Assembly (NCBI RefSeq): GCF_023955655.1
Contig: NZ_JAMXHT010000005.1
Span: forward strand, 1-64,000
DNA length: 64,000 nt
Reading direction: 5' to 3'
Source: Ralstonia soli
Lineage (GTDB): Bacteria > Pseudomonadota > Gammaproteobacteria > Burkholderiales > Burkholderiaceae
Shown here: positions 1 to 64,000 of the stretch, in pieces
Numbering within the stretch: the stretch's first letter is position 1
Layout: every line of letters starts with the position of its first letter
Position numbers and translations under genes: made by a program
The notes under the pieces: generated by a model
What the model was told of the DNA's origin: nothing
Database searches by the model: none
The model's input: the letters and a program-made list of their open reading frames with translations, nothing else

Positions 1-142
1 TCTGCGAGCCGTTGCCGGCATGGTTGGTCCAACTGACGCCGGTATCGATGACGCCCGAGAGCGTGACGCTCGATTGCGCGGCAGCGACGCCGGATAGCCC
101 GAGCATCAGGGCAGAGGCGCCCAGCTTGGTTGCGGTGTGCAT
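1..142 (-). CDS. Gram-negative porin, N-terminal fragment (gene runs off the window)
   Basis: The minus strand from 142 encodes an N-terminus beginning MHTATKLGASAL, a hydrophobic signal peptide ending near AAAQS, and then SSVTLSGVIDTGVSW. This is the typical first beta strand of the trimeric porins of Burkholderiaceae (usually SSVTLYGVIDAG). Such porins are outer-membrane general diffusion channels of about 350-400 residues; only about 47 residues lie inside the window. The gene is divergent from the GntR regulator at 431, and the gap between them carries TTGTGCACAA-like palindromes, so the two may be co-regulated. Family call is strong from the signal peptide and first strand; substrate preference cannot be judged. 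Confidence 0.85.
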   Translation of the reverse strand, partial: MHTATKLGASALMLGLSGVAAAQSSVTLSGVIDTGVSWTNHAGNGSQ

Positions 143-209
143 TACGGTGGTTCTCCCCGATTTGGATTGGCGCAGGCAGGCACGTATCAGGTGTCCATAC
201 CTCGAACGG

Positions 210-396
210 TTGCGCACAGAACCAACATTGATTGTGCACAATCGCGAATATTGCGCTGCAGTAATCGTGCCAGGGTAAAAGCGGGGAATTTGCACGCTAG
301 CGGTGCGAAAAGGCAGCTTGTTCCGTATTGCGCCGACCGAAAGCCGTGCGCACTTGCACCAGTGCGTACACGTGTGGCAACAAAAGTGTGCACAAT
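210..396. promoter_or_regulatory. TTGTGCACAA-type palindromes between porin and GntR genes
   Basis: A perfect 14-bp palindrome, GATTGTGCACAATC, lies at 230-243. Related copies are TTGCGCACA near 210-218 and GTGTGCACAA at 386-395. Three similar elements in the gap between a divergent porin and a GntR/FCD regulator fit an operator set for that regulator, whose family often binds short GT-rich palindromes. The copy at 386-395 is about 35 bp upstream of the regulator start, where autoregulation would act. Binding is inference. Confidence 0.5.
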
Positions 397-430
397 GCCA
401 TCGCGTGCGGGTCTCGACTAGAATGGCGGC

Positions 431-1144
431 ATGCCAGAATCCACCACCGTGACCCGACGCCGTAACAACGCCGAGATCGACGCGCGCGTCTCCGATGCCG
501 TGTACGACGCCATCCTGGAGCAGAAGCTTCCACCTGGCACGCGCCTGGTAGAAGCGCAGTTGTGCAAGGCGTTCGGTATTACCCGCGGCATGCTGCGCCG
601 TGTGCTGGTGAAGCTGGCGCACGAGGGCGTGGTCGAGCTGCAGCCCAACCGGGGCGCAACGATTGCCGTGCACGATGCGGCGGAAGCGCGTCAAGTCTTT
701 GGCGCTCGCTTGATTCTTGAAACCGGCTCGGTTCGCGAGCTGGCGCGCCATGCAACAGCGGACCAACTTGCTGCGCTGCGCGCGATGGTCGCCGCCGAGC
801 ATGATTGCCGTGCGTCGGGCAACTGGCGCGACTGGATTCGTCTCTCGGGCGATTTCCATATCCAGCTGGCCGAGGCGAACGGCAACCCGATCATCACCAC
901 GATGCTGCGTACGCTGGTGGCGCGCACGTCGCTGTTGATCGGCCTGTATGAGTCGCCCACGCGCGCCAGTTGCGGGCACGAGGAGCATCAGGCCATCCTC
1001 GATGCGATCGAGCGGCGTGACGGTGAGCGCGCCGCCCAACTGATGGCCGAGCACCTTGGCGAGTACATTGCCGCGCTGCATCTGGAGCCCAAGCAGGTCG
1101 ATGTGGTCGATTTCGGTAAGCTGTTTCATCGGGTCAAGGTCTGA
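431..1144 (+). CDS. GntR family transcriptional regulator, FCD type
   Basis: 237 residues. The N-terminal winged helix-turn-helix spans about residues 15-80, with the characteristic LPPGTRLVEAQLCKAFGI stretch followed by a helix and the wing VVELQPNRGATIAV. The C-terminal FCD domain (about 90-220) has the all-helical pattern with metal-ligand-type His residues (DFHIQLAEANGNP, HEEHQAILDAIERRD). FCD regulators are dimeric, effector-responsive repressors of catabolic genes. It is divergent from a porin and convergent with the gamma-glutamyltransferase gene. A second FCD regulator at 4152 has the same architecture and very similar landmarks, suggesting an old duplication. Ligand unknown. Confidence 0.9.
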   Translation: MPESTTVTRRRNNAEIDARVSDAVYDAILEQKLPPGTRLVEAQLCKAFGITRGMLRRVLVKLAHEGVVELQPNRGATIAVHDAAEARQVFGARLILETGSVRELARHATADQLAALRAMVAAEHDCRASGNWRDWIRLSGDFHIQLAEANGNPIITTMLRTLVARTSLLIGLYESPTRASCGHEEHQAILDAIERRDGERAAQLMAEHLGEYIAALHLEPKQVDVVDFGKLFHRVKV

Positions 1145-1239
1145 AGGCCTGCGCATTCCGGCCGCTTTAGCGCTGCTGGCAAAACCCTCGTGGCGTCGCT
1201 GCGCCTCAGGACCGCGTCGCTGGGTTGTGTCAGCGGCGC

Positions 1240-2862
1240 TTAGTCCAACCCCAAAGCAACGCCATCGCTGCGCGGATCGTGCGCGGCGACATATTCCGCG
1301 CCGTCTGCCGACAGGGCGATCACGCCAGCATGACCCGCGAGTGGGCTCATGGCCGGGATCGGGCTGACTTCATGCCCCCGGGCAGACAACTCGGCCATGA
1401 CTTCCGCACCCACATCGCTTTCGAGCTTGAGCGTGTCGTGCGCGTCGGAGAACGTGCGGCCGAGCAGAAACCTCGGCCCCGAAAGCGCCGCGAGCGGGTC
1501 CATGCCGTAATCGATCAGCCGTGTCAGCACGGTGGCCAGCGTTTGTGGTTGGCCATCCGCCCCTTGCGTGCCGTACAGGAGCCGGGGTTTTCCATTGCGC
1601 AGGTACATGCCGGGATTCAACGTATGGAACGGCCGTTTGCCCGGACGGATCGCGTTGTGGTGCAACGGGTCTGTGCTGAAGGCCGCGCCGCGGTTGTGCC
1701 AGAGGATGCCGGTATCGCCCGCGATCACGCCGCTGCCCCAATCGAAATAGAGGGTCTGCAGCACGCTCGCGCAGCGGCCTTCGCGGTCGACGGCGGCCAG
1801 GTAGACGGTGTCCCCGTGTTGATACGTGTGCGGCCAGGGCAGGGCGCGGTGCGGGTGGATCCGCGTTGCCAGCGTGTCGAGCCGCGCTGCCGAGAGCAAC
1901 CTCTCGACGGGTACGTCGACGAAGTCGGGGTCGGCCACATGCGTGTTGCGCTCGATGAAAGCCTGCTTCACGGCTTCGACCAGCAGGTGGTAGTACTCCG
2001 CGCTGCCTTCACGGATCGAAGCGACATCGAATCGCTCAAGAATGCCCATGATCTGCAGCGTGGTCACACCCTGCGTAGGCGGTGCCAGGCTGAGCAATTC
2101 ACCACCCCGATACGGGACGCGCACGGGGGCCTCTTCCCGCGCCGCCGTGCGTGCGAGATCGGCCAACGTCAACGGTGACCCCGCAGCGCGCAGGCCGGCG
2201 ATGATCTGCGCCGCCAGATCGCCTTCATAGAATTCACGCGCGCCCAAGCTGGCAATGCGTTCGAGGCTGCGGCCAAGCGCGGGTTGGCGCAGGTGCGTCC
2301 CCGCTGCCGGAATCGCGCCGTTGGGCATGAAGGTCTGTGCGAAGCCAGGCCAGTCACGCAACTCGGCGGCGCGAAACGTCTGCCAGAACTGCTGGGATGC
2401 GGTCACCGCAAAGCCCTCGTGCGCGTGCTCGATGGCACGCTGCAAGAGCGCGCTCCAACTGTGTCGGCCACCCCACGCATCACGGCTGATGGCGTGCGCG
2501 CGGGACCAGGTGTCGACGGTGGCTGCCGTGGTCAGCGCCGAGCCGGGGCCGCGCACGGGGATCGCTCCGGTATGCGCAGGCAGCTGCACCGCAGCCTGGC
2601 CGATGCCGGACAGCGTGCTCACGTGCCCCGCGCCGTCGCACAGGACCCAGAACGCATCGCCGCCCAAGCCCGTGAAATGCGGATACGTGACGGCCAGCGT
2701 CGCGCTCATGGCAATGGCGGCATCGATGGCGTTGCCGCCCGCGTGCAGGATCTCCAGCCCCGCCTGACTGGCAAGTGCATGCGGGCTGGTCACCATGCCT
2801 GCTTGCGCGCGGGCGAGGGTGGGGGCAAGGGTGGGGGTGAGAGGTTGCTCAACGTCCGTCAA
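1240..2862 (-). CDS. Gamma-glutamyltransferase family protein
   Basis: About 540 residues, read on the minus strand. The N-terminal part has the family hallmark MVTSPHALASQAGLEIL-HAGGNAIDAA and GLGGDAFW. Threonine in the later motif GDTVYLAAVD is the expected nucleophile that follows autoproteolytic cleavage into two subunits, and the C-terminal half has NPGMYLRNGKP and GTQGADGQPQ, which resemble the substrate-binding loops. The enzymes hydrolyse or transfer gamma-glutamyl groups; this subfamily can also act as an acylase. No signal peptide is seen. The start is uncertain: the reading frame is open to 3237, but homology begins near 2796; a TTG at 2862 has a GGGAG about 10 bases upstream and is chosen. 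ATG at 2976 or 2796 are alternatives. Divergent from the deacetylase at 3155. Confidence 0.85.
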   Translation of the reverse strand: MTDVEQPLTPTLAPTLARAQAGMVTSPHALASQAGLEILHAGGNAIDAAIAMSATLAVTYPHFTGLGGDAFWVLCDGAGHVSTLSGIGQAAVQLPAHTGAIPVRGPGSALTTAATVDTWSRAHAISRDAWGGRHSWSALLQRAIEHAHEGFAVTASQQFWQTFRAAELRDWPGFAQTFMPNGAIPAAGTHLRQPALGRSLERIASLGAREFYEGDLAAQIIAGLRAAGSPLTLADLARTAAREEAPVRVPYRGGELLSLAPPTQGVTTLQIMGILERFDVASIREGSAEYYHLLVEAVKQAFIERNTHVADPDFVDVPVERLLSAARLDTLATRIHPHRALPWPHTYQHGDTVYLAAVDREGRCASVLQTLYFDWGSGVIAGDTGILWHNRGAAFSTDPLHHNAIRPGKRPFHTLNPGMYLRNGKPRLLYGTQGADGQPQTLATVLTRLIDYGMDPLAALSGPRFLLGRTFSDAHDTLKLESDVGAEVMAELSARGHEVSPIPAMSPLAGHAGVIALSADGAEYVAAHDPRSDGVALGLD

Positions 2863-3154
2863 GATGGGCCGGCTCCCGTGTCGGGTCTTGCATGGGGTAC
2901 GGCGCTTCGGTGTGCAAGGGCCGTGCCAATACGCTGACGCATTGGCGCGCAATCTGCGAACGACCTGCGGATCCATATGCAGACGAGGTGGCTCGGTTTT
3001 TGCACACGATCCGGCGCAGATGGCGCGCACGATCTGAGGCGCCATCTGCCGCACGAAGACGGTGCGCGATGACCCAAAGCGGCGCGAACCGACACTGCAA
3101 TGGTTCCGCGGCTTTGGCAGATCAACCCATCCACCTGGAGAAAGGTCGTCGTTC
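2863..3154. promoter_or_regulatory. Divergent promoter region between GGT and deacetylase genes
   Basis: This 292-bp gap separates two divergent genes and should hold both promoters. A TTTTTGCACACGAT stretch near 2997-3010 partly resembles the TTGTGCACAA element upstream of the GntR gene at 431. No clear -35/-10 pair was identified. The GGT frame stays open through most of this region, so part of it could be coding if an earlier start is used. Confidence 0.4.
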
Positions 3155-4141
3155 ATGACAGGCAATCCCAGTCTGCGGGCAGCGGCACACGTTGACGCTG
3201 CCACGCTGCCCGGCCCGGGCTTCGGTGCACTGCGCACACATGGGCGCTTTCCCTATCGGCCAATCACGGATGTGGACCACTACCGCTGGCCCAACGGTGC
3301 GCGGCTGGCGGTCTACCTCGGCTTCAACCTGGAGCACTTCGCGTTCGGGGAAGGGCTGGGTGCCAACCTCGGCCCCGCCTCGCCCCAGCCCGACGTGCTG
3401 AACTACAGCTGGCGCGAGTACGGCAACCGCGTGGGCGCATGGCGCTGCCTGGAGCTGTTTAGCGACATGAACATGCCCGCCGGTGTGCTGCTGAATACGG
3501 CGCTGTACGACCACTGCCCCGACGTACTGGACGCCTGCCTGGCGCGCGGCGACGAACTGATCGGCCATGGCCATACCAACGCCTGCCGGCAGAGCGATCT
3601 GGATGAGGCCGGGGAGCGCGCCCTGCTCAAGCATTGCAGCGACCGGATCCGCACGCACTGCGGCAAGGCGCCGGCAGGGTGGTTGTCGCCCTGGATTTCC
3701 GAGACGCCCGTCACGCCCGACCTGATGGTCGAAACGGGCTATCGCTACACGCTGAACTGGTGCCATGACGACCGGCCGGTGCGCATGGACACACGCTCCG
3801 GACCGCTGTGGGCGATTCCCTATCCGCAGGAGGTCAACGATATTCCGATGATCATTGCGCGCCAGTTGGACGGCACGGCATTCGCCGACATGATCATCGA
3901 CCAGTTCGACGAGATGCTGGCGCAGGCGAACCACCCTCGGCATCCCCAGCCACTGGTGATGGGCATTGCGCTGCATCCCTACCTGATGGGCCAGCCGTAT
4001 CGGCTGCGCCACCTGCGCCGCGCGCTGGCCCACATTGCCGCACGCCGCGCACAGGGTGATATCTGGCTGACAACGCCAGGCGCAATCTGCGACGCGATGG
4101 AGTTGCTGGCGCCGCTCGATCTCGAACCTTGCACACGGTGA
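3155..4141 (+). CDS. Polysaccharide deacetylase family protein (PuuE/allantoinase-like)
   Basis: 328 residues from the ATG at 3155, which has GGAGAAAGG ten bases upstream; the frame is open earlier but without a ribosome site. Features include YRPITDVDHYRWPNGARLAVY near the N-terminus, DELIGHGHTNACRQSDL (a GHGHTN variant of the metal-binding motif of the NodB-like fold) around residues 135-150, and LSPWISETPVTPDLMVETGYRYTLNW. This is the subgroup that includes cofactor-free allantoinase PuuE and related cytoplasmic amidases rather than cell-wall deacetylases; there is no signal peptide. Together with the gamma-glutamyltransferase and flavin reductase it points to catabolism of an amide- or ureide-like nitrogen compound. 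The exact substrate is unknown. Confidence 0.8.
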   Translation: MTGNPSLRAAAHVDAATLPGPGFGALRTHGRFPYRPITDVDHYRWPNGARLAVYLGFNLEHFAFGEGLGANLGPASPQPDVLNYSWREYGNRVGAWRCLELFSDMNMPAGVLLNTALYDHCPDVLDACLARGDELIGHGHTNACRQSDLDEAGERALLKHCSDRIRTHCGKAPAGWLSPWISETPVTPDLMVETGYRYTLNWCHDDRPVRMDTRSGPLWAIPYPQEVNDIPMIIARQLDGTAFADMIIDQFDEMLAQANHPRHPQPLVMGIALHPYLMGQPYRLRHLRRALAHIAARRAQGDIWLTTPGAICDAMELLAPLDLEPCTR

Positions 4142-4151
4142 GGCTTCCGCT

Positions 4152-4901
4152 GTGAACACATCAACCAAGACGGCCAGGAAAGCGGCCCCGCACGCCCCGG
4201 CGCATTCGGCTGCGGCCGAGCTCGATGCGCAAGGCGGCTATCAACGCATCTGCGAGGCGATTTCCGATGGCGTGCTCAAGCACCGGCTCGTGCCGGGGAC
4301 CAAGCTGCCGGAGCCCGAACTCTGCCAGTTGTTTGGCGTGGGCCGTGCCGTGGTGCGCCGGGCGCTGGAGAAGCTCGCCTTCGAGGGCATCGTGGTGTTG
4401 CGCCCGAACAAGGGCGCTGTCATCGCAGAGCCAACCCCGGAAGACATCCGCCAGATTTTCGAGGCGCGCCGCGCGTTGGAGCGTGTGCTGGTGGAGTTGG
4501 CCGTCGAACGCACGACGGCGGCGGATCTGCAGGCGCTGCGTCGACAGTTGGAAGACGAGCATGACGCCATGCACCGCTTCGATCAGCCGTCGTGGGCGCG
4601 TCTGGCCAGCGGCTTCCATTTGCAGATCGCCGCACTGGCGCGCAATCCGATCCTGCAGCGCTATCTGACCGAACTGGTGTCGCGCTGCTCGCTGATTGTT
4701 GCGATGTATGAGCCGCCGGGCCATGCGCCGTGTGAGCACGACGAGCACACGGCCATCGTCGGATGCATCGAGGCGCAAGACGCCGCCGGTGCCATCGCAC
4801 ACATGGAAGCACACCTGCGCGAACTGGAGCAGCGCGTCCAGGCTTCACCCACGCTGGGCGAAAAAAGCTTGGCCCAGATGCTGGGCTTATCCGAGCGTTG
4901 A
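4152..4901 (+). CDS. GntR family transcriptional regulator, FCD type (second copy)
   Basis: 249 residues beginning at a GTG (4152), 10 bases after the deacetylase stop, so probably co-transcribed with it. The winged HTH (about residues 28-95) reads LVPGTKLPEPELCQLFGVG ... VVLRPNKGAVIAEP, and the FCD domain (about 100-225) has GFHLQIAALARNPILQ and EHDEHTAIVGCIEAQD, matching the same positions in the regulator at 431. A 25-residue Ala/Lys-rich N-terminal extension precedes the HTH. It probably represses the surrounding deacetylase, reductase and glutamyltransferase genes. The two regulators are likely paralogues. Confidence 0.9.
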   Translation: MNTSTKTARKAAPHAPAHSAAAELDAQGGYQRICEAISDGVLKHRLVPGTKLPEPELCQLFGVGRAVVRRALEKLAFEGIVVLRPNKGAVIAEPTPEDIRQIFEARRALERVLVELAVERTTAADLQALRRQLEDEHDAMHRFDQPSWARLASGFHLQIAALARNPILQRYLTELVSRCSLIVAMYEPPGHAPCEHDEHTAIVGCIEAQDAAGAIAHMEAHLRELEQRVQASPTLGEKSLAQMLGLSER

Positions 4902-4926
4902 GCGACGTTTAACCGGCAGACCGCCC

Positions 4927-5562
4927 ATGGAAGTCGACTTCGATACCCTGACCGAATACCAGCGCTACAAGCTCATGGCCAGCCTGATCGTGCCGCGCCC
5001 CATCGCGCTGGTCACCACGCTCGGCGCTGACGGCACTGTCAATGCCGCGCCGTTCTCGATGTTCAACATGCTCGGTGAAGACCCGCCGATCGTGATGGTC
5101 AGCATCAACCGTCTCACCGAGGGCGCGCTCAAAGACACGGCCGCCAACATCCTGCGCACCGGCGAGTTCGTGGCGCATCTGTGCGACGAGGACATGGCGG
5201 AAAAGATGCACCGTTGCGGCGAGCGGCTGCCCCCGGACATCAGCGAACTGGCGCATGTCGGCCTGACGCCCGCACCCAGCAGGCAGGTTGCGCCGGCGCG
5301 GATTGCCGAGGCGCCGGTCGCCTTCGAGTGCCGGCTATGGGAAACGCTGGAAACTCCCAGCCGCCATATCTTCATCGGCCGGGTGCTGCACCTGCATGCA
5401 CGCGACGGCCTGATCGACACCGAACGCTGGCGCGTGCGGTTGCAGGCGTATTTCCCCGTCGGGCGTTTTGGCGCCAGCTTTTACGTGACGACGCGCGATC
5501 GCTTTTCATTGGAACGGACGGCCGGCGCCATCACAGCGTCGACGGCGATTGATGAGATGTGA
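4927..5562 (+). CDS. Flavin reductase family protein
   Basis: 211 residues from ATG 4927. The N-terminal half contains the FMN-binding split-barrel pattern of the DIM6/NTAB family: LMASLIVPRPIALVTT, DGTVNAAPFSMFNM, DPPIVMVSI and the later RHIFIGRVLHLHARDG. Members reduce FMN or FAD with NAD(P)H for a partner monooxygenase or act as flavoredoxins. It lies 25 bases after the GntR gene and probably ends that operon. No partner oxygenase is present in the window, so its role here is open. The open frame extends upstream to 4696 but that overlaps the GntR gene in another phase and lacks family similarity. Confidence 0.85.
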   Translation: MEVDFDTLTEYQRYKLMASLIVPRPIALVTTLGADGTVNAAPFSMFNMLGEDPPIVMVSINRLTEGALKDTAANILRTGEFVAHLCDEDMAEKMHRCGERLPPDISELAHVGLTPAPSRQVAPARIAEAPVAFECRLWETLETPSRHIFIGRVLHLHARDGLIDTERWRVRLQAYFPVGRFGASFYVTTRDRFSLERTAGAITASTAIDEM

Positions 5563-5583
5563 AGTGAAGCCCGGTCACTTTTT
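5563..5583 (+). terminator. Weak candidate terminator after flavin reductase gene
   Basis: AGTGA at 5563-5567 pairs with TCACT at 5575-5579 around a 7-base loop and runs into five T residues. The stem is short, so the call is tentative. Confidence 0.35.
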
Positions 5584-5689
5584 ATGTGGAGGGGCTCACA
5601 GAAGAAATATCCGCCAGCTGCAATGCGGTGGGTCAGCACACACGTTCGGTCCCATTCGTCCAGAAACCGACTCAATTCCGATTCAACCC

Positions 5690-5750
5690 ACGTCAAAAGC
5701 GGCCGAAACCACGACATTCCGTTGACGTTATCGCGCACGCAGCGTTTCAT
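5690..5750 (+). promoter_or_regulatory. Candidate promoter and inverted repeat upstream of the LitR-like gene
   Basis: TTGACG (5722-5727), a 17-bp spacer and TTTCAT (5745-5750) form a plausible sigma-70 promoter ending 20 bases before the regulator start. ACGTCAA (5690-5696) and TTGACGT (5722-5728) form a perfect inverted repeat, and the second arm covers the -35 element. That position fits autorepression by the MerR-type regulator, but binding is inference. Confidence 0.45.
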
Positions 5751-5770
5751 GTAAGCCAACGAGCGCTTGC

Positions 5771-6757
5771 ATGGAGACGCATGTGCAACACGAAGACAAC
5801 GCAGCCCCCCGGTATCGAAGTGGCACGGCCGCCCGCATGGCCAGGATGCCCGTCTCAACGCTGCGCGTGTGGGAGCAGCGCTATGGCGTGATTTCGCCGA
5901 CCAAATCGGAGTCGGGCCAGCGCCTGTACTCCCGTGAAGACGTCAAGCGGCTGACGCTGCTGAGGTCTCTGGTGAATCGCGGGCATGCCATTGGCGCCAT
6001 CGCACACGTCGACAGCGCCGAGCTTGAGCAACTGCTTGAGACGTCGCCGGCCGCCGAAGCGCCAAGCCCGCCTGTGTTACACGCTGCGATCTCGCTTGCC
6101 GTCTGCGGCCCGCTGCTGGCAGAGCGCGTACGCCGTAGAAGGAGCACGCTGGCGTCGCTCGGCATCGAGCCGGTCACTGAGTTACCGGCAATTGACGGAC
6201 AGCCCTCCGTGGCGCTGCCGGCGGGCACCGACGTGTTGATTGTCGAAGCCGCTTCCCTGCAACCCGAAACGGCGCAGGCCATCCTGGCAGCAGCGCGCAG
6301 CGCCGGTACCAGCGCCATCGGCGTCATCTACAGCTTTGGCACGGTGCGCGCCACCGACATGCTGCGCGCGGCGGGCGTGCGGCTATATCGGGAGCCCAAC
6401 GCGCACAGCGAGCTGGATCAGGTCCTGCATGAGTTGACGCAGATTGTGCGCGTCGATGCCGTCTACGGAAAGCTTGAACCGCTGCGGCGCAATGCGCGCC
6501 GGTTTACCGATCGCCAGCTGGAGATCTTTGCCAACGCATCGCAGACGATTGCCTGCGAATGTCCGCGCCACCTTGTGGATCTCATCCGGCAACTGGATGC
6601 ATTCGAGCGGTTCAGCGATGGCTGCGCGGTGCGCTCCACGCTGGATGAGCAACTTCACCGGCATCTTGGCGATGTCGCCAACCGTGCCCGCCTGATGCTC
6701 GAAGACGCAATGGAATTCGCAATTCGCGCCGAGACGCTGCATCCACCCGCCAGTTAG
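5771..6757 (+). CDS. MerR family regulator, LitR/PplR-like (light-response type, degenerate B12 domain)
   Basis: 328 residues. The MerR HTH is at about residues 15-80 (TAARMARMPVSTLRVWEQRYG, SGQRLYSREDVKRL), which is the CarH/LitR variety with WEQRYG. The central region (about 105-200) has a Rossmann-like pattern (LAVCGPLL, DVLIVEAASL, GVIYSFG) but no His-containing cobalamin motif such as E/DxHxxG, so adenosylcobalamin binding is unlikely. The C-terminal part carries ACECPRHLVDLI and GCAV cysteines, which are typical of B12-less LitR homologues in Burkholderia and Pseudomonas. In Pseudomonas putida such regulators control light-induced genes that include folE and a furan fatty acid synthase; folE and lipid genes follow here. 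No photoreceptor domain gene is nearby. Confidence 0.75.
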   Translation: METHVQHEDNAAPRYRSGTAARMARMPVSTLRVWEQRYGVISPTKSESGQRLYSREDVKRLTLLRSLVNRGHAIGAIAHVDSAELEQLLETSPAAEAPSPPVLHAAISLAVCGPLLAERVRRRRSTLASLGIEPVTELPAIDGQPSVALPAGTDVLIVEAASLQPETAQAILAAARSAGTSAIGVIYSFGTVRATDMLRAAGVRLYREPNAHSELDQVLHELTQIVRVDAVYGKLEPLRRNARRFTDRQLEIFANASQTIACECPRHLVDLIRQLDAFERFSDGCAVRSTLDEQLHRHLGDVANRARLMLEDAMEFAIRAETLHPPAS

Positions 6758-6835
6758 CTGCGTATACGTCGCTCAGGAACTCCCCTGAGCCGACATGGGC
6801 GGTGCGTGCACCGCTGACTTTCGGAGACATCTTCC

Positions 6836-7564
6836 ATGAAGCTCACCTTGGACCCGCCCGGATTTTCCGGGGCGGTTGGCAGCGTGCCGCTTTCTGTCCG
6901 GATTCGGGAGCGGTTGATGAGCGCTGGCCACCGCTTTCACGCCAACGACAACATCGCCGCCTACCTGCGCGATGGCGAACTTGATCTGCTCCAGGCCGAA
7001 GTCGAAGAGCGCCTGCAGGCCGTGCTGCGCGCGCTCGTCATCGATGTGGAGCAAGACCATAACAGTCGGGAAACGGCCCGCCGTGTGGCCAAGATGTTCG
7101 TCCGGGAGGTGTTCGCGGGGCGCTATGTCCCGGCACCCGAGGTGACGGCGTTCCCGAATGTGGAACGCCTTAATGAACTGATGGTGGTGGGGCCGCTGCG
7201 GGTGCGCAGCGCGTGCTCGCACCATCTGTGTCCGGTCATGGGCCGGGCGTGGGTGGGCGTCATGCCCAGCAAAGACTCGCAATTGATCGGGCTGTCCAAG
7301 TACGCGCGCCTGATTGACTGGGTCATGAGCCGCCCGCAGATCCAGGAAGAGGCCATCAAGCAGATTGCCGATCTGCTGGAAGACCGGATGGCGCCCGACG
7401 GCCTGGCGGTCGTGCTGGAAGCGGAGCACTACTGCATGCACTGGCGCGGCACGAAGGATGACGCGTCGCGCATGGTGAGCAGCGTCATGCGTGGGGTGTT
7501 CCTGACCGATCCGAGCTTGCGGCGCGAATTTCTTGCACTGCTTCCGGGCCGCAAAGGCGAATGA
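6836..7564 (+). CDS. folE: GTP cyclohydrolase I (FolE type)
   Basis: 242 residues. FolE converts GTP to dihydroneopterin triphosphate, the first step to tetrahydrofolate and tetrahydropterins, as a cytoplasmic homodecamer. The zinc ligands are visible in RSACSHHLCPV and HYCMHWRG, and the active-site stretch GLSKYARLIDW is intact. The N-terminal extension of about 50 residues is poorly conserved. Located 78 bases after the LitR-like gene and 28 bases before the amine oxidase gene. In other proteobacteria a folE copy sits in light-inducible clusters, possibly to supply the pterin or folate antenna of photolyases. It may therefore be a second, regulated copy rather than the housekeeping enzyme. 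Confidence 0.92.
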   Translation: MKLTLDPPGFSGAVGSVPLSVRIRERLMSAGHRFHANDNIAAYLRDGELDLLQAEVEERLQAVLRALVIDVEQDHNSRETARRVAKMFVREVFAGRYVPAPEVTAFPNVERLNELMVVGPLRVRSACSHHLCPVMGRAWVGVMPSKDSQLIGLSKYARLIDWVMSRPQIQEEAIKQIADLLEDRMAPDGLAVVLEAEHYCMHWRGTKDDASRMVSSVMRGVFLTDPSLRREFLALLPGRKGE

Positions 7565-7592
7565 GCGATCAACGACCCGAAGAGGCCTCGCC

Positions 7593-8888
7593 TTGAACAC
7601 ACTCCACGCTCCCGCAAAACGCATCGCAGTGGTCGGCTCCGGCATCTCGGGGCTGGCAGCGGCGCACTTCCTCGGCAAGCGCCACGCCGTGACGCTGTTC
7701 GAGGCGGCGCCCCGGCTTGGCGGGCATACCAATACGGTCGATATCGAAGAGGGTGGCCAGGTCTTCGGCGTCGATACGGGCTTTCTCGTTTTCAACACGC
7801 GCACGTATCCCAACTTGATCGCGCTGTTTGACGAGCTGGGCGTGGCGCATTGCGAGAGCGACATGTCGTTCAGCGTGTCGGTGGGCGGTGGGGCGCTGGA
7901 GTGGGCCGGCACCAGTCTGGGCACGGTGTTTGCGCAGCCGCGCAACCTGGTGTCGGCGCGGTTCCTCTCGATGTTGAGCGACATCCTGCGCTTCAACCGG
8001 CAGGCGCACTCGCACCTGGCGGCGGCTCGCGACGCGCGGCACAGCCTCGGTGCGCTGCTGGATGCCGGCGGCTATGGCGAACCGTTCTGTGCGCACTACC
8101 TGTTGCCGATGGCGGCGGCGATCTGGTCGACGCCGAGCCGAGACATCCTGTCATTTCCGGCGGAAACGTTCCTGCGGTTTTGCCTCAACCACGGCTTGCT
8201 GCAGATCTTCGACCGTCCGCGCTGGCGCACGGTCAAAGGGGGCGCGCGCAGCTATGTGCAAGCCATCGCACACCGGCTGGTGGACGTGCGTGTCGCCACG
8301 CCGGTACGCGGCATCCGGCGCGCGGGCAGCCATGTCGACGTGCGGACCGATGCCGGCAGCGAGCGCTACGACGCCGTGGTGCTCGCCACGCACGCACCGC
8401 AAACGCTGCGTTTGCTCGACGATGCAACGGACGATGAGCGCGCCGTGCTGGGCGCGTTCCGCTATCAGCCCAACACCGCCTTCCTGCACCGCGATACCCG
8501 ACTGCTGCCGCGTCGGCGGCGCGTGTGGTCGGCGTGGAATTACCTCGATGCCGCGCACACGGGCGCAACCGGTGGCGCACCGTGCGTCAGCTATCTGCTG
8601 AATCAGCTGCAACCGCTGCCCGTATCGACGCCCGTGGTGGTGACGCTGAATCCGCCGGCGCCACCCGCGGCGGAGTTGGAGTATCAGCGCTTCGCCTATG
8701 AGCATCCCGTATTCGATCAACCGGCCATCGACGCGCAGGCTCGCCTGCCGGCGCTCCAAGGCCGCAGCGGCACCTGGTTTGCCGGAGCATGGACCGGCTA
8801 CGGGTTTCATGAAGACGGGCTGAAGTCGGCGCTGCGCGTGGCGGCTGACTTCGGCTGCGCCCCACCCTGGGCACAGGTGGCGCCATGA
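7593..8888 (+). CDS. FAD-dependent amine oxidase/desaturase-like flavoprotein
   Basis: 431 residues from a TTG at 7593 with GAGG eight bases upstream; an ATG at 7533 would overlap folE. The N-terminal Rossmann fold is clear: RIAVVGSGISGLAAAHFL (GxGxxG), an acidic end of strand 2 (LFEAAPRLGGHTNTV) and GVDTGFLVFN. The C-terminus has the second FAD contact GTWFAGAWTGYGFHEDGL. This protein is found beside DUF1365 and CFA synthase genes in many bacteria. In alphaproteobacteria a flavoprotein of this kind takes part in furan fatty acid synthesis as the desaturase, so a fatty-acyl desaturation role is plausible. The exact reaction here is inferred, not shown. Confidence 0.8.
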   Translation: MNTLHAPAKRIAVVGSGISGLAAAHFLGKRHAVTLFEAAPRLGGHTNTVDIEEGGQVFGVDTGFLVFNTRTYPNLIALFDELGVAHCESDMSFSVSVGGGALEWAGTSLGTVFAQPRNLVSARFLSMLSDILRFNRQAHSHLAAARDARHSLGALLDAGGYGEPFCAHYLLPMAAAIWSTPSRDILSFPAETFLRFCLNHGLLQIFDRPRWRTVKGGARSYVQAIAHRLVDVRVATPVRGIRRAGSHVDVRTDAGSERYDAVVLATHAPQTLRLLDDATDDERAVLGAFRYQPNTAFLHRDTRLLPRRRRVWSAWNYLDAAHTGATGGAPCVSYLLNQLQPLPVSTPVVVTLNPPAPPAAELEYQRFAYEHPVFDQPAIDAQARLPALQGRSGTWFAGAWTGYGFHEDGLKSALRVAADFGCAPPWAQVAP

Positions 8889-9655
8889 GCGACGACGCAC
8901 AGTTGTTGGTCGGGCAGGTCATGCATCGCCGTCTGCGGCCGGTGGCCCATCGCTTTGTCTATCCGGTGTTTGCCGTGCGCGTGAAGCTCTCGGCGCTCGG
9001 CCGGCTGACGGGCATGTGGTTTGGCGTGGACTGCCTGCGGCCGTTGTCACTGCGCACGCGTGACTACGGCCCGCGTGACGGCTCAGATCTGCTCGCCTGG
9101 ATACGCGGTGTATTGCGCGACGCGGGCTTGCCTGCCGATGGCGAGGTGTGGCTGCAGACGTTCCCGCGCGTGGGCGGCTGGATGTTCAATCCCGTTTCGT
9201 TCTGGTACTGCCACGACGCGGCCGGCGCGTTGCGCGCGGTACTGGCCGAGGTCAACAACACCTTCGGGCAGCACCATCGCTACCTGCTCTGTGCCCAAGG
9301 CGGCGGCCCCATTGATGCCCATACGGTGCTGACCTGCCGCAAGCAGCTGCATGTGTCGCCGTTCTGCACGGTGGAGGGCGGCTATCAGTTCCGCTTTACC
9401 GAGACTTCGGCAACCGCGCTGGTGCGCATCGATTACCTCGACCGTGATGGCCTGCTGCTACGCACCGCCATCGGCGGACGGCTGCAGCCGTTCGATGCCG
9501 CCCACCTGCGCCGCGCATTGCTGCGGCAGCCGTTGCTGGCGCTGCAGGTCATCGGCCGCATTCATTGGCAGGCACTTCGCCTGTGGATCAAGGGGGTGCC
9601 GTTCTTTGGCCGCCGCCCGCGCAACCCATCGTCTTCTCTGGAGCCACCTCGATGA
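8885..9655 (+). CDS. DUF1365 family protein
   Basis: 256 residues, overlapping the amine oxidase stop by ATGA, so translation is probably coupled. Family landmarks are VMHRRLRPVAHRFVYPVF at the start, a central TFPRVGGWMFNPVSFWYCHD, AVLAEVNNTFGQHH and KQLHVSPF. DUF1365 proteins have no proven biochemical role but accompany CFA-type methyltransferases and the amine oxidase almost without exception. No signal peptide or membrane segment is evident; the C-terminus has an amphipathic, Arg-rich helix that could touch the membrane. A part in membrane lipid modification is inferred from context only. Confidence 0.85.
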   Translation: MSDDAQLLVGQVMHRRLRPVAHRFVYPVFAVRVKLSALGRLTGMWFGVDCLRPLSLRTRDYGPRDGSDLLAWIRGVLRDAGLPADGEVWLQTFPRVGGWMFNPVSFWYCHDAAGALRAVLAEVNNTFGQHHRYLLCAQGGGPIDAHTVLTCRKQLHVSPFCTVEGGYQFRFTETSATALVRIDYLDRDGLLLRTAIGGRLQPFDAAHLRRALLRQPLLALQVIGRIHWQALRLWIKGVPFFGRRPRNPSSSLEPPR

Positions 9656-10851
9656 CTGCCACGCATTCCCTGGCGTGGGTACCGCCCCACGTTCCCGCCG
9701 CTGGCCGCCTGTTTCTGGCCCTGGCCGCCCGCATGCGTCACGGCTTGCTGCACCTGGTTACGCCGGATGGTGAAGTGCAGATCGGCGATGCGGCCTCACC
9801 GCTGTCTGCGGAGTTGCGCATCGTCGATTGGCGCGCCTGTGCGCGCATCCTGCGCAGTGGCGATGTGGGCTTTGCCGAGGCCTATCGCGACGGATGGGTC
9901 GAGACCAGCAATCTCACCCACCTGCTGCGTCTTGCCATCCTGAACGCGGCCACGCTGGAGCAGGCGATTTTCGGGAATGCGCTGGCGCGTTCTGTTCTGC
10001 GCCTGCGGCATCTGCTGCGCCGGAACAGCCGCAAAGGCAGTCGGCGCAATATCCATTTGCACTACGACCTCGGCAACGATTTCTATCGGCTCTGGCTGGA
10101 CGAGGGCATGGCCTATTCGTCCGCGTGGTTCAACGGGCGTCTCCGGGATGGTTTGGCCGATGCGCAGGCCGCCAAGTATCGGCGCGCGTGCGATCTGCTC
10201 AGGGTCGGGCCCGGCATGGACGTGCTGGAAATCGGCTGCGGCTGGGGCGGCCTGATGGACATGGCATGCGCACGCGGCGCGCGGGTACACGGCATCACCC
10301 TGTCGGAAGAGCAACGTCGTTACACGGCCGCACGCCTGGCAGGCGAGCCACGCGCCCAGGTGGAGCTGCGTGACTATCGCGACCTCGATACCGCGTACGA
10401 CGCCATCGCGTCCATCGAGATGTTCGAGGCGGTGGGCGAAGCGTACTGGCCGACGTACTTCAAGACGCTGACGCGCTGCCTGCGCCATGGCGGCCGCGCG
10501 CTCGTACAGAGCATCACCATTGACGAGGCGCACTTCGAGCGCTATCGCGCGGGCACGGATTTCATCCAGCAGTTCATCTTCCCCGGTGGCATGCTGCCCA
10601 GCCGCGAGCGCTTTATCCGCCTGGCCGAGCAACATGGCCTACGGGTGGTGGACCGCCTGGACTTCGGCCGCGATTACGCAGAGACACTGCGCCGCTGGAG
10701 CCAGCGTTTCGAGGCCCGGCTGGATGCCGTGCGCGCCCTAGGCTTTGATGAACCGTTCATCCGCATCTGGCGCCTGTACTTCGCCTATTGCGAAGCCGGC
10801 TTCGATGAAGGGCGGATTGGCGTGTCGCAGTTTCTGCTGGAGCGGGGATGA
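9652..10851 (+). CDS. Cyclopropane-fatty-acyl-phospholipid synthase family methyltransferase
   Basis: 399 residues from ATG 9652, overlapping the DUF1365 stop by ATGA. The SAM-binding motif VLEIGCGWGGLMDMA and the family signatures HYDLGNDFYRLWLDEGMAYSS, ASIEMFEAVGEAYW and QFIFPGGMLPS are all present. CFA synthases methylenate cis double bonds of membrane phospholipid acyl chains using SAM, acting at the inner membrane face. The N-terminal 100 residues form the variable lipid-binding region. Membership in this operon suggests stress- or light-induced lipid remodelling rather than the usual stationary-phase Cfa role. A paralogue-like methyltransferase is at 11656. Confidence 0.88.
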   Translation: MTATHSLAWVPPHVPAAGRLFLALAARMRHGLLHLVTPDGEVQIGDAASPLSAELRIVDWRACARILRSGDVGFAEAYRDGWVETSNLTHLLRLAILNAATLEQAIFGNALARSVLRLRHLLRRNSRKGSRRNIHLHYDLGNDFYRLWLDEGMAYSSAWFNGRLRDGLADAQAAKYRRACDLLRVGPGMDVLEIGCGWGGLMDMACARGARVHGITLSEEQRRYTAARLAGEPRAQVELRDYRDLDTAYDAIASIEMFEAVGEAYWPTYFKTLTRCLRHGGRALVQSITIDEAHFERYRAGTDFIQQFIFPGGMLPSRERFIRLAEQHGLRVVDRLDFGRDYAETLRRWSQRFEARLDAVRALGFDEPFIRIWRLYFAYCEAGFDEGRIGVSQFLLERG

Positions 10852-11630
10852 CCATGTCGGTATGGACTGTCGCTCTCGTTGCGTTGTTGGTGCTGGTCGC
10901 GGTGTTCAGTGCCGTGTGGGCATGGCAGTTGACCCATGAAAACGCCGGCATGGTCGACCCGGTGTGGGCGTTTTCGCTCGGCCTGGTGGCACTGATCTAT
11001 GCGTGGTTGGGCAACGGTTCGGCATACGCCCGCGTGCTGGTCGGTGTGGGTGGTGCCGTGTGGGGATGTCGCCTCGGCTGGCACCTGTGGCGTCGCAATG
11101 CCGGCAAGCCGGAAGATGCGCGCTACCGAAAACTGCGCCAGGAATGGGGTGCGGCGGCATCGCGCAACATGTTTGGTTTCTTCCAGTTGCAGGCGGCGGT
11201 ATCGATGCTGCTGTCGATTGCGTTTGCGGTGCCGAGCTATCGGCCCGATGCGCCGAGCATTCTCGCGATGGCAGCAGCCGTCGCGCTGTGGCTGGTGTCC
11301 GTGGGCGGGGAGGCGCTGGCCGATCGGCAACTGCGCCGGTTTGCAGCGGAGCCTGCCAACCATGGAAAGACCTGCCGGACCGGGCTGTGGCGCTATTCGC
11401 GGCATCCCAATTATTTCTTCGAGTGTTTGCATTGGCTGGCCTATGTGCCGCTGGCGGTGGGGGCACCGTGGGCATGGCTCACGCTGCTGCCGCCGGTGGT
11501 AATGGCGTGGCTGCTGGTGAAGGTCTCCGGTATCCCCATGCTGGAAGACCACATGCGCGCCACGCGCAGCGACTACGCCGAATACGCACGCACCACCAGC
11601 ATCCTGATCCCCTGGCCCCCGCGCCACTGA
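10848..11630 (+). CDS. DUF1295 integral membrane protein (steroid 5-alpha-reductase-like fold)
   Basis: 260 residues, overlapping the CFA gene by ATGA. Six or so hydrophobic segments are seen. The C-terminal signature GLWRYSRHPNYFFECLHWLAYVP is diagnostic of DUF1295 and related isoprenylcysteine methyltransferase/steroid reductase-like membrane enzymes, which bind NADPH or SAM. It is the usual fourth member of the amine oxidase-DUF1365-CFA set. A membrane-embedded step acting on unsaturated or methylated acyl chains is likely, but no substrate is proven for this subgroup. Confidence 0.85.
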   Translation: MTMSVWTVALVALLVLVAVFSAVWAWQLTHENAGMVDPVWAFSLGLVALIYAWLGNGSAYARVLVGVGGAVWGCRLGWHLWRRNAGKPEDARYRKLRQEWGAAASRNMFGFFQLQAAVSMLLSIAFAVPSYRPDAPSILAMAAAVALWLVSVGGEALADRQLRRFAAEPANHGKTCRTGLWRYSRHPNYFFECLHWLAYVPLAVGAPWAWLTLLPPVVMAWLLVKVSGIPMLEDHMRATRSDYAEYARTTSILIPWPPRH

Positions 11631-11655
11631 TCTGCACAGTTTGAGGAGACTCCAC

Positions 11656-12756
11656 ATGACTGCGTTATCCACGCCCACGATGCCCGCAACCGAGCCTGTC
11701 TCGCCGCGCGGCGGTTGGCTGATTCAATGCTGCGAGCGCGGGTGGTTGCCGGATGGGCTCGTCCGTGCCGGCATGCGCAGCCTGATGCGCCAGCGCCTGC
11801 GCGACGAGGGCATCGACAACGGTGAGCTGCGCTCAGAGCGCTTCAATGCGTTGCTCGACGACTTGCGCGCCAGCCCTATCGCGATCGAGACGGACACCGC
11901 CAATACCCAGCACTATGAATTGCCGCCGGCATTTTTCGAGGCCCATCTCGGCCCCCAACTGAAGTACTCGTGCGCGCTGTATCCCACCGGCACGGAAACG
12001 CTGGCGCAGGCCGAAGAGGTCATGTTCGCCTGCTACGCCGAACGGGCCGGCCTGGCCGATGGCCAATGCATTCTCGATTTGGGCTGCGGTTGGGGTTCGC
12101 TCTCGCTGTGGATGGCCAAGCGCTATCCCAATGCGCGCATCGTGGCGCTCTCGAATTCGCAGGGCCAGCGTCGCTGGATCGAGGCACGCGCCGCAGAGCG
12201 TGGCCTGACCAACCTGAGCGTGCATACCGGAAACATCGTCGACTTCGAGTTTGCGGAGATGCCCGAGGATGGGCGCTTCGACCGCGTTGTGTCGATCGAG
12301 ATGTTCGAACACATGAAGAACTATGGCCTGCTGCTCGCCAAGATTGCGCGGTGGATGCGCCCCGATGCCGCGCTGTTCGTCCACATTTTTGCGCACCGGA
12401 CGCTGGCGTATCACTTCCAGGTGCAGGACGGCACGGATTGGATGTCGAAGTACTTCTTCACGGGCGGGACCATGCCCTCGGAGGCGCTGCTGTTGCACTT
12501 CCAGGACGATCTGCAGGTGACCCAGCAATGGTGGGTCAGCGGCGCGCACTATGCGCGCACGGCTGACCATTGGCTGGCCAACCTTGACGCCGCGCGCAGC
12601 CGACTGATGCCGGTGTTCGTGCAAACCTACGGCGCGCGCGAAGCCACCGTGTGGTTTCAGCGGTGGCGCATGTTCTACCTGGCCGTGTCGACCTTGTTTG
12701 GCTATGCCAACGGCAACGAGTGGGGCGTGGCGCATTACCGGTTCGTCAAGCGCTAG
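11656..12756 (+). CDS. Second CFA-like SAM-dependent methyltransferase
   Basis: 366 residues from ATG 11656 with GAGGAG upstream. It has the SAM motif ILDLGCGWGSLSLWMAKRYP and the related signatures HYELPPAFFEAHLGPQLKYSC, VVSIEMFEHMKNYG and KYFFTGGTMPS. It differs from the synthase at 9652 in length and N-terminus and belongs to the group that also contains plant coclaurine N-methyltransferase-like enzymes. Furan fatty acid pathways use a CFA-like methyltransferase (UfaM) that adds a methyl branch rather than a ring; one of the two enzymes here may play that part. Which one cannot be told from sequence alone. Confidence 0.83.
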   Translation: MTALSTPTMPATEPVSPRGGWLIQCCERGWLPDGLVRAGMRSLMRQRLRDEGIDNGELRSERFNALLDDLRASPIAIETDTANTQHYELPPAFFEAHLGPQLKYSCALYPTGTETLAQAEEVMFACYAERAGLADGQCILDLGCGWGSLSLWMAKRYPNARIVALSNSQGQRRWIEARAAERGLTNLSVHTGNIVDFEFAEMPEDGRFDRVVSIEMFEHMKNYGLLLAKIARWMRPDAALFVHIFAHRTLAYHFQVQDGTDWMSKYFFTGGTMPSEALLLHFQDDLQVTQQWWVSGAHYARTADHWLANLDAARSRLMPVFVQTYGAREATVWFQRWRMFYLAVSTLFGYANGNEWGVAHYRFVKR

Positions 12757-12762
12757 CGGCGC

Positions 12763-13311
12763 TTATGGCGCTGATGGCGCTGATGGCGGGGCGTCGATTC
12801 CGTCGCTGCGCGCGCTCATCCACACCAGGGTGGGCATCCACAGCGCCCAGCCGATGGCCAGTATGCCCATCGTCAGCGTCGGATGCGGCAGATGCGCGGC
12901 ACCGAGCGCCGCACCTGCGCGAAACGATAGCGGGCCGGCAATCGCACCGAGTGTCATCGCCAACCCCCACCGACCGCGCAGCCAGCGGAAGAGGACATTC
13001 AATTGGATCGCGAACAACACCCACAGCGCGAGCAGCCACGGTGGCACGAACCCGGGCCACAGGGCGCCATGCGGATAGGCGATCAGTCCGGCGCGGATCA
13101 GCAGCGTCTCCCACACCGCTGCAGCGGCGACGACTGCAAGCACAAGCCGCAACTCTGGATGCGGCCGACGGACCAGCCACAGATGACAAGCCAGCTGCAT
13201 GGCGACGAAGACGATACCTACCCAGGCAGCATCGCGCGCCGCGCTCAGCACGCACACAAACCAGCCGGCTTGTCCGGCCAACGCATACAGGAGGGCACGA
13301 TGAGAGCGCAT
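12763..13311 (-). CDS. DUF2878 membrane protein
   Basis: 182 residues on the minus strand, starting at ATG 13311 (a start at 13323 is also possible). Five hydrophobic segments are visible, and the N-terminus LLYALAGQAGWFVCVLSAA matches the usual DUF2878 opening (GWFxCVLxAA). DUF2878 genes often accompany LitR/ChrR-controlled CFA clusters, so the protein fits here by content. It is antisense to the operon, convergent with the methyltransferase gene (6 bp between stops) and its first codons overlap the start of the lipocalin gene at 13300 head to head. Function unknown. Confidence 0.8.
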   Translation of the reverse strand: MRSHRALLYALAGQAGWFVCVLSAARDAAWVGIVFVAMQLACHLWLVRRPHPELRLVLAVVAAAAVWETLLIRAGLIAYPHGALWPGFVPPWLLALWVLFAIQLNVLFRWLRGRWGLAMTLGAIAGPLSFRAGAALGAAHLPHPTLTMGILAIGWALWMPTLVWMSARSDGIDAPPSAPSAP

Positions 13312-13932
13312 GGAAGGGGCCACGGTTTGCGCGCCCTGTCACGCTGGGCGCGGTGTCTGGCAGTGGCCGGGCTGGTTGCCGCCACAGCGGCTTGCTCCGG
13401 CCCGCCGCCGAATCCCAACCCGCGGGCTGCCGTGCCGCTGCAGACAGTGCCGGTGGACCTGCAGCGCTACATGGGGCGCTGGTACGTGATTGCCAACATT
13501 CCGTACTTTGGCGAGCGTGGCAATGTCGGCAGCTATGCCGAGTGGTCGCTGCGGCCCGACGGCCGTATCGACGATGCTTACGTCTACCGGCCCGAGCGTT
13601 TCGACGCGCCCCTCAAGCGGATGCAGTTCGTGGATTCGGTGGTGGCAGGCAGCGGCGGTGGCGAGTGGCGGGTGCGCTTGTTCTGGCCAATCTACGTCTC
13701 GCAACTTACGCTGTATGTCGACCCGGACTACCGCGTGACCCTGTTGGGCTATCCCGACAAAAGCCTCGGCTGGGTGTTCTCGCGCGACCCCGATATGAGC
13801 GATGCTGACTACCGTGCAGCACTCGGCCGCTTCGAAGCCATGGGCTACGACACCTCGCGGTTCCGGCGCGTGCCGCAGTTTCCCAGCCAGCTCGGACAAC
13901 CAGGCTTCCAGTCGCCGGGAGACGGCAACTAG
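13300..13932 (+). CDS. blc: Lipocalin family lipoprotein (Blc-like)
   Basis: 210 residues from ATG 13300, with AGGAGG just upstream. A hydrophobic signal segment ends in VAATAAC, a plausible lipobox, so the mature protein is probably anchored to the outer membrane. The lipocalin GxW motif is in YMGRWYVIANIP, followed by AEWSLRPDGRIDDAYVYR and the third motif region. E. coli Blc binds lysophospholipids and is stress-induced. Here a lipocalin near lipid-modifying enzymes fits salvage or transport of altered or damaged lipids. The open frame upstream to 13003 lies antisense to DUF2878 and is not credible as coding. Confidence 0.85.
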   Translation: MRAHGRGHGLRALSRWARCLAVAGLVAATAACSGPPPNPNPRAAVPLQTVPVDLQRYMGRWYVIANIPYFGERGNVGSYAEWSLRPDGRIDDAYVYRPERFDAPLKRMQFVDSVVAGSGGGEWRVRLFWPIYVSQLTLYVDPDYRVTLLGYPDKSLGWVFSRDPDMSDADYRAALGRFEAMGYDTSRFRRVPQFPSQLGQPGFQSPGDGN

Positions 13933-13943
13933 CGCTGCGTGCA

Positions 13944-14480
13944 TCAACGTGGCCCGCCCAGGAGATCACGGCGCAGTGACGGCGCCCGGGTGCCGGGTGC
14001 CAACCAGATATCGAAGAACGCGCGTGCGAAGGCGGGGTCGTCCACCTCGGTCGTCAATTGCCCATTGGCGTAAAAGCGCGCGCCGCGATCGGGCAGATAG
14101 ACACCGCACAACGTGTCGCCGGATTTGACGTCGGGAAAGGCGGGCGACATCGCCCGTGCCCACTGCGCGAGGGTTGCATCGGAAGGCGTAGGCGCCTGTA
14201 GCCGACGTATTTCCTCAATGGCGGTCTGGATGAGTCGGGTGCGATCCACGGAGCGTCGATACGTGACTTCCAGCGCGAAGGGCGCGTCGTAGCTGAACGG
14301 AACCTTGGCGCTCCACAATTGCGCGTCGTACAGACAGAACCCGAAGAGGCACAACGCGCCCTTGCCGGAAAGCTGCGCCGCTGTCAGCGTGTCGCGGCAG
14401 TCCGCCCAGGTACAACAGCTGATGGCGGAACACGCAATGAGCGCAAGGGCTTGCGCGGCATGAAGGCGTTTGGCAGGCAT
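13944..14480 (-). CDS. Chalcone isomerase-like protein
   Basis: 178 residues from ATG 14480 (14510 is a weaker upstream alternative). A cleavable signal peptide (ALALIACSAISCCTWA) indicates export. The mature part shows GKGALCLFGFCLYDAQLWS, FALEVTYRRSVDRTRLIQTAIEEIRRL and a C-terminal DPAFARAFFDIWLAP, the pattern of bacterial chalcone-isomerase-like domains, which are thought to bind fatty acids rather than flavonoids. It is convergent with the lipocalin gene (11 bp apart). Members recur in light/singlet-oxygen lipid clusters. A periplasmic fatty-acid-binding role is inferred. Confidence 0.78.
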   Translation of the reverse strand: MPAKRLHAAQALALIACSAISCCTWADCRDTLTAAQLSGKGALCLFGFCLYDAQLWSAKVPFSYDAPFALEVTYRRSVDRTRLIQTAIEEIRRLQAPTPSDATLAQWARAMSPAFPDVKSGDTLCGVYLPDRGARFYANGQLTTEVDDPAFARAFFDIWLAPGTRAPSLRRDLLGGPR

Positions 14481-14585
14481 GGGGCCGGGCGGTGGACGGC
14501 TGACTCCCAAAGTCTACTGACGCGCCGCCCTGCACGCAGACGCCTGCACGGTGTTTTTCTGACGCAAATCCGACGCATGACGCGC

Positions 14586-14614
14586 AAAAAAAAACCGGCG
14601 CAAATCGCGCCGGT
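14586..14614 (-). terminator. Rho-independent terminator of the carbonic anhydrase gene
   Basis: ACCGGCGC (14594-14601) and GCGCCGGT (14607-14614) form a perfect 8-bp stem with a 5-base loop. Read on the minus strand the stem is followed by nine T residues, 13 bases after the carbonic anhydrase stop codon. Confidence 0.9.
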
Positions 14615-14626
14615 CAGTGAGTGGTG

Positions 14627-15286
14627 TCACACCTGCCGCAAGTTCCGCGACGTGACCGCCACGGTGGCCGGTGAATCGGCCAGCGAGACAAACTGGCGCG
14701 TCGCCCCATCGAGCGCGTCGATGCTGCCGGTTTCGATGTCATACACCCAGCCGTGCAGGTTCATGCGCCCCTGTTCAAGCGCCAACGCCACCGACGGATG
14801 GGTGCGCAGGTTTGCCAATTGCGCGATCACGTTTTCGCGAACCAGGCCGTCCAGCTTGGCGCGGGGCGAGTCGAACTCATGCGCGGCGTTGATCACCTTT
14901 GCGGAGTCGGAATGGCGCAGCCAGTTGGCCACGGCCGGCAGATGGTCGAGACAGGTGCAGCGCGAGATGGCGCCCATCGCGCCGCAGTCGGAGTGGCCGC
15001 AGATCACGATGTCCTGCACGCCCAGTACAGCCACCGCGTATTCGACCGTGGCCGACACGCCGCCGGGCTCGGGGCCGTACGACGGCACGATGTTGCCCGC
15101 GTTGCGGATCACGAACAGTTCACCCGGCTCCCGCTGTGTCAGCAGCTCCGGGACGACACGGCTGTCCGAGCAGGTGACGAACAGCGCCTTGGGGTTTTGT
15201 GATGTCGCGAGTTGCTTGAACAGCTCGACCCGCTGCGGATAGATGTCGCGTTGAAAGCGCAGAAAACCGTCGATGATGTCGCGCAT
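14627..15286 (-). CDS. Beta-class carbonic anhydrase
   Basis: 219 residues. The zinc ligands and catalytic dyad are in [11 protein letters not shown] (C-x-D-x-R) and [14 protein letters not shown] (H-x2-C), the standard beta-CA arrangement. The enzyme interconverts CO2 and bicarbonate in the cytoplasm, supplying bicarbonate for carboxylations. It is monocistronic with its own strong terminator. A second, distinct beta-CA is encoded at 29767 beside a SulP transporter. Confidence 0.95.
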
Positions 15287-15477
15287 GGTGGTGTCCTCCT
15301 GATGCCAATGCCGGGCGCAGAGACGATGGGGGAGTGTCTCCGCGCCGCACGGCCGCCATTATCGCGGAGACACGGCAATCCGGAAACCGGTGATCGCCGC
15401 ACATGCGGCGGCCTTGTGTGCTGAGACGGCGTTCAGCACGCCGGCCGCAGGCGAGCGTGCCAGGTTTTAGCCGACGC

Positions 15478-16782
15478 TCACGGCTCGTGGCGCAGATACC
15501 CTTCCTTGCTCGGGTCGGGCATGAAGTACGTCACGATCAACGAGACGGCGCACAGCGCGGTGACATACCAGTAGAACGTCGGCTCGCTGCCGGCATTCTT
15601 GAACCACAGCGCCACGTATTCGGCCGAGCCGCCGAACACCGCATTGGCAATCGCATACGACAGGCCCACGCCCATCGCGCGCACTTCGGGCGGGAACATC
15701 TCCGCCTTGATCAGGCCGCTGATGGAGGTATAGAAGCTCACGCCACACAACGCCAACGTGATCAGGCCAAACGCGGCAACCGGGCTCGACACCGTGGCCA
15801 GCGCGTGCATGAGCGGTACCGTGCCCACGACCGTCGAGACGCCGAACAGCAGCATCGAATTGCGCCGGCCGATGCGGTCGGACAGCGCGCCAAACACAGG
15901 CTGCAGCACCATGTAGACGAACAGCGCGGCCGTCATCACGTTGGAGGCGGTCTTGGTCTCCATGTGCGCCGTGTTGACGAGGTACTTCTGCATGTACGTC
16001 GTGAACGTGTAGAAGATCAGCGAGCCGCCGGCGGTAAAGCCGATCACGCGCAGGAACGCGCCCTTGTGCTGCCAGGCGCCGCGGATCGTGCCCGCGTGTT
16101 CGGCCTTGGCCGACGCGGTGGTTTGTGTTTCCGGCAGCGCGCGGCGCAGGTACAGCGCAATCACCGCCGTCATCGCGCCCACCACGAACGGGATGCGCCA
16201 GCCCCAGGCCTTGAGCTCGGCCGTGGTCAGCAGCTGCTGCAGGATCACCAGCACCAGCAGCGCGCACAACTGGCCGCCGATCAGCGTGACGTATTGGAAC
16301 GACGCGAAGAAGCCGCGCCGGCCCTTGAGCGCCACCTCGCTCATGTAGGTGGCGCTGGTGCCGTACTCACCGCCCACCGACAGGCCCTGGAACAGGCGCG
16401 CCACCAGCAGCAGGAACGGAGCCAGCGCGCCGATCTGCGCGTACGTCGGCACCACGGCGATGAGCAGCGAGCCGCCGCACATCATCAGCACCGAGATCAT
16501 CATCGCCGTGCGGCGCCCGCGCTTGTCGGCAATGCGGCCGAACAGCCAGCCGCCAATCGGCCGCATCAGAAAGCCCGCGGCAAACACGCCGGCCGTATTC
16601 ATGAGCTGCACCGTCGGGTTGCCGCTCGGGAAGAACGCGGACGCAAAGTACAGCGAGCAGAACGCGTAGACGTAGAAATCAAACCATTCGACAAGGTTGC
16701 CCGACGATGCGCCGACGATGGCAAAGATGCGTCGGCGTGTGTCGTGCGGGTCAACTGCGTGCGCGGTGGCGGTGGAGTTCAT
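15478..16782 (-). CDS. kgtP: Alpha-ketoglutarate permease, MHS family MFS
   Basis: 434 residues, 12 hydrophobic segments. Long stretches match E. coli KgtP as remembered: [75 protein letters not shown] and [15 protein letters not shown]. KgtP is a proton symporter for 2-oxoglutarate in the inner membrane. The MFS motif A equivalent ([10 protein letters not shown]) is intact. Transcription is separate from its neighbours, with 189 bp upstream. The close match makes the family call strong; related dicarboxylates remain possible substrates. Confidence 0.9.
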
Positions 16783-16971
16783 GAGGGGCGCCTCGGTGTG
16801 GTTGTTCTGTGAGCAGCCTGGGCTGACCCCCAGAATTGTAGCGACATGAGGTGAATTGTCGCGCCCCGGAATTGCCCCGATGTGTGCCGGCGTGTCATTG
16901 CGTGGGTGGGCATCGATGTGCCAACGCTACGCAGAAACGGGTACGCGCCTTGCTGGCGCGGTGTGCCCAGC

Positions 16972-18186
16972 TCAACGCGCGCCTTGTCGGGCGTTGAACG
17001 TCAGCCTCAACATCAGCGCCACCAGCGCAGCCGCCGTGCAGAACGCCATCAGCCCGTTCCAGCGTGCCGCATTCCATGCCAGGCTCGCGCCATACGCACC
17101 CACCGACATGCCGATGAACAACGTCGTCATGAACACGGCGTTGATGCGGCTGCGTGCTTCCGGCGCCAAGGCATAGATGATGGTCTGGTGCGACACCAGT
17201 GCAGCCTGCACGCCCACATCAAAGACGAGCGTGCCGATGACGATGGCCACGAGCGAGTGGGGGAACAGCGCCATCGCGGCAAACGTCACCGCCATCAACA
17301 GTGCGCCGCCCGCTGCGACATGGCCCGGCGCTACGCGGCCCGACAATCGCCCTGCAATGCTCGCGCCCAGTGCGCCCGCCGCGCCGGCCAGCCCCAACAG
17401 ACCGGCTTGCCCCGTCGACAGCCCGAGGGACCCTGTCAGGTGCAGCGCCACCGTCGACCAGAAGCCCGAGAACGCGATGCCGATGAACGCCTGCGTGATG
17501 GCCGACGCCCGCAGCCTTGGATGCTGCGCGAACAGCGTGCCCAGCGAGCGCAGCAGCGTCAGGTACGGCTGTCGCGTGAGCGGTGCCGCGCCAAAGTGGG
17601 CGGCGCGCACGGCAATCGCCAGCCCGACAATGCCAACCGCCGACACGCCAAACGCCGCGCGCCAGCCAAAGTGATCCGCCACGATGCCGCTGAACACCCG
17701 CGAGCCGACGATGCCGATCAACAATCCCGTCATGACCGTGCCGATGTTGCGATTGCGGTTGTGGTCCGTGCTGATGGCGGCAGCGCTGGGCACGAAGTCC
17801 TGCGCGATGGTGGCGGATAACCCGATCGCAAAGCCCGCTGCCGCCAGCAGCGGCAGATTGGGCGCGAGGCAACTGCCGATGAGCGCGAGCGTGAGCAGCA
17901 CCGCCTTCCACAGGATGACGAGGCGGCGGTCGTAGCGGTCGCCCAGCGGGCCGAAGAAAAAGATGCCGCTGGCGTAGCCCGCCGCCGTGAGCGTCGGCAG
18001 CAGGCCCAGTGCATGCGGCGCGATGTTCAGGTCGCGGCTGATGAGGCCGAGCAACGGGTGATTCAGGTAGATGCACGCCACGCTGATACCGGCGCCGGCA
18101 GTGAGCAGGCGGATCAGCCCCCGCGTGTCCTGCACGGGGGGCGCTTGTGTGGCGGGTGTGGAAGACGAGGCAGGCGAGGTCGACAT
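16972..18186 (-). CDS. MFS transporter, 12-TM drug/sugar efflux type
   Basis: 404 residues with 12 predicted membrane segments after a 20-residue Pro/Ser/Thr-rich cytoplasmic N-terminus. The loop 2-3 motif FFFGPLGDRYDRRLVILW is intact, and NRNRNIGTVMTGLLIGIVGSRVFSG is typical of the arabinose-efflux/YnfM-like branch. Such proteins export small molecules by proton antiport. The gene lies 99 bp downstream of a HutC-type GntR regulator on the same strand, which probably controls it. Substrate unknown. Confidence 0.8.
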   Translation of the reverse strand: MSTSPASSSTPATQAPPVQDTRGLIRLLTAGAGISVACIYLNHPLLGLISRDLNIAPHALGLLPTLTAAGYASGIFFFGPLGDRYDRRLVILWKAVLLTLALIGSCLAPNLPLLAAAGFAIGLSATIAQDFVPSAAAISTDHNRNRNIGTVMTGLLIGIVGSRVFSGIVADHFGWRAAFGVSAVGIVGLAIAVRAAHFGAAPLTRQPYLTLLRSLGTLFAQHPRLRASAITQAFIGIAFSGFWSTVALHLTGSLGLSTGQAGLLGLAGAAGALGASIAGRLSGRVAPGHVAAGGALLMAVTFAAMALFPHSLVAIVIGTLVFDVGVQAALVSHQTIIYALAPEARSRINAVFMTTLFIGMSVGAYGASLAWNAARWNGLMAFCTAAALVALMLRLTFNARQGAR

Positions 18187-18285
18187 GGAAACCTCAGGGA
18201 GGAATTGCTGCGACGCAGCGAAGCGGCGATGCTAACAACATTCCCTGCGGCCTGCAGACGGCGAATAACCTTGCCAGGGGTGGTG

Positions 18286-19125
18286 TCAGATGTGTTGGCC
18301 GGTGCGGGCTGCGGGAGCGGGCGACGGCGCTTCTTCCACGTCTTCACTGTGGCCGCCCTGCACATCGTGCCCGGCGTTGTCGATCCACAGGCGGGCGCGA
18401 TCTTCGCCCACGCGCGAGAGCTCCATGCGGTATTCGTAGCGGTCGGGCCGGTACAGGCCCTGCAGCAGTTGCACCGGGCGGCCGCTCATTTCACGCACGA
18501 TGCGCTGCACCGACAGCAACGGCGCACCCACGGCCACATCCAGGTACTGCGCAGCCGCCACATCCGCCAGCCGCGCCGACACCACCTGCGACGCCCGATC
18601 GATCCGCACCCCCGAGGCCTCGATCAGCCGCAGCAGCGACTGGTTCGTCAGGCGGTCGAGCGTGAGCTTGCTGGTCACGTCCAGCGGCAGCCACGTGGTG
18701 ATGAGCGCCATGGGTGTGTCTTCCAGGTGGCGCACGCGCACGAGTTTCTTGATCGGCGTGCCGGGAGCGATCTCCAGGCACTTGGCCTCGTCGGGCGGGG
18801 CCAGCACGTCTTCAAATTCGACGACGACGGCGGAGGTGCGCTCGCCCACGTCGATGATGTTCTGGAGCAGTGTCTGGGCGCCGCCGCCCATTGCCACCGG
18901 ATCGTCGGGTTTGACCACGAAGGTGCCCATGCCGCGATGGCGGCGCACCAGGCCTTCCTTGACGAGGTAGTCGAACACGCGCCGCATCGTGACGCGCGAC
19001 GCCCCGAACTGGCGGGCGAGTTCGATTTCGCCCGGCATGGGGCCATCCCCGAACCGGCCTTCGAGAATCTGCTGGCGCAGGACGACGTAGATCTGGTGGT
19101 AGAGCGGTACCACGGCATCAGGCAT
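18286..19125 (-). CDS. GntR family regulator, HutC/UTRA type
   Basis: 279 residues from ATG 19125. The HTH covers about residues 5-75 (LYHQIYVVLRQQILEGRFGDG, GEIELARQFGASRVTMRRVFDYL, LVRRHRGMGTFV), and the C-terminal UTRA ligand-binding domain (about 95-245) has KLVRVRHLEDTPMALITTWLP and LSVQRIVREMSGRPVQLLQGLYRPDRY-like elements. UTRA regulators sense sugars, histidine intermediates or fatty acids. It probably regulates the MFS gene downstream. The frame stays open to 19251, but those residues look non-conserved. GGTTTTGATTAACC at 19266-19279, upstream, is a possible operator. Confidence 0.87.
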   Translation of the reverse strand: MPDAVVPLYHQIYVVLRQQILEGRFGDGPMPGEIELARQFGASRVTMRRVFDYLVKEGLVRRHRGMGTFVVKPDDPVAMGGGAQTLLQNIIDVGERTSAVVVEFEDVLAPPDEAKCLEIAPGTPIKKLVRVRHLEDTPMALITTWLPLDVTSKLTLDRLTNQSLLRLIEASGVRIDRASQVVSARLADVAAAQYLDVAVGAPLLSVQRIVREMSGRPVQLLQGLYRPDRYEYRMELSRVGEDRARLWIDNAGHDVQGGHSEDVEEAPSPAPAARTGQHI

Positions 19126-19293
19126 GGCGGTCGTGGTTCCGGACGTGAGCAGCGAGGTCGAGGTCGAGATCGGGAGGGCGGCCCGCAACGATGGCCGCGT
19201 GGGGCAGGATGCGTTGGAAGGGCGGCTGAACGCCGCCGTTTGCCCCTTCATTCGCGACGATAGGGGGTTTTGATTAACCTGTAAAGTTATGTG

Positions 19294-19836
19294 TTACCCG
19301 CTGATCGAAGGGGTATCGGCGCCTGCGGGGGGCGGATTCTGCCCCCGTCCATAACGCGGATTAGGCTCGCGCATCGAGTTCTTGGGCGCCACCGGTTCTC
19401 CCAGCGCATTGACCAGCGCCACGTGGATCGGCGTGCCGCTTTCGCGGTCGCGCAGCAGCATCGGGCCTTCGCCGTCGGGCGTGAGGTAGCGGTCGCCCCA
19501 CTGCATCAGCGCGACGATGGCGGGCAGCAGGTCGACGCCGGCCCGCGTGAGCCGATAGGCATCGCGCACGCGGTCGCCGGGTTCCTGATAGGGCACGCGG
19601 CGCAAGATGCCGTACGCCACCAGCGCCTTGAGCCGCGACGACAGGATCGCCGACGAGCACCCCGTGCGGCGCAAAAACTCGTCGAACCGCGTCACGCCCG
19701 AAAACGCCTCGCGCAGCACCAGCAGCGTCCATTTTTCGCCCACGATCGACACCGCCGCAGCGATCGAGCACGGCTCTTCCATCGACGTCACCAAGTCGGA
19801 AGCGGGCGGAGTGGGAAGGGTGTCGGGAGTCTTCAT
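19294..19836 (-). CDS. HxlR family transcriptional regulator
   Basis: 180 residues from ATG 19836. The winged HTH of the HxlR family is clear: CSIAAAVSIVGEKWTLLVLREA, GVTRFDEFLRRTGCSSAILSSRLKALVAYGIL and YRLTRAGVDLLPAIVALMQWGDRYL. The Cys residues early in the domain could act as redox sensors, as in some relatives. A Pro-rich disordered C-terminus of about 50 residues follows. It is divergent from the GNAT gene at 19969; an inverted repeat lies between them, so autoregulation and control of the acetyltransferase are likely. Confidence 0.88.
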   Translation of the reverse strand: MKTPDTLPTPPASDLVTSMEEPCSIAAAVSIVGEKWTLLVLREAFSGVTRFDEFLRRTGCSSAILSSRLKALVAYGILRRVPYQEPGDRVRDAYRLTRAGVDLLPAIVALMQWGDRYLTPDGEGPMLLRDRESGTPIHVALVNALGEPVAPKNSMREPNPRYGRGQNPPPAGADTPSISG

Positions 19837-19853
19837 GACGAAAGCATAGTCCA

Positions 19854-19876
19854 CTAACTTTATTTGCAAAAGTCAG
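19854..19876. promoter_or_regulatory. Candidate HxlR operator between divergent genes
   Basis: CTAACTTT (19854-19861) and AAAGTCAG (19869-19876) form an inverted repeat with one mismatch and a 7-base spacer. A further AAGTCAGG copy lies near 19905-19912. The AT-rich gap between the HxlR and GNAT genes is where both promoters must be. Confidence 0.4.
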
Positions 19877-19968
19877 GGGTTCTGCTAATCTGGATTCAAA
19901 TTAAGAAGTCAGGCGGTGATCCCGGCTGGCGCTCAACAACGAAGATCCATTGCGTGAGGAGAACCCCC

Positions 19969-20547
19969 ATGCTGTACACCATCCACCGCTATCCCGCTGA
20001 ATGGATCGACCGCTGGACCATGCACGACGGCTCCATCGCCACCGTGCGCCCGATTCTGCCGCAAGACGCCCCGCTGGAGGCCGCCCTGGTCGAGGGGTTG
20101 TCGTCCGAATCCCGTTATGCGCGCTTCCTGGTGGGCGGCGGCCGGTTGACCGACGATATGCTCGCCGCCTACACGCAAGTCGATTACGTGAACCACATGG
20201 CGCTGGTCGTCAGCGTGGCGCGGCCTGACGGCACGGGCGAGGAACTGATCGCCGACGGCCGCTTCGTCATGGAAGACGGCGTGGCCGAATTCGCCATGCT
20301 CGTGGCCGATGCGTGGCAGGGCAAGGGCGTGGGTCGGCGCCTGTTCGCCACGCTGGTGCGGGCAGCGCGCGTGTCCGGCGCCCGCGAGGTCTTCGGCGAG
20401 GTGCTTTCCATCAATCGCCGCATGATCGCCCTGGCGCGCGATGCGGGTTTTCGCATCGCCAACGTGCCGGGTGACGCGACCGTCTGCACCGTGCGCCTGC
20501 CGCTGGCCAACGCCGAGGCGGCCATGACGCCGTTCGTTTTCGCCTGA
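19969..20547 (+). CDS. GNAT family N-acetyltransferase
   Basis: 192 residues from ATG 19969, with GAGGAGA about 8 bases upstream. The acetyl-CoA binding motif A is VADAWQGKGVGRRLFATLV (Q/RxxGxG/A), preceded by the beta-4 strand VAEFAMLV. The N-terminal DGSIATVRPILPQDAPLE and ESRYARFL parts resemble the acetyltransferase domain of bacterial Pat/AcuA-type protein lysine acetyltransferases, which act on acyl-CoA synthetases. A small-molecule substrate is equally possible. Followed by a terminator at 20609. Confidence 0.85.
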   Translation: MLYTIHRYPAEWIDRWTMHDGSIATVRPILPQDAPLEAALVEGLSSESRYARFLVGGGRLTDDMLAAYTQVDYVNHMALVVSVARPDGTGEELIADGRFVMEDGVAEFAMLVADAWQGKGVGRRLFATLVRAARVSGAREVFGEVLSINRRMIALARDAGFRIANVPGDATVCTVRLPLANAEAAMTPFVFA

Positions 20548-20608
20548 TATCCGTCGCTCCTTTTTTGCGCCTGCACCGCTGCAGGGGCGCTCACCGTGTG
20601 TCTCTTTC

Positions 20609-20633
20609 GCCGCCGCTGTGCGGCTTCTTTTTT
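20609..20633 (+). terminator. Rho-independent terminator after the GNAT gene
   Basis: GCCGC (20609-20613) pairs with GCGGC (20620-20624) around six bases and is followed by TTCTTTTTT, about 60 bp after the stop codon. Confidence 0.65.
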
Positions 20634-20789
20634 GCCGGATTCATCGAAATTAGTGTTGCTCAGTTCAAAAAAACACCGCTTTTGTGAATGAATGGATGCA
20701 CTTAGACTCGTCCATGTGGCCTGGTGCGAGGGCGGCCCCCCCGCCGCGTGCTGGTGCCGCCTGATTCCATCTCTCCTCTGCCCCACACC

Positions 20790-21233
20790 ATGACCGACAT
20801 GAGCGACGTCCGGCCTGTGCTTGCCCCGTTCCACCTTGCTTTTCCCGTGCACGACATCGCCGCTGCGCGCGCTTTCTATGGCGACGTGCTCGGCTGCCCC
20901 GAGGGCCGCAGTTCGCCGGACTGGGTGGACTTCAACTTCTACGGCCACCAGATCGTGGCCCACCTCGCGCCGGAAGAAGTCGGCCATCACCAGACCAGCG
21001 CCGTCGACGGCCATCAGGTGCCGGTGCGCCACTTTGGCGTGGTGCTCTCCATGTCCGAATGGCAGGACGCCGCCGACAAGCTGCGTGCCGCCGGTATCGA
21101 ATTCATCATCGAGCCGCACATCCGCTTCAAGGGCGAGGTGGGCGAGCAGGCCACGATGTTCTTCCTCGACCCGTCGGGCAACGCGATGGAGATGAAGGCG
21201 TTTGCCAATATGGCGATGCTGTTTGCCAAGTAA
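20790..21233 (+). CDS. VOC superfamily protein (glyoxalase/dioxygenase-like)
   Basis: 147 residues from ATG 20790. Two beta-alpha-beta-beta-beta modules are visible: [23 protein letters not shown] and [19 protein letters not shown]. Metal-ligand candidates are His near the start of each module and Glu in [19 protein letters not shown] and [14 protein letters not shown] are typical of the subgroup annotated as glyoxalase-like or bleomycin-resistance-like. Activity is not predictable. A LysR gene follows after 52 bp on the same strand. Confidence 0.8.
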
Positions 21234-21285
21234 GACCGCGTGGCGCGCGCGTATCCTTGCGGTTCTGCCCTGATCCGCGCGCCCC

Positions 21286-22164
21286 ATGCTCCGAGAACTC
21301 AAGACCTTCATCGCCGTCGCCCGGCACGGCACCTTTGCGGGCGCAGGCGAGCGCATCGGCCTCACGCAATCGGCGGTGAGCGCGCAGATCCAGCGGCTGG
21401 AAGAGTCGCTCGGCTTTCAACTGTTCGACCGCACGGGCCGGTCGGCCACGCTCAACGCGGCCGGGCGCGACGCACTGGCGCTGGCCGAACATATCGTCAC
21501 GCTGTACGACCGCCTGGGCGACCAGGCCGGCGGCAACGAGCAGCGCGGCCTCGTGCGCGTGGGTGCGATTGCCTCGGTGCAGACGTCGTTCCTGGTGGAT
21601 GCGCTGGTGCAGTTTCGCGCCGAATTCCCGCATTGCCGCGCGCGCGTGTTGCCCGGCGTGTCGCTGGACCTGCTCGGCCTGGTGGATGCCGGCGAGATCG
21701 ACCTGGCCGTGCTGATCCGTCCGCCGTTTGCGGTGCCGGCCGATCTGGAATGGCGCACGCTCGTGGCCGAGCCCTTCGTGCTGCTTGTGCCCGCCAGCCT
21801 GCCCGGCGATGACTGGCGCACGCTGCTCGCGCATCAGCCGTTCATCCGCTACGACCGCCGCTCGTTCGGTGGGCGCCGTGTCGACCAGTTCCTGCGCGAC
21901 CAGCACATCACCACCCACGATGTGATTGAACTCGACGAGCTGCAGGGCATGACGCAGCTCGTGGCGCGCGGGCAGGGCGTGGCGCTCGCCCCGCAAACTG
22001 CCGCGCAAGGCGCCTGGCTGCCCGGCGTGCGCGCCATCAGCCTGGGCGACGATACCTTCACCCGCGAGATCGGCCTGATCGAGCGCCCGCGCCATAGCCG
22101 GCAGCCCATTGCAGGCCGCCTGGCCGATTGCATCGACGAGGCCGCGCGCGCCGAGCGCCCCTGA
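21286..22164 (+). CDS. LysR family transcriptional regulator
   Basis: 292 residues. The N-terminal HTH (residues 1-60) is standard: LRELKTFIAVARHGTFAGA, IGLTQSAVSAQIQRLEESLG, QLFDRTGRSATLNAAG. The C-terminal effector domain (about 90-290) has VRVGAIASVQTSFLVDAL, LLGLVDAGEIDLAVLIRP and GMTQLVARGQGVALAP. It probably senses a small organic effector and regulates the VOC gene upstream or a distant target; it is not divergent from any gene, which is unusual for a LysR regulator. Confidence 0.9.
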   Translation: MLRELKTFIAVARHGTFAGAGERIGLTQSAVSAQIQRLEESLGFQLFDRTGRSATLNAAGRDALALAEHIVTLYDRLGDQAGGNEQRGLVRVGAIASVQTSFLVDALVQFRAEFPHCRARVLPGVSLDLLGLVDAGEIDLAVLIRPPFAVPADLEWRTLVAEPFVLLVPASLPGDDWRTLLAHQPFIRYDRRSFGGRRVDQFLRDQHITTHDVIELDELQGMTQLVARGQGVALAPQTAAQGAWLPGVRAISLGDDTFTREIGLIERPRHSRQPIAGRLADCIDEAARAERP

Positions 22165-22218
22165 AACCCCATGACCGATGCGTGATATCCGGCATTCCGG
22201 GGCTGTGCGTTGACCCAG

Positions 22219-22242
22219 CGTTATATCGACTCGTATATTACG
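22219..22242. promoter_or_regulatory. Probable ModE operator upstream of modA
   Basis: CGTTATAT, 8 bases, ATATTACG: an inverted repeat with one mismatch whose arm sequence and 8-8-8 spacing match the ModE site of the E. coli modABC promoter as remembered. It lies 33 bp before the modA start, where ModE-molybdate would block transcription. Confidence 0.7.
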
Positions 22243-22274
22243 AGCGATCTTTCCACGACTTCTCTGGGCCTCAC

Positions 22275-23060
22275 ATGCAACGTTTCTCGCAAGGTTTCGC
22301 GTTTCAGGCGCGGGTGCGCGCCATCGGTCTGGTGGCTGCGCTGTCGCTGGGCGTGGCAGCACCGGTACACGCGGCGGACTTGGTCGTCTCGGCTGCCGCC
22401 AGCCTCACCAACGCCTTCAAGACGATCGCGCAGCAGTATGAGGTTCTGCATCCGGACACCAAGGTCGTGCTCAACTTTGGCGCGTCGGACGTGCTGATGC
22501 AGCAGATCGCGCGCGGTGCCCCGGCGGATGTGTTTGCTTCCGCGGACCAGGAAGCGATGAACAAGGCGGTGGCCGAGCAGGTCATCAAGACCGAGACGCG
22601 CCATGATTTCGTCGCCAATCAGCTGGTGCTGATCGTGCCGGCCACGGGTGCGGTACCCGTGCATGCGCTGAATGATCTGACCAAGCCTGCCGTGAAGCAC
22701 GTGGCGATCGGCAACCCCGCGTCGGTGCCGGTGGGCCGCTATGCCAAGCGTGCGCTGGAAGCGGCCAAACTGTGGGAGCCGGTGCAAGCCAAGGCGGTGC
22801 TGGCGCAGAACGTGCGCCAGGCGCTGGACTATGTGTCGCGCGGCGAGGTCGAAGCCGGGCTGGTGTTCTCCACCGATGCTGCCATTGCCGCCGACAAGGT
22901 GAAGGTGGCGGGCCCCGTGCCGCTGAATGTGCCGCTCACCTACCCGATCGCCGTGACGTCGGGCACGAAGCAGCCGCAGCAGGCGGCCGACTTCGTGGCG
23001 TTTGTGCTGTCGCCGGCGGGCCAGGCGCTGCTGGCCAAATACGGTTTCCTGAAGCCTTGA
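22275..23060 (+). CDS. modA: Molybdate ABC transporter substrate-binding protein
   Basis: 261 residues from ATG 22275. A signal peptide (about residues 1-35, ending APVHAAD) directs it to the periplasm. The ModA signatures are clear: LVVSAAASLTNAFKTIAQQYE, VVLNFGASDVLMQQIARGAPADVFASAD, IGNPASVPVGRYAKRALE and SRGEVEAGLVFSTDA. Ser residues in the first two motifs bind the oxyanion. ModA delivers molybdate (or tungstate) to ModBC. No modB or modC is next to it; the following gene is a convergent MFS carrier, so the transporter must be completed elsewhere or this protein is an orphan. The ModE box upstream supports molybdate as ligand. Confidence 0.92.
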   Translation: MQRFSQGFAFQARVRAIGLVAALSLGVAAPVHAADLVVSAAASLTNAFKTIAQQYEVLHPDTKVVLNFGASDVLMQQIARGAPADVFASADQEAMNKAVAEQVIKTETRHDFVANQLVLIVPATGAVPVHALNDLTKPAVKHVAIGNPASVPVGRYAKRALEAAKLWEPVQAKAVLAQNVRQALDYVSRGEVEAGLVFSTDAAIAADKVKVAGPVPLNVPLTYPIAVTSGTKQPQQAADFVAFVLSPAGQALLAKYGFLKP

Positions 23061-24359
23061 TTACGCCGTAGCCGGTTGCCCCGCCCGCTCGACATCCTGC
23101 TTGGGCGTGCGGTGAATGCGCAGCACCAGGAAGGCCCCCGCGATGCACAGCCCGCCCGAGATCATCGAAGCCAGCGTGTAATTGCCCAGCGACGCGCGCA
23201 TCATGCCCGCACCCAGCGTGGCAAACGCCGCGCCCAACTGGTGCCCGGCCACGATCCAGCCGAACACGATGGGCGCTGCCGCCTTGCCGAACACGTCGTT
23301 GGTCAGGCGCACGGTGGGTGGCACGGTAGCGATCCAGTCCAGCCCGTAGAAGATCGCAAACACCGGCAGGCCGAAGAACTCGAAACCGAACGCATACGGC
23401 AGGTAGATCAGCGACAGCCCACGCAGGCCGTAGTACCAGAACAGCAGCACGCGGCTGTTGTAGCGGTCGGACAGCCAGCCTGAGAGCGTCGTCCCCACCA
23501 GATCAAAGATGCCCATGGCCGCCAGCAGGCTCGCGCCTTTCACCTCGGAGAAACCGTGGTCTGCGCACATGGCGATAAAGTGCGTGCCGATGTAGCCGTT
23601 GGTGCTCGCACCACAGATAAAGAAGCTGGCGAACAGCAGCCAGAAATCACGCTTGGCGCAAGCCTGCATGAGCGTCTGGATGGCCAGGGTGATCGGGTTG
23701 GCGCGCGGGCCTTGAGCCACTTCCGGCGCATCGGCGGGTTCGCCATAGGTGCGCAGGCCCACGCTCTTGGGGGATTCCGGCAGCAGCAGCCACACGATGG
23801 GCAGCAGCAGCGCCAGCGCGCCGGCCACGATCAGCACCACCGGGCGCCAGCCGTAGTGCTCCACCACTGCCGCCATCATCGGCAGGAAGACGAGCTGCCC
23901 CGTGGCCGAACTGGCCGTCAGGATGCCCATTGCCAGCCCGCGGTGCGAGGTGAACCAGCGGTTGACCACCGTCGCGCCCAGGGTGATGGCAGCGACACCC
24001 GTGCCACCGCCCACCATCACGCCCCACAGCATCACCATCTGCCACGGCTCGTGCATCATCGCTGAGAGCGCCGTGCCCGACACCAGCACCGCCAGCGCAC
24101 CCAACACCGTCGGGCGGATGCCGAAATACTGCATCGATGCCGCCGCAAACGGGCCGGTCAGCCCGTACAGCGCAATGCCGATCGAGATGGCCAGCGAGAT
24201 CGTGCTGCGGCTCCAGCCGAATTCGTGCTCGAGCGGCAGCATCATCACGCTGGGCGTGGCGCGCGTGCCGGCCGCGCACAGCAGGATCAGGAACACCACC
24301 GCCAGCGCAAGCCAGCTGTAGTGAAAACGTGGGGCGATGAGGCGGGCAAGGCGCTGCAT
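23061..24359 (-). CDS. MFS transporter, monocarboxylate/oxalate-formate antiporter-like
   Basis: 432 residues from ATG 24359; a TTG at 24398 in the same frame is less likely. Twelve hydrophobic segments. FHYSWLALAVVFLILLCAAGTRATPSV, EFGWSRSTISLAISIGIALYGLTGPFAA and FTSHRGLAMGILTASSATGQLVFLP are typical of the MCT/oxalate:formate antiporter branch, where the Arg in segment 1 (GTRATPSV) contacts anionic substrates. The gene is divergent from a TetR regulator at 24542; two copies of its probable operator lie between them. Its stop codon abuts that of modA. Likely substrate: an organic acid. Confidence 0.83.
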   Translation of the reverse strand: MQRLARLIAPRFHYSWLALAVVFLILLCAAGTRATPSVMMLPLEHEFGWSRSTISLAISIGIALYGLTGPFAAASMQYFGIRPTVLGALAVLVSGTALSAMMHEPWQMVMLWGVMVGGGTGVAAITLGATVVNRWFTSHRGLAMGILTASSATGQLVFLPMMAAVVEHYGWRPVVLIVAGALALLLPIVWLLLPESPKSVGLRTYGEPADAPEVAQGPRANPITLAIQTLMQACAKRDFWLLFASFFICGASTNGYIGTHFIAMCADHGFSEVKGASLLAAMGIFDLVGTTLSGWLSDRYNSRVLLFWYYGLRGLSLIYLPYAFGFEFFGLPVFAIFYGLDWIATVPPTVRLTNDVFGKAAAPIVFGWIVAGHQLGAAFATLGAGMMRASLGNYTLASMISGGLCIAGAFLVLRIHRTPKQDVERAGQPATA

Positions 24360-24408
24360 GGGGGTGTCCGATTCTTTCGATTCTTGTTGAGGCGACAATA
24401 TCGCGTTC

Positions 24409-24458
24409 GTTACCGGTCGGTAACAACGTGGTTGCGATAGTAGGTACCGCTCGGTAAC
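24409..24458. promoter_or_regulatory. Two TetR-type operators between divergent MFS and TetR genes
   Basis: GTTACCGGTCGGTAAC at 24409-24424 is a perfect palindrome. GGTACCGCTCGGTAAC at 24443-24458 is the same site with one arm mismatch. The centres are 34 bp apart, about three helical turns, so both dimers would sit on one face. The first site is 50 bp from the MFS start. Typical of a local TetR repressor controlling both genes. Confidence 0.75.
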
Positions 24459-24541
24459 ATGTCAAGCAGCAATCGAATGTCACCGGCACCGCTAGGGAGA
24501 TCAGGGTTTGGTCCTCCGGCGGCGCTTGCAGGAGCACCACC

Positions 24542-25204
24542 ATGGCCACCCCTAGCCCTCGCCGCCCCCGTACCGCTTCCCCCACCGTTGATCAACCGAA
24601 GCCCACGCCCCGCCGCATCAGCGGTGAGGATGCGCACGCCAGCCTGCTCGAAGCGGCTCGTCAACTGTTTTACTACGAAGGCGTGCGAGCCGTTGGCGTC
24701 GAGGCGGTGGTGGAGAAGGCGGGCGTCAACAAGATGAGCCTGTACCGCCAGTTCAAGTCGAAGGACGATCTCATCCTCGCTTACCTCGCGCGCAGTGAAG
24801 AGAACTTCTGGGGCTACTTCAACGCCAGCATGGCCAAGCACCCGGACGATGCGCGCGCGCAGCTGCTGCAGTTCTTCATCGACGTGTCGGGGCGGGCATC
24901 GCAGCCCGGGTATCGGGGTTGCCCGTTCGTGAATGTGGCGGCCGAGTTTCCGGACCTGTCGCATTCGGCTCGGCAGTTCGTCCAGCGCAACAAAGCGACG
25001 TTGCTCGCGCGCTTGCGTGACCGCGCTGAAGCCGCCGGCGCCACCGATCCCGATGCGCTGGCCGATGACCTGGCCTTCCTCATCGAGGGCGCCTATACCG
25101 CCAGCCAGACCTTTGGCACCGATGCGCCGCGCCTCATCAAGAGCCTGCCGCGCACGGCACGCGTGTTGCTCGATGCGGCCATCCCCGCGCGCAAATCGGC
25201 TTGA
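24542..25204 (+). CDS. TetR/AcrR family transcriptional regulator
   Basis: 220 residues. After a Pro-rich 30-residue N-terminus the TetR HTH reads LLEAARQLFYYEGVRAVGVEAVVEKAGVNKMSLYRQFKSKDDLI (about residues 36-80, quoted in part across its helices). The all-helical ligand domain has RGCPFVNVAAEFPDLSHSA, which is common in a subgroup controlling efflux or organic acid carriers. It most likely represses the divergent MFS gene and itself through the two TTACCG-N2-CGGTAA sites at 24409-24458. Confidence 0.9.
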   Translation: MATPSPRRPRTASPTVDQPKPTPRRISGEDAHASLLEAARQLFYYEGVRAVGVEAVVEKAGVNKMSLYRQFKSKDDLILAYLARSEENFWGYFNASMAKHPDDARAQLLQFFIDVSGRASQPGYRGCPFVNVAAEFPDLSHSARQFVQRNKATLLARLRDRAEAAGATDPDALADDLAFLIEGAYTASQTFGTDAPRLIKSLPRTARVLLDAAIPARKSA

Positions 25205-25306
25205 TGTTGATGTTGTAGCGCGCTCACGCGGGCAAACATGGGCGGGCGGGTGTTGTGCGATGTCGCTACACTCGCTGACATTGTTGCTTCGGCTTCACCC
25301 GCCACG

Positions 25307-26263
25307 ATGACGCCCAATCCCGCTCCGCTGTCTTCCATCCGCACGACACCGGCGCAGCCGCTGCCGGCAGCGCTGTCGCAGGCGCAGCGTGCGCTCGAGC
25401 GCATCGTGCTCGGCAAGCCGCTGCAGATTCGCCTGGCGCTGGCGTGCCTGCTCGCGCGCGGGCATCTGCTGCTCGAAGACTTGCCCGGCGTGGGCAAGAC
25501 CACGCTCGCGCACGCGCTGGCCCGTACGCTCGGGCTGCAATACCAGCGTGTGCAGTTCACCAGCGACCTGCTCCCGACCGACTTGATCGGCGTGTCGATC
25601 TACGTGAAAGAGAAGGGCGCGTTTGAGTTTCACCCCGGCCCGCTGTTCGCGCAGGTGGTGCTGGCCGATGAGATCAACCGCGCCACGCCCAAGGCGCAGA
25701 GTGCGCTGCTTGAAGCGATGGCCGAGGGACAGGTGACGCACGATGGCGCGACCTACCCGCTGCCCGAGCCGTTCTTCGTGATCGCCACGCAGAACCCGCT
25801 GAACCAGATCGGCACGCATCCGCTGCCGGAATCGCAGTTGGATCGCTTCACGATGCGGCTGTCGCTGGGCTACCCCGATCAAAGCTCCGAGCGCGCGCTG
25901 TACCTCGGTGGCGGTGCGCCGCAGGACGTCGAGCCCGTGCTGACCGCCGCGCAGGTCGTTGCACTGCAGGCCGCCGCCGATGCCGTGCATGTGGCGCCCG
26001 TGCTGGTCGACTATGTGCTCGCGCTGGTGAACGCCACGCGCACCGATGCGCAGGTGCAGATGGGCCTGTCGCCGCGGGCCGGGCTCGCGCTGCTGGCTGC
26101 GGCGCGCGCGTGGGCGCTGATCGACGCGCGCGATGCCGTGCTGCCCGAAGACGTGCAGGCGGTGTTCAAGGCCGTGGCGGCGCACCGGCTGCTGTCTGCC
26201 GGTGGCGCGCTGTCGGCTACCGCGCTGGCGCAGCGGCTGCTCGATACGGTCGCCATCCCGTAA
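25307..26263 (+). CDS. MoxR family AAA+ ATPase
   Basis: 318 residues from ATG 25307. Walker A is LPGVGKTTLAHAL, Walker B is VVLADEINRATPKAQSALLEAM and sensor 1 is FFVIATQNPLNQIGTHPLPESQLDRF, all in the canonical MoxR arrangement; the AAA lid follows. MoxR ATPases act as chaperones that mature or remodel partner proteins, commonly with DUF58/VWA proteins. The next two genes encode DUF58 and a TgpA-type transglutaminase, so the three form the conserved MoxR-DUF58-TgpA operon. Spacing to DUF58 is 12 bp. Confidence 0.93.
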   Translation: MTPNPAPLSSIRTTPAQPLPAALSQAQRALERIVLGKPLQIRLALACLLARGHLLLEDLPGVGKTTLAHALARTLGLQYQRVQFTSDLLPTDLIGVSIYVKEKGAFEFHPGPLFAQVVLADEINRATPKAQSALLEAMAEGQVTHDGATYPLPEPFFVIATQNPLNQIGTHPLPESQLDRFTMRLSLGYPDQSSERALYLGGGAPQDVEPVLTAAQVVALQAAADAVHVAPVLVDYVLALVNATRTDAQVQMGLSPRAGLALLAAARAWALIDARDAVLPEDVQAVFKAVAAHRLLSAGGALSATALAQRLLDTVAIP

Positions 26264-26275
26264 GCGCACGGCGCC

Positions 26276-27358
26276 ATGGCGCGGGTCACTGCTCTGCTGT
26301 TTGCGCCGTTGCGGAGCCTCGGCGCGGCTTTGGCGATGCTGCCCGGCGTGCGTTTTGTGCGTGCGCGCGTGCAGCGCTTTCTGCAACGGCCGCGCACGCC
26401 GCGCGACGGCCGCATCCGCCTGGACCGTCATCACGTCTACATCCTGCCCACTGCGTCCGGCGCCGGGTTTGCGCTGTTGCTCGCGGTGATGCTGCTGACG
26501 TCGCTGAACTACAACGTGAGCCTGGGTTTTCTGCTGACCTTTGTACTGGCTGGCGTGGTGGTCTCGGCCATGTGGCAGACGCATCGCAACCTGGTCGATC
26601 TGGAAGTGCGCGGCGCCGCCGGCGATGCGGTGTTTGCCGGCCATGCGCTGAATGTGAGCGTGGCGCTGGCCAACGTCACGCCGTGGGCGCGCGTGGGCGT
26701 GGATGTGAGCGCGCGAGATGCCGCTGCGGTGGAGACCTCGCTCGACGCGCAAGACGCCATCGTGGCCGCACTCGCCTTCGGCGATCAGCCGCGCGGCTGG
26801 TTCCGGCTGCCGCGCCTGACGGTGTCGACGCGTTTTCCGCTTGGGCTGTTCCGCGCGTGGAGCTATGCCGATGCGCCGCTCACGCTGTTGGTCTACCCTG
26901 CGCCCGAGCCCTCGGCGCCGCCGCTGCCCGCCAGCTTCACACCCGACCCCAAGGAGAACGATAGGGAAGACGACGCGCGCGCTGCCCGCACCCCCATCGA
27001 AGAAGCCGCCGACCAACTGCGCATCTACCGCCCGGGCGACCCGCTGCGCAGCATCGCGTGGAAGCACAGCGCGCGGGCGGGCACCTGGATGAGCCGCACC
27101 GGCCAGCCGCCGCGTCACGCCCAATGCGTGCTCGCGTGGGATGCATTGCCGCCGGCGATGAACGTGGAGCAACGCCTGTCGCGGCTGTGTGCCTGGGTAC
27201 TGGCCGCGGAGCATGCCCCCGCCGGTGAGGAGCCCGAATACACGCTGAGCCTGCCGGGCGTTTCGATCGGACCCGCGCGCGGGCCGGCGCATCGAGATGC
27301 TTGCCTGCGTGCTTTGGCGTTGTGGGGCAAGCCCGCGATGCCTGGGGATGCCGCGTGA
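26276..27358 (+). CDS. DUF58 domain membrane protein
   Basis: 360 residues. Two hydrophobic segments at about residues 60-105 (GAGFALLLAVMLLTSLNYNV and the following FLLTFVLAGVVVSAMW) anchor the protein; the rest is soluble. The DUF58 signature YRPGDPLRSIAWKHSARAGTW is present at about 240-262. DUF58 proteins are partners of MoxR ATPases and often carry a degenerate VWA-like fold. It overlaps the next gene by GTGA, indicating coupled translation. Role: probably envelope-related assembly with TgpA; the mechanism is not known. Confidence 0.88.
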   Translation: MARVTALLFAPLRSLGAALAMLPGVRFVRARVQRFLQRPRTPRDGRIRLDRHHVYILPTASGAGFALLLAVMLLTSLNYNVSLGFLLTFVLAGVVVSAMWQTHRNLVDLEVRGAAGDAVFAGHALNVSVALANVTPWARVGVDVSARDAAAVETSLDAQDAIVAALAFGDQPRGWFRLPRLTVSTRFPLGLFRAWSYADAPLTLLVYPAPEPSAPPLPASFTPDPKENDREDDARAARTPIEEAADQLRIYRPGDPLRSIAWKHSARAGTWMSRTGQPPRHAQCVLAWDALPPAMNVEQRLSRLCAWVLAAEHAPAGEEPEYTLSLPGVSIGPARGPAHRDACLRALALWGKPAMPGDAA

Positions 27359-29379
27359 ACGCCGCCAGCGAAACCGCCCTGTTCGGCTCCGCCCGCGCAC
27401 TCACGCACCGCGAGCACGGCTGGCTGATCGCGCAGCTTGCCGTGGTGCTTGCACCGCTGCTGCGTGCGCTGCCGCTGGTGACCTGTGCCGTATTCGGCGT
27501 GCTGCTGCTCTGGCGCACGCTGCTGTGGGTGCGGCGCGCGCCGTTGCCGGGCAAGTGGGTGCTGGGCTTGATTGGCGTGGCCACGCTGCTCGTCACGCTG
27601 GCGCTGGCCATGCGCACCGGCGGCAATGTCGGCCGAGACCTGTCGGTGGCGCTGCTCGGTGCGTTCCTCGTGCTGAAGCTGATGGAATCGAACACGGTGC
27701 GCAGCGGCATTCTCGTCACGCAGCTGTGCTGCTTTCTGTTGCTCTCGCAGGTGCTGTTCGACCAGCCGCCGTGGCTGGCCGCCACCATGCTGGCCACCGT
27801 GGCGCTGCTGCTGCGTAACTGGCTGTTGCTGCTGCATCCGCAGGCGCGCACGCGCGTGTTGCCAGTGCGTGTGCTGGCGCGTCTGGTTGTGATGGGTTTG
27901 CCGTGTGCGGCGGTGCTGTTCCTGCTGTTTCCGCGGCTCGACCATCCGCTGTGGCGCCTGCCGCAAACCGCTGATGCCGCTGTCAGCGGCCTGTCTGACC
28001 GCATGGCGCCGGGCTCTGTCGGTCAGTTGATCCTGTCGGATGACCTTGCTTTCCGCGCCGACTTTGCCGGTGCACCACCGCCGCTCGACACGCTTTATTG
28101 GCGCGGTATGGTGCTGTGGCATTTCGATGGCCAGGCATGGACGGCTGCGTCGACACGGCAGCGTCCCGCACACGAGAGCGTACCCAATTCTGCGAGCGCT
28201 GCAAGCGACGCATCGGGCGTGTTCGACTACAACATCACGCTCGAGCCGACACGCCAACGCTGGCTGTTTGCACTGGATCGCGGCCTCTCGATCGACGCGC
28301 GCGACGGCATCGGCCGCAGCATCGATGGCGAATTCATCAGCACACCGCTGCTGGACCAGCGCGTGCGCTATCACGCGAGGTCACAACTGCCCGCGCGCAA
28401 TCGCGTGGACGGCGCTCAGGCGCTCGATGCGCGCACCCAGCAGCTCGCACTGGCACTGCCGCCGGGCAACCCGCAGGCACGTGCGCTGGCCGAGCAGTGG
28501 GCAGACCTGCCGCCGACGGGGCGCGTATCGGCCGCGCTCAGGCTGTTCGGCAGCGCACCGTTTGCCTACACGCTCGAACCCGAGCCGCTGCGGGATCAGC
28601 AGATCGACGACTTCCTCTTCCGCACGCGCCGCGGCTTCTGCGAACACTACGCGAGCAGTTTCGTCTTCCTGATGCGCGCGGCGGACGTGCCGGCGCGCGT
28701 GGTGGTGGGCTATCTCGGCGGCGAGGTGAATGCGGTGAGCGGCGACATCATCGTGCGCCAGTCCGATGCACATGCATGGGCCGAGGTGTGGCTTGACGGG
28801 CGCGGCTGGGTGCGTGTGGACCCGACCGCCGCCGTTGCCCCGCAGCGTGTCGAACGTGGGCTCTCCGCTGCCGTGCCCGCCAGCGAGTTCCGCTCGCGCC
28901 GCATGGAAGAGCCCCACTGGCTGCGCAGCGTGCGCTGGGGGCTGGATGGCCTGGTCAGCGGCTGGAACCGCTGGGTGCTCGGCTACGATCGCACCCGCCA
29001 GGCGCGCCTGTTCGCGTGGCTGGGCCTGGATGCTGCCGACCCGCGCGCCGTGCTGTGGGGCGTGTCGGCCCTGTTCCTGCTCGCGGCGTTGCCGTTGTTG
29101 TGGCAGCAGCGCAAACCGAAGCCCGACCCGGTGCAGGCGCAGTGGCAGCGCCTGTGCGATCGGCTGGCGCGGCATGGCTGCGCGCGTGGCCCGGCGGAAG
29201 GCCCGATGGCGTACGCGGAGCGTGCCGCCGTGCAGTTTCCGCATGCGGCGCAGGCCCTGCGCCAAGCCGCGGCGGGCTACGTCGCGCTGCGCTATGGGCG
29301 TGATGATGGCGATGCGCAGGCGCGTGACCGGCGGTTCGCGCAATGGCGTCATGCGCTCGCGCAGGTGCGGCTGGGCTAG
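27355..29379 (+). CDS. TgpA-type transglutaminase-like membrane protein (DUF3488/DUF4129)
   Basis: 674 residues, starting at GTG 27355 inside the DUF58 stop (GTGA overlap). About six membrane segments occupy residues 20-190, then a periplasmic domain with the transglutaminase core: RRGFCEHYASSFVFLMR supplies the Cys nucleophile, SDAHAWAEVWL the His and GWVRVDPTAAV the Asp. One more membrane helix (ALFLLAALPLLW) and a cytoplasmic DUF4129-like tail follow. In Pseudomonas aeruginosa TgpA is essential and faces the periplasm. It completes the operon with MoxR and DUF58. The cross-linking or proteolytic substrate is unknown. Confidence 0.9.
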   Translation: MNAASETALFGSARALTHREHGWLIAQLAVVLAPLLRALPLVTCAVFGVLLLWRTLLWVRRAPLPGKWVLGLIGVATLLVTLALAMRTGGNVGRDLSVALLGAFLVLKLMESNTVRSGILVTQLCCFLLLSQVLFDQPPWLAATMLATVALLLRNWLLLLHPQARTRVLPVRVLARLVVMGLPCAAVLFLLFPRLDHPLWRLPQTADAAVSGLSDRMAPGSVGQLILSDDLAFRADFAGAPPPLDTLYWRGMVLWHFDGQAWTAASTRQRPAHESVPNSASAASDASGVFDYNITLEPTRQRWLFALDRGLSIDARDGIGRSIDGEFISTPLLDQRVRYHARSQLPARNRVDGAQALDARTQQLALALPPGNPQARALAEQWADLPPTGRVSAALRLFGSAPFAYTLEPEPLRDQQIDDFLFRTRRGFCEHYASSFVFLMRAADVPARVVVGYLGGEVNAVSGDIIVRQSDAHAWAEVWLDGRGWVRVDPTAAVAPQRVERGLSAAVPASEFRSRRMEEPHWLRSVRWGLDGLVSGWNRWVLGYDRTRQARLFAWLGLDAADPRAVLWGVSALFLLAALPLLWQQRKPKPDPVQAQWQRLCDRLARHGCARGPAEGPMAYAERAAVQFPHAAQALRQAAAGYVALRYGRDDGDAQARDRRFAQWRHALAQVRLG

Positions 29380-29467
29380 CGCTGCGAAGCTGTTGATCGG
29401 CTTAGAAAATGTGCCCCAAATGCGGGCGCGCACGCGGTGTTTCGCGCACGGTGTTCATTCACCTGTG

Positions 29468-29701
29468 ATGGAAAATTTTCCGATCCACGGCGTCCCTGTC
29501 CGAGATGCATTCCATGCACCGTGCAATAACTGCACGCAGTTTCCCGATTGCGGAAAACCGATGCGACACAGTTACGCAGGGGGATGCACGTCGGCGGTGC
29601 ATTTGCGAATCGACCTGCGGTTGAGCGCCTCGCTGGCACAGCGGGAACCTTTCTCATACGATGGTTTTCGTAGCGTTTCCGCTGCGCTGCAACGTTGCTG
29701 A
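29468..29701 (+). CDS. Possible Cys-rich small protein, 77 aa (tentative)
   Basis: An ATG at 29468 opens a 77-codon frame in the 387-bp gap between TgpA and the carbonic anhydrase. The product has a compact cysteine cluster, CNNCTQFPDCGKPM followed by GGC, which could bind a metal. There is no good ribosome-binding site. The same DNA contains a 12-bp palindrome GGAAAATTTTCC (29470-29481) and an ATGCAC/GTGCAT inverted repeat (29584-29602), so it may be regulatory instead. No similarity recognised. Confidence 0.25.
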   Translation: MENFPIHGVPVRDAFHAPCNNCTQFPDCGKPMRHSYAGGCTSAVHLRIDLRLSASLAQREPFSYDGFRSVSAALQRC

Positions 29702-29766
29702 AGACGCCCGCCCCAACCGGGTTAGCAGCCTGCAGTGCTCTCGTAGATTCCGCAGGAGCCATCCCA

Positions 29767-30411
29767 ATGCATCGACCGAAACGCATGCTTGTCGAGAATG
29801 TCGTGTGGGCGCACGAGACCGCCGCGCGCGACCCCGGATTCTTTCCGCGTCTGGCACAAGGCCAGCAACCCCAGGTGTTATGGATCGGCTGCGCAGACAG
29901 CCGTGTGCCGGCTGAAACCATCACCCATTCCAATCCCGGAGATTTGTTCGTCCACCGCAATATCGCCAACCTCGTCTGCCCGGCAGATGACAACACGATG
30001 AGCGTGCTGGAATACGCCGTGCGCGTGGTCAAGGTCGCGCACGTGATCGTGTGTGGGCACGACGGCTGCGGTGGCGTGCGCGCCTCGCTGTTGCCGCCGC
30101 CCGATGGGCTGCCGCACGTGGCGCGCCGCATTGCGCCGCTGTGTGCGCTGGCAGGCCGCCATCGCGCAGAGCTCGATGCCGTGGCGGATTTTGACCAGCG
30201 TGTGAACCGCCTGGCCGAACTCAACGTGCTCGAACAGGTGCGTTGTCTGCGCGAGAACCCCATCGTGCGTGACGCTGATCCAGCACCGCGCGTGCACGGC
30301 TGGATCTTCGGCCTGGCCGACGGGCACATCCGCGTACTGGCTTCTGGCGATGCGCAGCCCACGCACCCAGCCCGCGGCGACATCCTGATGCCCGCCGAGG
30401 CCATCGCCTGA
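29767..30411 (+). CDS. Beta-class carbonic anhydrase (SulP-linked)
   Basis: 214 residues from ATG 29767, preceded by AGGAG. Zinc-site motifs are WIGCADSRVPAE and VICGHDGCGGV. The sequence MHRPKRMLVENVVWAHETAARDPGFF at the N-terminus (here spanning the first helices) and LFVHRNIANLV are typical of the Can-type enzymes. The next gene, 123 bp downstream, encodes a SulP transporter; this pair recurs in bacteria and probably combines bicarbonate uptake with hydration of CO2. Distinct from the enzyme at 14627. Confidence 0.93.
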   Translation: MHRPKRMLVENVVWAHETAARDPGFFPRLAQGQQPQVLWIGCADSRVPAETITHSNPGDLFVHRNIANLVCPADDNTMSVLEYAVRVVKVAHVIVCGHDGCGGVRASLLPPPDGLPHVARRIAPLCALAGRHRAELDAVADFDQRVNRLAELNVLEQVRCLRENPIVRDADPAPRVHGWIFGLADGHIRVLASGDAQPTHPARGDILMPAEAIA

Positions 30412-30534
30412 CCACCCGGCGGTGGCTTGCTCGGCCACCGCTTTCCCTGATGCTTCTCTCTTCACGCATGCCGGCGGCGCCCCGCTTGCAGGTAGGCGTT
30501 CGCGCGTGCGCAGTTCATACAAGACAAAACAACC

Positions 30535-32097
30535 ATGCAGACACCAACCCAACCGGCTTTCTTCCCGCGCGACATGCTCGCCGGGGTCATCGTCTTCTTC
30601 GTTGCCCTGCCGTTGTGCCTGGGTATTGCCAATGCGTCGGGTGTCGACCCGCTCGCGGGGCTGCTCTCCGGCATGATCGGCGGCTTGGTGGTGGCGCTGT
30701 TCAGCGGCTCGCAACTGAGCGTGAGCGGCCCGGCCGCCGGCCTCGTCGTGATTGTGGTGGATGGCATCGCCAAGCTGGGCGGCTTCTCGGCCTTCCTCGT
30801 GGCGGTGGCGCTGGCCGGCGCGCTCCAGTTTGTGTTCGGCATGCTGCGGGCCGGGCGCTTTGCGGCGTATGTGCCATCGTCGGTCATCAAGGGCATGCTG
30901 GCGGCAATCGGGCTGCTGCTGATCATCAAGCAGATGCCATTGGCGCTTGGACTGACTGAAGGGCAAGGTTCGGGCGGCCCCGGCATGTTGGCGACACCGT
31001 TCGGTGTGTTCTCTGTGACGGCGATGCTGGTGACGTTGCTCTCGGCGGTCGTGCTGATCGGCTGGGATACGCCGATGCTGCGGCGCTTTGCGCTGGTGCG
31101 CGCGCTACCTTCGCCGCTGGTGGTGGTTGCACTTGGGATTGGCATGACGATGTTGCTCGACGCGGTCGCGCCCGGCATGGCGCCGCCGGTGGAGCACCGC
31201 GTCAGCCTGCCCGCGCTGGCATCGTTCGGGGCGTTGCTGGATGCGCTGGAATCGCCCGCGCTGACAGCGCTCGGCAATCCGGATGTCTGGCGTGTGGCGG
31301 TGGCGCTGGCCATTGTTGCCAGTCTGGAAACCCTGCTGAGCCTCGAAGCCGTCGAGCAGCTCGACCCCCGGAAGCGCCACGCGCCGCCCGATCGCGAACT
31401 CAAGGCGCAGGGCATCGGCAACATGGTGGCGGGCGCATTGGGCGGGCTGCCGATCACGTCCGTCATTGTGCGCAGCTCCGCCAACGTGCATGCCGGTGCG
31501 CAGAGCCGCTGGTCGGCCGTCGTGCACGGTGTGCTGCTGCTGGCGAGCGTGTTTGCGCTCACGGCCATCGTCAATCGCATCCCGCTGGCGTGCCTGGCCA
31601 GCATCCTGATCTTTACCGGCTACAAGCTGGCCAAGCCGTCGCTGTTTGCCGCCGTGGCGCGCCAGGGTTGGGACCGCTTTGCCCCCTTCATTGCCACCAT
31701 CGCGGGCGTGCTGCTCACCGACCTGTTGATTGGCATCCTGATCGGCATTGCGTTGAGCCTTGTGCTGGCGCTTCGCGCCAACTTGCGCCGCACCATCGTG
31801 ATGGCGCGGCATCACGACCACTTCCTGCTGTCGTTCCGCAAGGACGTGTCGTTCATGGGCAAGGTGCCGCTCAAGCGCTATCTGGCGCAGGTGCCCGATC
31901 ACGCCACGCTCATCGTCGACGCCGCCCGGGCCGACTACATCGACGCGGATGTGCGCGACATGGTCGAGCGCTTCATCGACGCGGCGCCGATGCGCGGCAT
32001 CGTCATCGAGCGCCATCATTTTGATGCGGCTGGGTCGCAGAAAACGGCCGGTTTTTGGCAGCCGCGCCCGCCATTTACACAGCATGTCGCCAGATAA
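30535..32097 (+). CDS. SulP family anion transporter
   Basis: 520 residues with 10-12 hydrophobic segments. The SulP opening is DMLAGVIVFFVALPLCLGIANASG, followed by GLLSGMIGGLVVALFSGSQLSVSGPAAGL. NMVAGALGGLPITSVIVRSSANVHAGAQSRWSAV is the conserved segment 8 region. The C-terminal 100 residues form a short STAS-like domain (LIVDAARADYIDADVRDMVERF). Members carry sulfate, bicarbonate or dicarboxylates. The adjacent carbonic anhydrase points to bicarbonate. Inner-membrane protein. Confidence 0.9.
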   Translation: MQTPTQPAFFPRDMLAGVIVFFVALPLCLGIANASGVDPLAGLLSGMIGGLVVALFSGSQLSVSGPAAGLVVIVVDGIAKLGGFSAFLVAVALAGALQFVFGMLRAGRFAAYVPSSVIKGMLAAIGLLLIIKQMPLALGLTEGQGSGGPGMLATPFGVFSVTAMLVTLLSAVVLIGWDTPMLRRFALVRALPSPLVVVALGIGMTMLLDAVAPGMAPPVEHRVSLPALASFGALLDALESPALTALGNPDVWRVAVALAIVASLETLLSLEAVEQLDPRKRHAPPDRELKAQGIGNMVAGALGGLPITSVIVRSSANVHAGAQSRWSAVVHGVLLLASVFALTAIVNRIPLACLASILIFTGYKLAKPSLFAAVARQGWDRFAPFIATIAGVLLTDLLIGILIGIALSLVLALRANLRRTIVMARHHDHFLLSFRKDVSFMGKVPLKRYLAQVPDHATLIVDAARADYIDADVRDMVERFIDAAPMRGIVIERHHFDAAGSQKTAGFWQPRPPFTQHVAR

Positions 32098-32400
32098 CGC
32101 GGTGCCGAGATTTAACCTATTTTGGGTAATTTAGAGCGATTCCTCCAAACATAATCCGCTTGTATGCCGATTGGTCAACGTTTGCGCCTAGGGAAAACCA
32201 GGCATTCTGAATATGAAAATCGTGTGGATTCAGCATTGGAAACGGGTTTTCGGCGTTTGACAATGTTTGCAATCGCGGTCGCCTCAGTTAATAGAATTAA
32301 TTTGAAGGTGCTATCCAGTTAAGTGGATGCGGTGCCGATAAAACAACGAGCGGGGCTGCAGGGCGCATTATCAAGCGCATATTTGAAACGGGAGACAGAC
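32098..32400 (+). promoter_or_regulatory. AT-rich leader/promoter region of the heptad-repeat lipoprotein gene
   Basis: This 303-bp gap is distinctly AT-richer than its surroundings. TTTGCA (32266-32271) with TTAATA/TAATAG near 32288-32294 is a weak -35/-10 candidate, leaving an mRNA leader of about 100 bases. CTGAAT and ATTCAG near 32207-32235 form a spaced inverted repeat. GGGAGACAGAC just before 32401 is the ribosome-binding site. Confidence 0.4.
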
Positions 32401-33579
32401 ATGAAGGTATTGCAACGAGGGACCCTGATTTCGGCCGCCCTGGCCGGCCTGCTTGTGCTGGGCGGTTGCGCCAGTTCGGGGTCGGGCGACATGAGCGGGA
32501 CGACGGGCAGCGATGGCAGCTCTGCCAATAACGGCGGCAGCGGGTCCGGGTCGAACGGCTCCGGTGGCTCAGGTGGTTCGGGCGGCACAGCCACCACGGC
32601 TTCTACCCCCACGGGAGACATCGCCAACAAAGGCGGCGGTGTGCTGACGGCTACCGGCGATGCGGTGAGCAGCCTAGGCACGACCGTTGGGGGCAGCAAT
32701 CTGCCGGGCGCCTCTGCGCTGGGCAATGTGGTTGATAACCTCGGCAATACGGTGTCCGTGCTCGGCACGGGCGTGCAATCGGGCCTGGGTAGCATCGGCA
32801 CCAACCCGAACCCGATCGGTACGACGGTGTCGAGCACCGGCAATGTGGTTACCGCGGCCGGCAACACCGTGACGGCGACCGGCAGCTTGGTCGACAGCCT
32901 GGGTACGGGCCCGCTGCAGCCGCTCTCGCCGGTGACCACGACGGTGGGCGGTACGGTTCAACAGGTGGGTCAGGCCGTCGCCAACGCGGGCGGCACGCTT
33001 GGCACGGCACTGTCGACGGGGCCAGTGGAGCAGGTGACGCAGCAGCTCAGTTCTGCTGTCGTGCCACTGACATCACAGGTGACCACCGCCACGCAAACGC
33101 TCGGTAACACCACCGGCCTGGGCGCACCGGCTACCAATCTGCTGCAGACCGTTGGCGGTGGCGTAGCAGGCGTCGGCACGTCGCTCACGGCGACGAACGC
33201 GCCGGTTGTCTCGGGCCTGGGCGGTGTGGTGACGGCCACGGGCGCCACGGTGGCCGCGCTTGGCGGCGCCACGTCCACGCCGGGCGGCGCGACATCGGCC
33301 AACCCGCTGGCGCCGATTACTGGTGCCTTGGGTGGATTGGGAGGTACCACGACGGGCGGCAGCAATCCGTTGGGTGCAGTGACCGGCTCGCTGGGTGGGG
33401 CAGCCTCGGGCGGTTCGCCGGCTGCCGGTGTGACGGCGCCGGTTGGCTCGCTCGTGACCAGCGTAGGTACCTCGCTCACTTCCACGGGCGCGACCACCCC
33501 GCTCGCACCCGTGACGGGCGCCGTGGGCGGTGCACTGGGCACGGTCGGCGCTGCGCTAGGTGGTGGCGCGCATCACTGA
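32401..33579 (+). CDS. Surface lipoprotein with glycine-valine heptad repeats
   Basis: 392 residues from ATG 32401. A lipoprotein signal ends in LLVLGGC (Cys23). Residues 24-62 are a Gly/Ser linker. From about 86 the protein is built of 7-residue units of the form G-x-x-V-x-x-(L/A/T), e.g. GTTVSST, GNVVTAA, GNTVTAT, GSLVDSL in direct succession (residues 140-167) and again near the C-terminus (GSLVTSV, GTSLTST). Charged residues are almost absent. Similar proteins are often labelled collagen-like in databases, but no G-X-Y triplets are seen. A beta-helical or adhesin-like exposed fibre is the best guess. Followed by a strong terminator. Confidence 0.8.
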   Translation: MKVLQRGTLISAALAGLLVLGGCASSGSGDMSGTTGSDGSSANNGGSGSGSNGSGGSGGSGGTATTASTPTGDIANKGGGVLTATGDAVSSLGTTVGGSNLPGASALGNVVDNLGNTVSVLGTGVQSGLGSIGTNPNPIGTTVSSTGNVVTAAGNTVTATGSLVDSLGTGPLQPLSPVTTTVGGTVQQVGQAVANAGGTLGTALSTGPVEQVTQQLSSAVVPLTSQVTTATQTLGNTTGLGAPATNLLQTVGGGVAGVGTSLTATNAPVVSGLGGVVTATGATVAALGGATSTPGGATSANPLAPITGALGGLGGTTTGGSNPLGAVTGSLGGAASGGSPAAGVTAPVGSLVTSVGTSLTSTGATTPLAPVTGAVGGALGTVGAALGGGAHH

Positions 33580-33598
33580 CCACGGACCTGCCATGAGC

Positions 33599-33639
33599 AA
33601 GCCGCTCACGCCTCGCGCTGAGCGGCTTTGTCTTGTCTT
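33599..33639 (+). terminator. Rho-independent terminator after lipoprotein gene
   Basis: AAGCCGCTCA (33599-33608) pairs perfectly with TGAGCGGCTT (33619-33628) and is followed by a T-rich stretch (TGTCTTGTCTTT), 20 bases after the stop codon. Confidence 0.85.
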
Positions 33640-33758
33640 TGGCGCGCGCGGCATCACCCGTCCATCACCCATCGGCATGGTTGGCTTGAACTGCCGTGAG
33701 GCACAGGCTGTAATGGTTGTCTGTCCGCGCAGAACTTCTGGGCGGTATCCGGAGATCC

Positions 33759-34070
33759 ATGATGATCACACATGCGCTGTTCGCCCGACTGGTTGCCAAG
33801 CCGGGCAAGGAGCAGGCCGTGGCCGACTTTCTCGCGGCCGGCCTGCAGATGGCCAATCAGGAAAGCACCACCCCGATCTGGTTTGCGTTGCGCATTGCGC
33901 CCAACGTGTTCGGCATTTTCGATGCCTTTGCCAGCGAGCAGGATCGGCAGGCCCACCTAGATGGCCCGATTGCCCAGGCCCTCATGGCCAACGCGTCGGA
34001 GTTGCTGGCCAGCCCGCCGGAGATCGCACCGATCGACGTGCTCGGCATGAAAAACACCGTCGCAAGCTGA
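33759..34070 (+). CDS. Antibiotic biosynthesis monooxygenase (ABM) family protein
   Basis: 103 residues starting at one of two adjacent ATGs (33759 or 33762), with CGGAGA upstream. The ferredoxin-like ABM fold is suggested by ALFARLVAKPGKEQAVADFLA, IWFALRIAPNVFGIFDAFAS and DRQAHLDGPIAQALMANASELL. Such small dimeric proteins are cofactor-free monooxygenases of quinones or haem-degrading relatives, though many have unknown roles. Monocistronic, convergent with prpF and separated from it by a bidirectional terminator. Confidence 0.8.
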   Translation: MMITHALFARLVAKPGKEQAVADFLAAGLQMANQESTTPIWFALRIAPNVFGIFDAFASEQDRQAHLDGPIAQALMANASELLASPPEIAPIDVLGMKNTVAS

Positions 34071-34086
34071 CGGCCAACAACGACAA

Positions 34087-34123
34087 AACCGCCGCACCGG
34101 GGCACAAGCCCGATGCGGCGGTT
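34087..34123. terminator. Bidirectional terminator between the ABM gene and prpF
   Basis: AACCGCCGCA (34087-34096) and TGCGGCGGTT (34114-34123) form a perfect 10-bp stem with additional inner pairing. Short T tracts follow on each strand, more clearly on the minus strand (GGTTTTG). It lies between convergent genes and can serve both. Confidence 0.8.
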
Positions 34124-34155
34124 CCGCTTTCTGCAGGGTGTGTTGGCTCCGGCGA

Positions 34156-35340
34156 TCAGCCCGGCACACGCACCCAGCCTTCCATCAACACGCGCGCGCT
34201 GCGGCTCATGATGGCCTTGGTGACAGTCCATTCACCGTCGACCAGCTTCGCCTCCGCGCCCACGCGCAGCGTGCCGGACGGATGCCCGAAGCGCACCGCG
34301 CCACGTTCACCGCCGCCGGCCGCGAGGTTGACCAGCGTGCCCGGAATGGCCGCGGCCGTGCCGATGGCAACAGCTGCCGTGCCCATCATCGCGTGGTGCA
34401 GCTTGCCCATCGACAGCGCCCGCACCAGCAGATCCACATCGCCCGTGCCGACCGGCTTGCCGCTGGAGGACACGTAGTCCTTCGGTGGCGCAACGAAAGC
34501 CACCTTGGGCGTGTGCTGCCGCGTGGCGGCCTCGTCGATGCTCTTGATGAGGCCCATGCGCAGCGCACCGTGCGCGCGGATGGTCTCGAACATCGCCAGC
34601 GCCTTCGCGTCGCCGTTGATGGCGTCCTGCAGCTCGGTGCCGGTGTAGCCGATGGCCTCGGCATTCACGAAGATGGTCGGGATGCCGGCGTTGATCATCG
34701 TCGCCTTGAGCGTGCCCACGCCGGGCACTTCAAGGTCGTCAACGAGGTTGCCGGTGGGGAACATTGCGCCGCCGCCATCACCGTCTTCTTCTGCGGCGGG
34801 GTCGAGGAATTCGAGCTGCACTTCCGCCGCCGGGAAGGTCACGCCGTCCAGCTCGAAGTCGCCCGTTTCCTGCACCGCGCCGTTGGTGATGGGCACGTGC
34901 GCAATGATGGTCTTGCCGATGTTGGCCTGCCAGATGCGCACGATGGCCGTGCCGTTCTGCGGTACCCGGCTCGCATCGACCAATCCGTTGCTGATGGCGA
35001 ACGGACCGACCGCTGCGGAGAGATTGCCGCAATTGCCCGACCAATCCACAAACGGCTTGTCGATGGAGACCTGGCCGAACAGGTAATCCACGTCGTGATC
35101 CGGGCGCGTGCTCTTGCTGATGATGACCGTTTTGCTGGTGCTCGACGTGGCGCCGCCCATGCCGTCGATCTGCTTGCCGTACGGGTCGGGGCTGCCGATC
35201 ACGCGCATGAGCAGCGCATCACGGGCAGCGCCCGGCTGCTGCGCGGCAAGCGGCAGATCCTGCAGGCGGAAGAACACGCCCTTGCTGGTGCCGCCACGGA
35301 TGTAGGTGGCCGGAACCTTGATTTGGGCCGGATGCGTCAT
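34156..35340 (-). CDS. prpF: 2-methylaconitate cis-trans isomerase
   Basis: 394 residues. PrpF belongs to the diaminopimelate-epimerase-like fold. MTHPAQIKVPATYIRGGTSKGVFF, the K-containing GGTSKG motif, DWSGNCGNLSAAVGPFAI and LHHAMMGTAAVAIGTAAAIPGT are the family signatures. It isomerises the product of AcnD so that 2-methylcitrate can pass to 2-methylisocitrate, replacing the PrpD route. Its start overlaps the acnD stop by ATGA, and it ends the prp operon before a terminator. Confidence 0.95.
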   Translation of the reverse strand: MTHPAQIKVPATYIRGGTSKGVFFRLQDLPLAAQQPGAARDALLMRVIGSPDPYGKQIDGMGGATSSTSKTVIISKSTRPDHDVDYLFGQVSIDKPFVDWSGNCGNLSAAVGPFAISNGLVDASRVPQNGTAIVRIWQANIGKTIIAHVPITNGAVQETGDFELDGVTFPAAEVQLEFLDPAAEEDGDGGGAMFPTGNLVDDLEVPGVGTLKATMINAGIPTIFVNAEAIGYTGTELQDAINGDAKALAMFETIRAHGALRMGLIKSIDEAATRQHTPKVAFVAPPKDYVSSSGKPVGTGDVDLLVRALSMGKLHHAMMGTAAVAIGTAAAIPGTLVNLAAGGGERGAVRFGHPSGTLRVGAEAKLVDGEWTVTKAIMSRSARVLMEGWVRVPG

Positions 35341-37934
35341 GCAGCCTCCTTCGACGATTCCAGGAAGTCCTGTGCAAAGCGCTGCAGCACGCCGCCCGCT
35401 TCGTAGATCGAGACTTCCTCATCGCTGTCCAGGCGGCACGTGACAGGCACTTCCACGCGCTCGCCGTTCTTGCGATGGATCACCAGCGTGAGATCCGCAC
35501 GCGGTTGGCGCGCGCCGATCACGTCAAAGGTTTCGGTGCCGTCGATGCCCAAGGTCAGGCGCGTGGTGCCCGGCTTGAACTCCAGCGGCAGCACGCCCAT
35601 GCCGATCAGGTTCGTGCGGTGGATGCGCTCGAAGCCTTCGGCCACGATGGCTTCCACGCCGGCCAGGCGCACGCCCTTGGCAGCCCAGTCGCGCGAGCTG
35701 CCCTGGCCGTAGTCGGCACCGGCAATCACGATCAGGGGTTGCTTGCGGTCCATGTAGGTCTCGATCGCTTCCCACATGCGGGTGACCTTGCCCTCGGGCT
35801 CGATGCGTGCCAGCGATCCCTTCTTCACGGCGCCATCCACCACGGCCATCTCGTTGATGAGCGTGGGGTTGGCGAACGTCGCGCGCTGTGCGGTCAGGTG
35901 GTCGCCGCGGTGCGTGGCGTACGAGTTGAAGTCCTCTTCCGGCAGGCCCATCTTGGCGAGGTATTCGCCCGCGGCGCTGCTCGCCAGGATGGCGTTGGAT
36001 GGCGAGAGGTGGTCGGTCGTGATGTTGTCGCCCAGCACGGCCAACGGGCGCAGACCCTTGAGCGTGCGCTCGCCGGCCAGCGCGCCTTCCCAATACGGCG
36101 GGCGGCGGATGTAGGTGCTCTGCGCGCGCCAGTCGTACAGCGGGCTCACGTTGGCAACAGCCTCGCTGCGCTGCTCGAACATCGGGATGTAGACCTTGCG
36201 GAACTGCTCCGGCTTGACAGAGGCACGCACGATGGCGTCGATCTCCTCATCGGTCGGCCACAGGTCTTTCAACGTGATGGGCTTGCCGTTGGCGTCCGTC
36301 CCAAAGCTGTCGCGCTCGATGTCGAAGCGCACCGTGCCGGCAATCGCATAGGCCACCACCAGCGGCGGCGAGGCGAGGAACGCCTGCTTGGCATACGGGT
36401 GGATACGGCCGTCAAAGTTGCGGTTGCCCGACAGCACGGCGGTGGCGTACAGGTCGCGGTCGATGATCTCCTGCTGGATCTTCGGGTCCAGTGCGCCGCT
36501 CATGCCGTTGCACGTGGTGCAGGCAAACGCGACGATGCCGAAGCCGAGCTCTTCCAGTTCGGCCTTCAGGCCGGCCTCTTCCAGATACAGCTCGACTGCC
36601 TTCGACCCAGGCGCCAGCGAGCTCTTCACCCACGGCTTGCGCGTCAGGCCCAGGCGGTTGGCGTTGCGTGCCAGCAGCGCGGCGGCAATCACGTTGCGCG
36701 GGTTGCTGGTGTTCGTGCAGCTCGTGATGGCGGCGATGATGACGGCGCCGTCCGGCATCTGGCCTGGGGTCTCTTCCCACTTGCCGGCGATGCCCTTGGC
36801 GGCGAGGTCCGTCGTGGCCACGCGGGCGTGCGGGTTCGACGGGCCCGCCATGTTGCGCACCACGCTCGACAGGTCGAAGCGCAGCACGCGTTCGTATTCG
36901 GCGTGCTTGAGCGTGTCGGACCACAGGCCGGCGGTCTTGGCATACGTCTCGACCAGTTTGACTTGCTCGTCGCTGCGGCCGGTCAGGCGCAGGTAGTCGA
37001 GCGTGTTGTCGTCGATGGAGAACATCGCGGCGGTGGCGCCGTACTCCGGGGCCATGTTGGAGATGGTGGCGCGGTCGCCCAGCGTGAGCTTCGATGCGCC
37101 TTCGCCGTAGAACTCCAGATACGCCCCCACCACCTTTTGCTTGCGCAGGAATTCGGTCAGGGCCAGCACGATGTCGGTGGCGGTGATGCCGGGCTGACGT
37201 TGGCCCGTCAGTTCCACGCCGACGATGTCCGGCAGGCGCATCCACGAGGCGCGGCCGAGCATGACGTTTTCGGCTTCCAGGCCGCCCACGCCGATGGCGA
37301 TCACGCCCAGCGCATCGACGTGCGGGGTGTGGCTATCGGTGCCCACGCAGGTGTCGGGGTAGGCCACGCCGTCGTGCGCCTGGATGACCGGCGACATTTT
37401 CTCCAGGTTGATCTGGTGCATGATGCCGTTGCCCGCCGGGATCACGTCCACATTCTTGAACGCGAGCTTGGTCCAGTCGATGAAGTGGAAGCGGTCTTCG
37501 TTGCGGCGGTCTTCAATGGCGCGGTTCTTGGCGAAGGCGTCGGGGTCGAAGCCACCGCATTCCACGGCCAGCGAGTGGTCGACGATCAACTGCACGGGCA
37601 CGACCGGGTTGACCTTGGCGGGGTCGCCGCCTTGGTCAGCGATGGCATCACGCAGGCCGGCCAGGTCCACCAATGCGGTCTGGCCGAGGATGTCGTGACA
37701 GACCACGCGGGCGGGGAACCAGGGGAAGTCCAGATCGCGTTTGCGCTCGATGAGTTGCTTGAGCGATGCGGTGAGCGTGGCTGGGTTGCAGCGGCGGACC
37801 AGGTTTTCGGCGAGTACGCGCGATGTGTACGGCAGCTTGTCGTAGGCGCCCGGTTGGATGGCTTCTACGGCTTCACGCGCGTCGAAGTAATCGAGGGACG
37901 TGCCGGGGAGGGGTTTGCGGTGTGCTGTGTTCAT
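35337..37934 (-). CDS. acnD: Fe/S-dependent 2-methylcitrate dehydratase
   Basis: 865 residues, aconitase family. The [4Fe-4S] ligands are in ITSCTNTSNPRN and FACTTCNGMSG. The four aconitase domains are in order: GTDSHTPHVDALGVIAIGVGGLEAE in the N-terminal part, the swivel domain at the C-terminus with GADYGQGSSRDWAAKGVRLAGVEAIVAEGFERIHRTNLIGMG-type elements. AcnD dehydrates 2-methylcitrate in propionate degradation and needs PrpF. It follows prpC on the minus strand after a 268-bp gap that contains a long palindromic repeat, and is translationally coupled to prpF. Confidence 0.95.
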   Translation of the reverse strand: MNTAHRKPLPGTSLDYFDAREAVEAIQPGAYDKLPYTSRVLAENLVRRCNPATLTASLKQLIERKRDLDFPWFPARVVCHDILGQTALVDLAGLRDAIADQGGDPAKVNPVVPVQLIVDHSLAVECGGFDPDAFAKNRAIEDRRNEDRFHFIDWTKLAFKNVDVIPAGNGIMHQINLEKMSPVIQAHDGVAYPDTCVGTDSHTPHVDALGVIAIGVGGLEAENVMLGRASWMRLPDIVGVELTGQRQPGITATDIVLALTEFLRKQKVVGAYLEFYGEGASKLTLGDRATISNMAPEYGATAAMFSIDDNTLDYLRLTGRSDEQVKLVETYAKTAGLWSDTLKHAEYERVLRFDLSSVVRNMAGPSNPHARVATTDLAAKGIAGKWEETPGQMPDGAVIIAAITSCTNTSNPRNVIAAALLARNANRLGLTRKPWVKSSLAPGSKAVELYLEEAGLKAELEELGFGIVAFACTTCNGMSGALDPKIQQEIIDRDLYATAVLSGNRNFDGRIHPYAKQAFLASPPLVVAYAIAGTVRFDIERDSFGTDANGKPITLKDLWPTDEEIDAIVRASVKPEQFRKVYIPMFEQRSEAVANVSPLYDWRAQSTYIRRPPYWEGALAGERTLKGLRPLAVLGDNITTDHLSPSNAILASSAAGEYLAKMGLPEEDFNSYATHRGDHLTAQRATFANPTLINEMAVVDGAVKKGSLARIEPEGKVTRMWEAIETYMDRKQPLIVIAGADYGQGSSRDWAAKGVRLAGVEAIVAEGFERIHRTNLIGMGVLPLEFKPGTTRLTLGIDGTETFDVIGARQPRADLTLVIHRKNGERVEVPVTCRLDSDEEVSIYEAGGVLQRFAQDFLESSKEAA

Positions 37935-37978
37935 GATGTGGGTACATCCCTTGTTTCTCCCCCTGCCGGGGGCGACTC

Positions 37979-38140
37979 ACTTTCTTTGTCTTGCCAAAGA
38001 AAGTAAGCAAAGAAAGGCGCGCCCGAGATGGCGACTTCCCCTTGAATTTATGTCACCGGGCGGAGATGGGGAAAACTCGCTTCGCTCAGACAGTTCCCCA
38101 TCTTTTTTCCGCCCGCTGACAGAAATTCAAGGCGCCATCA
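37979..38140. repeat. Palindromic intergenic repeat element between prpC and acnD
   Basis: Two nested structures are present. ACTTTCTTTG (37979-37988) and CAAAGAAAGT (37995-38004) form a perfect 10-bp hairpin. Next to it CCTTGAATTT (38040-38049) pairs with AAATTCAAGG (38123-38132), and GGGCGGA/TCCGCCC, ATGGGGAA/TTCCCCAT continue the stem inward, giving a long imperfect hairpin of about 93-120 bp. The TTTCTTTG...CAAAGAAAGTAAGCAAAGAAA text is familiar from intergenic repeats of many beta- and gammaproteobacteria (from memory, not checked). It could stabilise or terminate part of the prp transcript. Confidence 0.75.
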
Positions 38141-38202
38141 AGGGCAGGAACGGCCAAACCGTCTGGGCGCACGGCTTGGCGTTCTGCGGGGCGTCCGCCG
38201 GA

Positions 38203-39372
38203 TTACGCGCGCTTGCTGAGCGGTACGAATTTCAGGTCTTCCGGGCCGGTGTAGTTGGCGCTCGGGCGGATGATCTTGTTGTCGATGCGTTGTTCGATGA
38301 TGTGCGCGGCCCAGCCGGACGTACGTGCGATCACGAACAGCGGGGTGAACATCGCGGTCGGCACGCCCATCATGTGGTACGACACGGCGCTGAACCAGTC
38401 GAGGTTCGGGAACATCTTCTTGACGTCCCACATCACGGTTTCCAGGCGCTCGGCAATGTCGAACATCTTGGTGTTGCTGGCTTCCTTCGACAGCTTCTTC
38501 GCCACTTCCTTGATGACCTTGTTGCGCGGGTCGGACACGGTGTACACCGGGTGGCCGAAGCCGATCACGACTTCCTTGGCTTCCACGCGGCGGCGGATGT
38601 CGGCTTCTGCCTCGTCGGGCGTGTCGTAGCGCTTCTGGATTTCGAACGCCACTTCATTGGCGCCGCCGTGCTTCGGGCCGCGCAGTGCGCCGATGGCGCC
38701 AGTGATGGCCGAGTAGATGTCCGAGCCCGTGCCGGCGATCACACGGCCGGTGAAGGTGGAGGCATTGAATTCGTGCTCGGCGTACAGGTTGAGCGACACG
38801 TGCATCGCGTCGACCCACGACTTGGGCGGCTCGACGCCGTGCAGCAGGTGCAGGAAGTGGCCGCCGATCGAGTCGTCATCCGTTTCGACTTCGATGCGCT
38901 TGCCGTTGTGGCTGTAGTGGTACCAGTACAGCAGCATCGAGCCGAGCGAGGCCATCAGGCGGTCGGCGATGTCGCGCGCGCCGGGGGTGGCATGGTCGTC
39001 CTTCTCGGGCAGCACGGTGCCGAGCACCGACACGCCCGTGCGCATCACGTCCATCGGGTGAGCGGAGGCGGGCACCCATTCCAGTGCGGCCTTCACGTTG
39101 GCGGGCAGGCCGCGCAGGGCTTTCAGCTTGGCCTTGTACGCCGTCAGTTCGGCCTTGTTGGGCAGCTTGCCGTGCACCAGCAGATGCGCGACTTCTTCAA
39201 ATTCGCACGCGGCGGCCAGGTCGAGGATGTCGTAGCCGCGATAGTGCAGGTCGTTGCCGGTGCGGCCGACGGTACACAGTGCAGTGTTGCCTGCCGTCAC
39301 GCCCGACAGGGCCACGGACTTCTTCGGTTTGAAGGCGCCGGCGTTCGGGGTGCTGTTGTCTGCTTCGCTCAT
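38203..39372 (-). CDS. prpC: 2-methylcitrate synthase
   Basis: 389 residues, citrate synthase family. The catalytic His and Asp regions are visible in [37 protein letters not shown] and [22 protein letters not shown]. PrpC condenses propionyl-CoA with oxaloacetate to 2-methylcitrate in the cytoplasm. It follows prpB by 37 bp on the same strand and belongs to the PrpR-regulated operon. Length and context distinguish it from housekeeping citrate synthase (usually about 430 residues). Confidence 0.95.
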
Positions 39373-39409
39373 GGTGTGGTGTCTCCTTGGATGCGTTGAA
39401 TCTCGGGCG

Positions 39410-40306
39410 TTATTTCTTGGCGGCGAACAGGGCGTCGAGCTTGTCTTCGTACGCGTGATAGCCGAGGTATTGGTACAGGTCTGCGCGGGTTTGCATGGTT
39501 TCTACGGCCGCCTTCTGCGTGCCGTCGCGCATCAACACCTGGTAGAAGTTGAGCGCCGCTGCGTTCATTGCGCGATACGCGCCGCAGCAGTACAGGGCGA
39601 TGTCCACGTTGGCGCTGCGCAGTTCATCCGTGGTGAACAGCGGCGTGCTGCCGAACTCGGTCAGGTTGGCCAGGATGGGCACCTTCACGGCGGCCTTGAA
39701 GCGGCGGTAGTCGTCCAGCGTCTTCATGGCTTCGGGGAAGATCATGTCCGCGCCGGCTTCCACGTAGGCCACGGCGCGCTCGATGGCGGCGTCGATGCCT
39801 TCCACGGCGGCTGCGTCGGTGCGGGCCATGATGACGAAGTCGTCATCGGTGCGGGCGTCTACGGCGGCCTTCACGCGGTCGACCATTTCGTCGGCGGGCA
39901 CGACTTCCTTGCCGGGGCGATGGCCGCAGCGCTTCTGGCCGACCTGGTCTTCCAGGTGCACGGCTGCCACACCCGCCTTGATGAACGAGCGGACGGTGCG
40001 TGCGATGTTGAAGGCGCCACCCCAGCCGGTGTCGATGTCCACCAACAGCGGCACCTGCACGGCGTCGGTGATGCGGCGGGCGTCGATCAGCACGTCTTCC
40101 ATCGTGCTGATGCCCAGGTCCGGAATGCCCAGCGAGTTGGCGGCCACACCGCCGCCCGACAGGTACACGGCCTTGAAGCCGGTCTGCTCGGCCATCTTGG
40201 CGGCGTAGGCGGTGATGGCGCCCACCACTTGCAGCGGTTGCGATTCAGCGACCGCTTGACGGAACTTGGCGCCCGCGCTGGTGGGCTGTCGTTTGGTTGT
40301 GCTCAT
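39410..40306 (-). CDS. prpB: 2-methylisocitrate lyase
   Basis: 298 residues, isocitrate lyase/PEP mutase superfamily TIM barrel. The catalytic loop [13 protein letters not shown] with its Cys is intact, as are [27 protein letters not shown] and [19 protein letters not shown], where Asp residues bind magnesium. PrpB cleaves 2-methylisocitrate to pyruvate and succinate, the last step of the pathway. First gene of the operon, divergent from prpR, with a sigma-54 promoter candidate 80 bp upstream. Confidence 0.96.
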
Positions 40307-40384
40307 GTGTGCTCCACAAAGAATGGCCTCTTAGAGCAGGAAGCGGGCCACCCCATCAGCGTCGTCTAAGTCGTTGATTTGTAT

Positions 40385-40400
40385 AGCAGTGACGTTGCCG
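40385..40400 (-). promoter_or_regulatory. Candidate sigma-54 promoter of the prp operon
   Basis: On the minus strand the text is CGGCAACGTCACTGCT, which keeps the essential GG-N10-GC spacing of -24/-12 elements (consensus TGGCACG-N4-TTGC). It is about 80 bases upstream of prpB and on the far side of it lie the palindromes expected for PrpR. The partner activator has an intact sigma-54 contact motif. Confidence 0.6.
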
Positions 40401-40415
40401 CCCAGGATCACCTCA

Positions 40416-40450
40416 TTTCAGATTTGAAAATTTCATTTCAACTTGGAAAT
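40416..40450. promoter_or_regulatory. Paired palindromes, probable PrpR upstream activating sites
   Basis: TTTCA-N4-TGAAA (40416-40429) and ATTTC-N6-GAAAT (40435-40450) are two AT-rich palindromes with centres 20 bp apart, about 35-50 bp beyond the -24/-12 element of prpB. They also precede the prpR start by about 25 bp, so PrpR bound here could activate prpB and repress its own gene. Confidence 0.55.
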
Positions 40451-40473
40451 GCGCGGCGCATAATGGCGACATC

Positions 40474-42459
40474 ATGAGTCCGACCCCTGATCTCACCTCG
40501 CTCACGCAGTTGACCGATCGGCCCCGCATCTGGGCCTGCGGCATCAGCCGCCTGAGCGACCTGTTCCTCGACATTGCCGCCGAGTACAACGATCGCGCCG
40601 AACTGCGCGTCATCACGCGCGGTTTTGAAGACGTGGTGCGCGAAATCGACGGCGCCGGTGCCCAGCGTCCGGACGTGGTGGTGGCGGGCGGCTCCAACGG
40701 CGCGTATCTGAAGCCGCGCCTGTCGCTGCCCGTGGTCGTCATCAACCCGACCGGTTTTGACGTGATGCACGCGCTGGCGCGCGCCCGGCGCTCCGTGTCG
40801 GACACGAGGCAAACGGTGGCGCTTGTCATGCACGGCGATACGCCCGACGAGGTGCGCCGCTTTGCGGCGGCCTACAACATGGACGTTGTCTTTGGCGCGT
40901 ACGCATCGCGCCAGGACGCCGAGAGCTGTGTGTTGGACTTGCGCGACCGCGGCGTGGGCGTCGTCGTTGGCCCCGGCTTGGTGACGGATCTGGCAGCGCA
41001 AGCCGGCATGAACGCCGTGTTCCTGTACTCGCGCGATTCCGTGCGCGCTGCGTTTGATACCGCGCTGGAGGTGGTGCAAGCCACCCGCCGCGAATCGCAG
41101 CGTCGCCAGCGCCTGGACAACCTGCTGCAGCATTTGCGCGACGGCGTGGTCGCCCTGGATGCGCAGGGCCGCGTGGAGGCCATCAACGAGCGGCTCGCCA
41201 CCGCGCTTGGAATCGACGCCAGGCAGGCGGCCGGGCAGCCGCTGCTCAGCCTCGCGCCCAATTTGCTGGGCCTGCTGCCCGATACCGATGGCGATACGCT
41301 GGGCACCGTGCGCGGCGTGAACTACGTCATCCACCGTGGCCCCCTGACCAGCACGGGCGCGGGCGGTGCCGCAGGTACCGAAGACGGCACCGTATTCACC
41401 TTCCAGGAATCGCGCGCGGTGGAGCGGCTGGACCGCACGCTGCGCTCGCGCCAGCGCCCGCAGCAGTTCAGCGCGCGCTACCGGCTCGATGACCTGGTGG
41501 GCGAATCCGCGCCCATGGAGCGCGTGCGCACGCTGGTGCGCCGCTATGCCAAGTCCGATGCCACCGTGCTGGTGCTGGGCGAATCGGGCACCGGCAAGGA
41601 AATGGTCGCGCAGAGCATGCACGAACTGAGCGCGCGGCGCGACTTTCCGTTCGTCGCCATCAACTGCGGCGCGTTTCCGGAAGCGCTGCTGGAGAGCGAG
41701 CTCTTCGGCTACGAGGAAGGCGCCTTCACCGGCGCGCGCAAGGGCGGCAAGGCCGGGCTGATCGAAGCCGCGCATCGCGGCACGCTGTTCCTTGATGAGA
41801 TTGGCGAGATGCCGCTGCCGCTGCAGAGCCGCCTGCTGCGTGTGCTGCAGGAGCGTGAAGTGGTGCGGCTGGGGTCCACCGAGCCCACGCGGGTCGACAT
41901 CCGCGTGGTGGCCGCCACGCATCGCGCGCTGACCGATGCGGTGGAAGCCGGCAGCTTTCGCGCCGATCTGTATTACCGCCTCAACATCCTCAGCATTGCG
42001 CTGCCGCCGCTGCGCGAACGGGCCGACGACATCCTGCCCCTGGCCGCCGAGCTGCTCGTGCAGGCCGCGCGCCGCGAGCCGCGCCTGCTGCTGCGCATTG
42101 CCGATACCGACGAAGCCGCCCACCTGCTGGCCGACATCGCCGGCCCGCTGCAAAGCTACACGTGGCCCGGCAACGTGCGCGAGCTGCAGAGCGTGATCGA
42201 GCGCATTGCCGTGGAACTGGCGGATACCGAAGACGGCGGCGCCATCACCCAGGACGTGCTGCGCATGATCGCGCCCGAAGTCTTTGCCCAACCCGCGCGC
42301 GGCAAGACCGGCGCCTTGACGTTGCGCGAGCGCAGCCGGGGCGTGGAAGCAGAGGAAATTCGCGCCGCGCTGGCCGCGCACGACGGCGACCGCGATGCGG
42401 TGTGTGCGGCGCTGGGGATCAGCAAGACCACCCTGTGGCGACGCTTGCAGGCGGGGTAG
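40474..42459 (+). CDS. prpR: Propionate catabolism regulator PrpR, sigma-54-dependent activator
   Basis: 661 residues. The N-terminal PrpR sensing domain (about 10-190) has [23 protein letters not shown] and [19 protein letters not shown]; it binds 2-methylcitrate in homologues. A PAS-like linker follows ([21 protein letters not shown]). The AAA+ domain (about 345-575) has Walker [16 protein letters not shown], the sigma-54 contact loop GAFTGA at residues 416-421 and [21 protein letters not shown]. The C-terminal Fis-type HTH reads [19 protein letters not shown]. Divergent from prpB. The complete set of motifs shows a functional sigma-54 activator. Confidence 0.95.
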
Positions 42460-42569
42460 ATCAAACGTTGGCGAGATGAATGGTTGCAGTCCGCCCGGAG
42501 GGTGACTATCGTGCAGACCTCTCTCGAATCAACGCGTGCCAAAAGGCACCCTCCAAAGAAGGCCATCCA

Positions 42570-43268
42570 ATGGCACAAGCAAACCGCCCCCTTTTGACCC
42601 TGGCGAGCCTGACGCTTGCCGGGGGCCTGCGTTACCCGTCCGCGCTGGGACATCTCGTCCGCACGGCGGCAGTCTCGGCCTATCTGGCAAACGTTTTGGA
42701 GCTGGCCGACGCCGAGCAGCAGCAGATCTATTGCGTGGCGCCCGTGCACGATGTCGGCAAGCTGGGCATTCCGGACGCTGTCCTGCTCAAGCCCGCCGCC
42801 TTGACCGAAGACGAGCACGACATCATGCGGCGCCACTCCAGCATCGGCGCCGATCTGCTGGCCGGCAGCCCTGAGCCGGTGCTGCAACTGGCAGCGAGTG
42901 TCGCGCGCCATCACCACGAGCATTTCGATGGAAGCGGCTATCCGGCGGGCCTGGCGGGTGAAGCGGTTCCGCTGGCGGCACGCATCGTGGCCGTTGCAGA
43001 CGCCTTCGATGCCATGATGGAGCCCCGTGTCTACCGCAAAGGCATGAAGGAACACGATGCGCTTGGCGCGCTTGCCGAACGCAGCGGCATCTACTTTGAC
43101 CCCAGCCTGGTGGATGTCTTCCTCCGGCATGTGCCCGGGGTGCGGCGCGCACGTGCCGCCACCGATGCCCTGCTTGCCAAGTACGGCGAGGTGTCTGCCG
43201 TCGGCCGGTTCTTTGGTGGGCCGGAGCCCGTTCCGGCGTTCTTCAGGCATCTCCAGGCGCTGGTTTGA
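42570..43268 (+). CDS. HD-GYP domain cyclic-di-GMP phosphodiesterase
   Basis: 232 residues from ATG 42570 with AAAGAAGG upstream. The protein is essentially a lone HD-GYP domain: GHLVRTAAVSAYLA supplies the first His, HDVGKLGIPD the HD pair (residues 60-61), MRRHSSIGADLL another His, and HHEHFDGSGYPAGLAG (from residue 114) the GYP loop, with the last Asp in VADAFDAM. All metal ligands are intact, so hydrolysis of c-di-GMP is likely. No sensor domain is attached. A diguanylate cyclase gene lies 315 bp downstream on the same strand. Confidence 0.9.
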   Translation: MAQANRPLLTLASLTLAGGLRYPSALGHLVRTAAVSAYLANVLELADAEQQQIYCVAPVHDVGKLGIPDAVLLKPAALTEDEHDIMRRHSSIGADLLAGSPEPVLQLAASVARHHHEHFDGSGYPAGLAGEAVPLAARIVAVADAFDAMMEPRVYRKGMKEHDALGALAERSGIYFDPSLVDVFLRHVPGVRRARAATDALLAKYGEVSAVGRFFGGPEPVPAFFRHLQALV

Positions 43269-43583
43269 TCGCGGCCGTGTCGGCGGCGGCTTCAGAACAC
43301 TGCGGGCAGGCCCCGACCATGCGCTGCAGTGGGTCAATGTGGCAAGCGTGCGTCGGCATGGCGCGAAACCGCATGCGGTCCACGTCGTGGTGAGGCACCC
43401 CCCTGTTTTTCACGCACGGATAGACGGGGCCACGCTAAGCGCCCGGATGCTTGCCTCGTCACCAAATCCGGCAGCCCTTGCGCATGCAGCGCAATGCCCA
43501 CATCAACCTTTGGACGGCTTTCCGGTTTGCCCAGAACCGTGGAGAATCGCGCTCCAGTCCTGCTCGCCAACCTGTAGTTCGGT
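43269..43583. other. Gap between HD-GYP and GGDEF genes, nothing recognised
   Basis: 315 bp of high-GC sequence without a credible reading frame, hairpin terminator or promoter that could be identified by eye. It presumably holds the promoter of the diguanylate cyclase gene at 43584. Confidence 0.5.
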
Positions 43584-44930
43584 ATGACAGAAAACAATCC
43601 CTCGGAGACCGCACGGCACGCCCTACGGCTGCTGGCCTCACGCAGGTTGGCTCCCACGCCAGACAACTTTGCCTCGATCTATTACGAAATCGCCGGCAGC
43701 AAGCCCAACGGAGACGCCCAGGCGGCGGAGCGGGCGGTGCTGCTGCGCGAGTTGTGCGAGCAGCTCGCATGCACGGTCGAGTGCTTTCTGCCGGCGCTGG
43801 GCGAAGGCGATACCCCGGTCGGTCCCGCCGCCTGGACGCTGATCCAGGCCTGCCGTTCGGGCTCCGAAAGCCTGGCAGGGCTGAACGCCAAGCTGGCGGC
43901 GTTCAGGCAATGGCTGTCGCTCGCCATGGAAGACCAGAGCGAGATCCGCCGCGCGCTGCTGGGCCTGCTGCAGCTGGTCTTTGAGAACATCGGCGAGCTG
44001 TCGCTGGACGACCGCTGGATGCGCGGCCAGATCGAGGCCCTGATGAAGGCCAGCGAAGCGCCCATCAGCCTGCGCCGGCTGGACGAGCTGCGGCGCCGCC
44101 TCACAGAGGTCATCCACAAGCAGAGCTCGCTGAAGTCGAAGTCGATCGAGGCCCAGGAAGAGATGAAGCGGCTGCTGGCCGCCTTCATGGAGCGCCTGTC
44201 TGCCGCGGCCGAAATCTCGGGCGAGCACCATCGCCAGATGGAAGCGTGCGCCAAGAAGATCGAATCGGCCCACAGCATCGCCGAGATTGCGCCGGCCATT
44301 CAGGACGCGCTCTCGGCCACCCGTTGGATGTCGCAGGAAGCCGCGCGCAACCGCGACGAGCTCTCGGCGATGAAGGTGAAGGCCGAAGAAGCGGCGGCCG
44401 AAGTGGCGCGGCTGCGCAAGGCGCTCGACCTGGCGTCGGCCTCGGCGCGTCATGACCTGCTGACCGGGGCGCTCAACCGCAAGGGCCTGGAAGAAGCGCT
44501 GGAGCGCGAAGTCGCCCGCGCCGCGCGCCAGAACTCGGTGCTGTCGATCGCCTTCCTGGACATCGACGATTTCAAGGCCATCAACGATACCCACGGACAC
44601 AGCTTCGGCGACGATGCGCTTGCGCACCTGGCCCAGGTCGCGCGCGAATCGATGCGCCCGCAGGACACGCTTGCCCGCTTTGGCGGCGAGGAGTTCGTGA
44701 TCCTGATGCCCGACACGTGCCTGGAAGACGGCGTGCAAACCATCGTCCGGCTCCAGCGCGCGCTCACGCAGCGTTTTTTTGCGGCGGGCGATACGCGGCT
44801 CTTCATCACCTTCTCTGCCGGCGTGGCGGAGATCGGCAAGGACGAGGCCCCCATGGCTGCCATCCACCGCGCCGACCGCGGCATGTATCTGGCCAAGCGC
44901 GCGGGCAAGAACAAGGTCGTCAGCGCGTAA
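43584..44930 (+). CDS. GGDEF diguanylate cyclase
   Basis: 448 residues, soluble. Residues 1-285 are helical, with a coiled coil (about 150-290: KSIEAQEEMKRLLAAFMERL, AKKIESAHSIAEI, ELSAMKVKAEEAAAEVARLRKALDLA). The GGDEF domain follows: HDLLTGALNRKGLEEAL, FLDIDDFKAINDTHGHSFGDDAL and the active-site RFGGEEFVIL (GGEEF 367-371). The product-inhibition site RxxD (RPQD) is five residues before GGEEF. The enzyme makes c-di-GMP and is under allosteric control. It pairs with the HD-GYP phosphodiesterase upstream. Confidence 0.93.
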   Translation: MTENNPSETARHALRLLASRRLAPTPDNFASIYYEIAGSKPNGDAQAAERAVLLRELCEQLACTVECFLPALGEGDTPVGPAAWTLIQACRSGSESLAGLNAKLAAFRQWLSLAMEDQSEIRRALLGLLQLVFENIGELSLDDRWMRGQIEALMKASEAPISLRRLDELRRRLTEVIHKQSSLKSKSIEAQEEMKRLLAAFMERLSAAAEISGEHHRQMEACAKKIESAHSIAEIAPAIQDALSATRWMSQEAARNRDELSAMKVKAEEAAAEVARLRKALDLASASARHDLLTGALNRKGLEEALEREVARAARQNSVLSIAFLDIDDFKAINDTHGHSFGDDALAHLAQVARESMRPQDTLARFGGEEFVILMPDTCLEDGVQTIVRLQRALTQRFFAAGDTRLFITFSAGVAEIGKDEAPMAAIHRADRGMYLAKRAGKNKVVSA

Positions 44931-45098
44931 GGCGCTGGGCGATGCCCTTCGGCCTTGGCGGGCACGCGAAGGGGAGAAGGGGAAAAAGGGGAAAGGCCCC
45001 GCTAGCGCCTCTGAACGGGCTCAAATGGGCGGGGCATCGCCGGTTCTGTCTGGCGCCGGCCCTATACTGTCGGCCTCACAAACCGCCGCCCCAGCCCC

Positions 45099-46418
45099 AT
45101 GTTTTCTCCCCTCCACATCGCCGACAGATCCGCGCGTCGCGCCCGGAGACTTTGGACCAACTACGGCATCTTCTGGCTCGGCGCCGTCCTTGTCGGGCTG
45201 GTGTCCGTGGCTTACGCGAAGATCATCGACTGGGGTTTCGAGCTGTTCCGCGGCATGGTGTCCCACGCGTTCTGGCTGCCGATCGTGGTGACGCCTCTTG
45301 GCGCGGCGCTCGCCATCTGGCTGACGCAGCGGTACTTTCGCGGCGCCGAGGGCAGCGGTATCCCGCAAGTCATCGCCACACTGGAAGACGGGCGGCTGTC
45401 GAGTGCGCTGCTCTCCCTGCGCATCATGGTCGGCAAGATCGTGGTGTCGTTCCTGGGCATCCTCTGTGGGTTCACGATCGGCCGCGAAGGGCCGACGGTG
45501 CAGATCGGCGCATCGCTCATGTATGCCATGCGGCGGGGCTATCGACGAAGCAGCCACCATATCGAGCGACAGCTTGCGCTTGCGGGGGCCGCAGCCGGGC
45601 TGGCGGCAGCGTTCAACACGCCGCTGGCGGGCGTCGTGTTTGCCATTGAGGAACTGACGCGCAGTTTCGTGTCGCGCAACAGCGGAACGCTCATCACCGC
45701 CATCATCTTTTCGGGGGTGGTCGCACTGGGCTTGCAAGGCAACTACCTGTACTTCGGCCGTATCCAGGCCATCGGCACATTCCACCTGGCGCTGGTGCCG
45801 ATCGTGATTGCCGCGAGCCTGCTCTCGGGCGTGGCTGGCGGAGCGTTTTGCTGGCTGCTGCTGAACCTGCCGCGCTGGTTACCCGCACCGCTGCTGACAC
45901 TGCGACAGGCGCAGCCGGTGCAATTCGCTTTCCTGTGCGGCGTCGCCATTGCGCTGATCGGGCTGCTGTCCGGCGGCACGACGTTCGGCAGCGGTTATGC
46001 CGAAGCGCGCGCCCTGCTGGAAACCCATCAGGTCCTGTCGCCGTTCTACGCGGTGCTCAAGTTTGCCGCGCTGGTCGCGTCGTACCTGTCGGGTATTCCG
46101 GGCGGCATCTTCGCGCCGTCCTTGGCGATCGGGGCGGGGCTCGGCAACGTGATGTCGCTGGTGATATCGGCCATCCCGCTGCCAAGCCTGGCGGCGCTGT
46201 GCATGGTGGGCTATCTGGCGGCCGTCACGCAGTCGCCCATCACGTCGTTCGTGATCGTGATGGAGATGATCGACGGCCACGAGATGGTGCTGCCGCTCAT
46301 GGCGGTGGCGGTGCTGTCGAGCCAAGTGTCCAAGACGCTGACGCCGTCGTTCTATCACACGCTGGCCCATCGCTTTCGGGCATCGGTGCCGCGCCCGGTA
46401 AGCCCGGTAAGCCGCTAG
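45099..46418 (+). CDS. clcA: ClC-type chloride/proton antiporter
   Basis: 439 residues with the 18-helix ClC pattern. The anion-pathway motifs are GAEGSGIPQVI, CGFTIGREGPTVQIGASL (with the gating glutamate in GREGP) and SGIPGGIFAPSLAIGAGLG. The internal glutamate of exchangers is present in VVFAIEELTRSF, so this is an H+/Cl- antiporter rather than a channel. It functions in the inner membrane, for example in acid resistance. No CBS domains are attached. The start is at ATG 45099, eleven residues before a basic N-terminal helix. Confidence 0.9.
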   Translation: MFSPLHIADRSARRARRLWTNYGIFWLGAVLVGLVSVAYAKIIDWGFELFRGMVSHAFWLPIVVTPLGAALAIWLTQRYFRGAEGSGIPQVIATLEDGRLSSALLSLRIMVGKIVVSFLGILCGFTIGREGPTVQIGASLMYAMRRGYRRSSHHIERQLALAGAAAGLAAAFNTPLAGVVFAIEELTRSFVSRNSGTLITAIIFSGVVALGLQGNYLYFGRIQAIGTFHLALVPIVIAASLLSGVAGGAFCWLLLNLPRWLPAPLLTLRQAQPVQFAFLCGVAIALIGLLSGGTTFGSGYAEARALLETHQVLSPFYAVLKFAALVASYLSGIPGGIFAPSLAIGAGLGNVMSLVISAIPLPSLAALCMVGYLAAVTQSPITSFVIVMEMIDGHEMVLPLMAVAVLSSQVSKTLTPSFYHTLAHRFRASVPRPVSPVSR

Positions 46419-46519
46419 CCTGCGGCGATACACGGGCTGCGCCGCGCGCAAGGAACGCTTATTGCGAGGGAAGCGGGCAACGTACCAACCCCTGCAGCGC
46501 TTGCATAAGCCCGGCACCC

Positions 46520-47722
46520 ATGGCCCACAAAAAATCGCGCCCGGGCGAGGTGCGCCCAAAGAACCGTGCGCGTGTACTCGCCCGTCTGCGTCAGTCGAAG
46601 ATGACGTGCTCGACGCATGCCTTCGTTCGGGGCAGCACCGTCCGGTTCTACGAATGGCTGAGTGAAGTCCGGCCGCACACGCTGCCGGATGGCCCCGCGA
46701 TCTGGATCTGCGGTGACTGCCATGTCGGCAACCTCGGCCCCATCGGTGATGCGTCCGGCTCGCCGAGCATACAGATCCGGGATCTGGACCAGACGGTCAT
46801 TGGCAACCCCGCGCACGATCTGATCCGGCTGGGTGTCTCGCTGGCCACAGCGGCGCGCGGGTCCGACCTGCCCGGCATCGTCACCGCAAAAATGGTGGAA
46901 GCGCTGATGGCGGGGTACCTGCACGGGATCGACCCGGATGCGGCGCTGCATCTGCCGCCACGTCCGGCGTCGGTGCGCACCGCAATGAAGGCGGCAACTG
47001 CGCGTACGTGGAAGCAATTGGCCAAGGAGCGGCTCGATGGTCCGTCTCCCTCCATTCCGCTGGGCCGCCATTTCTGGCCGCTGTCGCGAGAGGAGCGGCG
47101 CGAAATCAAAAGTCTGGTGAGTCAGCATGAAGTGCTCGCCCTCGTGGCGCGTCTTTATGAGCTCCCGGGCGAGGCCTCCGTGCACATCGTGGACGCGGCG
47201 TATTGGGTCAAGGGATGCAGCTCGCTGGGCCAGAGGCGCTATGCCGTCTTGCTTGCGGTCGAGCAGGATCGCGGGCCACGGTATCGGCTGATTGATGTGA
47301 AAGAGGCCGGCAAGGCTGCAGCGCCCTGTGTCTCGGCAGCGGATATGCCCCGACACAACGGTGAACGCGTGGTCATGGGGGCGCGCCATCTTTGCCCCAA
47401 GCTCGGCGAGCGGATGGCGTGGGGCCGCATGCTGGGCCGCAGCTTTTTCATGCGCGAGCTGCAGCCGCAGGACCTGAAGCTGTCGGTCGACAAGCTGGAG
47501 CAGGAAGACGCCACCGTGCTGGCCGCGTATCTGGGCAACATCGTCGGCCTTGCGCACGGCAGCCAGATGCCGCCGGATGTGGCAACGGCATGGGGCCGTG
47601 AGCTACGGGCGCGGCATGGGCGCTCCATCGATGCGCCGTTCTGGCTATGGTCTTCGATCGTCGATCTGGTCGGGCTGCACGAGCGCCAATATCTGGAGTA
47701 CTGCCGCACCTGGGCCCGCTGA
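46520..47722 (+). CDS. DUF2252 family protein
   Basis: 400 residues from ATG 46520; an open frame extends upstream but antisense-like residues there overlap clcA. Signatures are KMTCSTHAFVRGSTVRFYEWL, WICGDCHVGNLGPIGD and IQIRDLDQTVIGNPAHDLIRLGVSLA. GDCHxGN followed by a DLD segment resembles the catalytic loop and metal site of aminoglycoside-phosphotransferase-like kinases, so a kinase-like fold is possible (inference). DUF2252 has no established function. The gene lies between clcA and a group of small stress-type genes. Confidence 0.85.
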   Translation: MAHKKSRPGEVRPKNRARVLARLRQSKMTCSTHAFVRGSTVRFYEWLSEVRPHTLPDGPAIWICGDCHVGNLGPIGDASGSPSIQIRDLDQTVIGNPAHDLIRLGVSLATAARGSDLPGIVTAKMVEALMAGYLHGIDPDAALHLPPRPASVRTAMKAATARTWKQLAKERLDGPSPSIPLGRHFWPLSREERREIKSLVSQHEVLALVARLYELPGEASVHIVDAAYWVKGCSSLGQRRYAVLLAVEQDRGPRYRLIDVKEAGKAAAPCVSAADMPRHNGERVVMGARHLCPKLGERMAWGRMLGRSFFMRELQPQDLKLSVDKLEQEDATVLAAYLGNIVGLAHGSQMPPDVATAWGRELRARHGRSIDAPFWLWSSIVDLVGLHERQYLEYCRTWAR

Positions 47723-47793
47723 GCGATGTGGTCCGGCGCCCGAGCCCTCAGCCATCACATGTGGCCAGCGTTATCTGATGAGGTCAACGAGCA

Positions 47794-48030
47794 GTGTGCC
47801 GTTCAAGCCTGTCACCAGCAGGGCGCCCGCTGTGGCCCGCCCGACCCGGCGCCGGCCGGCCGCATGCCGGCACAAACCTGCCCGTGCCCGCCGATGGCGG
47901 AGACGATACCGCCGCGCTGAACCTGGGCGAGACCGAACTCGCCACGCTGGAAGCCATGAAGACGCGGCTGACGTCCGACCCCGATGTCGATCCGCCCACG
48001 GGTGCGGAGCTGGGTGAGCGCAAGGCCTGA
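47794..48030 (+). CDS. Possible small hypothetical protein, 78 aa (tentative)
   Basis: A GTG at 47794 opens a 78-codon frame in the 376-bp gap after the DUF2252 gene. The C-terminal half (GDDTAALNLGETELATLEAMKTRL, DPDVDPPTGAELGERK) has a natural, acidic amino-acid mix, whereas the first 25 residues look like out-of-frame sequence. A shorter start within the frame is possible. No similarity recognised. Confidence 0.3.
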   Translation: MCRSSLSPAGRPLWPARPGAGRPHAGTNLPVPADGGDDTAALNLGETELATLEAMKTRLTSDPDVDPPTGAELGERKA

Positions 48031-48098
48031 CGGCCGGGCCTGGAGTTTGCGTCTGCATGTCGGTACCAGCCGCTTTCCGGTTCGACATGGAGACGCTC

Positions 48099-48269
48099 AT
48101 GGACACGCAAGAACTGCTCGCTGTCGTGGCGGTCACCCTGGCGGTGATCGCCGCATATGCATTCGCCCGCGATGTGCCCGAAGACCCGTTCGGCGCGAGC
48201 GCGCAACAAGTGCTGCCGATGCGGGCGGGCCTGCCGCCGCCGCATCCCTATCCGAGCGGGGTACGGTGA
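48099..48269 (+). CDS. Small single-pass membrane protein, 56 aa
   Basis: ATG at 48099 with GGAG seven bases upstream; ATGs at 48057 and 48087 are in frame too. Residues 6-24 (LLAVVAVTLAVIAAYAFA) form one membrane helix, followed by a short acidic and Pro-rich tail. The stop codon overlaps the next gene start (TGATG), so the two are coupled. Function unknown; it may belong with the SIR2-like gene two positions on. Confidence 0.55.
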   Translation: MDTQELLAVVAVTLAVIAAYAFARDVPEDPFGASAQQVLPMRAGLPPPHPYPSGVR

Positions 48270-48547
48270 TGCAAGGCGATCCCTCACAAGCTGGACCGGT
48301 TGAGCCGGCAGGCTCGCCCGGTGCCAGGCACGACGTGGTTCAGTTCGAATGCGCGGGCCATACCGTGACGGTCAGCGCCGAGCAGGACGCGAACGGCGTC
48401 TGGGTGCCACGCATCTCGGTGGCCAACGGCCAGCGGCGCTTTGAGATTCGCGAGATATCGCAGGCGTGGCGGGGCTGGCATACCGAAGGCGAGGCCGTGC
48501 GCGATGGCATGGAGCAAGCCCGTTTGCTGCTCACTCGACAGCCGTGA
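48269..48547 (+). CDS. Small hypothetical protein, 92 aa
   Basis: ATG at 48269 overlaps the stop of the upstream membrane-protein gene and its own stop overlaps the GTG start of the SIR2 gene, so all three appear translationally coupled. After a 20-residue Gly/Pro-rich N-terminus there is a compact beta-rich segment (DVVQFECAGHTVTVSAEQDANG) and a helix ending TEGEAVRDGMEQARLLL. No family was recognised. Context makes it a candidate accessory of the SIR2-like enzyme. Confidence 0.6.
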   Translation: MQGDPSQAGPVEPAGSPGARHDVVQFECAGHTVTVSAEQDANGVWVPRISVANGQRRFEIREISQAWRGWHTEGEAVRDGMEQARLLLTRQP

Positions 48548-49455
48548 GGAAACCGCCCCGCAAGGCGCCGCTCATACGCTGGCCGCGGCGGCTGGTGGAG
48601 GACATCGCGCGTCGGCGTGCGGTGTTGTTCTTCGGTTCGGGCGTCTCGGCCAATGCCCGTTCGGCCGATGGAAAATCCAGGCCGCCCACGTGGGCCGAAC
48701 TGCTGAACGCGGCAGCGGCAGATATGGAGGCCAAGGCGCCCCAGGTGGCCAATGAGGTCCGGACCTTTGTCGAGCGCGGCGACGTGCTCACGGCCGCCGA
48801 GATCGTGCGCCGCGTGCTGGGGCCGCGCAAGCTCACGGCGCTGCTGCGGCGCAACCTGGTGACGCCACAATTCCGTGCCGCGCCGATTCACGACGCGCTG
48901 ATCGCGCTCGATTTCCGTATCACGCTCACGCCAAACTTCGACTCGTTGTACGAGACGCGCGCAATGGCGCTCAACCCCAGCGCCGTCGTCTGCCATTACA
49001 GCGACCGTTCTGTCGCCACCCGGCTGCGAGACGAGCCCGATCTCATCATCAAGACGCACGGCTCCATGAGCGAGCCGGCGTCGTTGATCTTCTCGCGTTG
49101 CGACTACATCCACGCCCGGTCGCGCTACCGGGCCTTCTACGGGCTGGTCGAGGCGCTGCTGCGTACCTACACCTTCCTGTTTGTCGGCTGCGGCATCGAC
49201 GATTCAGACATGCGCGCCCTGCTGGAAGCGTATGGCGCAGACCACCCCGGCGCGGAGCGGCACTACTTCGTCGCCGCTGCCGATACGTTCTCCGATCTGA
49301 CGGCGAGTGTCCTGGCTGATGCGCTGAACCTGCATGTGCTTCGGTACGACGCGCCCGCCGCTGACCACGCAGCCCTTGTGGATGCGTTCAAGATGCTGCG
49401 GGCGCAGGTTGATGCCGAGCGCGCCGCCATGCGCAATCCATCCACGACCGCGTGA
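48544..49455 (+). CDS. SIR2-like domain protein (probable NADase or NAD-binding effector)
   Basis: 303 residues from GTG 48544. The SIR2 landmarks are in order: AVLFFGSGVSANA (residues 26-38, nucleotide-binding Gly loop), ITLTPNFDSLYE (N131/D133), IIKTHGSM (His172, catalytic position) and FLFVGCGIDDSDM (about 212-222). This is the SIR2_2 type without the zinc-binding module of deacetylases. In antiphage systems such as Thoeris and SIR2-Argonaute this fold degrades NAD+. Here it stands alone without HerA, Argonaute or TIR partners, preceded by two small coupled genes. Enzyme function is inferred. Confidence 0.8.
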   Translation: MRKPPRKAPLIRWPRRLVEDIARRRAVLFFGSGVSANARSADGKSRPPTWAELLNAAAADMEAKAPQVANEVRTFVERGDVLTAAEIVRRVLGPRKLTALLRRNLVTPQFRAAPIHDALIALDFRITLTPNFDSLYETRAMALNPSAVVCHYSDRSVATRLRDEPDLIIKTHGSMSEPASLIFSRCDYIHARSRYRAFYGLVEALLRTYTFLFVGCGIDDSDMRALLEAYGADHPGAERHYFVAAADTFSDLTASVLADALNLHVLRYDAPAADHAALVDAFKMLRAQVDAERAAMRNPSTTA

Positions 49456-49519
49456 GCGTGAGTGAGCGCGTGGTCGGCGTGTGTTTGATTCCGGCAGACG
49501 GGACGGCAACGCGGCAGCC

Positions 49520-50032
49520 TCAGCGCTTGGCCTCGATCCCTGGCGTTTCCGATCGCGTCAGAAACGTGATCGTGATGCTGGGCAGGTGCTCGGCCAGCCA
49601 TGCCGCCATGGCGCGCTCCTGCGGCAGGATGAAGTCGCATACGCGCACTGTCTCGGCGTCTCCGCAATGTTCGGCGGCGGTGCGCAGGCTGGTGTAGGCG
49701 GCAATTTCCAGGTGCTCGAAGATATAGCCCGCCATGGCCCCTTTAACGACCTCGTCAGACACGGCCATGCTGCCCAAGCCCTGGCCAAACGCCAGGATGC
49801 GGGCCGCGATGTCCTTCATCGCTGAAGTGCTGCCCCCGAGCCGGTGAATGCACGATTCGACCAGACGCTGCTGCTCCTTGGTCTCGACGATGTGCTCGTC
49901 GATGCGGCGTTTGAGGTCGGGGTAGTGTTTCAGGCGGTCGGACTGCGCGCGCAGCATCTGTTCGGCTTGCTCTTCCATGGCATGGGCATCGCGCAGCCAG
50001 TCCAGTACGTGTTCTTGGGCGGGGGTTGTCAT
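49520..50032 (-). CDS. DUF892 ferritin-like protein (YciE/YciF family)
   Basis: 170 residues from ATG 50032 with AAGGAG upstream. The four-helix bundle is apparent: EHVLDWLRDAHAMEEQAEQML, DEHIVETKEQQRLVESCIHRL, YIFEHLEIAAYTSLRTAAEH and LPQERAMAAWLAEHLP. The Glu and His residues spaced along the helices are in the positions of a di-iron site. YciE/YciF-type proteins are general stress proteins. Monocistronic. Confidence 0.85.
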   Translation of the reverse strand: MTTPAQEHVLDWLRDAHAMEEQAEQMLRAQSDRLKHYPDLKRRIDEHIVETKEQQRLVESCIHRLGGSTSAMKDIAARILAFGQGLGSMAVSDEVVKGAMAGYIFEHLEIAAYTSLRTAAEHCGDAETVRVCDFILPQERAMAAWLAEHLPSITITFLTRSETPGIEAKR

Positions 50033-50097
50033 GGGAAAGGCTCCTTGAGTGGCGCCCACGAGTGGCGACCACGACCACGCAACGAGCGGGCCTGCCC

Positions 50098-50757
50098 TCA
50101 GCCCCCCAGTCGCCAGACCTTGTCATCCGCCACGCCGTACAGCGCTTCATCGAGCGCGGCGGGGGCCGTCCACAGGCCGGTGAACTCGCCAAATGCAGGC
50201 AGCAGCGCGCAGCCGGGGCCAAAGCGGAAGCACGGCAGCCGCAGCCGGTCCCGCCCGCGCCCGCTGATGACAACGCCCGGGTGCACGTGGCCCGCGATCA
50301 CGTAGCGGCCGGGCACGGCTTGCGGTTCGTGGCACAGCGCGAAGGGGCCGACCGTCCAGGGTTCTTCCACCACGTTGAAGCACAGGCCGGCCGGTGGGTC
50401 GCCCGCATGGCGGTCGTGATTGCCGCGCACCAGCGTGCAGGCCACGTCGGCATGCCGGGCGCGCCACGCAGCGAGGGCGCTGAGCGCGCCGGCGGCCTCG
50501 CGCGCGTGCAGCAGATCGCCCAGCCAGGCGACATGCGCCACCGGCAGCCGCGCCAGCATGGCGTCGAGCCGCGCAACAGCCTGCACGGTGCTGCCCGCGG
50601 GCACCGGCACGCCGCGTGCGCGGAAGGTTGCAGCCTTGCCGAAATGCGCGTCCGCCACCATCAACATGCGCTGCGCCGGCCACCACAACGCGCGCTCGGG
50701 CAGCAGGCATACGGTCTCGCCCGCGCAGTCGATAGACAGGTCATGGGTGCCGGTCAT
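50098..50757 (-). CDS. pdeM: Ligase-associated phosphoesterase PdeM
   Basis: 219 residues, calcineurin-like metallophosphoesterase. Metal ligands are in [43 protein letters not shown] and [10 protein letters not shown], the full set for a two-metal site. The enzyme is the endonuclease partner of the ligase-associated DNA damage response set. Its start overlaps the helicase stop by ATGA; it is the last gene of a four-gene minus-strand operon. Confidence 0.92.
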
Positions 50758-53369
50758 AGCAGTGGCAGCGGTTTCGATGTCTTGCGCGGGCGCCGCGCCT
50801 GCCGGCTGCGCTTGCCCGCCGCTTCAGGTGATTCAGTCATGCGCAGCGCCGCCTGCACGTCTGCGTCAATGGCTGGCCGCTCTGCGGCATCCGGGTCGGT
50901 TGGCTCGGGGCCGGCGGCGCGCTCGGCATCGGCCAGCATGCGGGCGATACGGTCAGCCAGTTTCTCGGTGGAGAGTTGTTCACGAAAGCGCTCCACCATC
51001 AGCGGAAAACCAAACGGCGAGGGCCGCTTCAGCGCGCGCAGTTCGAGCCGCAGGCCGCGCATGCGGGTGAGGGCGGCTTCGATGCGGTCGAGGTCCAGCT
51101 CCTGGCGCAGCACTTCGGTTTCTGCCTGCGTGAGCAGCAGGTTGCCCGGGTCGTGGCGCCGGAAGACTTCAAAGAACAGGCCGGATGACGCTTGCAACTG
51201 GCGCGTGCTCTTGTGCGCGCCCGGGTAGCCCTGAAACACCAGCCCAGACACGCGTGCAATCTCCCGAAAACGGCGTTGGGCCAGCTCGCCGGCATTGAGG
51301 CTGGCGAGCACGTCGTGCACAAGGGTGTGGGTGGCAAACAAGTCACCGCTGGCCAGCAGCGTGGGCCAATCGATGGGCGTGGCGGACAGCAGTTCGAGCC
51401 CGTAGTCGTTGAATGCCAGCGAGAAGGTAGCCGGTGTGCGATGGGCGGCGCGCCACGCCAGCAGGCTGGCCAGCCCCAGGTGCGCGTGCCGCCCGGCAAA
51501 CGGATACAGGAACAGATGCCAGCCCTCCCGCGTGTGCAGCGTCTCGGCCACCAGCGTGGCCGTGGTGGGTAGCGCAGACCAGCGCGCCTGCAGCTCCAGT
51601 AGTGGCCGCGCAGCTTCCATCTCGGCGCTGTCAAAGCGCCCGTGTGCCGCCGCATCCAGTTGCGCGACCACGGCTTGCGCGAGCTCTGTCGACAGGGGCA
51701 TGCGGCCGCCGTTCCAGCGCGGCACCGCAGCCCGCTTGCCGCTGGCACGGCGCACATAGGCCGTCATGTCCTGCACGCGCACCAGCTCCAGCAGCCGGCC
51801 CGCAAACAGAAAATTGTCGCCGGGGCGCAGGCGCGCGATGAAGCCTTCTTCAATCGACCCCAACGCGCCGCCACCGGCAGCACGCCACCAGCGCACGTTC
51901 ATCGTGGCATCGCTGACGATGGTGCCGATGCTCATGCGGTGCCGCCGGGCGAGCCGCGCATCGGGCACGCGCCAGATGCCGTGCGCATCGGGTGTCACGC
52001 GGTGGTAGTCGGGGTAGGCCGTGAGCGAGTGGCCGCCCTGGCGCACGAAGTCGAGCGCCCATTGCCATTCGGCGTCGAGCAGGTCGCGGTAGGCCCAGGC
52101 GCGGCGCACCTCCTGCAGCAGCGCATCGGGCACGAAGCCGCCGCCCAGCGCCACTGTCACCAGATGCTGGACGAGCACATCCAGCGGTTTGTGCGGCGAT
52201 GCGCGGGCTTCCACCTGGCCCGACATGGCCGCAGCGCGCGCGGCTGCGCCCTCCACCAGTTCCAGGCTATGCGTGGGCACCACCGTCACGCGGGAAGGCC
52301 GCCCCGGCGCGTGGCCAGACCGCCCCGCCCGCTGCAGCAGCCGCGCCACGCCCTTGGGCGAGCCGATCTGCAGCACGCGTTCCACTGGCAGAAAATCCAC
52401 GCCCAAGTCCAGGCTCGACGTGCAGAACACGGCTTTGAGCACACCCTGCTTGAGCCCGGTCTCGACCCAGTCGCGCGTGGCGCGATCGAGCGAGCCGTGA
52501 TGCAGCGCAATCAACCCCGCCCATTCGGGCCGCGCATTGATGGCGGCCTGATACCACAGCTCCGCCTGCGAACGTGTATTGAGAAACACCAGCGCGGTGC
52601 GGGCGCTCTCCAACTCTGCCAGCACATGCGGCAGCATCGCCATGCCCAGGTGCCCGGCCCAGGGGAAACGCCCCACGCCGTCGGGCAGCAGCGTATCGAT
52701 CTCCATGCGTTTGGGCAGATGGCCCTGCACCAGCGTGCCGGTAGACGGCGCGCTCGCGTCGCCCAGCGCATCCATGGCTTCCGCCAGATTGCCCAGCGTG
52801 GCGGACAACCCCCACACCACCAGCCCCGGCGACCACGCCCGCAGCCGGGCCAGCGCAAGCTGCACTTGCACGCCGCGCTTGTTGCCCACCAGCTCGTGCC
52901 ACTCATCGACGACCACCACGCGCACCGAGCCCAGCGCGTCCCGCGCATCGGCACGTGCGAGCAGCAACGACAGGCTCTCTGGCGTGGTGACCAGCGCCGT
53001 AGGCAGCCGGCGCGATTGCGCGGCGCGCTCGGCGCTGCCGGTGTCGCCGGTGCGCAGCCCCAGCGTCCAGTGCGGTGCCAGCGCCTGTGCGGCTTCCGTC
53101 AATGCACGTGTGGTGTCGGCGGCCAGCGCGCGCATGGGCGTGAGCCACAGTACCGACAGGGGCGGTGCGCCGCCACGCCCGCGCACCTGCGCCAGCCGCT
53201 GCAGCGCGCCCAGCCAGACGGCATAGGTCTTGCCCGCGCCGGTGGTGGCATGCAGCAGGCCCGATTCGCCACGCGCCATGGCCGCCCACACCGCGCGTTG
53301 GAACGGCATCGGCGTCCAGCCGCGTGCGGCAAACCAGGCATCGAGGTCAGGCAGCGCGGTGTCGTTCAT
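50754..53369 (-). CDS. Ligase-associated DEXH-box helicase (Lhr-like)
   Basis: 871 residues, SF2. Walker A is [14 protein letters not shown]; motif II is [13 protein letters not shown] (DEWH); motif III is [40 protein letters not shown] and [16 protein letters not shown] form motifs IV-VI. The C-terminal half holds the Lhr winged-helix and beta-barrel domains. Lhr-type helicases unwind DNA and DNA-RNA duplexes in repair. It overlaps the ligase gene upstream and pdeM downstream by ATGA each. Confidence 0.92.
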
Positions 53370-55012
53370 GACGGTGGCAGAAGGCCTTCCAGCGTCTGCA
53401 GCGTGTCTGCCTCGGCGACGGGCTTGTCATGCCGCCAGCGCAGCATGCGCGGAAACCGCACCGCAATGCCGCTCTTGTGGCGGGCACTGCGTGCAATGCC
53501 TTCAAAGCCGAGTTCGAACACCAGCGTGGGTGCCACGCTGCGCACAGGGCCGAAGCTTTCCACCGTGGTCTTGCGGATCAGGGCATCCACCTGGCGGATC
53601 TCCGCGTCGCTCAAGCCCGAATACGCCTTGGCAAATGGCACCAGCTTGCGCTCGGGCGACTCGGGCGGGGCGTCCCACACGGCGAAGGTGTAGTCGGTGT
53701 ACAGACTCGCACGGCGCCCGTGGCCGCGCTGCGCATAGATCAGCACTGCGTCCACCGAGAACGGATCGATCTTCCACTTCCACCACACGCCCACGTCCTT
53801 GGTGCGGCCTACGCCGTAGCGGGCGTCGCGCCGCTTGAGCATCAGCCCCTCCACGCCCAGCTCGCGCGAGGCTTCGCGCTGGCGGGCAAGGTGCTGCCAA
53901 TCGTCGCCCTGCAGCAGGGGCGATAGCTCCAGCGCCGGGTGGACGCACTCGGCAATCACGCGCTCAAGCTGCGCGCGCCGCTCGCCTTGTGTGCGCTCGC
54001 GCCAGTCCTGGCCTTGCCATTCAAGCAGGTCATAGGCCAGCAATACGGCCGGCGCATCGCGCAGCACGCGTGCGGTCAGGGTCTTGCGGCCGATGCGTTG
54101 CTGGAGCAGCGCAAACGGCTGCACGCGGCCCTCGCGCCAGACCACGATCTCGCCGTCGAGCACCGTGCCGGCCGGCAGCGTTTCTGCCATGGACGAGAGT
54201 TCCGGAAAGCGCTCGGTGATGAGTTCCTCGCCGCGCGACCACAGCCACGCGCTGTCGGCCCGGCGCACGAGCTGCGCGCGGATGCCGTCCCATTTCCATT
54301 CGATCTGCCATTCGGCCGGGGGCCCGAGCACTGTATCGAAGCGCTCCACATCGGCCTGCAACGGGTGCGCAAGAAAGAACGGATACGGGTGCCCGGCATC
54401 GAGCGCCTGGCCGTCGACGCTCGCATCGGCCAGCAGCGCGCGGTAGCGCTGCGCCGTGGGGGCCTGGCCGATGTCGGTATAGCCCATCAGCCGTTGCGCC
54501 ACGTGTTTCGGGTCAGTGCCGTCCACCTCGGCTAGCGCCCGCGTGACGAGCAGCTTCGACACCCCCACACGAAACGCCCCGGTTATCAGCTTCATCAACA
54601 CCAGCCGCGCATGCAGCGGCAGCCCACGGCACAGCGTGGCCAGGCGCGGCAGCACCACTTCGGGCGGCTCGCCGCGCAAGGGCAGCAGGCGGGTTTCCAT
54701 CCACTCGGCCAGGGTGGCGTCGTCTGCGTGGTCGGCGTCGGGCAGGACCAGGGCGATGGTCTCGGCCAGATCGCCTACGGCCTGGTAGCACTCGTCGAAC
54801 AGCCATTCGGGCAGGCCCGATGCCGTCTGCGCAAAGCTGGCCAGCACGCGCACGGGCACCAGCTGCCGGGGCTTGCCGCCTGCCAGGAAGTACACCGCCC
54901 ACGCGGCGTCGGCATCGGGCGCGGCACGCAGATAGGCCACCAGCGCGGCCAGCTTGGCGTTGCTCGACGTGGTGGCGTCAAGCTGCGCATACAGATCGGC
55001 AAACGCTCTCAT
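53366..55012 (-). CDS. ATP-dependent DNA ligase (ligase-associated operon type)
   Basis: 548 residues from ATG 55012, which overlaps the upstream exonuclease stop by ATGA; an open frame to 55117 is rejected. An N-terminal DNA-binding domain (about 1-200) is followed by the nucleotidyltransferase core, where [13 protein letters not shown] holds the Lys240 that is adenylated. Further motifs: [26 protein letters not shown] and [20 protein letters not shown]. The OB domain ends the protein. It seals nicks using ATP, separately from the NAD-dependent LigA. Confidence 0.93.
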
Positions 55013-56055
55013 GGCACGGGCGTATCCACGGGGGCGGGGGCATCGTGTGCGGGGGCGGCTTCGTCCTCGTCGCCATACTCGGTGGCGAAGGCGCGCGCAT
55101 CCAGGCCGGACTCGCACAGCCAGCGCACCATTGGCGCCACCTGCCCGTGTGTCACATAGACGCGCGTGGCCCCAGTGGCATCAATGGCGTGCAGCAGCCC
55201 GGGCCAGTCGGCATGGTCGGACAGCACGATGCCGCGGTCGACACCACGCCGCCGCCGCGCGCCGCGCAGTTGCATCCACCCGCTGGCAAAGGCATCGGCA
55301 TAGTCGCCAAAGCGGCGCATCCACGGCGAGCGCTGGGCCGATGGCGGCGCCAGCACCAGCGCGCGGCGCAGGTCCGCACGCGGCACATCGGCCGCAAGCT
55401 GTGTCTCGGGCAGCGCCACACCGGCCGCCCGATACGCCGCATCCAACTGCAGCATGGCGCCGTGCGAAACAATCGGCCCGATGCCGGCATCGAGCCCCGA
55501 GAGAATGCGCTGCGCCTTGCCGAACGAATAACAGAACACCACGCTCGTGCGGCCCGCCTCGGCATTGCCGCGCCACCAATCGTTGAGCTGCGCAAAGATT
55601 TCGATTTGCGGCCGCCAGTGGTAGATCGGCAGCCCGAAGGTGGATTCGGTGATGAAGGTGTCGCAGCGCACCGGCTCGAATGGCGTACAGGTGCTGTCCG
55701 CCTCGACCTTGTAGTCGCCGGAGACCACCCACACCTCGCCGCCGTATTCCAGCCGCACCTGCGCAGAGCCCAACACATGCCCCGCCGGATGCAAGCTCAA
55801 CCGGACCCCGTGGTGCACGATGGATTCGCCATACGGCAGCGTCTGCAGGGGGATGTCGTCGCCCAAGCGCGCACGCAGCACGCCCGCGCCGGGCGCAGCC
55901 GCAAGATAGTGCTGGTGCCCGGCGCGGGCGTGATCGCTGTGTGCGTGGGTGATGACGGCGCGGCCCACCGGCCGCCACGGGTCGACATAGAAATCGCCCG
56001 GCGGGCAGTACAACCCGCTGGGCGTCGTGACGATCAAGTCCGCTGATCCGGTCAT
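55009..56055 (-). CDS. Ligase-associated DNA exonuclease, metallo-beta-lactamase fold
   Basis: 348 residues. The MBL metal motif is AVITHAHSDHARAGH (HxHxDH), with later ligands in HPAGHVLGSAQVRLEY and SGDYKVEADST, and the beta-CASP-type region CDTFITESTFGLPIY. Such enzymes degrade DNA ends in the ligase-associated repair set. It is the first gene of the minus-strand operon exonuclease-ligase-helicase-PdeM, and the promoter should lie just upstream of 56055. Confidence 0.9.
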   Translation of the reverse strand: MTGSADLIVTTPSGLYCPPGDFYVDPWRPVGRAVITHAHSDHARAGHQHYLAAAPGAGVLRARLGDDIPLQTLPYGESIVHHGVRLSLHPAGHVLGSAQVRLEYGGEVWVVSGDYKVEADSTCTPFEPVRCDTFITESTFGLPIYHWRPQIEIFAQLNDWWRGNAEAGRTSVVFCYSFGKAQRILSGLDAGIGPIVSHGAMLQLDAAYRAAGVALPETQLAADVPRADLRRALVLAPPSAQRSPWMRRFGDYADAFASGWMQLRGARRRRGVDRGIVLSDHADWPGLLHAIDATGATRVYVTHGQVAPMVRWLCESGLDARAFATEYGDEDEAAPAHDAPAPVDTPVP

Positions 56056-56174
56056 GCTGCGTTCGCTCCGTGCGCCGCACAGGCCGCGCTTCGGCCAACT
56101 AAGAGGCAGCGTGACCGATCGCGTGGGACGGCCCTGTCACCTCAGCAGGGTTTGTGCCCATGAGGAACCACGTT

Positions 56175-56654
56175 CTACCCGCGCAGCGCCGCCTCGATCT
56201 TGGCGATGTCGATCTTCCCCATCGTCATCATCGCCTCGAAGGCGCGCTTGGCCGCCGCGCGGTCGGCGCTGGTGTAAGCGGCGGTGAGCACGCGCGGCGT
56301 GATCTGCCACGACAGCCCCCACTTGTCCTGGCACCAGCCGCACACGTTCGCGTGGCCGCCATTGCTAACGATTGCGTTCCACAGACGATCGGTCTCCTCC
56401 TGGTCGTCCGTCGCAATCTGGAAAGAGAAGGCTTGGTTGTGCTTGATTTCCGGGCCGCCGTTCAGCCCGATGCAGGGGATGCCCGCCACAGTGAACTCCA
56501 CCGTCAGCACATCGCCCTCTTTGCCGGCCGGGTAGTCGCTCGGCGCGCGGTGGACGGCGATGACTTTGCTGTCAGGAAAGGTCTTGGCGTAGAAGTTGGC
56601 GGCGTTGAGCGCGTCGCCGTCGTACCACAGGCAAACCGTGTTCTTGCTGACCAT
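56175..56654 (-). CDS. PhnB-like VOC family protein
   Basis: 159 residues from ATG 56654 with CAGGAGAC upstream. The family sequence runs from VCLWYDGDALNAANFYAKTFPDSKV through DVLTVEFTVAGIPCIGLNGG to GGHANVCGWCQDKWGLSWQITPR. This is the 3-demethylubiquinone-methyltransferase-like/PhnB group of the VOC fold, mostly of unknown activity. There is no export signal. Separate from the neighbours. Confidence 0.83.
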   Translation of the reverse strand: MVSKNTVCLWYDGDALNAANFYAKTFPDSKVIAVHRAPSDYPAGKEGDVLTVEFTVAGIPCIGLNGGPEIKHNQAFSFQIATDDQEETDRLWNAIVSNGGHANVCGWCQDKWGLSWQITPRVLTAAYTSADRAAAKRAFEAMMTMGKIDIAKIEAALRG

Positions 56655-56851
56655 GCGTGTCTCCTGAAAGGGGGCACCGGCATGTGCAACGTCTGCCGCT
56701 TGAACCGCTTCACGCGTCCGCACTGCAGGAGCCTGGACTGTCGGGAGACGGTTGCCGGGTGCCGCTGTTGGGGGTTCCCACTGTCTCACAGGTTCCGGCG
56801 GCAAACCAGTGACGCACGCGCCGCGTGGCCTTGCGCGTCACATGGTGGTGA

Positions 56852-57706
56852 TCAGCTCGCGCCGCCCTTCATCGCGCCAGCGGCGGGTTCGGATGCAGGT
56901 GCCGCCGGTGCTGGCGTGGTCACCGCAGGCGCCGAAGCCGGTGCAGGCTCAGCAGGCGCCTTCACTGCCGGAGCCGCAGGCGTAGCGGCCGGTGCCGGCG
57001 TAGCAGCCGGCGCTGAAGCAGGCGCGGCCACCGGCACAGGCGGCGCGGCCGGCGTGGGCACCACGGGCGTCGTCATCTTCATCGGCTCGCCCTGCGGCGT
57101 GGGAGCGGGCTCGGGCAGCGGGGCCACGTGTTCCTTCTCCGCCGCCTTGGCGACCTTGTGGTCGCGGCGCGCCGGGTCGATCTTCAGGAAGTGGTCCACC
57201 AGGTTGAAATAGCGCTCGTAGAACACGCCTGCGGGAATCGTCTCGCTGGCCACCTTCACCATCGAATCGTCACCCGAGCCAATGGGCAGCGACACCGAGC
57301 CCAGAATGCTCAACCCCACGCTGGCCGATGTGCTCGTCTTCTTGAGCGAGTAGCGGTCTTGCACCGCGTTCACATAGGCCGTGCTCGACGTGCCGTCGAC
57401 ATTGGCCTCTGCGCACACCACGTGGAACGAGATCACCACGTGCGAATCGTTGCTCGGCTGGAAATTCTTGCTGCCGTCGATCGTGTCTGGGCGCGGCGAG
57501 CTCGACACATACCCCTGGCTCAGCAGCGCCCGGCGCGCCGCCTCGCACGTCGCGTCAGATTTGGCGTGGAACGTGCGCGCATAGGGGCTGGCCGTCGCAT
57601 CGAACTGCTCCTGCTGATACAGCGGCGTGGGCGCGGAGCTGCACGCAGCCAGGGCGGCAACGGCAACAGCGCACAAAACGGACAACTGACGGAGGCGGTA
57701 GGGCAT
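56852..57706 (-). CDS. DUF2242 family lipoprotein
   Basis: 284 residues from ATG 57706. A lipoprotein signal ends in VAALAAC. The DUF2242 core (about 30-185) includes DATASPYARTFHAKSDATCEAARRALLSQGY, VVISFHVVCAEAN, AYVNAVQDRYSLKKTSTSASVGLS-like elements and YERYFNLVDHFLK. The last 85 residues are an Ala/Pro/Val repeat-like tail that probably spans the periplasm or is disordered. Function unknown; probably periplasmic-facing outer-membrane lipoprotein. It marks the last clearly core gene before the AT-richer segment. Confidence 0.82.
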   Translation of the reverse strand: MPYRLRQLSVLCAVAVAALAACSSAPTPLYQQEQFDATASPYARTFHAKSDATCEAARRALLSQGYVSSSPRPDTIDGSKNFQPSNDSHVVISFHVVCAEANVDGTSSTAYVNAVQDRYSLKKTSTSASVGLSILGSVSLPIGSGDDSMVKVASETIPAGVFYERYFNLVDHFLKIDPARRDHKVAKAAEKEHVAPLPEPAPTPQGEPMKMTTPVVPTPAAPPVPVAAPASAPAATPAPAATPAAPAVKAPAEPAPASAPAVTTPAPAAPASEPAAGAMKGGAS

Positions 57707-58235
57707 GGCGTTGGTCAAATGGGCTCGGCCGGGTGGTGGGCCCGATGTGTCATCAGGCAGCGGCCCGGATGCCACTGCGGGTGCGGCGCAAGTTTTGTGC
57801 GCGGCAGGCGGTGGCGGCGTGGACGGGTGGCCGGGCGACATTATAAGTTTGTCGGGTGACAGGTCGCCGCGTTGATGGCGACGTCTGGCGCATGGAGTCT
57901 CTCAGGTACGCCAGAGCAGCGCGACTTCCTCCGACCCGCCTACCACTGCAAGGCCCTTCGGCCCGGCACGTCCTCCTCCAACCGGTTGACATCAATGCAA
58001 CCTCCCGGCGCGACGGCGATATTCAGCGGTTCAGCGTTGGTTAATGCATTCCGTGGGCGGGGATTGTCGGCGTATATCGAGTTCTTTGTCGCCAAAATAA
58101 ATGTTTAAGAACCCTACCGTCGAGGGCTTTCCAATCCCAAATCGTGGGTTATGCTGTTCCCCACGAAAATAAAGGCGTTGATAACCAAATCGGATTATAA
58201 AAAAGCGCTTAATCCAAAATATGTAGAGGGGCAGT
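57707..58235. promoter_or_regulatory. Transition region upstream of the NERD-helicase gene
   Basis: This 529-bp gap goes from high GC to clearly AT-rich DNA after about 58060. TCGTGGG (58142-58148) and CCCACGA (58160-58166) form a 7-bp inverted repeat. An AT-rich stretch at 58167-58225 (with TTGATA and TATAAAAAA elements, badly spaced) precedes the GAGGGG ribosome site of the helicase gene. No gene is seen. It may contain the left edge of a genomic island. Confidence 0.45.
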
Positions 58236-60077
58236 ATGGCGACACTCATCCCCAGTCTGAATAGCTGCCTGGGGCGCATGACCTCGGGCGAGAAGCGCTT
58301 TGCCCGGCGGCTCGAAGCGGCGCTTGAGGACGATTATCTGTGCTGGTACGACGTGACGGTCGGCATTAAGCGCAGGCGGCCAGATTTCCTGATTCTGAAT
58401 CCGCACCGGGGTTTGCTGGCGCTGGAAGTCAAGGACTGGAAAATCGGCAGCATTATCCGGCTCGACCCGCAACTGGTGGAGGCCAATTTTGACGGCCGGC
58501 TCGTCAAGGATGTGAACCCGCTGCTCAAATCGCGCGAGTTCATGACGGCCACGGTGGATATGCTCAAGCGCGACCCGCTGTTGGTTCATCCGGCCGACAG
58601 TAAATATGCCGGCAAGCTGTGCATGCCCTACGGCCACGGGCTGGTGTTGCCCAATATCTCGCGCCAGGAGTTCGAGACCTCCGGCATGCAAGACGTGATG
58701 CCCGGTCGCCTCGTCATCTGCAAAGACGAGATGACGGATTCAGCCGACCCTGAAGCATTCCAGCAGCGCTTGTGGGACATGTTCACCCAGCCCTTCCGCT
58801 GCTTGCTCCAACTGCCGCAGATCGATCGCATCCGCTGGCACCTCTTCCCCGATGTGCGCATCGTCAGCCGACAAGGCAGCCTGTTCGAGGCCGATGACGA
58901 ACCGACCACGCAAGACGCCCGCTCTGCCATCCCTGACCTTATCCGCGTGATGGACTTGCAGCAGGAGCAACTCGCCCGAAGCCTGGGCGATGGGCACCGT
59001 GTCATCCACGGCGTGGCGGGCTCCGGCAAAACGATGATCCTTGGCTATCGCGCCGAGTACCTTGCGCAAGCATCCGCCAAGCCCGTGCTTGTGCTGTGCT
59101 TCAACCGCGCGCTCGCGCAAAAGCTTGCCGGGTGGATGGAACACAAGGGGCTGTCGCAAAAGGTGCACGTGCGCACCTTCCACAGTTGGTGCTCCGACAT
59201 GGCAACGACCTACCAACTCGACAAGCCGCCTGTCATGCGGCGCGACGAAGACTACGCCGTGCTGGTGCAGAACGTGATCGACGGCGTGAACCGGGGCCAG
59301 GTGCCTGCCGGGCAATACAGCGCGCTGCTGCTCGACGAAGGCCACGACTTTGACCCCGCATGGCTGCGACTCGTCGTGCAGATGGTCGACCCGGAGACCA
59401 ACTCCGTGCTCGTCATGTACGACAGCGCGCAAGACATCTATCAGAAGTCTCGCAAGCTCAAGTTCAGTTTTTCCAGCGTAGGCATTCAGGCGCGGGGGCG
59501 CACCACCATCCTCAAGCTCAACTACCGCAACAGCGCTGAAGTGCTGGCCGTGGCGTATGCGTTTGCCAATGACCTGCTGACCGCCGAAGAGGCCGAAGAA
59601 GACGGCGCGCCGCTCATCCTCCCGCAAACGGCGGGGCGGCACGGCAAGGCGCCGGTGTTTATTCGTCTGCCCAATTTCAAGGCCGAGTTGGACTACGTGG
59701 CAGATCGTCTGCGTGCTGCCAACGAAGCGGGCACGCCTTGGCGCGATATGGCGGTGCTCACGTACCTCAAGGCGCAGCGCATCGACGTGGTCAGCCATCT
59801 GCAAGCGGCCAAGATTCCCGTGAGCAACGGTCTGAGCAAGCACGACAAAGACAGCGTGAATGTGCTCACGCTACATGGCAGCAAGGGGCTGGAATTTCCG
59901 TTTGTGGCGATCCCCGGTTTGGGGCAGTTGCCGCTTGCGAGCCATGACGCGAATGAGCAGGCGCGCGTGCTGTATGTGGGGATGACGCGGGCGATGAATG
60001 AATTGGTGATGACGGCGGATCGGGATTCTGAGTTTGCGGCGAGGGTGGGGGAAGCTTGTGGGAGGTTGGTGGCGTGA
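58236..60077 (+). CDS. NERD nuclease-domain/UvrD-like SF1 helicase
   Basis: 613 residues. The N-terminal NERD domain (about 15-130) shows a PD-(D/E)xK nuclease pattern: RPDFLILNP (Asp50) and LLALEVKDWK (Glu64-x-Lys66). The SF1 helicase core follows: Walker A IHGVAGSGKTMILGY (259-266), FNRALAQKLAGW, TFHSWCSDMA, Walker B SALLLDEGHDFDP (DEGH 367-370), LKLNYRNSAEV, LTLHGSKGLEFPFVAIPG and LYVGMTRAMNELV. All helicase motifs are intact. NERD-helicase fusions and UvrD-like helicases occur in defence islands (compare GajB of Gabija, and Nhi). The RloC-like gene follows after 138 bp on the same strand, and both probably form one system. Confidence 0.88.
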   Translation: MATLIPSLNSCLGRMTSGEKRFARRLEAALEDDYLCWYDVTVGIKRRRPDFLILNPHRGLLALEVKDWKIGSIIRLDPQLVEANFDGRLVKDVNPLLKSREFMTATVDMLKRDPLLVHPADSKYAGKLCMPYGHGLVLPNISRQEFETSGMQDVMPGRLVICKDEMTDSADPEAFQQRLWDMFTQPFRCLLQLPQIDRIRWHLFPDVRIVSRQGSLFEADDEPTTQDARSAIPDLIRVMDLQQEQLARSLGDGHRVIHGVAGSGKTMILGYRAEYLAQASAKPVLVLCFNRALAQKLAGWMEHKGLSQKVHVRTFHSWCSDMATTYQLDKPPVMRRDEDYAVLVQNVIDGVNRGQVPAGQYSALLLDEGHDFDPAWLRLVVQMVDPETNSVLVMYDSAQDIYQKSRKLKFSFSSVGIQARGRTTILKLNYRNSAEVLAVAYAFANDLLTAEEAEEDGAPLILPQTAGRHGKAPVFIRLPNFKAELDYVADRLRAANEAGTPWRDMAVLTYLKAQRIDVVSHLQAAKIPVSNGLSKHDKDSVNVLTLHGSKGLEFPFVAIPGLGQLPLASHDANEQARVLYVGMTRAMNELVMTADRDSEFAARVGEACGRLVA

Positions 60078-60215
60078 AGGACTTTTTTGCGCTCAGTTAG
60101 CGATATGGTTCGCAAGCATCGCCATTGGTCGAGTCTTTAATTCTTGGTTTAGGCTTATGGAGCCAAGTGGATTTATATCTGCTGGCCAGAGGGCCACTAG
60201 AGGGGGAATGAGCCG

Positions 60216-62642
60216 GTGATCAGTCAGATTGACATAGCGAGCTTTGGTAGCTTCCAAGGTTTGGAGTGGAAAAAGACCGTTCGGGACAACGGAAAAAACG
60301 TCAAGCTCTTCCAGCGTTTGAACATCCTCTATGGACGCAACTACTCTGGAAAGACGACTCTCTCCCGTGTTTTTCGTGCGCTGGAGACGCGCAGGCTCCC
60401 CCTGAACTATGTGGGCTCGTCCTTCACCGTAACTGGTGAAAAAGGTGCAGTCACCGATGCCGACCTGCTGACCCATAACTATGACGTGCGGGTCTACAAC
60501 CGCGATTTCGTGACAGACAACCTGAGCTTCCTAGTCAATCAGGAGGCCGGCGGCGTTATCAAGACCTTCGCCATCGTCGGTGAGCAGAACAAGGAGATTG
60601 ACGACGCCATCACTGCCATCGAGGCCAAGCTTGGCAGTGTGGAAGGCAAGGCCGGGCTGCGCTTTGATCTGGAGGCCAAGAGGAAAGAGCGCGATCGTAC
60701 CAAAGCTGCTCACAGCACGGCTTTGAACCGTTTGGAAGACAAACTGCGCTCGCATGCTGCTGAGAAGATCAAGAAGAACCCCCTGTATCTCGCGCCCATC
60801 TACACCATCGAACACATCAGACGCGATATTGCTTCCACCAGTAAGCCCGGCTTCATCGCACTGACCACCGAGGAACAAGCAGGCAAACTCAACTTGCTCA
60901 AGCAGGAAGCCCTACCTGACATTACGGGCACTCTGGCCATCACCCTCAAACTGGAGTCGCTGAGGGCCACTGCCGAACCTCTTCTCTCCAGGGCGATTAC
61001 ACCTACCAAAGCGATTGAAGAACTACTTAAGGACAGCGCTTTGCAGCTTTGGGTCAAGCAAGGTATGGGGCTCCACCGAGGCAAGCGGGAAACCTGCGCT
61101 TTCTGCCGACAGGGTTTGCCGCACGACATTTGGCAGGTGCTGGACGAACATTTCAGCAAAGAGTCTGGCGACCTGGAAACAGCCTTGGATGCTGCTCTCG
61201 CGTCAGTCACGGACGAGATCAAGTCCATCGCTGGACTCAATTTCTTCACAGGTGCTCAGTTTTATGCGGATGAGCGTACCGCGTTTGAATCGAGCAGCAA
61301 GGCGCTATCTGAAGCACTTGGCGTCTACAAGAAAGACTTGGAAGCCCTGAAGAAATCGATTGAGACTCGAAAGGACAATCTCTTCCAACCCGTGTTTCTG
61401 AAGGCGCCTTCGCATGACGCCAAGGAGATCGAGAAGCATGTTCAGGCCATCAACGCGCTGATTGTTACGAGCAACGGCAAGACGAAGACCCTGGAAAATG
61501 ACAAGACCTCTGCCAGAGATGCACTTCGCCTGGCTGACGTGTTCGCGTTTGCTGATGCGATCACCTATGACACGGAGGTTGCCCGCATAGCCAACCTCAG
61601 GATCGACGCCGACACAGCAGGCACGGCCTATACGGACGCAGAAAAAGAGATCCGTGACGCCGAGGCGGAAGTCCAAGCTTTGAGAGCCAAGCAAAAAGAT
61701 GAGCGCAAGGGGGCCGAGCGAGTCAACTCTTTGCTCAGCAACTTCTTCGGCCATGACGGTATCAAGCTTGAGGCCCGTGACGGCGCAGACAAAGCCACGG
61801 TCAAGTTTGAGATCACACGAAACGGCAAGGCTGCGTACAACCTCAGCGAAGGCGAGTGCAGCCTGATTGCCTTCTGCTATTTCATTGCCAAACTAGACGA
61901 ACCGGAGAGCAAAGGCAAGGAATTGATCATCTATATTGATGATCCAATTTCCAGCTTGGACGGAAACCATATCTTCTTCATGTTTAGCTTGATTGAGAGC
62001 TTGATTGCCAAGCCGGTTAAGAATCCAGACGGTTCAAACGCCTATCGCTACAAGCAGCTTTTTATATCTACCCATAATCTTGATTTTCTGAAATATCTCA
62101 AGCGCCTATCCATTCCGAAGAAGAAGATCCCCGCTGGTGAAGGAAAGACAAAAAGTGTCGATGACCACGAGCATTTCATGATTGAGAGAAACGGCGCTTC
62201 AAGCAACATCCTGCTTATGCCGTCTTATCTAAAAGACTACATAACCGAGTTTCATTATCTATTCCACCAAATCTACAAGTGCAAAGATCAAGCTGCGGCA
62301 GCAGATAGTCATGAGCCATTTTTTGGATTTGGCAACAATCTGCGAAAGTTTCTAGAAGCTTTTTTGTTTTTCAAGTACCCTTATCATGATGACAAGAACG
62401 ATGCCTTTGAGCGGATCAAGAAATTCTTTGGAGAGGAGGAAGATACGGCAGTTGCACTGGTCAACCGCCTTAACAACGAGTTTTCGCACCTAGAAGCTGT
62501 CCCAGACAGAGGTTTTAAGCCGGTGGAAATTCCTGAGATCGCCAAGGTTGCTAACTATGTCTTGGACAAGATTTACGATGCAGATAGGGTGCAATATAAC
62601 GCTCTGTTGAAGAGCATTGGAGAGCCTGAGCGAGTAGGGTAA
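60216..62642 (+). CDS. rloC: RloC-like ABC ATPase with zinc hook and anticodon-nuclease triad
   Basis: 808 residues. ATPase elements: Walker A LYGRNYSGKTTLSRVF (40-47), the AAA_13-type VRVYNRDFV (91-99), signature YNLSEGECSLIAF (541-553), Walker B IIYIDDPISSLDGNH (571-585) and switch His in FISTHNLDF (H620). A coiled coil runs from about 125 to 500 with CAFC (Cys294-Cys297) near its middle, the zinc-hook arrangement of RloC. The C-terminal region has R710-x3-E714 (LRKFLEAF) and His758 (NNEFSHLE), matching the R-x3-E...H triad of PrrC/RloC tRNA anticodon nucleases. Base composition falls to about 40% GC near 62040-62400, unlike the core genes. Expected action: cleave tRNA after DNA damage or phage counter-attack and stop growth. 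No restriction-modification genes are nearby. Confidence 0.83.
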   Translation: MISQIDIASFGSFQGLEWKKTVRDNGKNVKLFQRLNILYGRNYSGKTTLSRVFRALETRRLPLNYVGSSFTVTGEKGAVTDADLLTHNYDVRVYNRDFVTDNLSFLVNQEAGGVIKTFAIVGEQNKEIDDAITAIEAKLGSVEGKAGLRFDLEAKRKERDRTKAAHSTALNRLEDKLRSHAAEKIKKNPLYLAPIYTIEHIRRDIASTSKPGFIALTTEEQAGKLNLLKQEALPDITGTLAITLKLESLRATAEPLLSRAITPTKAIEELLKDSALQLWVKQGMGLHRGKRETCAFCRQGLPHDIWQVLDEHFSKESGDLETALDAALASVTDEIKSIAGLNFFTGAQFYADERTAFESSSKALSEALGVYKKDLEALKKSIETRKDNLFQPVFLKAPSHDAKEIEKHVQAINALIVTSNGKTKTLENDKTSARDALRLADVFAFADAITYDTEVARIANLRIDADTAGTAYTDAEKEIRDAEAEVQALRAKQKDERKGAERVNSLLSNFFGHDGIKLEARDGADKATVKFEITRNGKAAYNLSEGECSLIAFCYFIAKLDEPESKGKELIIYIDDPISSLDGNHIFFMFSLIESLIAKPVKNPDGSNAYRYKQLFISTHNLDFLKYLKRLSIPKKKIPAGEGKTKSVDDHEHFMIERNGASSNILLMPSYLKDYITEFHYLFHQIYKCKDQAAAADSHEPFFGFGNNLRKFLEAFLFFKYPYHDDKNDAFERIKKFFGEEEDTAVALVNRLNNEFSHLEAVPDRGFKPVEIPEIAKVANYVLDKIYDADRVQYNALLKSIGEPERVG

Positions 62643-63018
62643 GAGATCGCTTCCAATGTCCAATTGTCGGACAGAGGCCGCCACATAAATCGATCTATGC
62701 CGAGTGACTGTGACGGGTCGTTAGCGGACGCTGCGCGAGAGCACGGCGAGATATCCCGGAACTTGCCCCAGAACCACCCCACCCGCTAAACTCCCCCCGC
62801 TGCGCAAACAATCGCAGCCGAGACTGCAATCTCGACCGAAATGACCGGAAGAAACTCAAGTTTCTACCGCTGTCGTCGTTCGCCTATACGGGCGGGCCCG
62901 ACAGGGAGGGCTTCGGCCCTGCCGTCTTTGTCATTTCGTCGGTATTGCAGACCTTGTCGTGTGCCCGCCCACCCTCCCAGGTGGGTGGCTCCCCACTCAA
63001 TCAGCAGAGGGCAAGACA
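62643..63018. other. 376-bp gap after the RloC-like gene
   Basis: GC content rises again here. No credible gene was found. A GGGC-UUCG-GCCC hairpin at about 62907-62920, followed by TGCCGTCTTTGTCATTT, may be a terminator. TGTCC/GGACA near 62657-62673 is a weak hairpin. AGAGGG at 63006-63011 would serve the small reading frame at 63019. Confidence 0.4.
62903..62936 (+). terminator. UUCG-loop hairpin, possible terminator
   Basis: AGGGC (62907-62911), loop TTCG, GCCCT (62916-62920), extended imperfectly on both sides and followed by a T-rich but interrupted stretch. The stable tetraloop argues for a functional RNA hairpin. Confidence 0.45.
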
Positions 63019-63123
63019 ATGGACCAACCGACCCAAGCCGTTCCCACCCCAAGCGGGCATCGCCCCGCACTCTCGCCTCCCACCCGCATCGCGCACCACC
63101 CTCCCTCCGGAGGCGCCCGATGA
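63019..63123 (+). CDS. 34-aa small ORF coupled to the next gene
   Basis: ATG 63019 with AGAGGG eight bases upstream; the product (MDQPTQAVPTPSGHRPAL, then Pro/Arg-rich) ends in a TGA that overlaps the ATG of the following gene (ATGA). It may be a leader peptide controlling translation of the 92-aa gene, or only a chance frame. Confidence 0.3.
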   Translation: MDQPTQAVPTPSGHRPALSPPTRIAHHPPSGGAR

Positions 63124-63398
63124 CCCTCGAAACCAAACGCGAATACCTGCAAGGCGCCCTCGGCGCGCGGGATTACCTGCGTCGCTCGCAAGCGGGCCTG
63201 AAGCTGCATCGGCAGTTCCAGCCCAAGACGCTGCGTTGGGAATACCAGCTCCACATCCAGGGCAAGCCCGCCGAATACCAGGCCGGGTTTCTGGATGCGA
63301 TTGGCGCGTACATGTTGACCACGCTGGAGGGCGTGCTGGTTGACCTGTACCGGTGGGAAGTCCTGCGCGTGCTCGAACGCGCGAATCACCAGAACTAA
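63120..63398 (+). CDS. Hypothetical protein, 92 aa
   Basis: ATG 63120 with GGAGG seven bases upstream (CCGGAGGCGCCCG). The product is basic at the N-terminus (TLETKREYLQGALGARDYL, RRSQAGLKLHRQF) and then mixed alpha/beta with QLHIQGKPAEYQAGFLDAIGA and a C-terminal amphipathic helix. No family was recognised. Size, isolated position and neighbouring repeat DNA suggest a mobile-element or phage-derived gene, but there is no direct proof. Confidence 0.6.
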   Translation: MTLETKREYLQGALGARDYLRRSQAGLKLHRQFQPKTLRWEYQLHIQGKPAEYQAGFLDAIGAYMLTTLEGVLVDLYRWEVLRVLERANHQN

Positions 63399-63479
63399 AA
63401 GAACCGCAGTGAACGCCACCCCGAGACGGGCGGGGGAGCGACGGGCCAGATGCGCCCAATCAGAACGTGACGCAGCCGA

Positions 63480-63890
63480 CGCTCAAAGCGTCATGGACGG
63501 GGCTCAGAGCCCCATGCACGAGCCTCGAAGGCGCGATCGCCGAGCAAGAAGCCTCAGCCGTCAGGCTCGAACACGCGAGCGCGAGTCTCCAAGGCGCAAG
63601 CGCCGAGCAAAAAGCGCGGACGTTGGCACTCAAAGCCCCGACCATCGAGCAAAAAAGTGTCGACCGCCGAGCCCAAAGACTCAATGGCCGAGCAAAACGT
63701 GTCGAGCGCCGGGCGCAAAGCCTCAAGCGTCGAGTTCGGATCGCCATGCCACCCGAGCAAAAAGCCCCGAACGTGCGTCTCCGAGGCTGGGAAGCGATGC
63801 CCGGAGCCCCGCGCGCCGAGCTCAGAACCTCAACTGCCGGGCTCAGAAGCGCAAACATGGAGCGCAGGGCCCCATGCACGGCACGCACGC
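63480..63890. repeat. Degenerate array of about 21-bp direct repeats
   Basis: About 19 consecutive units of 20-23 bp, each beginning GAGC or GGGC and roughly following GAGCtCaaAGCcccaancgCC, fill this stretch. Units are variable; examples are GAGCAAAAAGCGCGGACG, GAGCCCAAAGACTCAATGGCC and GAGCTCAGAACCTCAACTGCC. The first units are small perfect hairpins (GACGCT-CAA-AGCGTC, GGGGCT-CAG-AGCCCC). All reading frames are partly open because 21 is a multiple of 3, but no frame has a start with a ribosome site, so it is listed as repeat DNA rather than a gene. Confidence 0.75.
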
Positions 63891-63909
63891 AACGGCAGGC
63901 GCCGCTATG

Positions 63910-64000
63910 TCACCGCGCCTTCAACCGCCGCACCGACCGATCCCCCACCCATTGCACGAGGCTCACCAGCCCGATAAGCAGCACGATCACCACCGCCATG
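63910..64000 (-). CDS. ABC transporter permease, C-terminal fragment (MetI-like)
   Basis: The minus strand encodes the last 30 residues of a protein that enters from beyond the window: AVVIVLLIGLVSLVQWVGDR followed by a short basic tail and a stop at 63910-63912. A final membrane helix followed by QxxGDRxxRRL is the usual end of MetI-type D-methionine ABC permeases. Only this segment is available, so the identification is moderate. It marks the return of core chromosome. Confidence 0.6.
   Translation of the reverse strand, partial: MAVVIVLLIGLVSLVQWVGDRSVRRLKAR

Follow-up and report, generated by a model that had tools for sequence, protein, structure and literature searches.

Introduction

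RloC is an anticodon nuclease whose cleavage of tRNA excises the wobble nucleotide. It was defined by Davidov and Kaufmann as a protein of 658–897 amino acids that combines PrrC-like ABC ATPase motifs, a CX2C zinc hook located in a helical insert and a C-proximal Arg-X3-Glu-X36-52-His triad, with Ser often preceding the His (in the definition section of PMC2610378). Their survey counts give a GUG start for 13 of 70 RloC genes and linkage to a type I or III restriction-modification (R-M) locus for only 8 of 72 (Davidov and Kaufmann 2008, PMC2610378). As stated in PMC3710099, RloC and PrrC have a C-terminal RNase part that is classed in the HEPN superfamily. According to the activation data in PMC3874168, other RloC proteins respond to linear DNA and to inducers of DNA breaks, and the Geobacillus kaustophilus protein (GkaRloC) requires linear DNA. 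A second point of reference is Gabija, described in PMC10952713 as the OLD/TOPRIM nuclease GajA acting with the UvrD helicase GajB. Two further references concern families of defence catalogues: PDC-S06 is termed an unpublished candidate in PMC11811056, and in PMC10910872 NERD and UvrD are spelled out in the legend of a figure that deals with putative CRISPR auxiliary genes.

Here, we analyse the first 64,000 nucleotides of the Ralstonia soli contig NZ_JAMXHT010000005.1 (hereafter, the window), in which a NERD-helicase gene (gene A) precedes an RloC-type gene (gene B). We consider it very probable that A and B are two autonomous defence genes that a defence hotspot in the chromosome carries as neighbouring cargo.

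Results

Genes A (58236..60077, + strand, 613 amino acids) and B (60216..62642, + strand, 808 amino acids, GTG start) are intact open reading frames on one strand, 138 bp apart (gap at 60078..60215). This is the arrangement that the initial annotation had described, and both it and the accompanying domain calls are confirmed by the reading frames and by Pfam matches to NERD and UvrD on A and to AAA_13 on B. The stretch that holds the two genes has a G+C content of 54–60% per 2 kb, as opposed to 64–70% elsewhere in the window (the last 2 kb excepted). For A, G+C is 61.6% and GC3 0.79; for B, the values are 51% and 0.62. Five host genes were measured for comparison: four lie at 69–70% G+C with a GC3 of 0.79–0.83, and one at 66% and 0.69. 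A phage-borne pair was rejected, as the viral contigs searched yielded no relative of A and one of B.

B has all the hallmarks of RloC for which we tested its sequence, and it is therefore RloC by every sequence criterion examined. Its 808 residues lie within the published size range, and the ABC ATPase motifs are present (Walker A GRNYSGKTT at residues 40–48, LSEGE at 543–547 and IDDP at 574). The helical insert that splits the ATPase carries the CX2C zinc hook, C294-A-F-C297, and the C-terminal HEPN/anticodon-nuclease triad reads R710-X3-E714-X43-H758, with S757 before the His. In an alignment of 38 sequences, namely the window's B and 37 homologues, some only ~25% identical, with duplicate places and shorter matches left out, both cysteines are kept in 38/38, R710 and E714 in 37/38, and S757 and H758 in 36/38; the rows that lack triad residues are L029, whose open frame is broken, and L035, which runs into a contig end. 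Over residues 23–783 B matches Pfam AAA_13 at 484 bits, and it matches the PADLOC family PDC-S06 (model PDLC04887) end to end at 1032 bits (residues 1–805). Thus, the RloC-like reading offered by the initial annotation holds for size, split ABC ATPase, CX2C hook and triad alike. An AlphaFold model of B (mean pLDDT 66, pTM 0.37) has a helical C-terminal part and, on both sides of the hook, long helices, at 148–186 before it and at 303–339, 351–387, 402–448 and 451–511 after. A Foldseek search with this model returned SMC/Rad50-like heads (best E 7e-4, with low TM-scores), a weak result that is nonetheless consistent with RloC; neither a single-sequence nor a profile search of solved structures gave a sequence match to B.

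The initial annotation had also portrayed RloC as usually tied to restriction systems, a generalization that is at odds with the 8 of 72 genes found at type I or III R-M loci in the survey cited above (PMC2610378). Its companion statement, that no restriction system is present here, stands for type I, the only type covered by our search: the window's genome, which is 99.92% complete, has no HSDR_N match. The linkage to a type Ic R-M locus that marks PrrC is consequently absent, and control of B in trans by a type I R-M enzyme is unlikely; PrrC-type control by such an enzyme was rejected on this basis.

Gene A encodes a NERD domain of the PD-(D/E)xK type joined to a UvrD/SF1 helicase (Pfam NERD 5e-9, UvrD_C 4e-21 and UvrD-helicase 7e-9). 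It gives a full-length match to the PADLOC family C3a187 'NERD+UvrD' (565 bits, residues 1–604 of 613), whereas its best GajB model reaches 76 bits. Among 29 aligned A sequences (duplicate places and shorter matches left out), the NERD residues D50, E64 and K66 are each kept in 28, and the SF1 residues G264-K265, D367-E368 and R585 in all 29. We take these residues to be the catalytic positions of their respective families. An AlphaFold model of A made without an alignment was not usable (pLDDT 38). The distribution of A is patchy: 10 of 200 family genomes, the window's own included, have a match above 500 bits, and 18 of 369 class genomes have one at 1e-90 or better. The 500-bit cut-off was applied in the family because any UvrD-type helicase scores at E 0.001, a threshold at which 195 of the 200 genomes were matched.

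Three plasmids with annotation carry A without B. A DUF6710 gene lies upstream of A in the Escherichia coli plasmid, an N-6 DNA methylase gene lies downstream on the opposite strand in the Vibrio harveyi plasmid, and in the Nostoc plasmid A comes after a type III-B CRISPR cmr cluster. The last of these neighbourhoods fits, without proving, a C3a187 label that points to type III CRISPR accessory genes, and from its name we presume that the label may denote such a family. If so, A could serve chiefly in DNA repair, or as a helicase-nuclease accessory to type III CRISPR, and not as a stand-alone defence gene, a reading that would also suit the appearance of NERD and UvrD in the figure legend on putative CRISPR auxiliary genes (PMC10910872). 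We regard it as fairly unlikely, given that no CRISPR genes were seen beside A in the E. coli and V. harveyi plasmid annotations (taken from PLSDB gene tables, which are incomplete), that A is as patchily distributed as the class counts indicate and that it sits in a defence hotspot here. A is most likely a defence enzyme that works alone, with DNA-unwinding and DNA-cutting activities predicted from its domains.

The initial annotation had gone on to join A and B into one combined system, in which the helicase-nuclease senses or processes foreign DNA and the RloC-like protein stops translation. In such a system, the NERD-helicase would cut or unwind invading DNA and the resulting ends would trigger the translation stop by the RloC protein. 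A neighbourhood search found no conserved adjacency of the two genes: of 36 B loci, one has A as its neighbour, and of 26 A loci, one has B; it is the same locus, L037, in both counts. These denominators comprise loci with at least 1.4 kb of sequence on the partner side, which excluded 6 of 42 distinct B loci and 2 of 28 distinct A loci. Loci of the window itself were not counted, nor were repeat copies of one place or matches that did not exceed 100 bits, which for A removed L115 and L116. Distant relatives are included among the 36 B loci, 23 of which are at least 65% identical. The partner was looked for over 1.4 to 10 kb, and many A loci cover only ~1.5 kb on each side, so that linkage further away would escape. 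No cluster of neighbours of A or of B was common to many of the loci compared.

L037, in a Limnohabitans draft genome, is the one place outside the window where A stands beside B, with both genes on one strand. Identity to the window is 79% for B and 52% for the better of the two frames into which A has broken. At the DNA level, resemblance to the window sets in only 18 bp before B, and thus the gap between A and B is not common to the two loci. The pairing has therefore arisen or persisted at least twice.

The edges of homology separate the two genes further. Window positions 60185–62720, which span B with 31 bp before and 78 bp after it, are 87–89% identical to loci in Paraburkholderia fungorum, Achromobacter xylosoxidans and Alcaligenes faecalis (L022–L024), none of which has A within 10 kb; homology to these closest B loci begins inside the gap, at 60185. 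Positions 58200–60063, with most of A and its start region, have an 85% identical counterpart in another genome of the genus (L042), where A is 89% identical and no B lies within 9 kb. A and B are separate DNA modules, with cut-offs at 60063 and 60185. On three plasmids that carry B, no A lies within 9 kb.

The B module has a 3′ tail (62643..62720) that is common to the three unrelated hosts, and homology stops sharply after these 78 bp, near GACGGGTC, in the window as in all three. On the Pseudomonas plasmid pG69 (L052), an RloC gene 83% identical to B adjoins a PLD/DUF1156/DUF3780/DUF499 set that is annotated as anti-phage.

Co-occurrence of A and B was counted in two sets of genomes. Of the 200 family genomes, 10 have A (cut-off 500 bits), 5 have B (cut-off 900 bits) and 2 have both, where 10 × 5 / 200 = 0.25 would be expected; the two are the window's own genome and G123, in which A and B lie on different contigs and A is followed by aroE-like and aldehyde dehydrogenase-like reading frames (judged from the starts of the frames). 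In the 369 class genomes, B or a relative at 1e-90 occurs in 6, and 2 genomes have it together with A, namely the window's own and G290, in which the two genes are far apart. Both counts are slightly above chance, but the window's genome was picked for having the pair. A literature search, the scope of which left out most subscription journals and bioRxiv, found no paper joining RloC with NERD or a NERD helicase.

This distribution speaks against a fixed partnership, and we consider a true two-gene system quite improbable. It would account for the adjacency on one strand here and in L037, for the single conserved leader that stands before both genes in the window, and for the linear DNA requirement published for GkaRloC (PMC3874168), as ends made by A would supply the trigger. 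Against it, the partner is missing from nearly all other loci, the A of L037 is broken and shares no gap with the window, and A and B differ in composition as well as in module edges. Two separate modules, each found without the other on three plasmids, are a better description than the single system originally proposed.

What the two genes have in common is their location. A genus-wide defence hotspot, at window positions 57871–62781, houses A and B, and its recognition is new to this study. The left flank (56852..57871, − strand) contains a gene at 56852–57841, also on the − strand, for a DUF2242 protein (6e-52). The stretch from 56852 to ~57870 is strongly matched in 15 of 16 genus genomes, counting the window's own, whereas in G144 the match is short and weak; the matches stop at 57859–57951 in the ten relatives that were compared. 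The right flank (62781..63449) is likewise matched in 15 of the 16, the exception being G144, a fragmented genome that is 90% complete. The same flanks enclose other DNA in 13 of 15 relatives (L083, L085–L092 and L148–L151), with 5.4–10.4 kb between them in L083 and L085–L092. In G096 (L084), only 243 bp separate the left flank from a 57-bp right match.

In each of the 13 occupied copies, a reading frame begins with MGRRRK or has it close to its start; in the one copy scanned (L085), this frame encodes an Mrr_cat nuclease with a zinc ribbon. Scans of chosen reading frames among the cargo gave PADLOC matches at 1e-5 or better in 9 of the 13 loci, and the defence genes differ from relative to relative: DRT RT_V in L086 and DRT RT_IV in L089, OLD-like genes in L087, L090 and L150, Hp1+Hp2 in L088, PARIS-like AriAB in L092 (722 bits), a weakly matching piece of a HamB-like DEAD helicase in L149 (50 bits) and bSEFIR in L151. 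Among the cargo frames scanned in L083, L085, L091 and L148 there was no PADLOC match; of these, L091 carries a PIN_8 domain and L148 a NACHT domain. No close copy of the Mrr gene occurs in the window's genome, where the best match is 33% identical over residues 148–255, and A and B seem to have taken the place of the Mrr gene and its cargo just behind the leader.

The defence context in which the initial annotation had placed A and B is therefore strengthened, since the same slot holds other defence cargo across the genus. It also weighs against a reading of A and B as remnants left by chance, in which two genes arrived by horizontal transfer and at least one of them has ceased to protect the host. 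The G+C content of the pair is still below that of the host, far below it for B, suggesting recent arrival, and other loci hold disrupted homologues, of A in L037 and of B in L029. Yet both frames are intact here, the conserved motif residues are present and the slot carries defence genes in most relatives, which makes such decay highly improbable.

A conserved leader of ~140 bp (58095..58235, + strand) precedes A. In an alignment of 11 sequences, it resembles the stretch before the Mrr-type nuclease gene in nine relatives and before A in L042. A sequence-only model of the leader, built from these 11, matched 18 places, spread over 14 of 16 genus genomes and including the training sequences themselves. 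The window's hotspot has one match, as does that of every one of the 13 occupied relatives; the hotspot leaders of G151, G058, G129 and G077 were not in the training set. The leader also stands before A in G043:C5, a training sequence, and there were three other matches, one of them weak. Copies of it precede other genes in G158:C88 and G137. The leader varies least at an inverted repeat, which in the window reads GGATTA-N12-TAATCC. A consensus fold has nearly no covariation support (covariation term −0.02, with one of nine pairs changed on both sides), and we therefore prefer a DNA operator or promoter part over an RNA fold; the inverted repeat is a possible operator. A scan of 57800–62900 found promoter sites no more numerous than in shuffled sequences. 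We infer that A is transcribed from the resident leader, and the shared strand and 138-bp gap would allow A and B to be co-transcribed.

These features could be combined into a stronger claim, that the Mrr gene and its partners were exchanged for A and B under the same leader or operator and that A and B now form two co-regulated tiers, with ends made by A triggering the RloC protein. We think this unlikely and retain the simpler reading, in which two autonomous genes occupy the slot.

The right flank contains a C4 antisense RNA (RF01695; 62884..62976, + strand; 49.9 bits, gathering score 45), which reaches or exceeds the gathering score in 4 of the 9 relatives whose hotspot was scanned (L086, L089, L091 and L092). 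C4 RNA, a phage-type family, also occurs in copies of the right flank elsewhere, in 6 of 6 genomes scanned (L123–L128); reading the starts of their frames by eye showed no obvious defence cargo at these copies. Directly after the right flank, at 63481–63726, there are imperfect 21/42-bp tandem repeats, and similar-looking translated repeats were noticed by eye ~10 kb further on (L041, 16597–17438).

Discussion

Our results support a model in which A and B are known kinds of gene in an unusual place, brought together by cargo exchange at the hotspot. The apparent new two-gene system most likely consists of two single-gene modules of known kinds. By analogy with other RloC proteins, the Rad50-like ABC ATPase and zinc-hook coiled coil of B would sense DNA ends and switch on the C-terminal HEPN RNase, which would cut tRNA anticodons and so halt translation in infected or damaged cells. 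A would attack DNA directly and independently of B. We infer that both act in phage defence, and it is possible that they cooperate, with ends produced by A triggering B.

The hotspot is a more useful finding than the A–B pair itself. With its leader, its Mrr-type gene in 13 of 13 occupied relatives and its changing neighbour, it offers a compact place in which to search for new defence genes, because several of the scanned cargo proteins have no PADLOC match. Gene B has its own interest: it keeps every hallmark residue of RloC, its genome gives no type I HsdR match, and the combination is a good setting in which to study the built-in DNA-end switch of RloC.

Comparison with known systems places each gene individually. 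The initial annotation likened the pair to Gabija, which it resembles in that a helicase gene adjoins an ABC-type ATPase gene; the helicase part of A has a weak similarity to GajB, at a score far below that for C3a187. The analogy fails for B, an AAA_13/HEPN protein with no OLD-like TOPRIM match at E 0.01; moreover, A carries a NERD domain, the adjacency is not conserved and no GajA appears among the best 25 of the 27 PADLOC families matched. A Gabija-like system was rejected because B lacks the TOPRIM match. PrrC with PrrI follows the same ABC-HEPN logic, and B matches PrrC weakly (47 bits), but B is about twice the size of PrrC and has a zinc hook, and its genome has no match to type I HsdR.

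The agreement is closer with the two PADLOC families, C3a187 and PDC-S06, which we take to be candidate families and not proven systems. A matches C3a187 end to end and its homologues share the NERD and SF1 motif residues, with no fixed partner in the loci compared. B likewise matches PDC-S06 over its whole length and differs from it in having A as a neighbour, PDC-S06 being, to judge from its name, a one-gene model. Finally, B shares with the described RloC proteins, including those of Acinetobacter baylyi and G. kaustophilus, the size, the split ABC ATPase, the CX2C hook, the R-X3-E-X36-52-H triad with Ser before the His, the GTG start and the absence of type I R-M linkage, and among the features compared, all of them features of sequence, B does not differ from RloC as it is characterized in PMC2610378 and PMC3874168.
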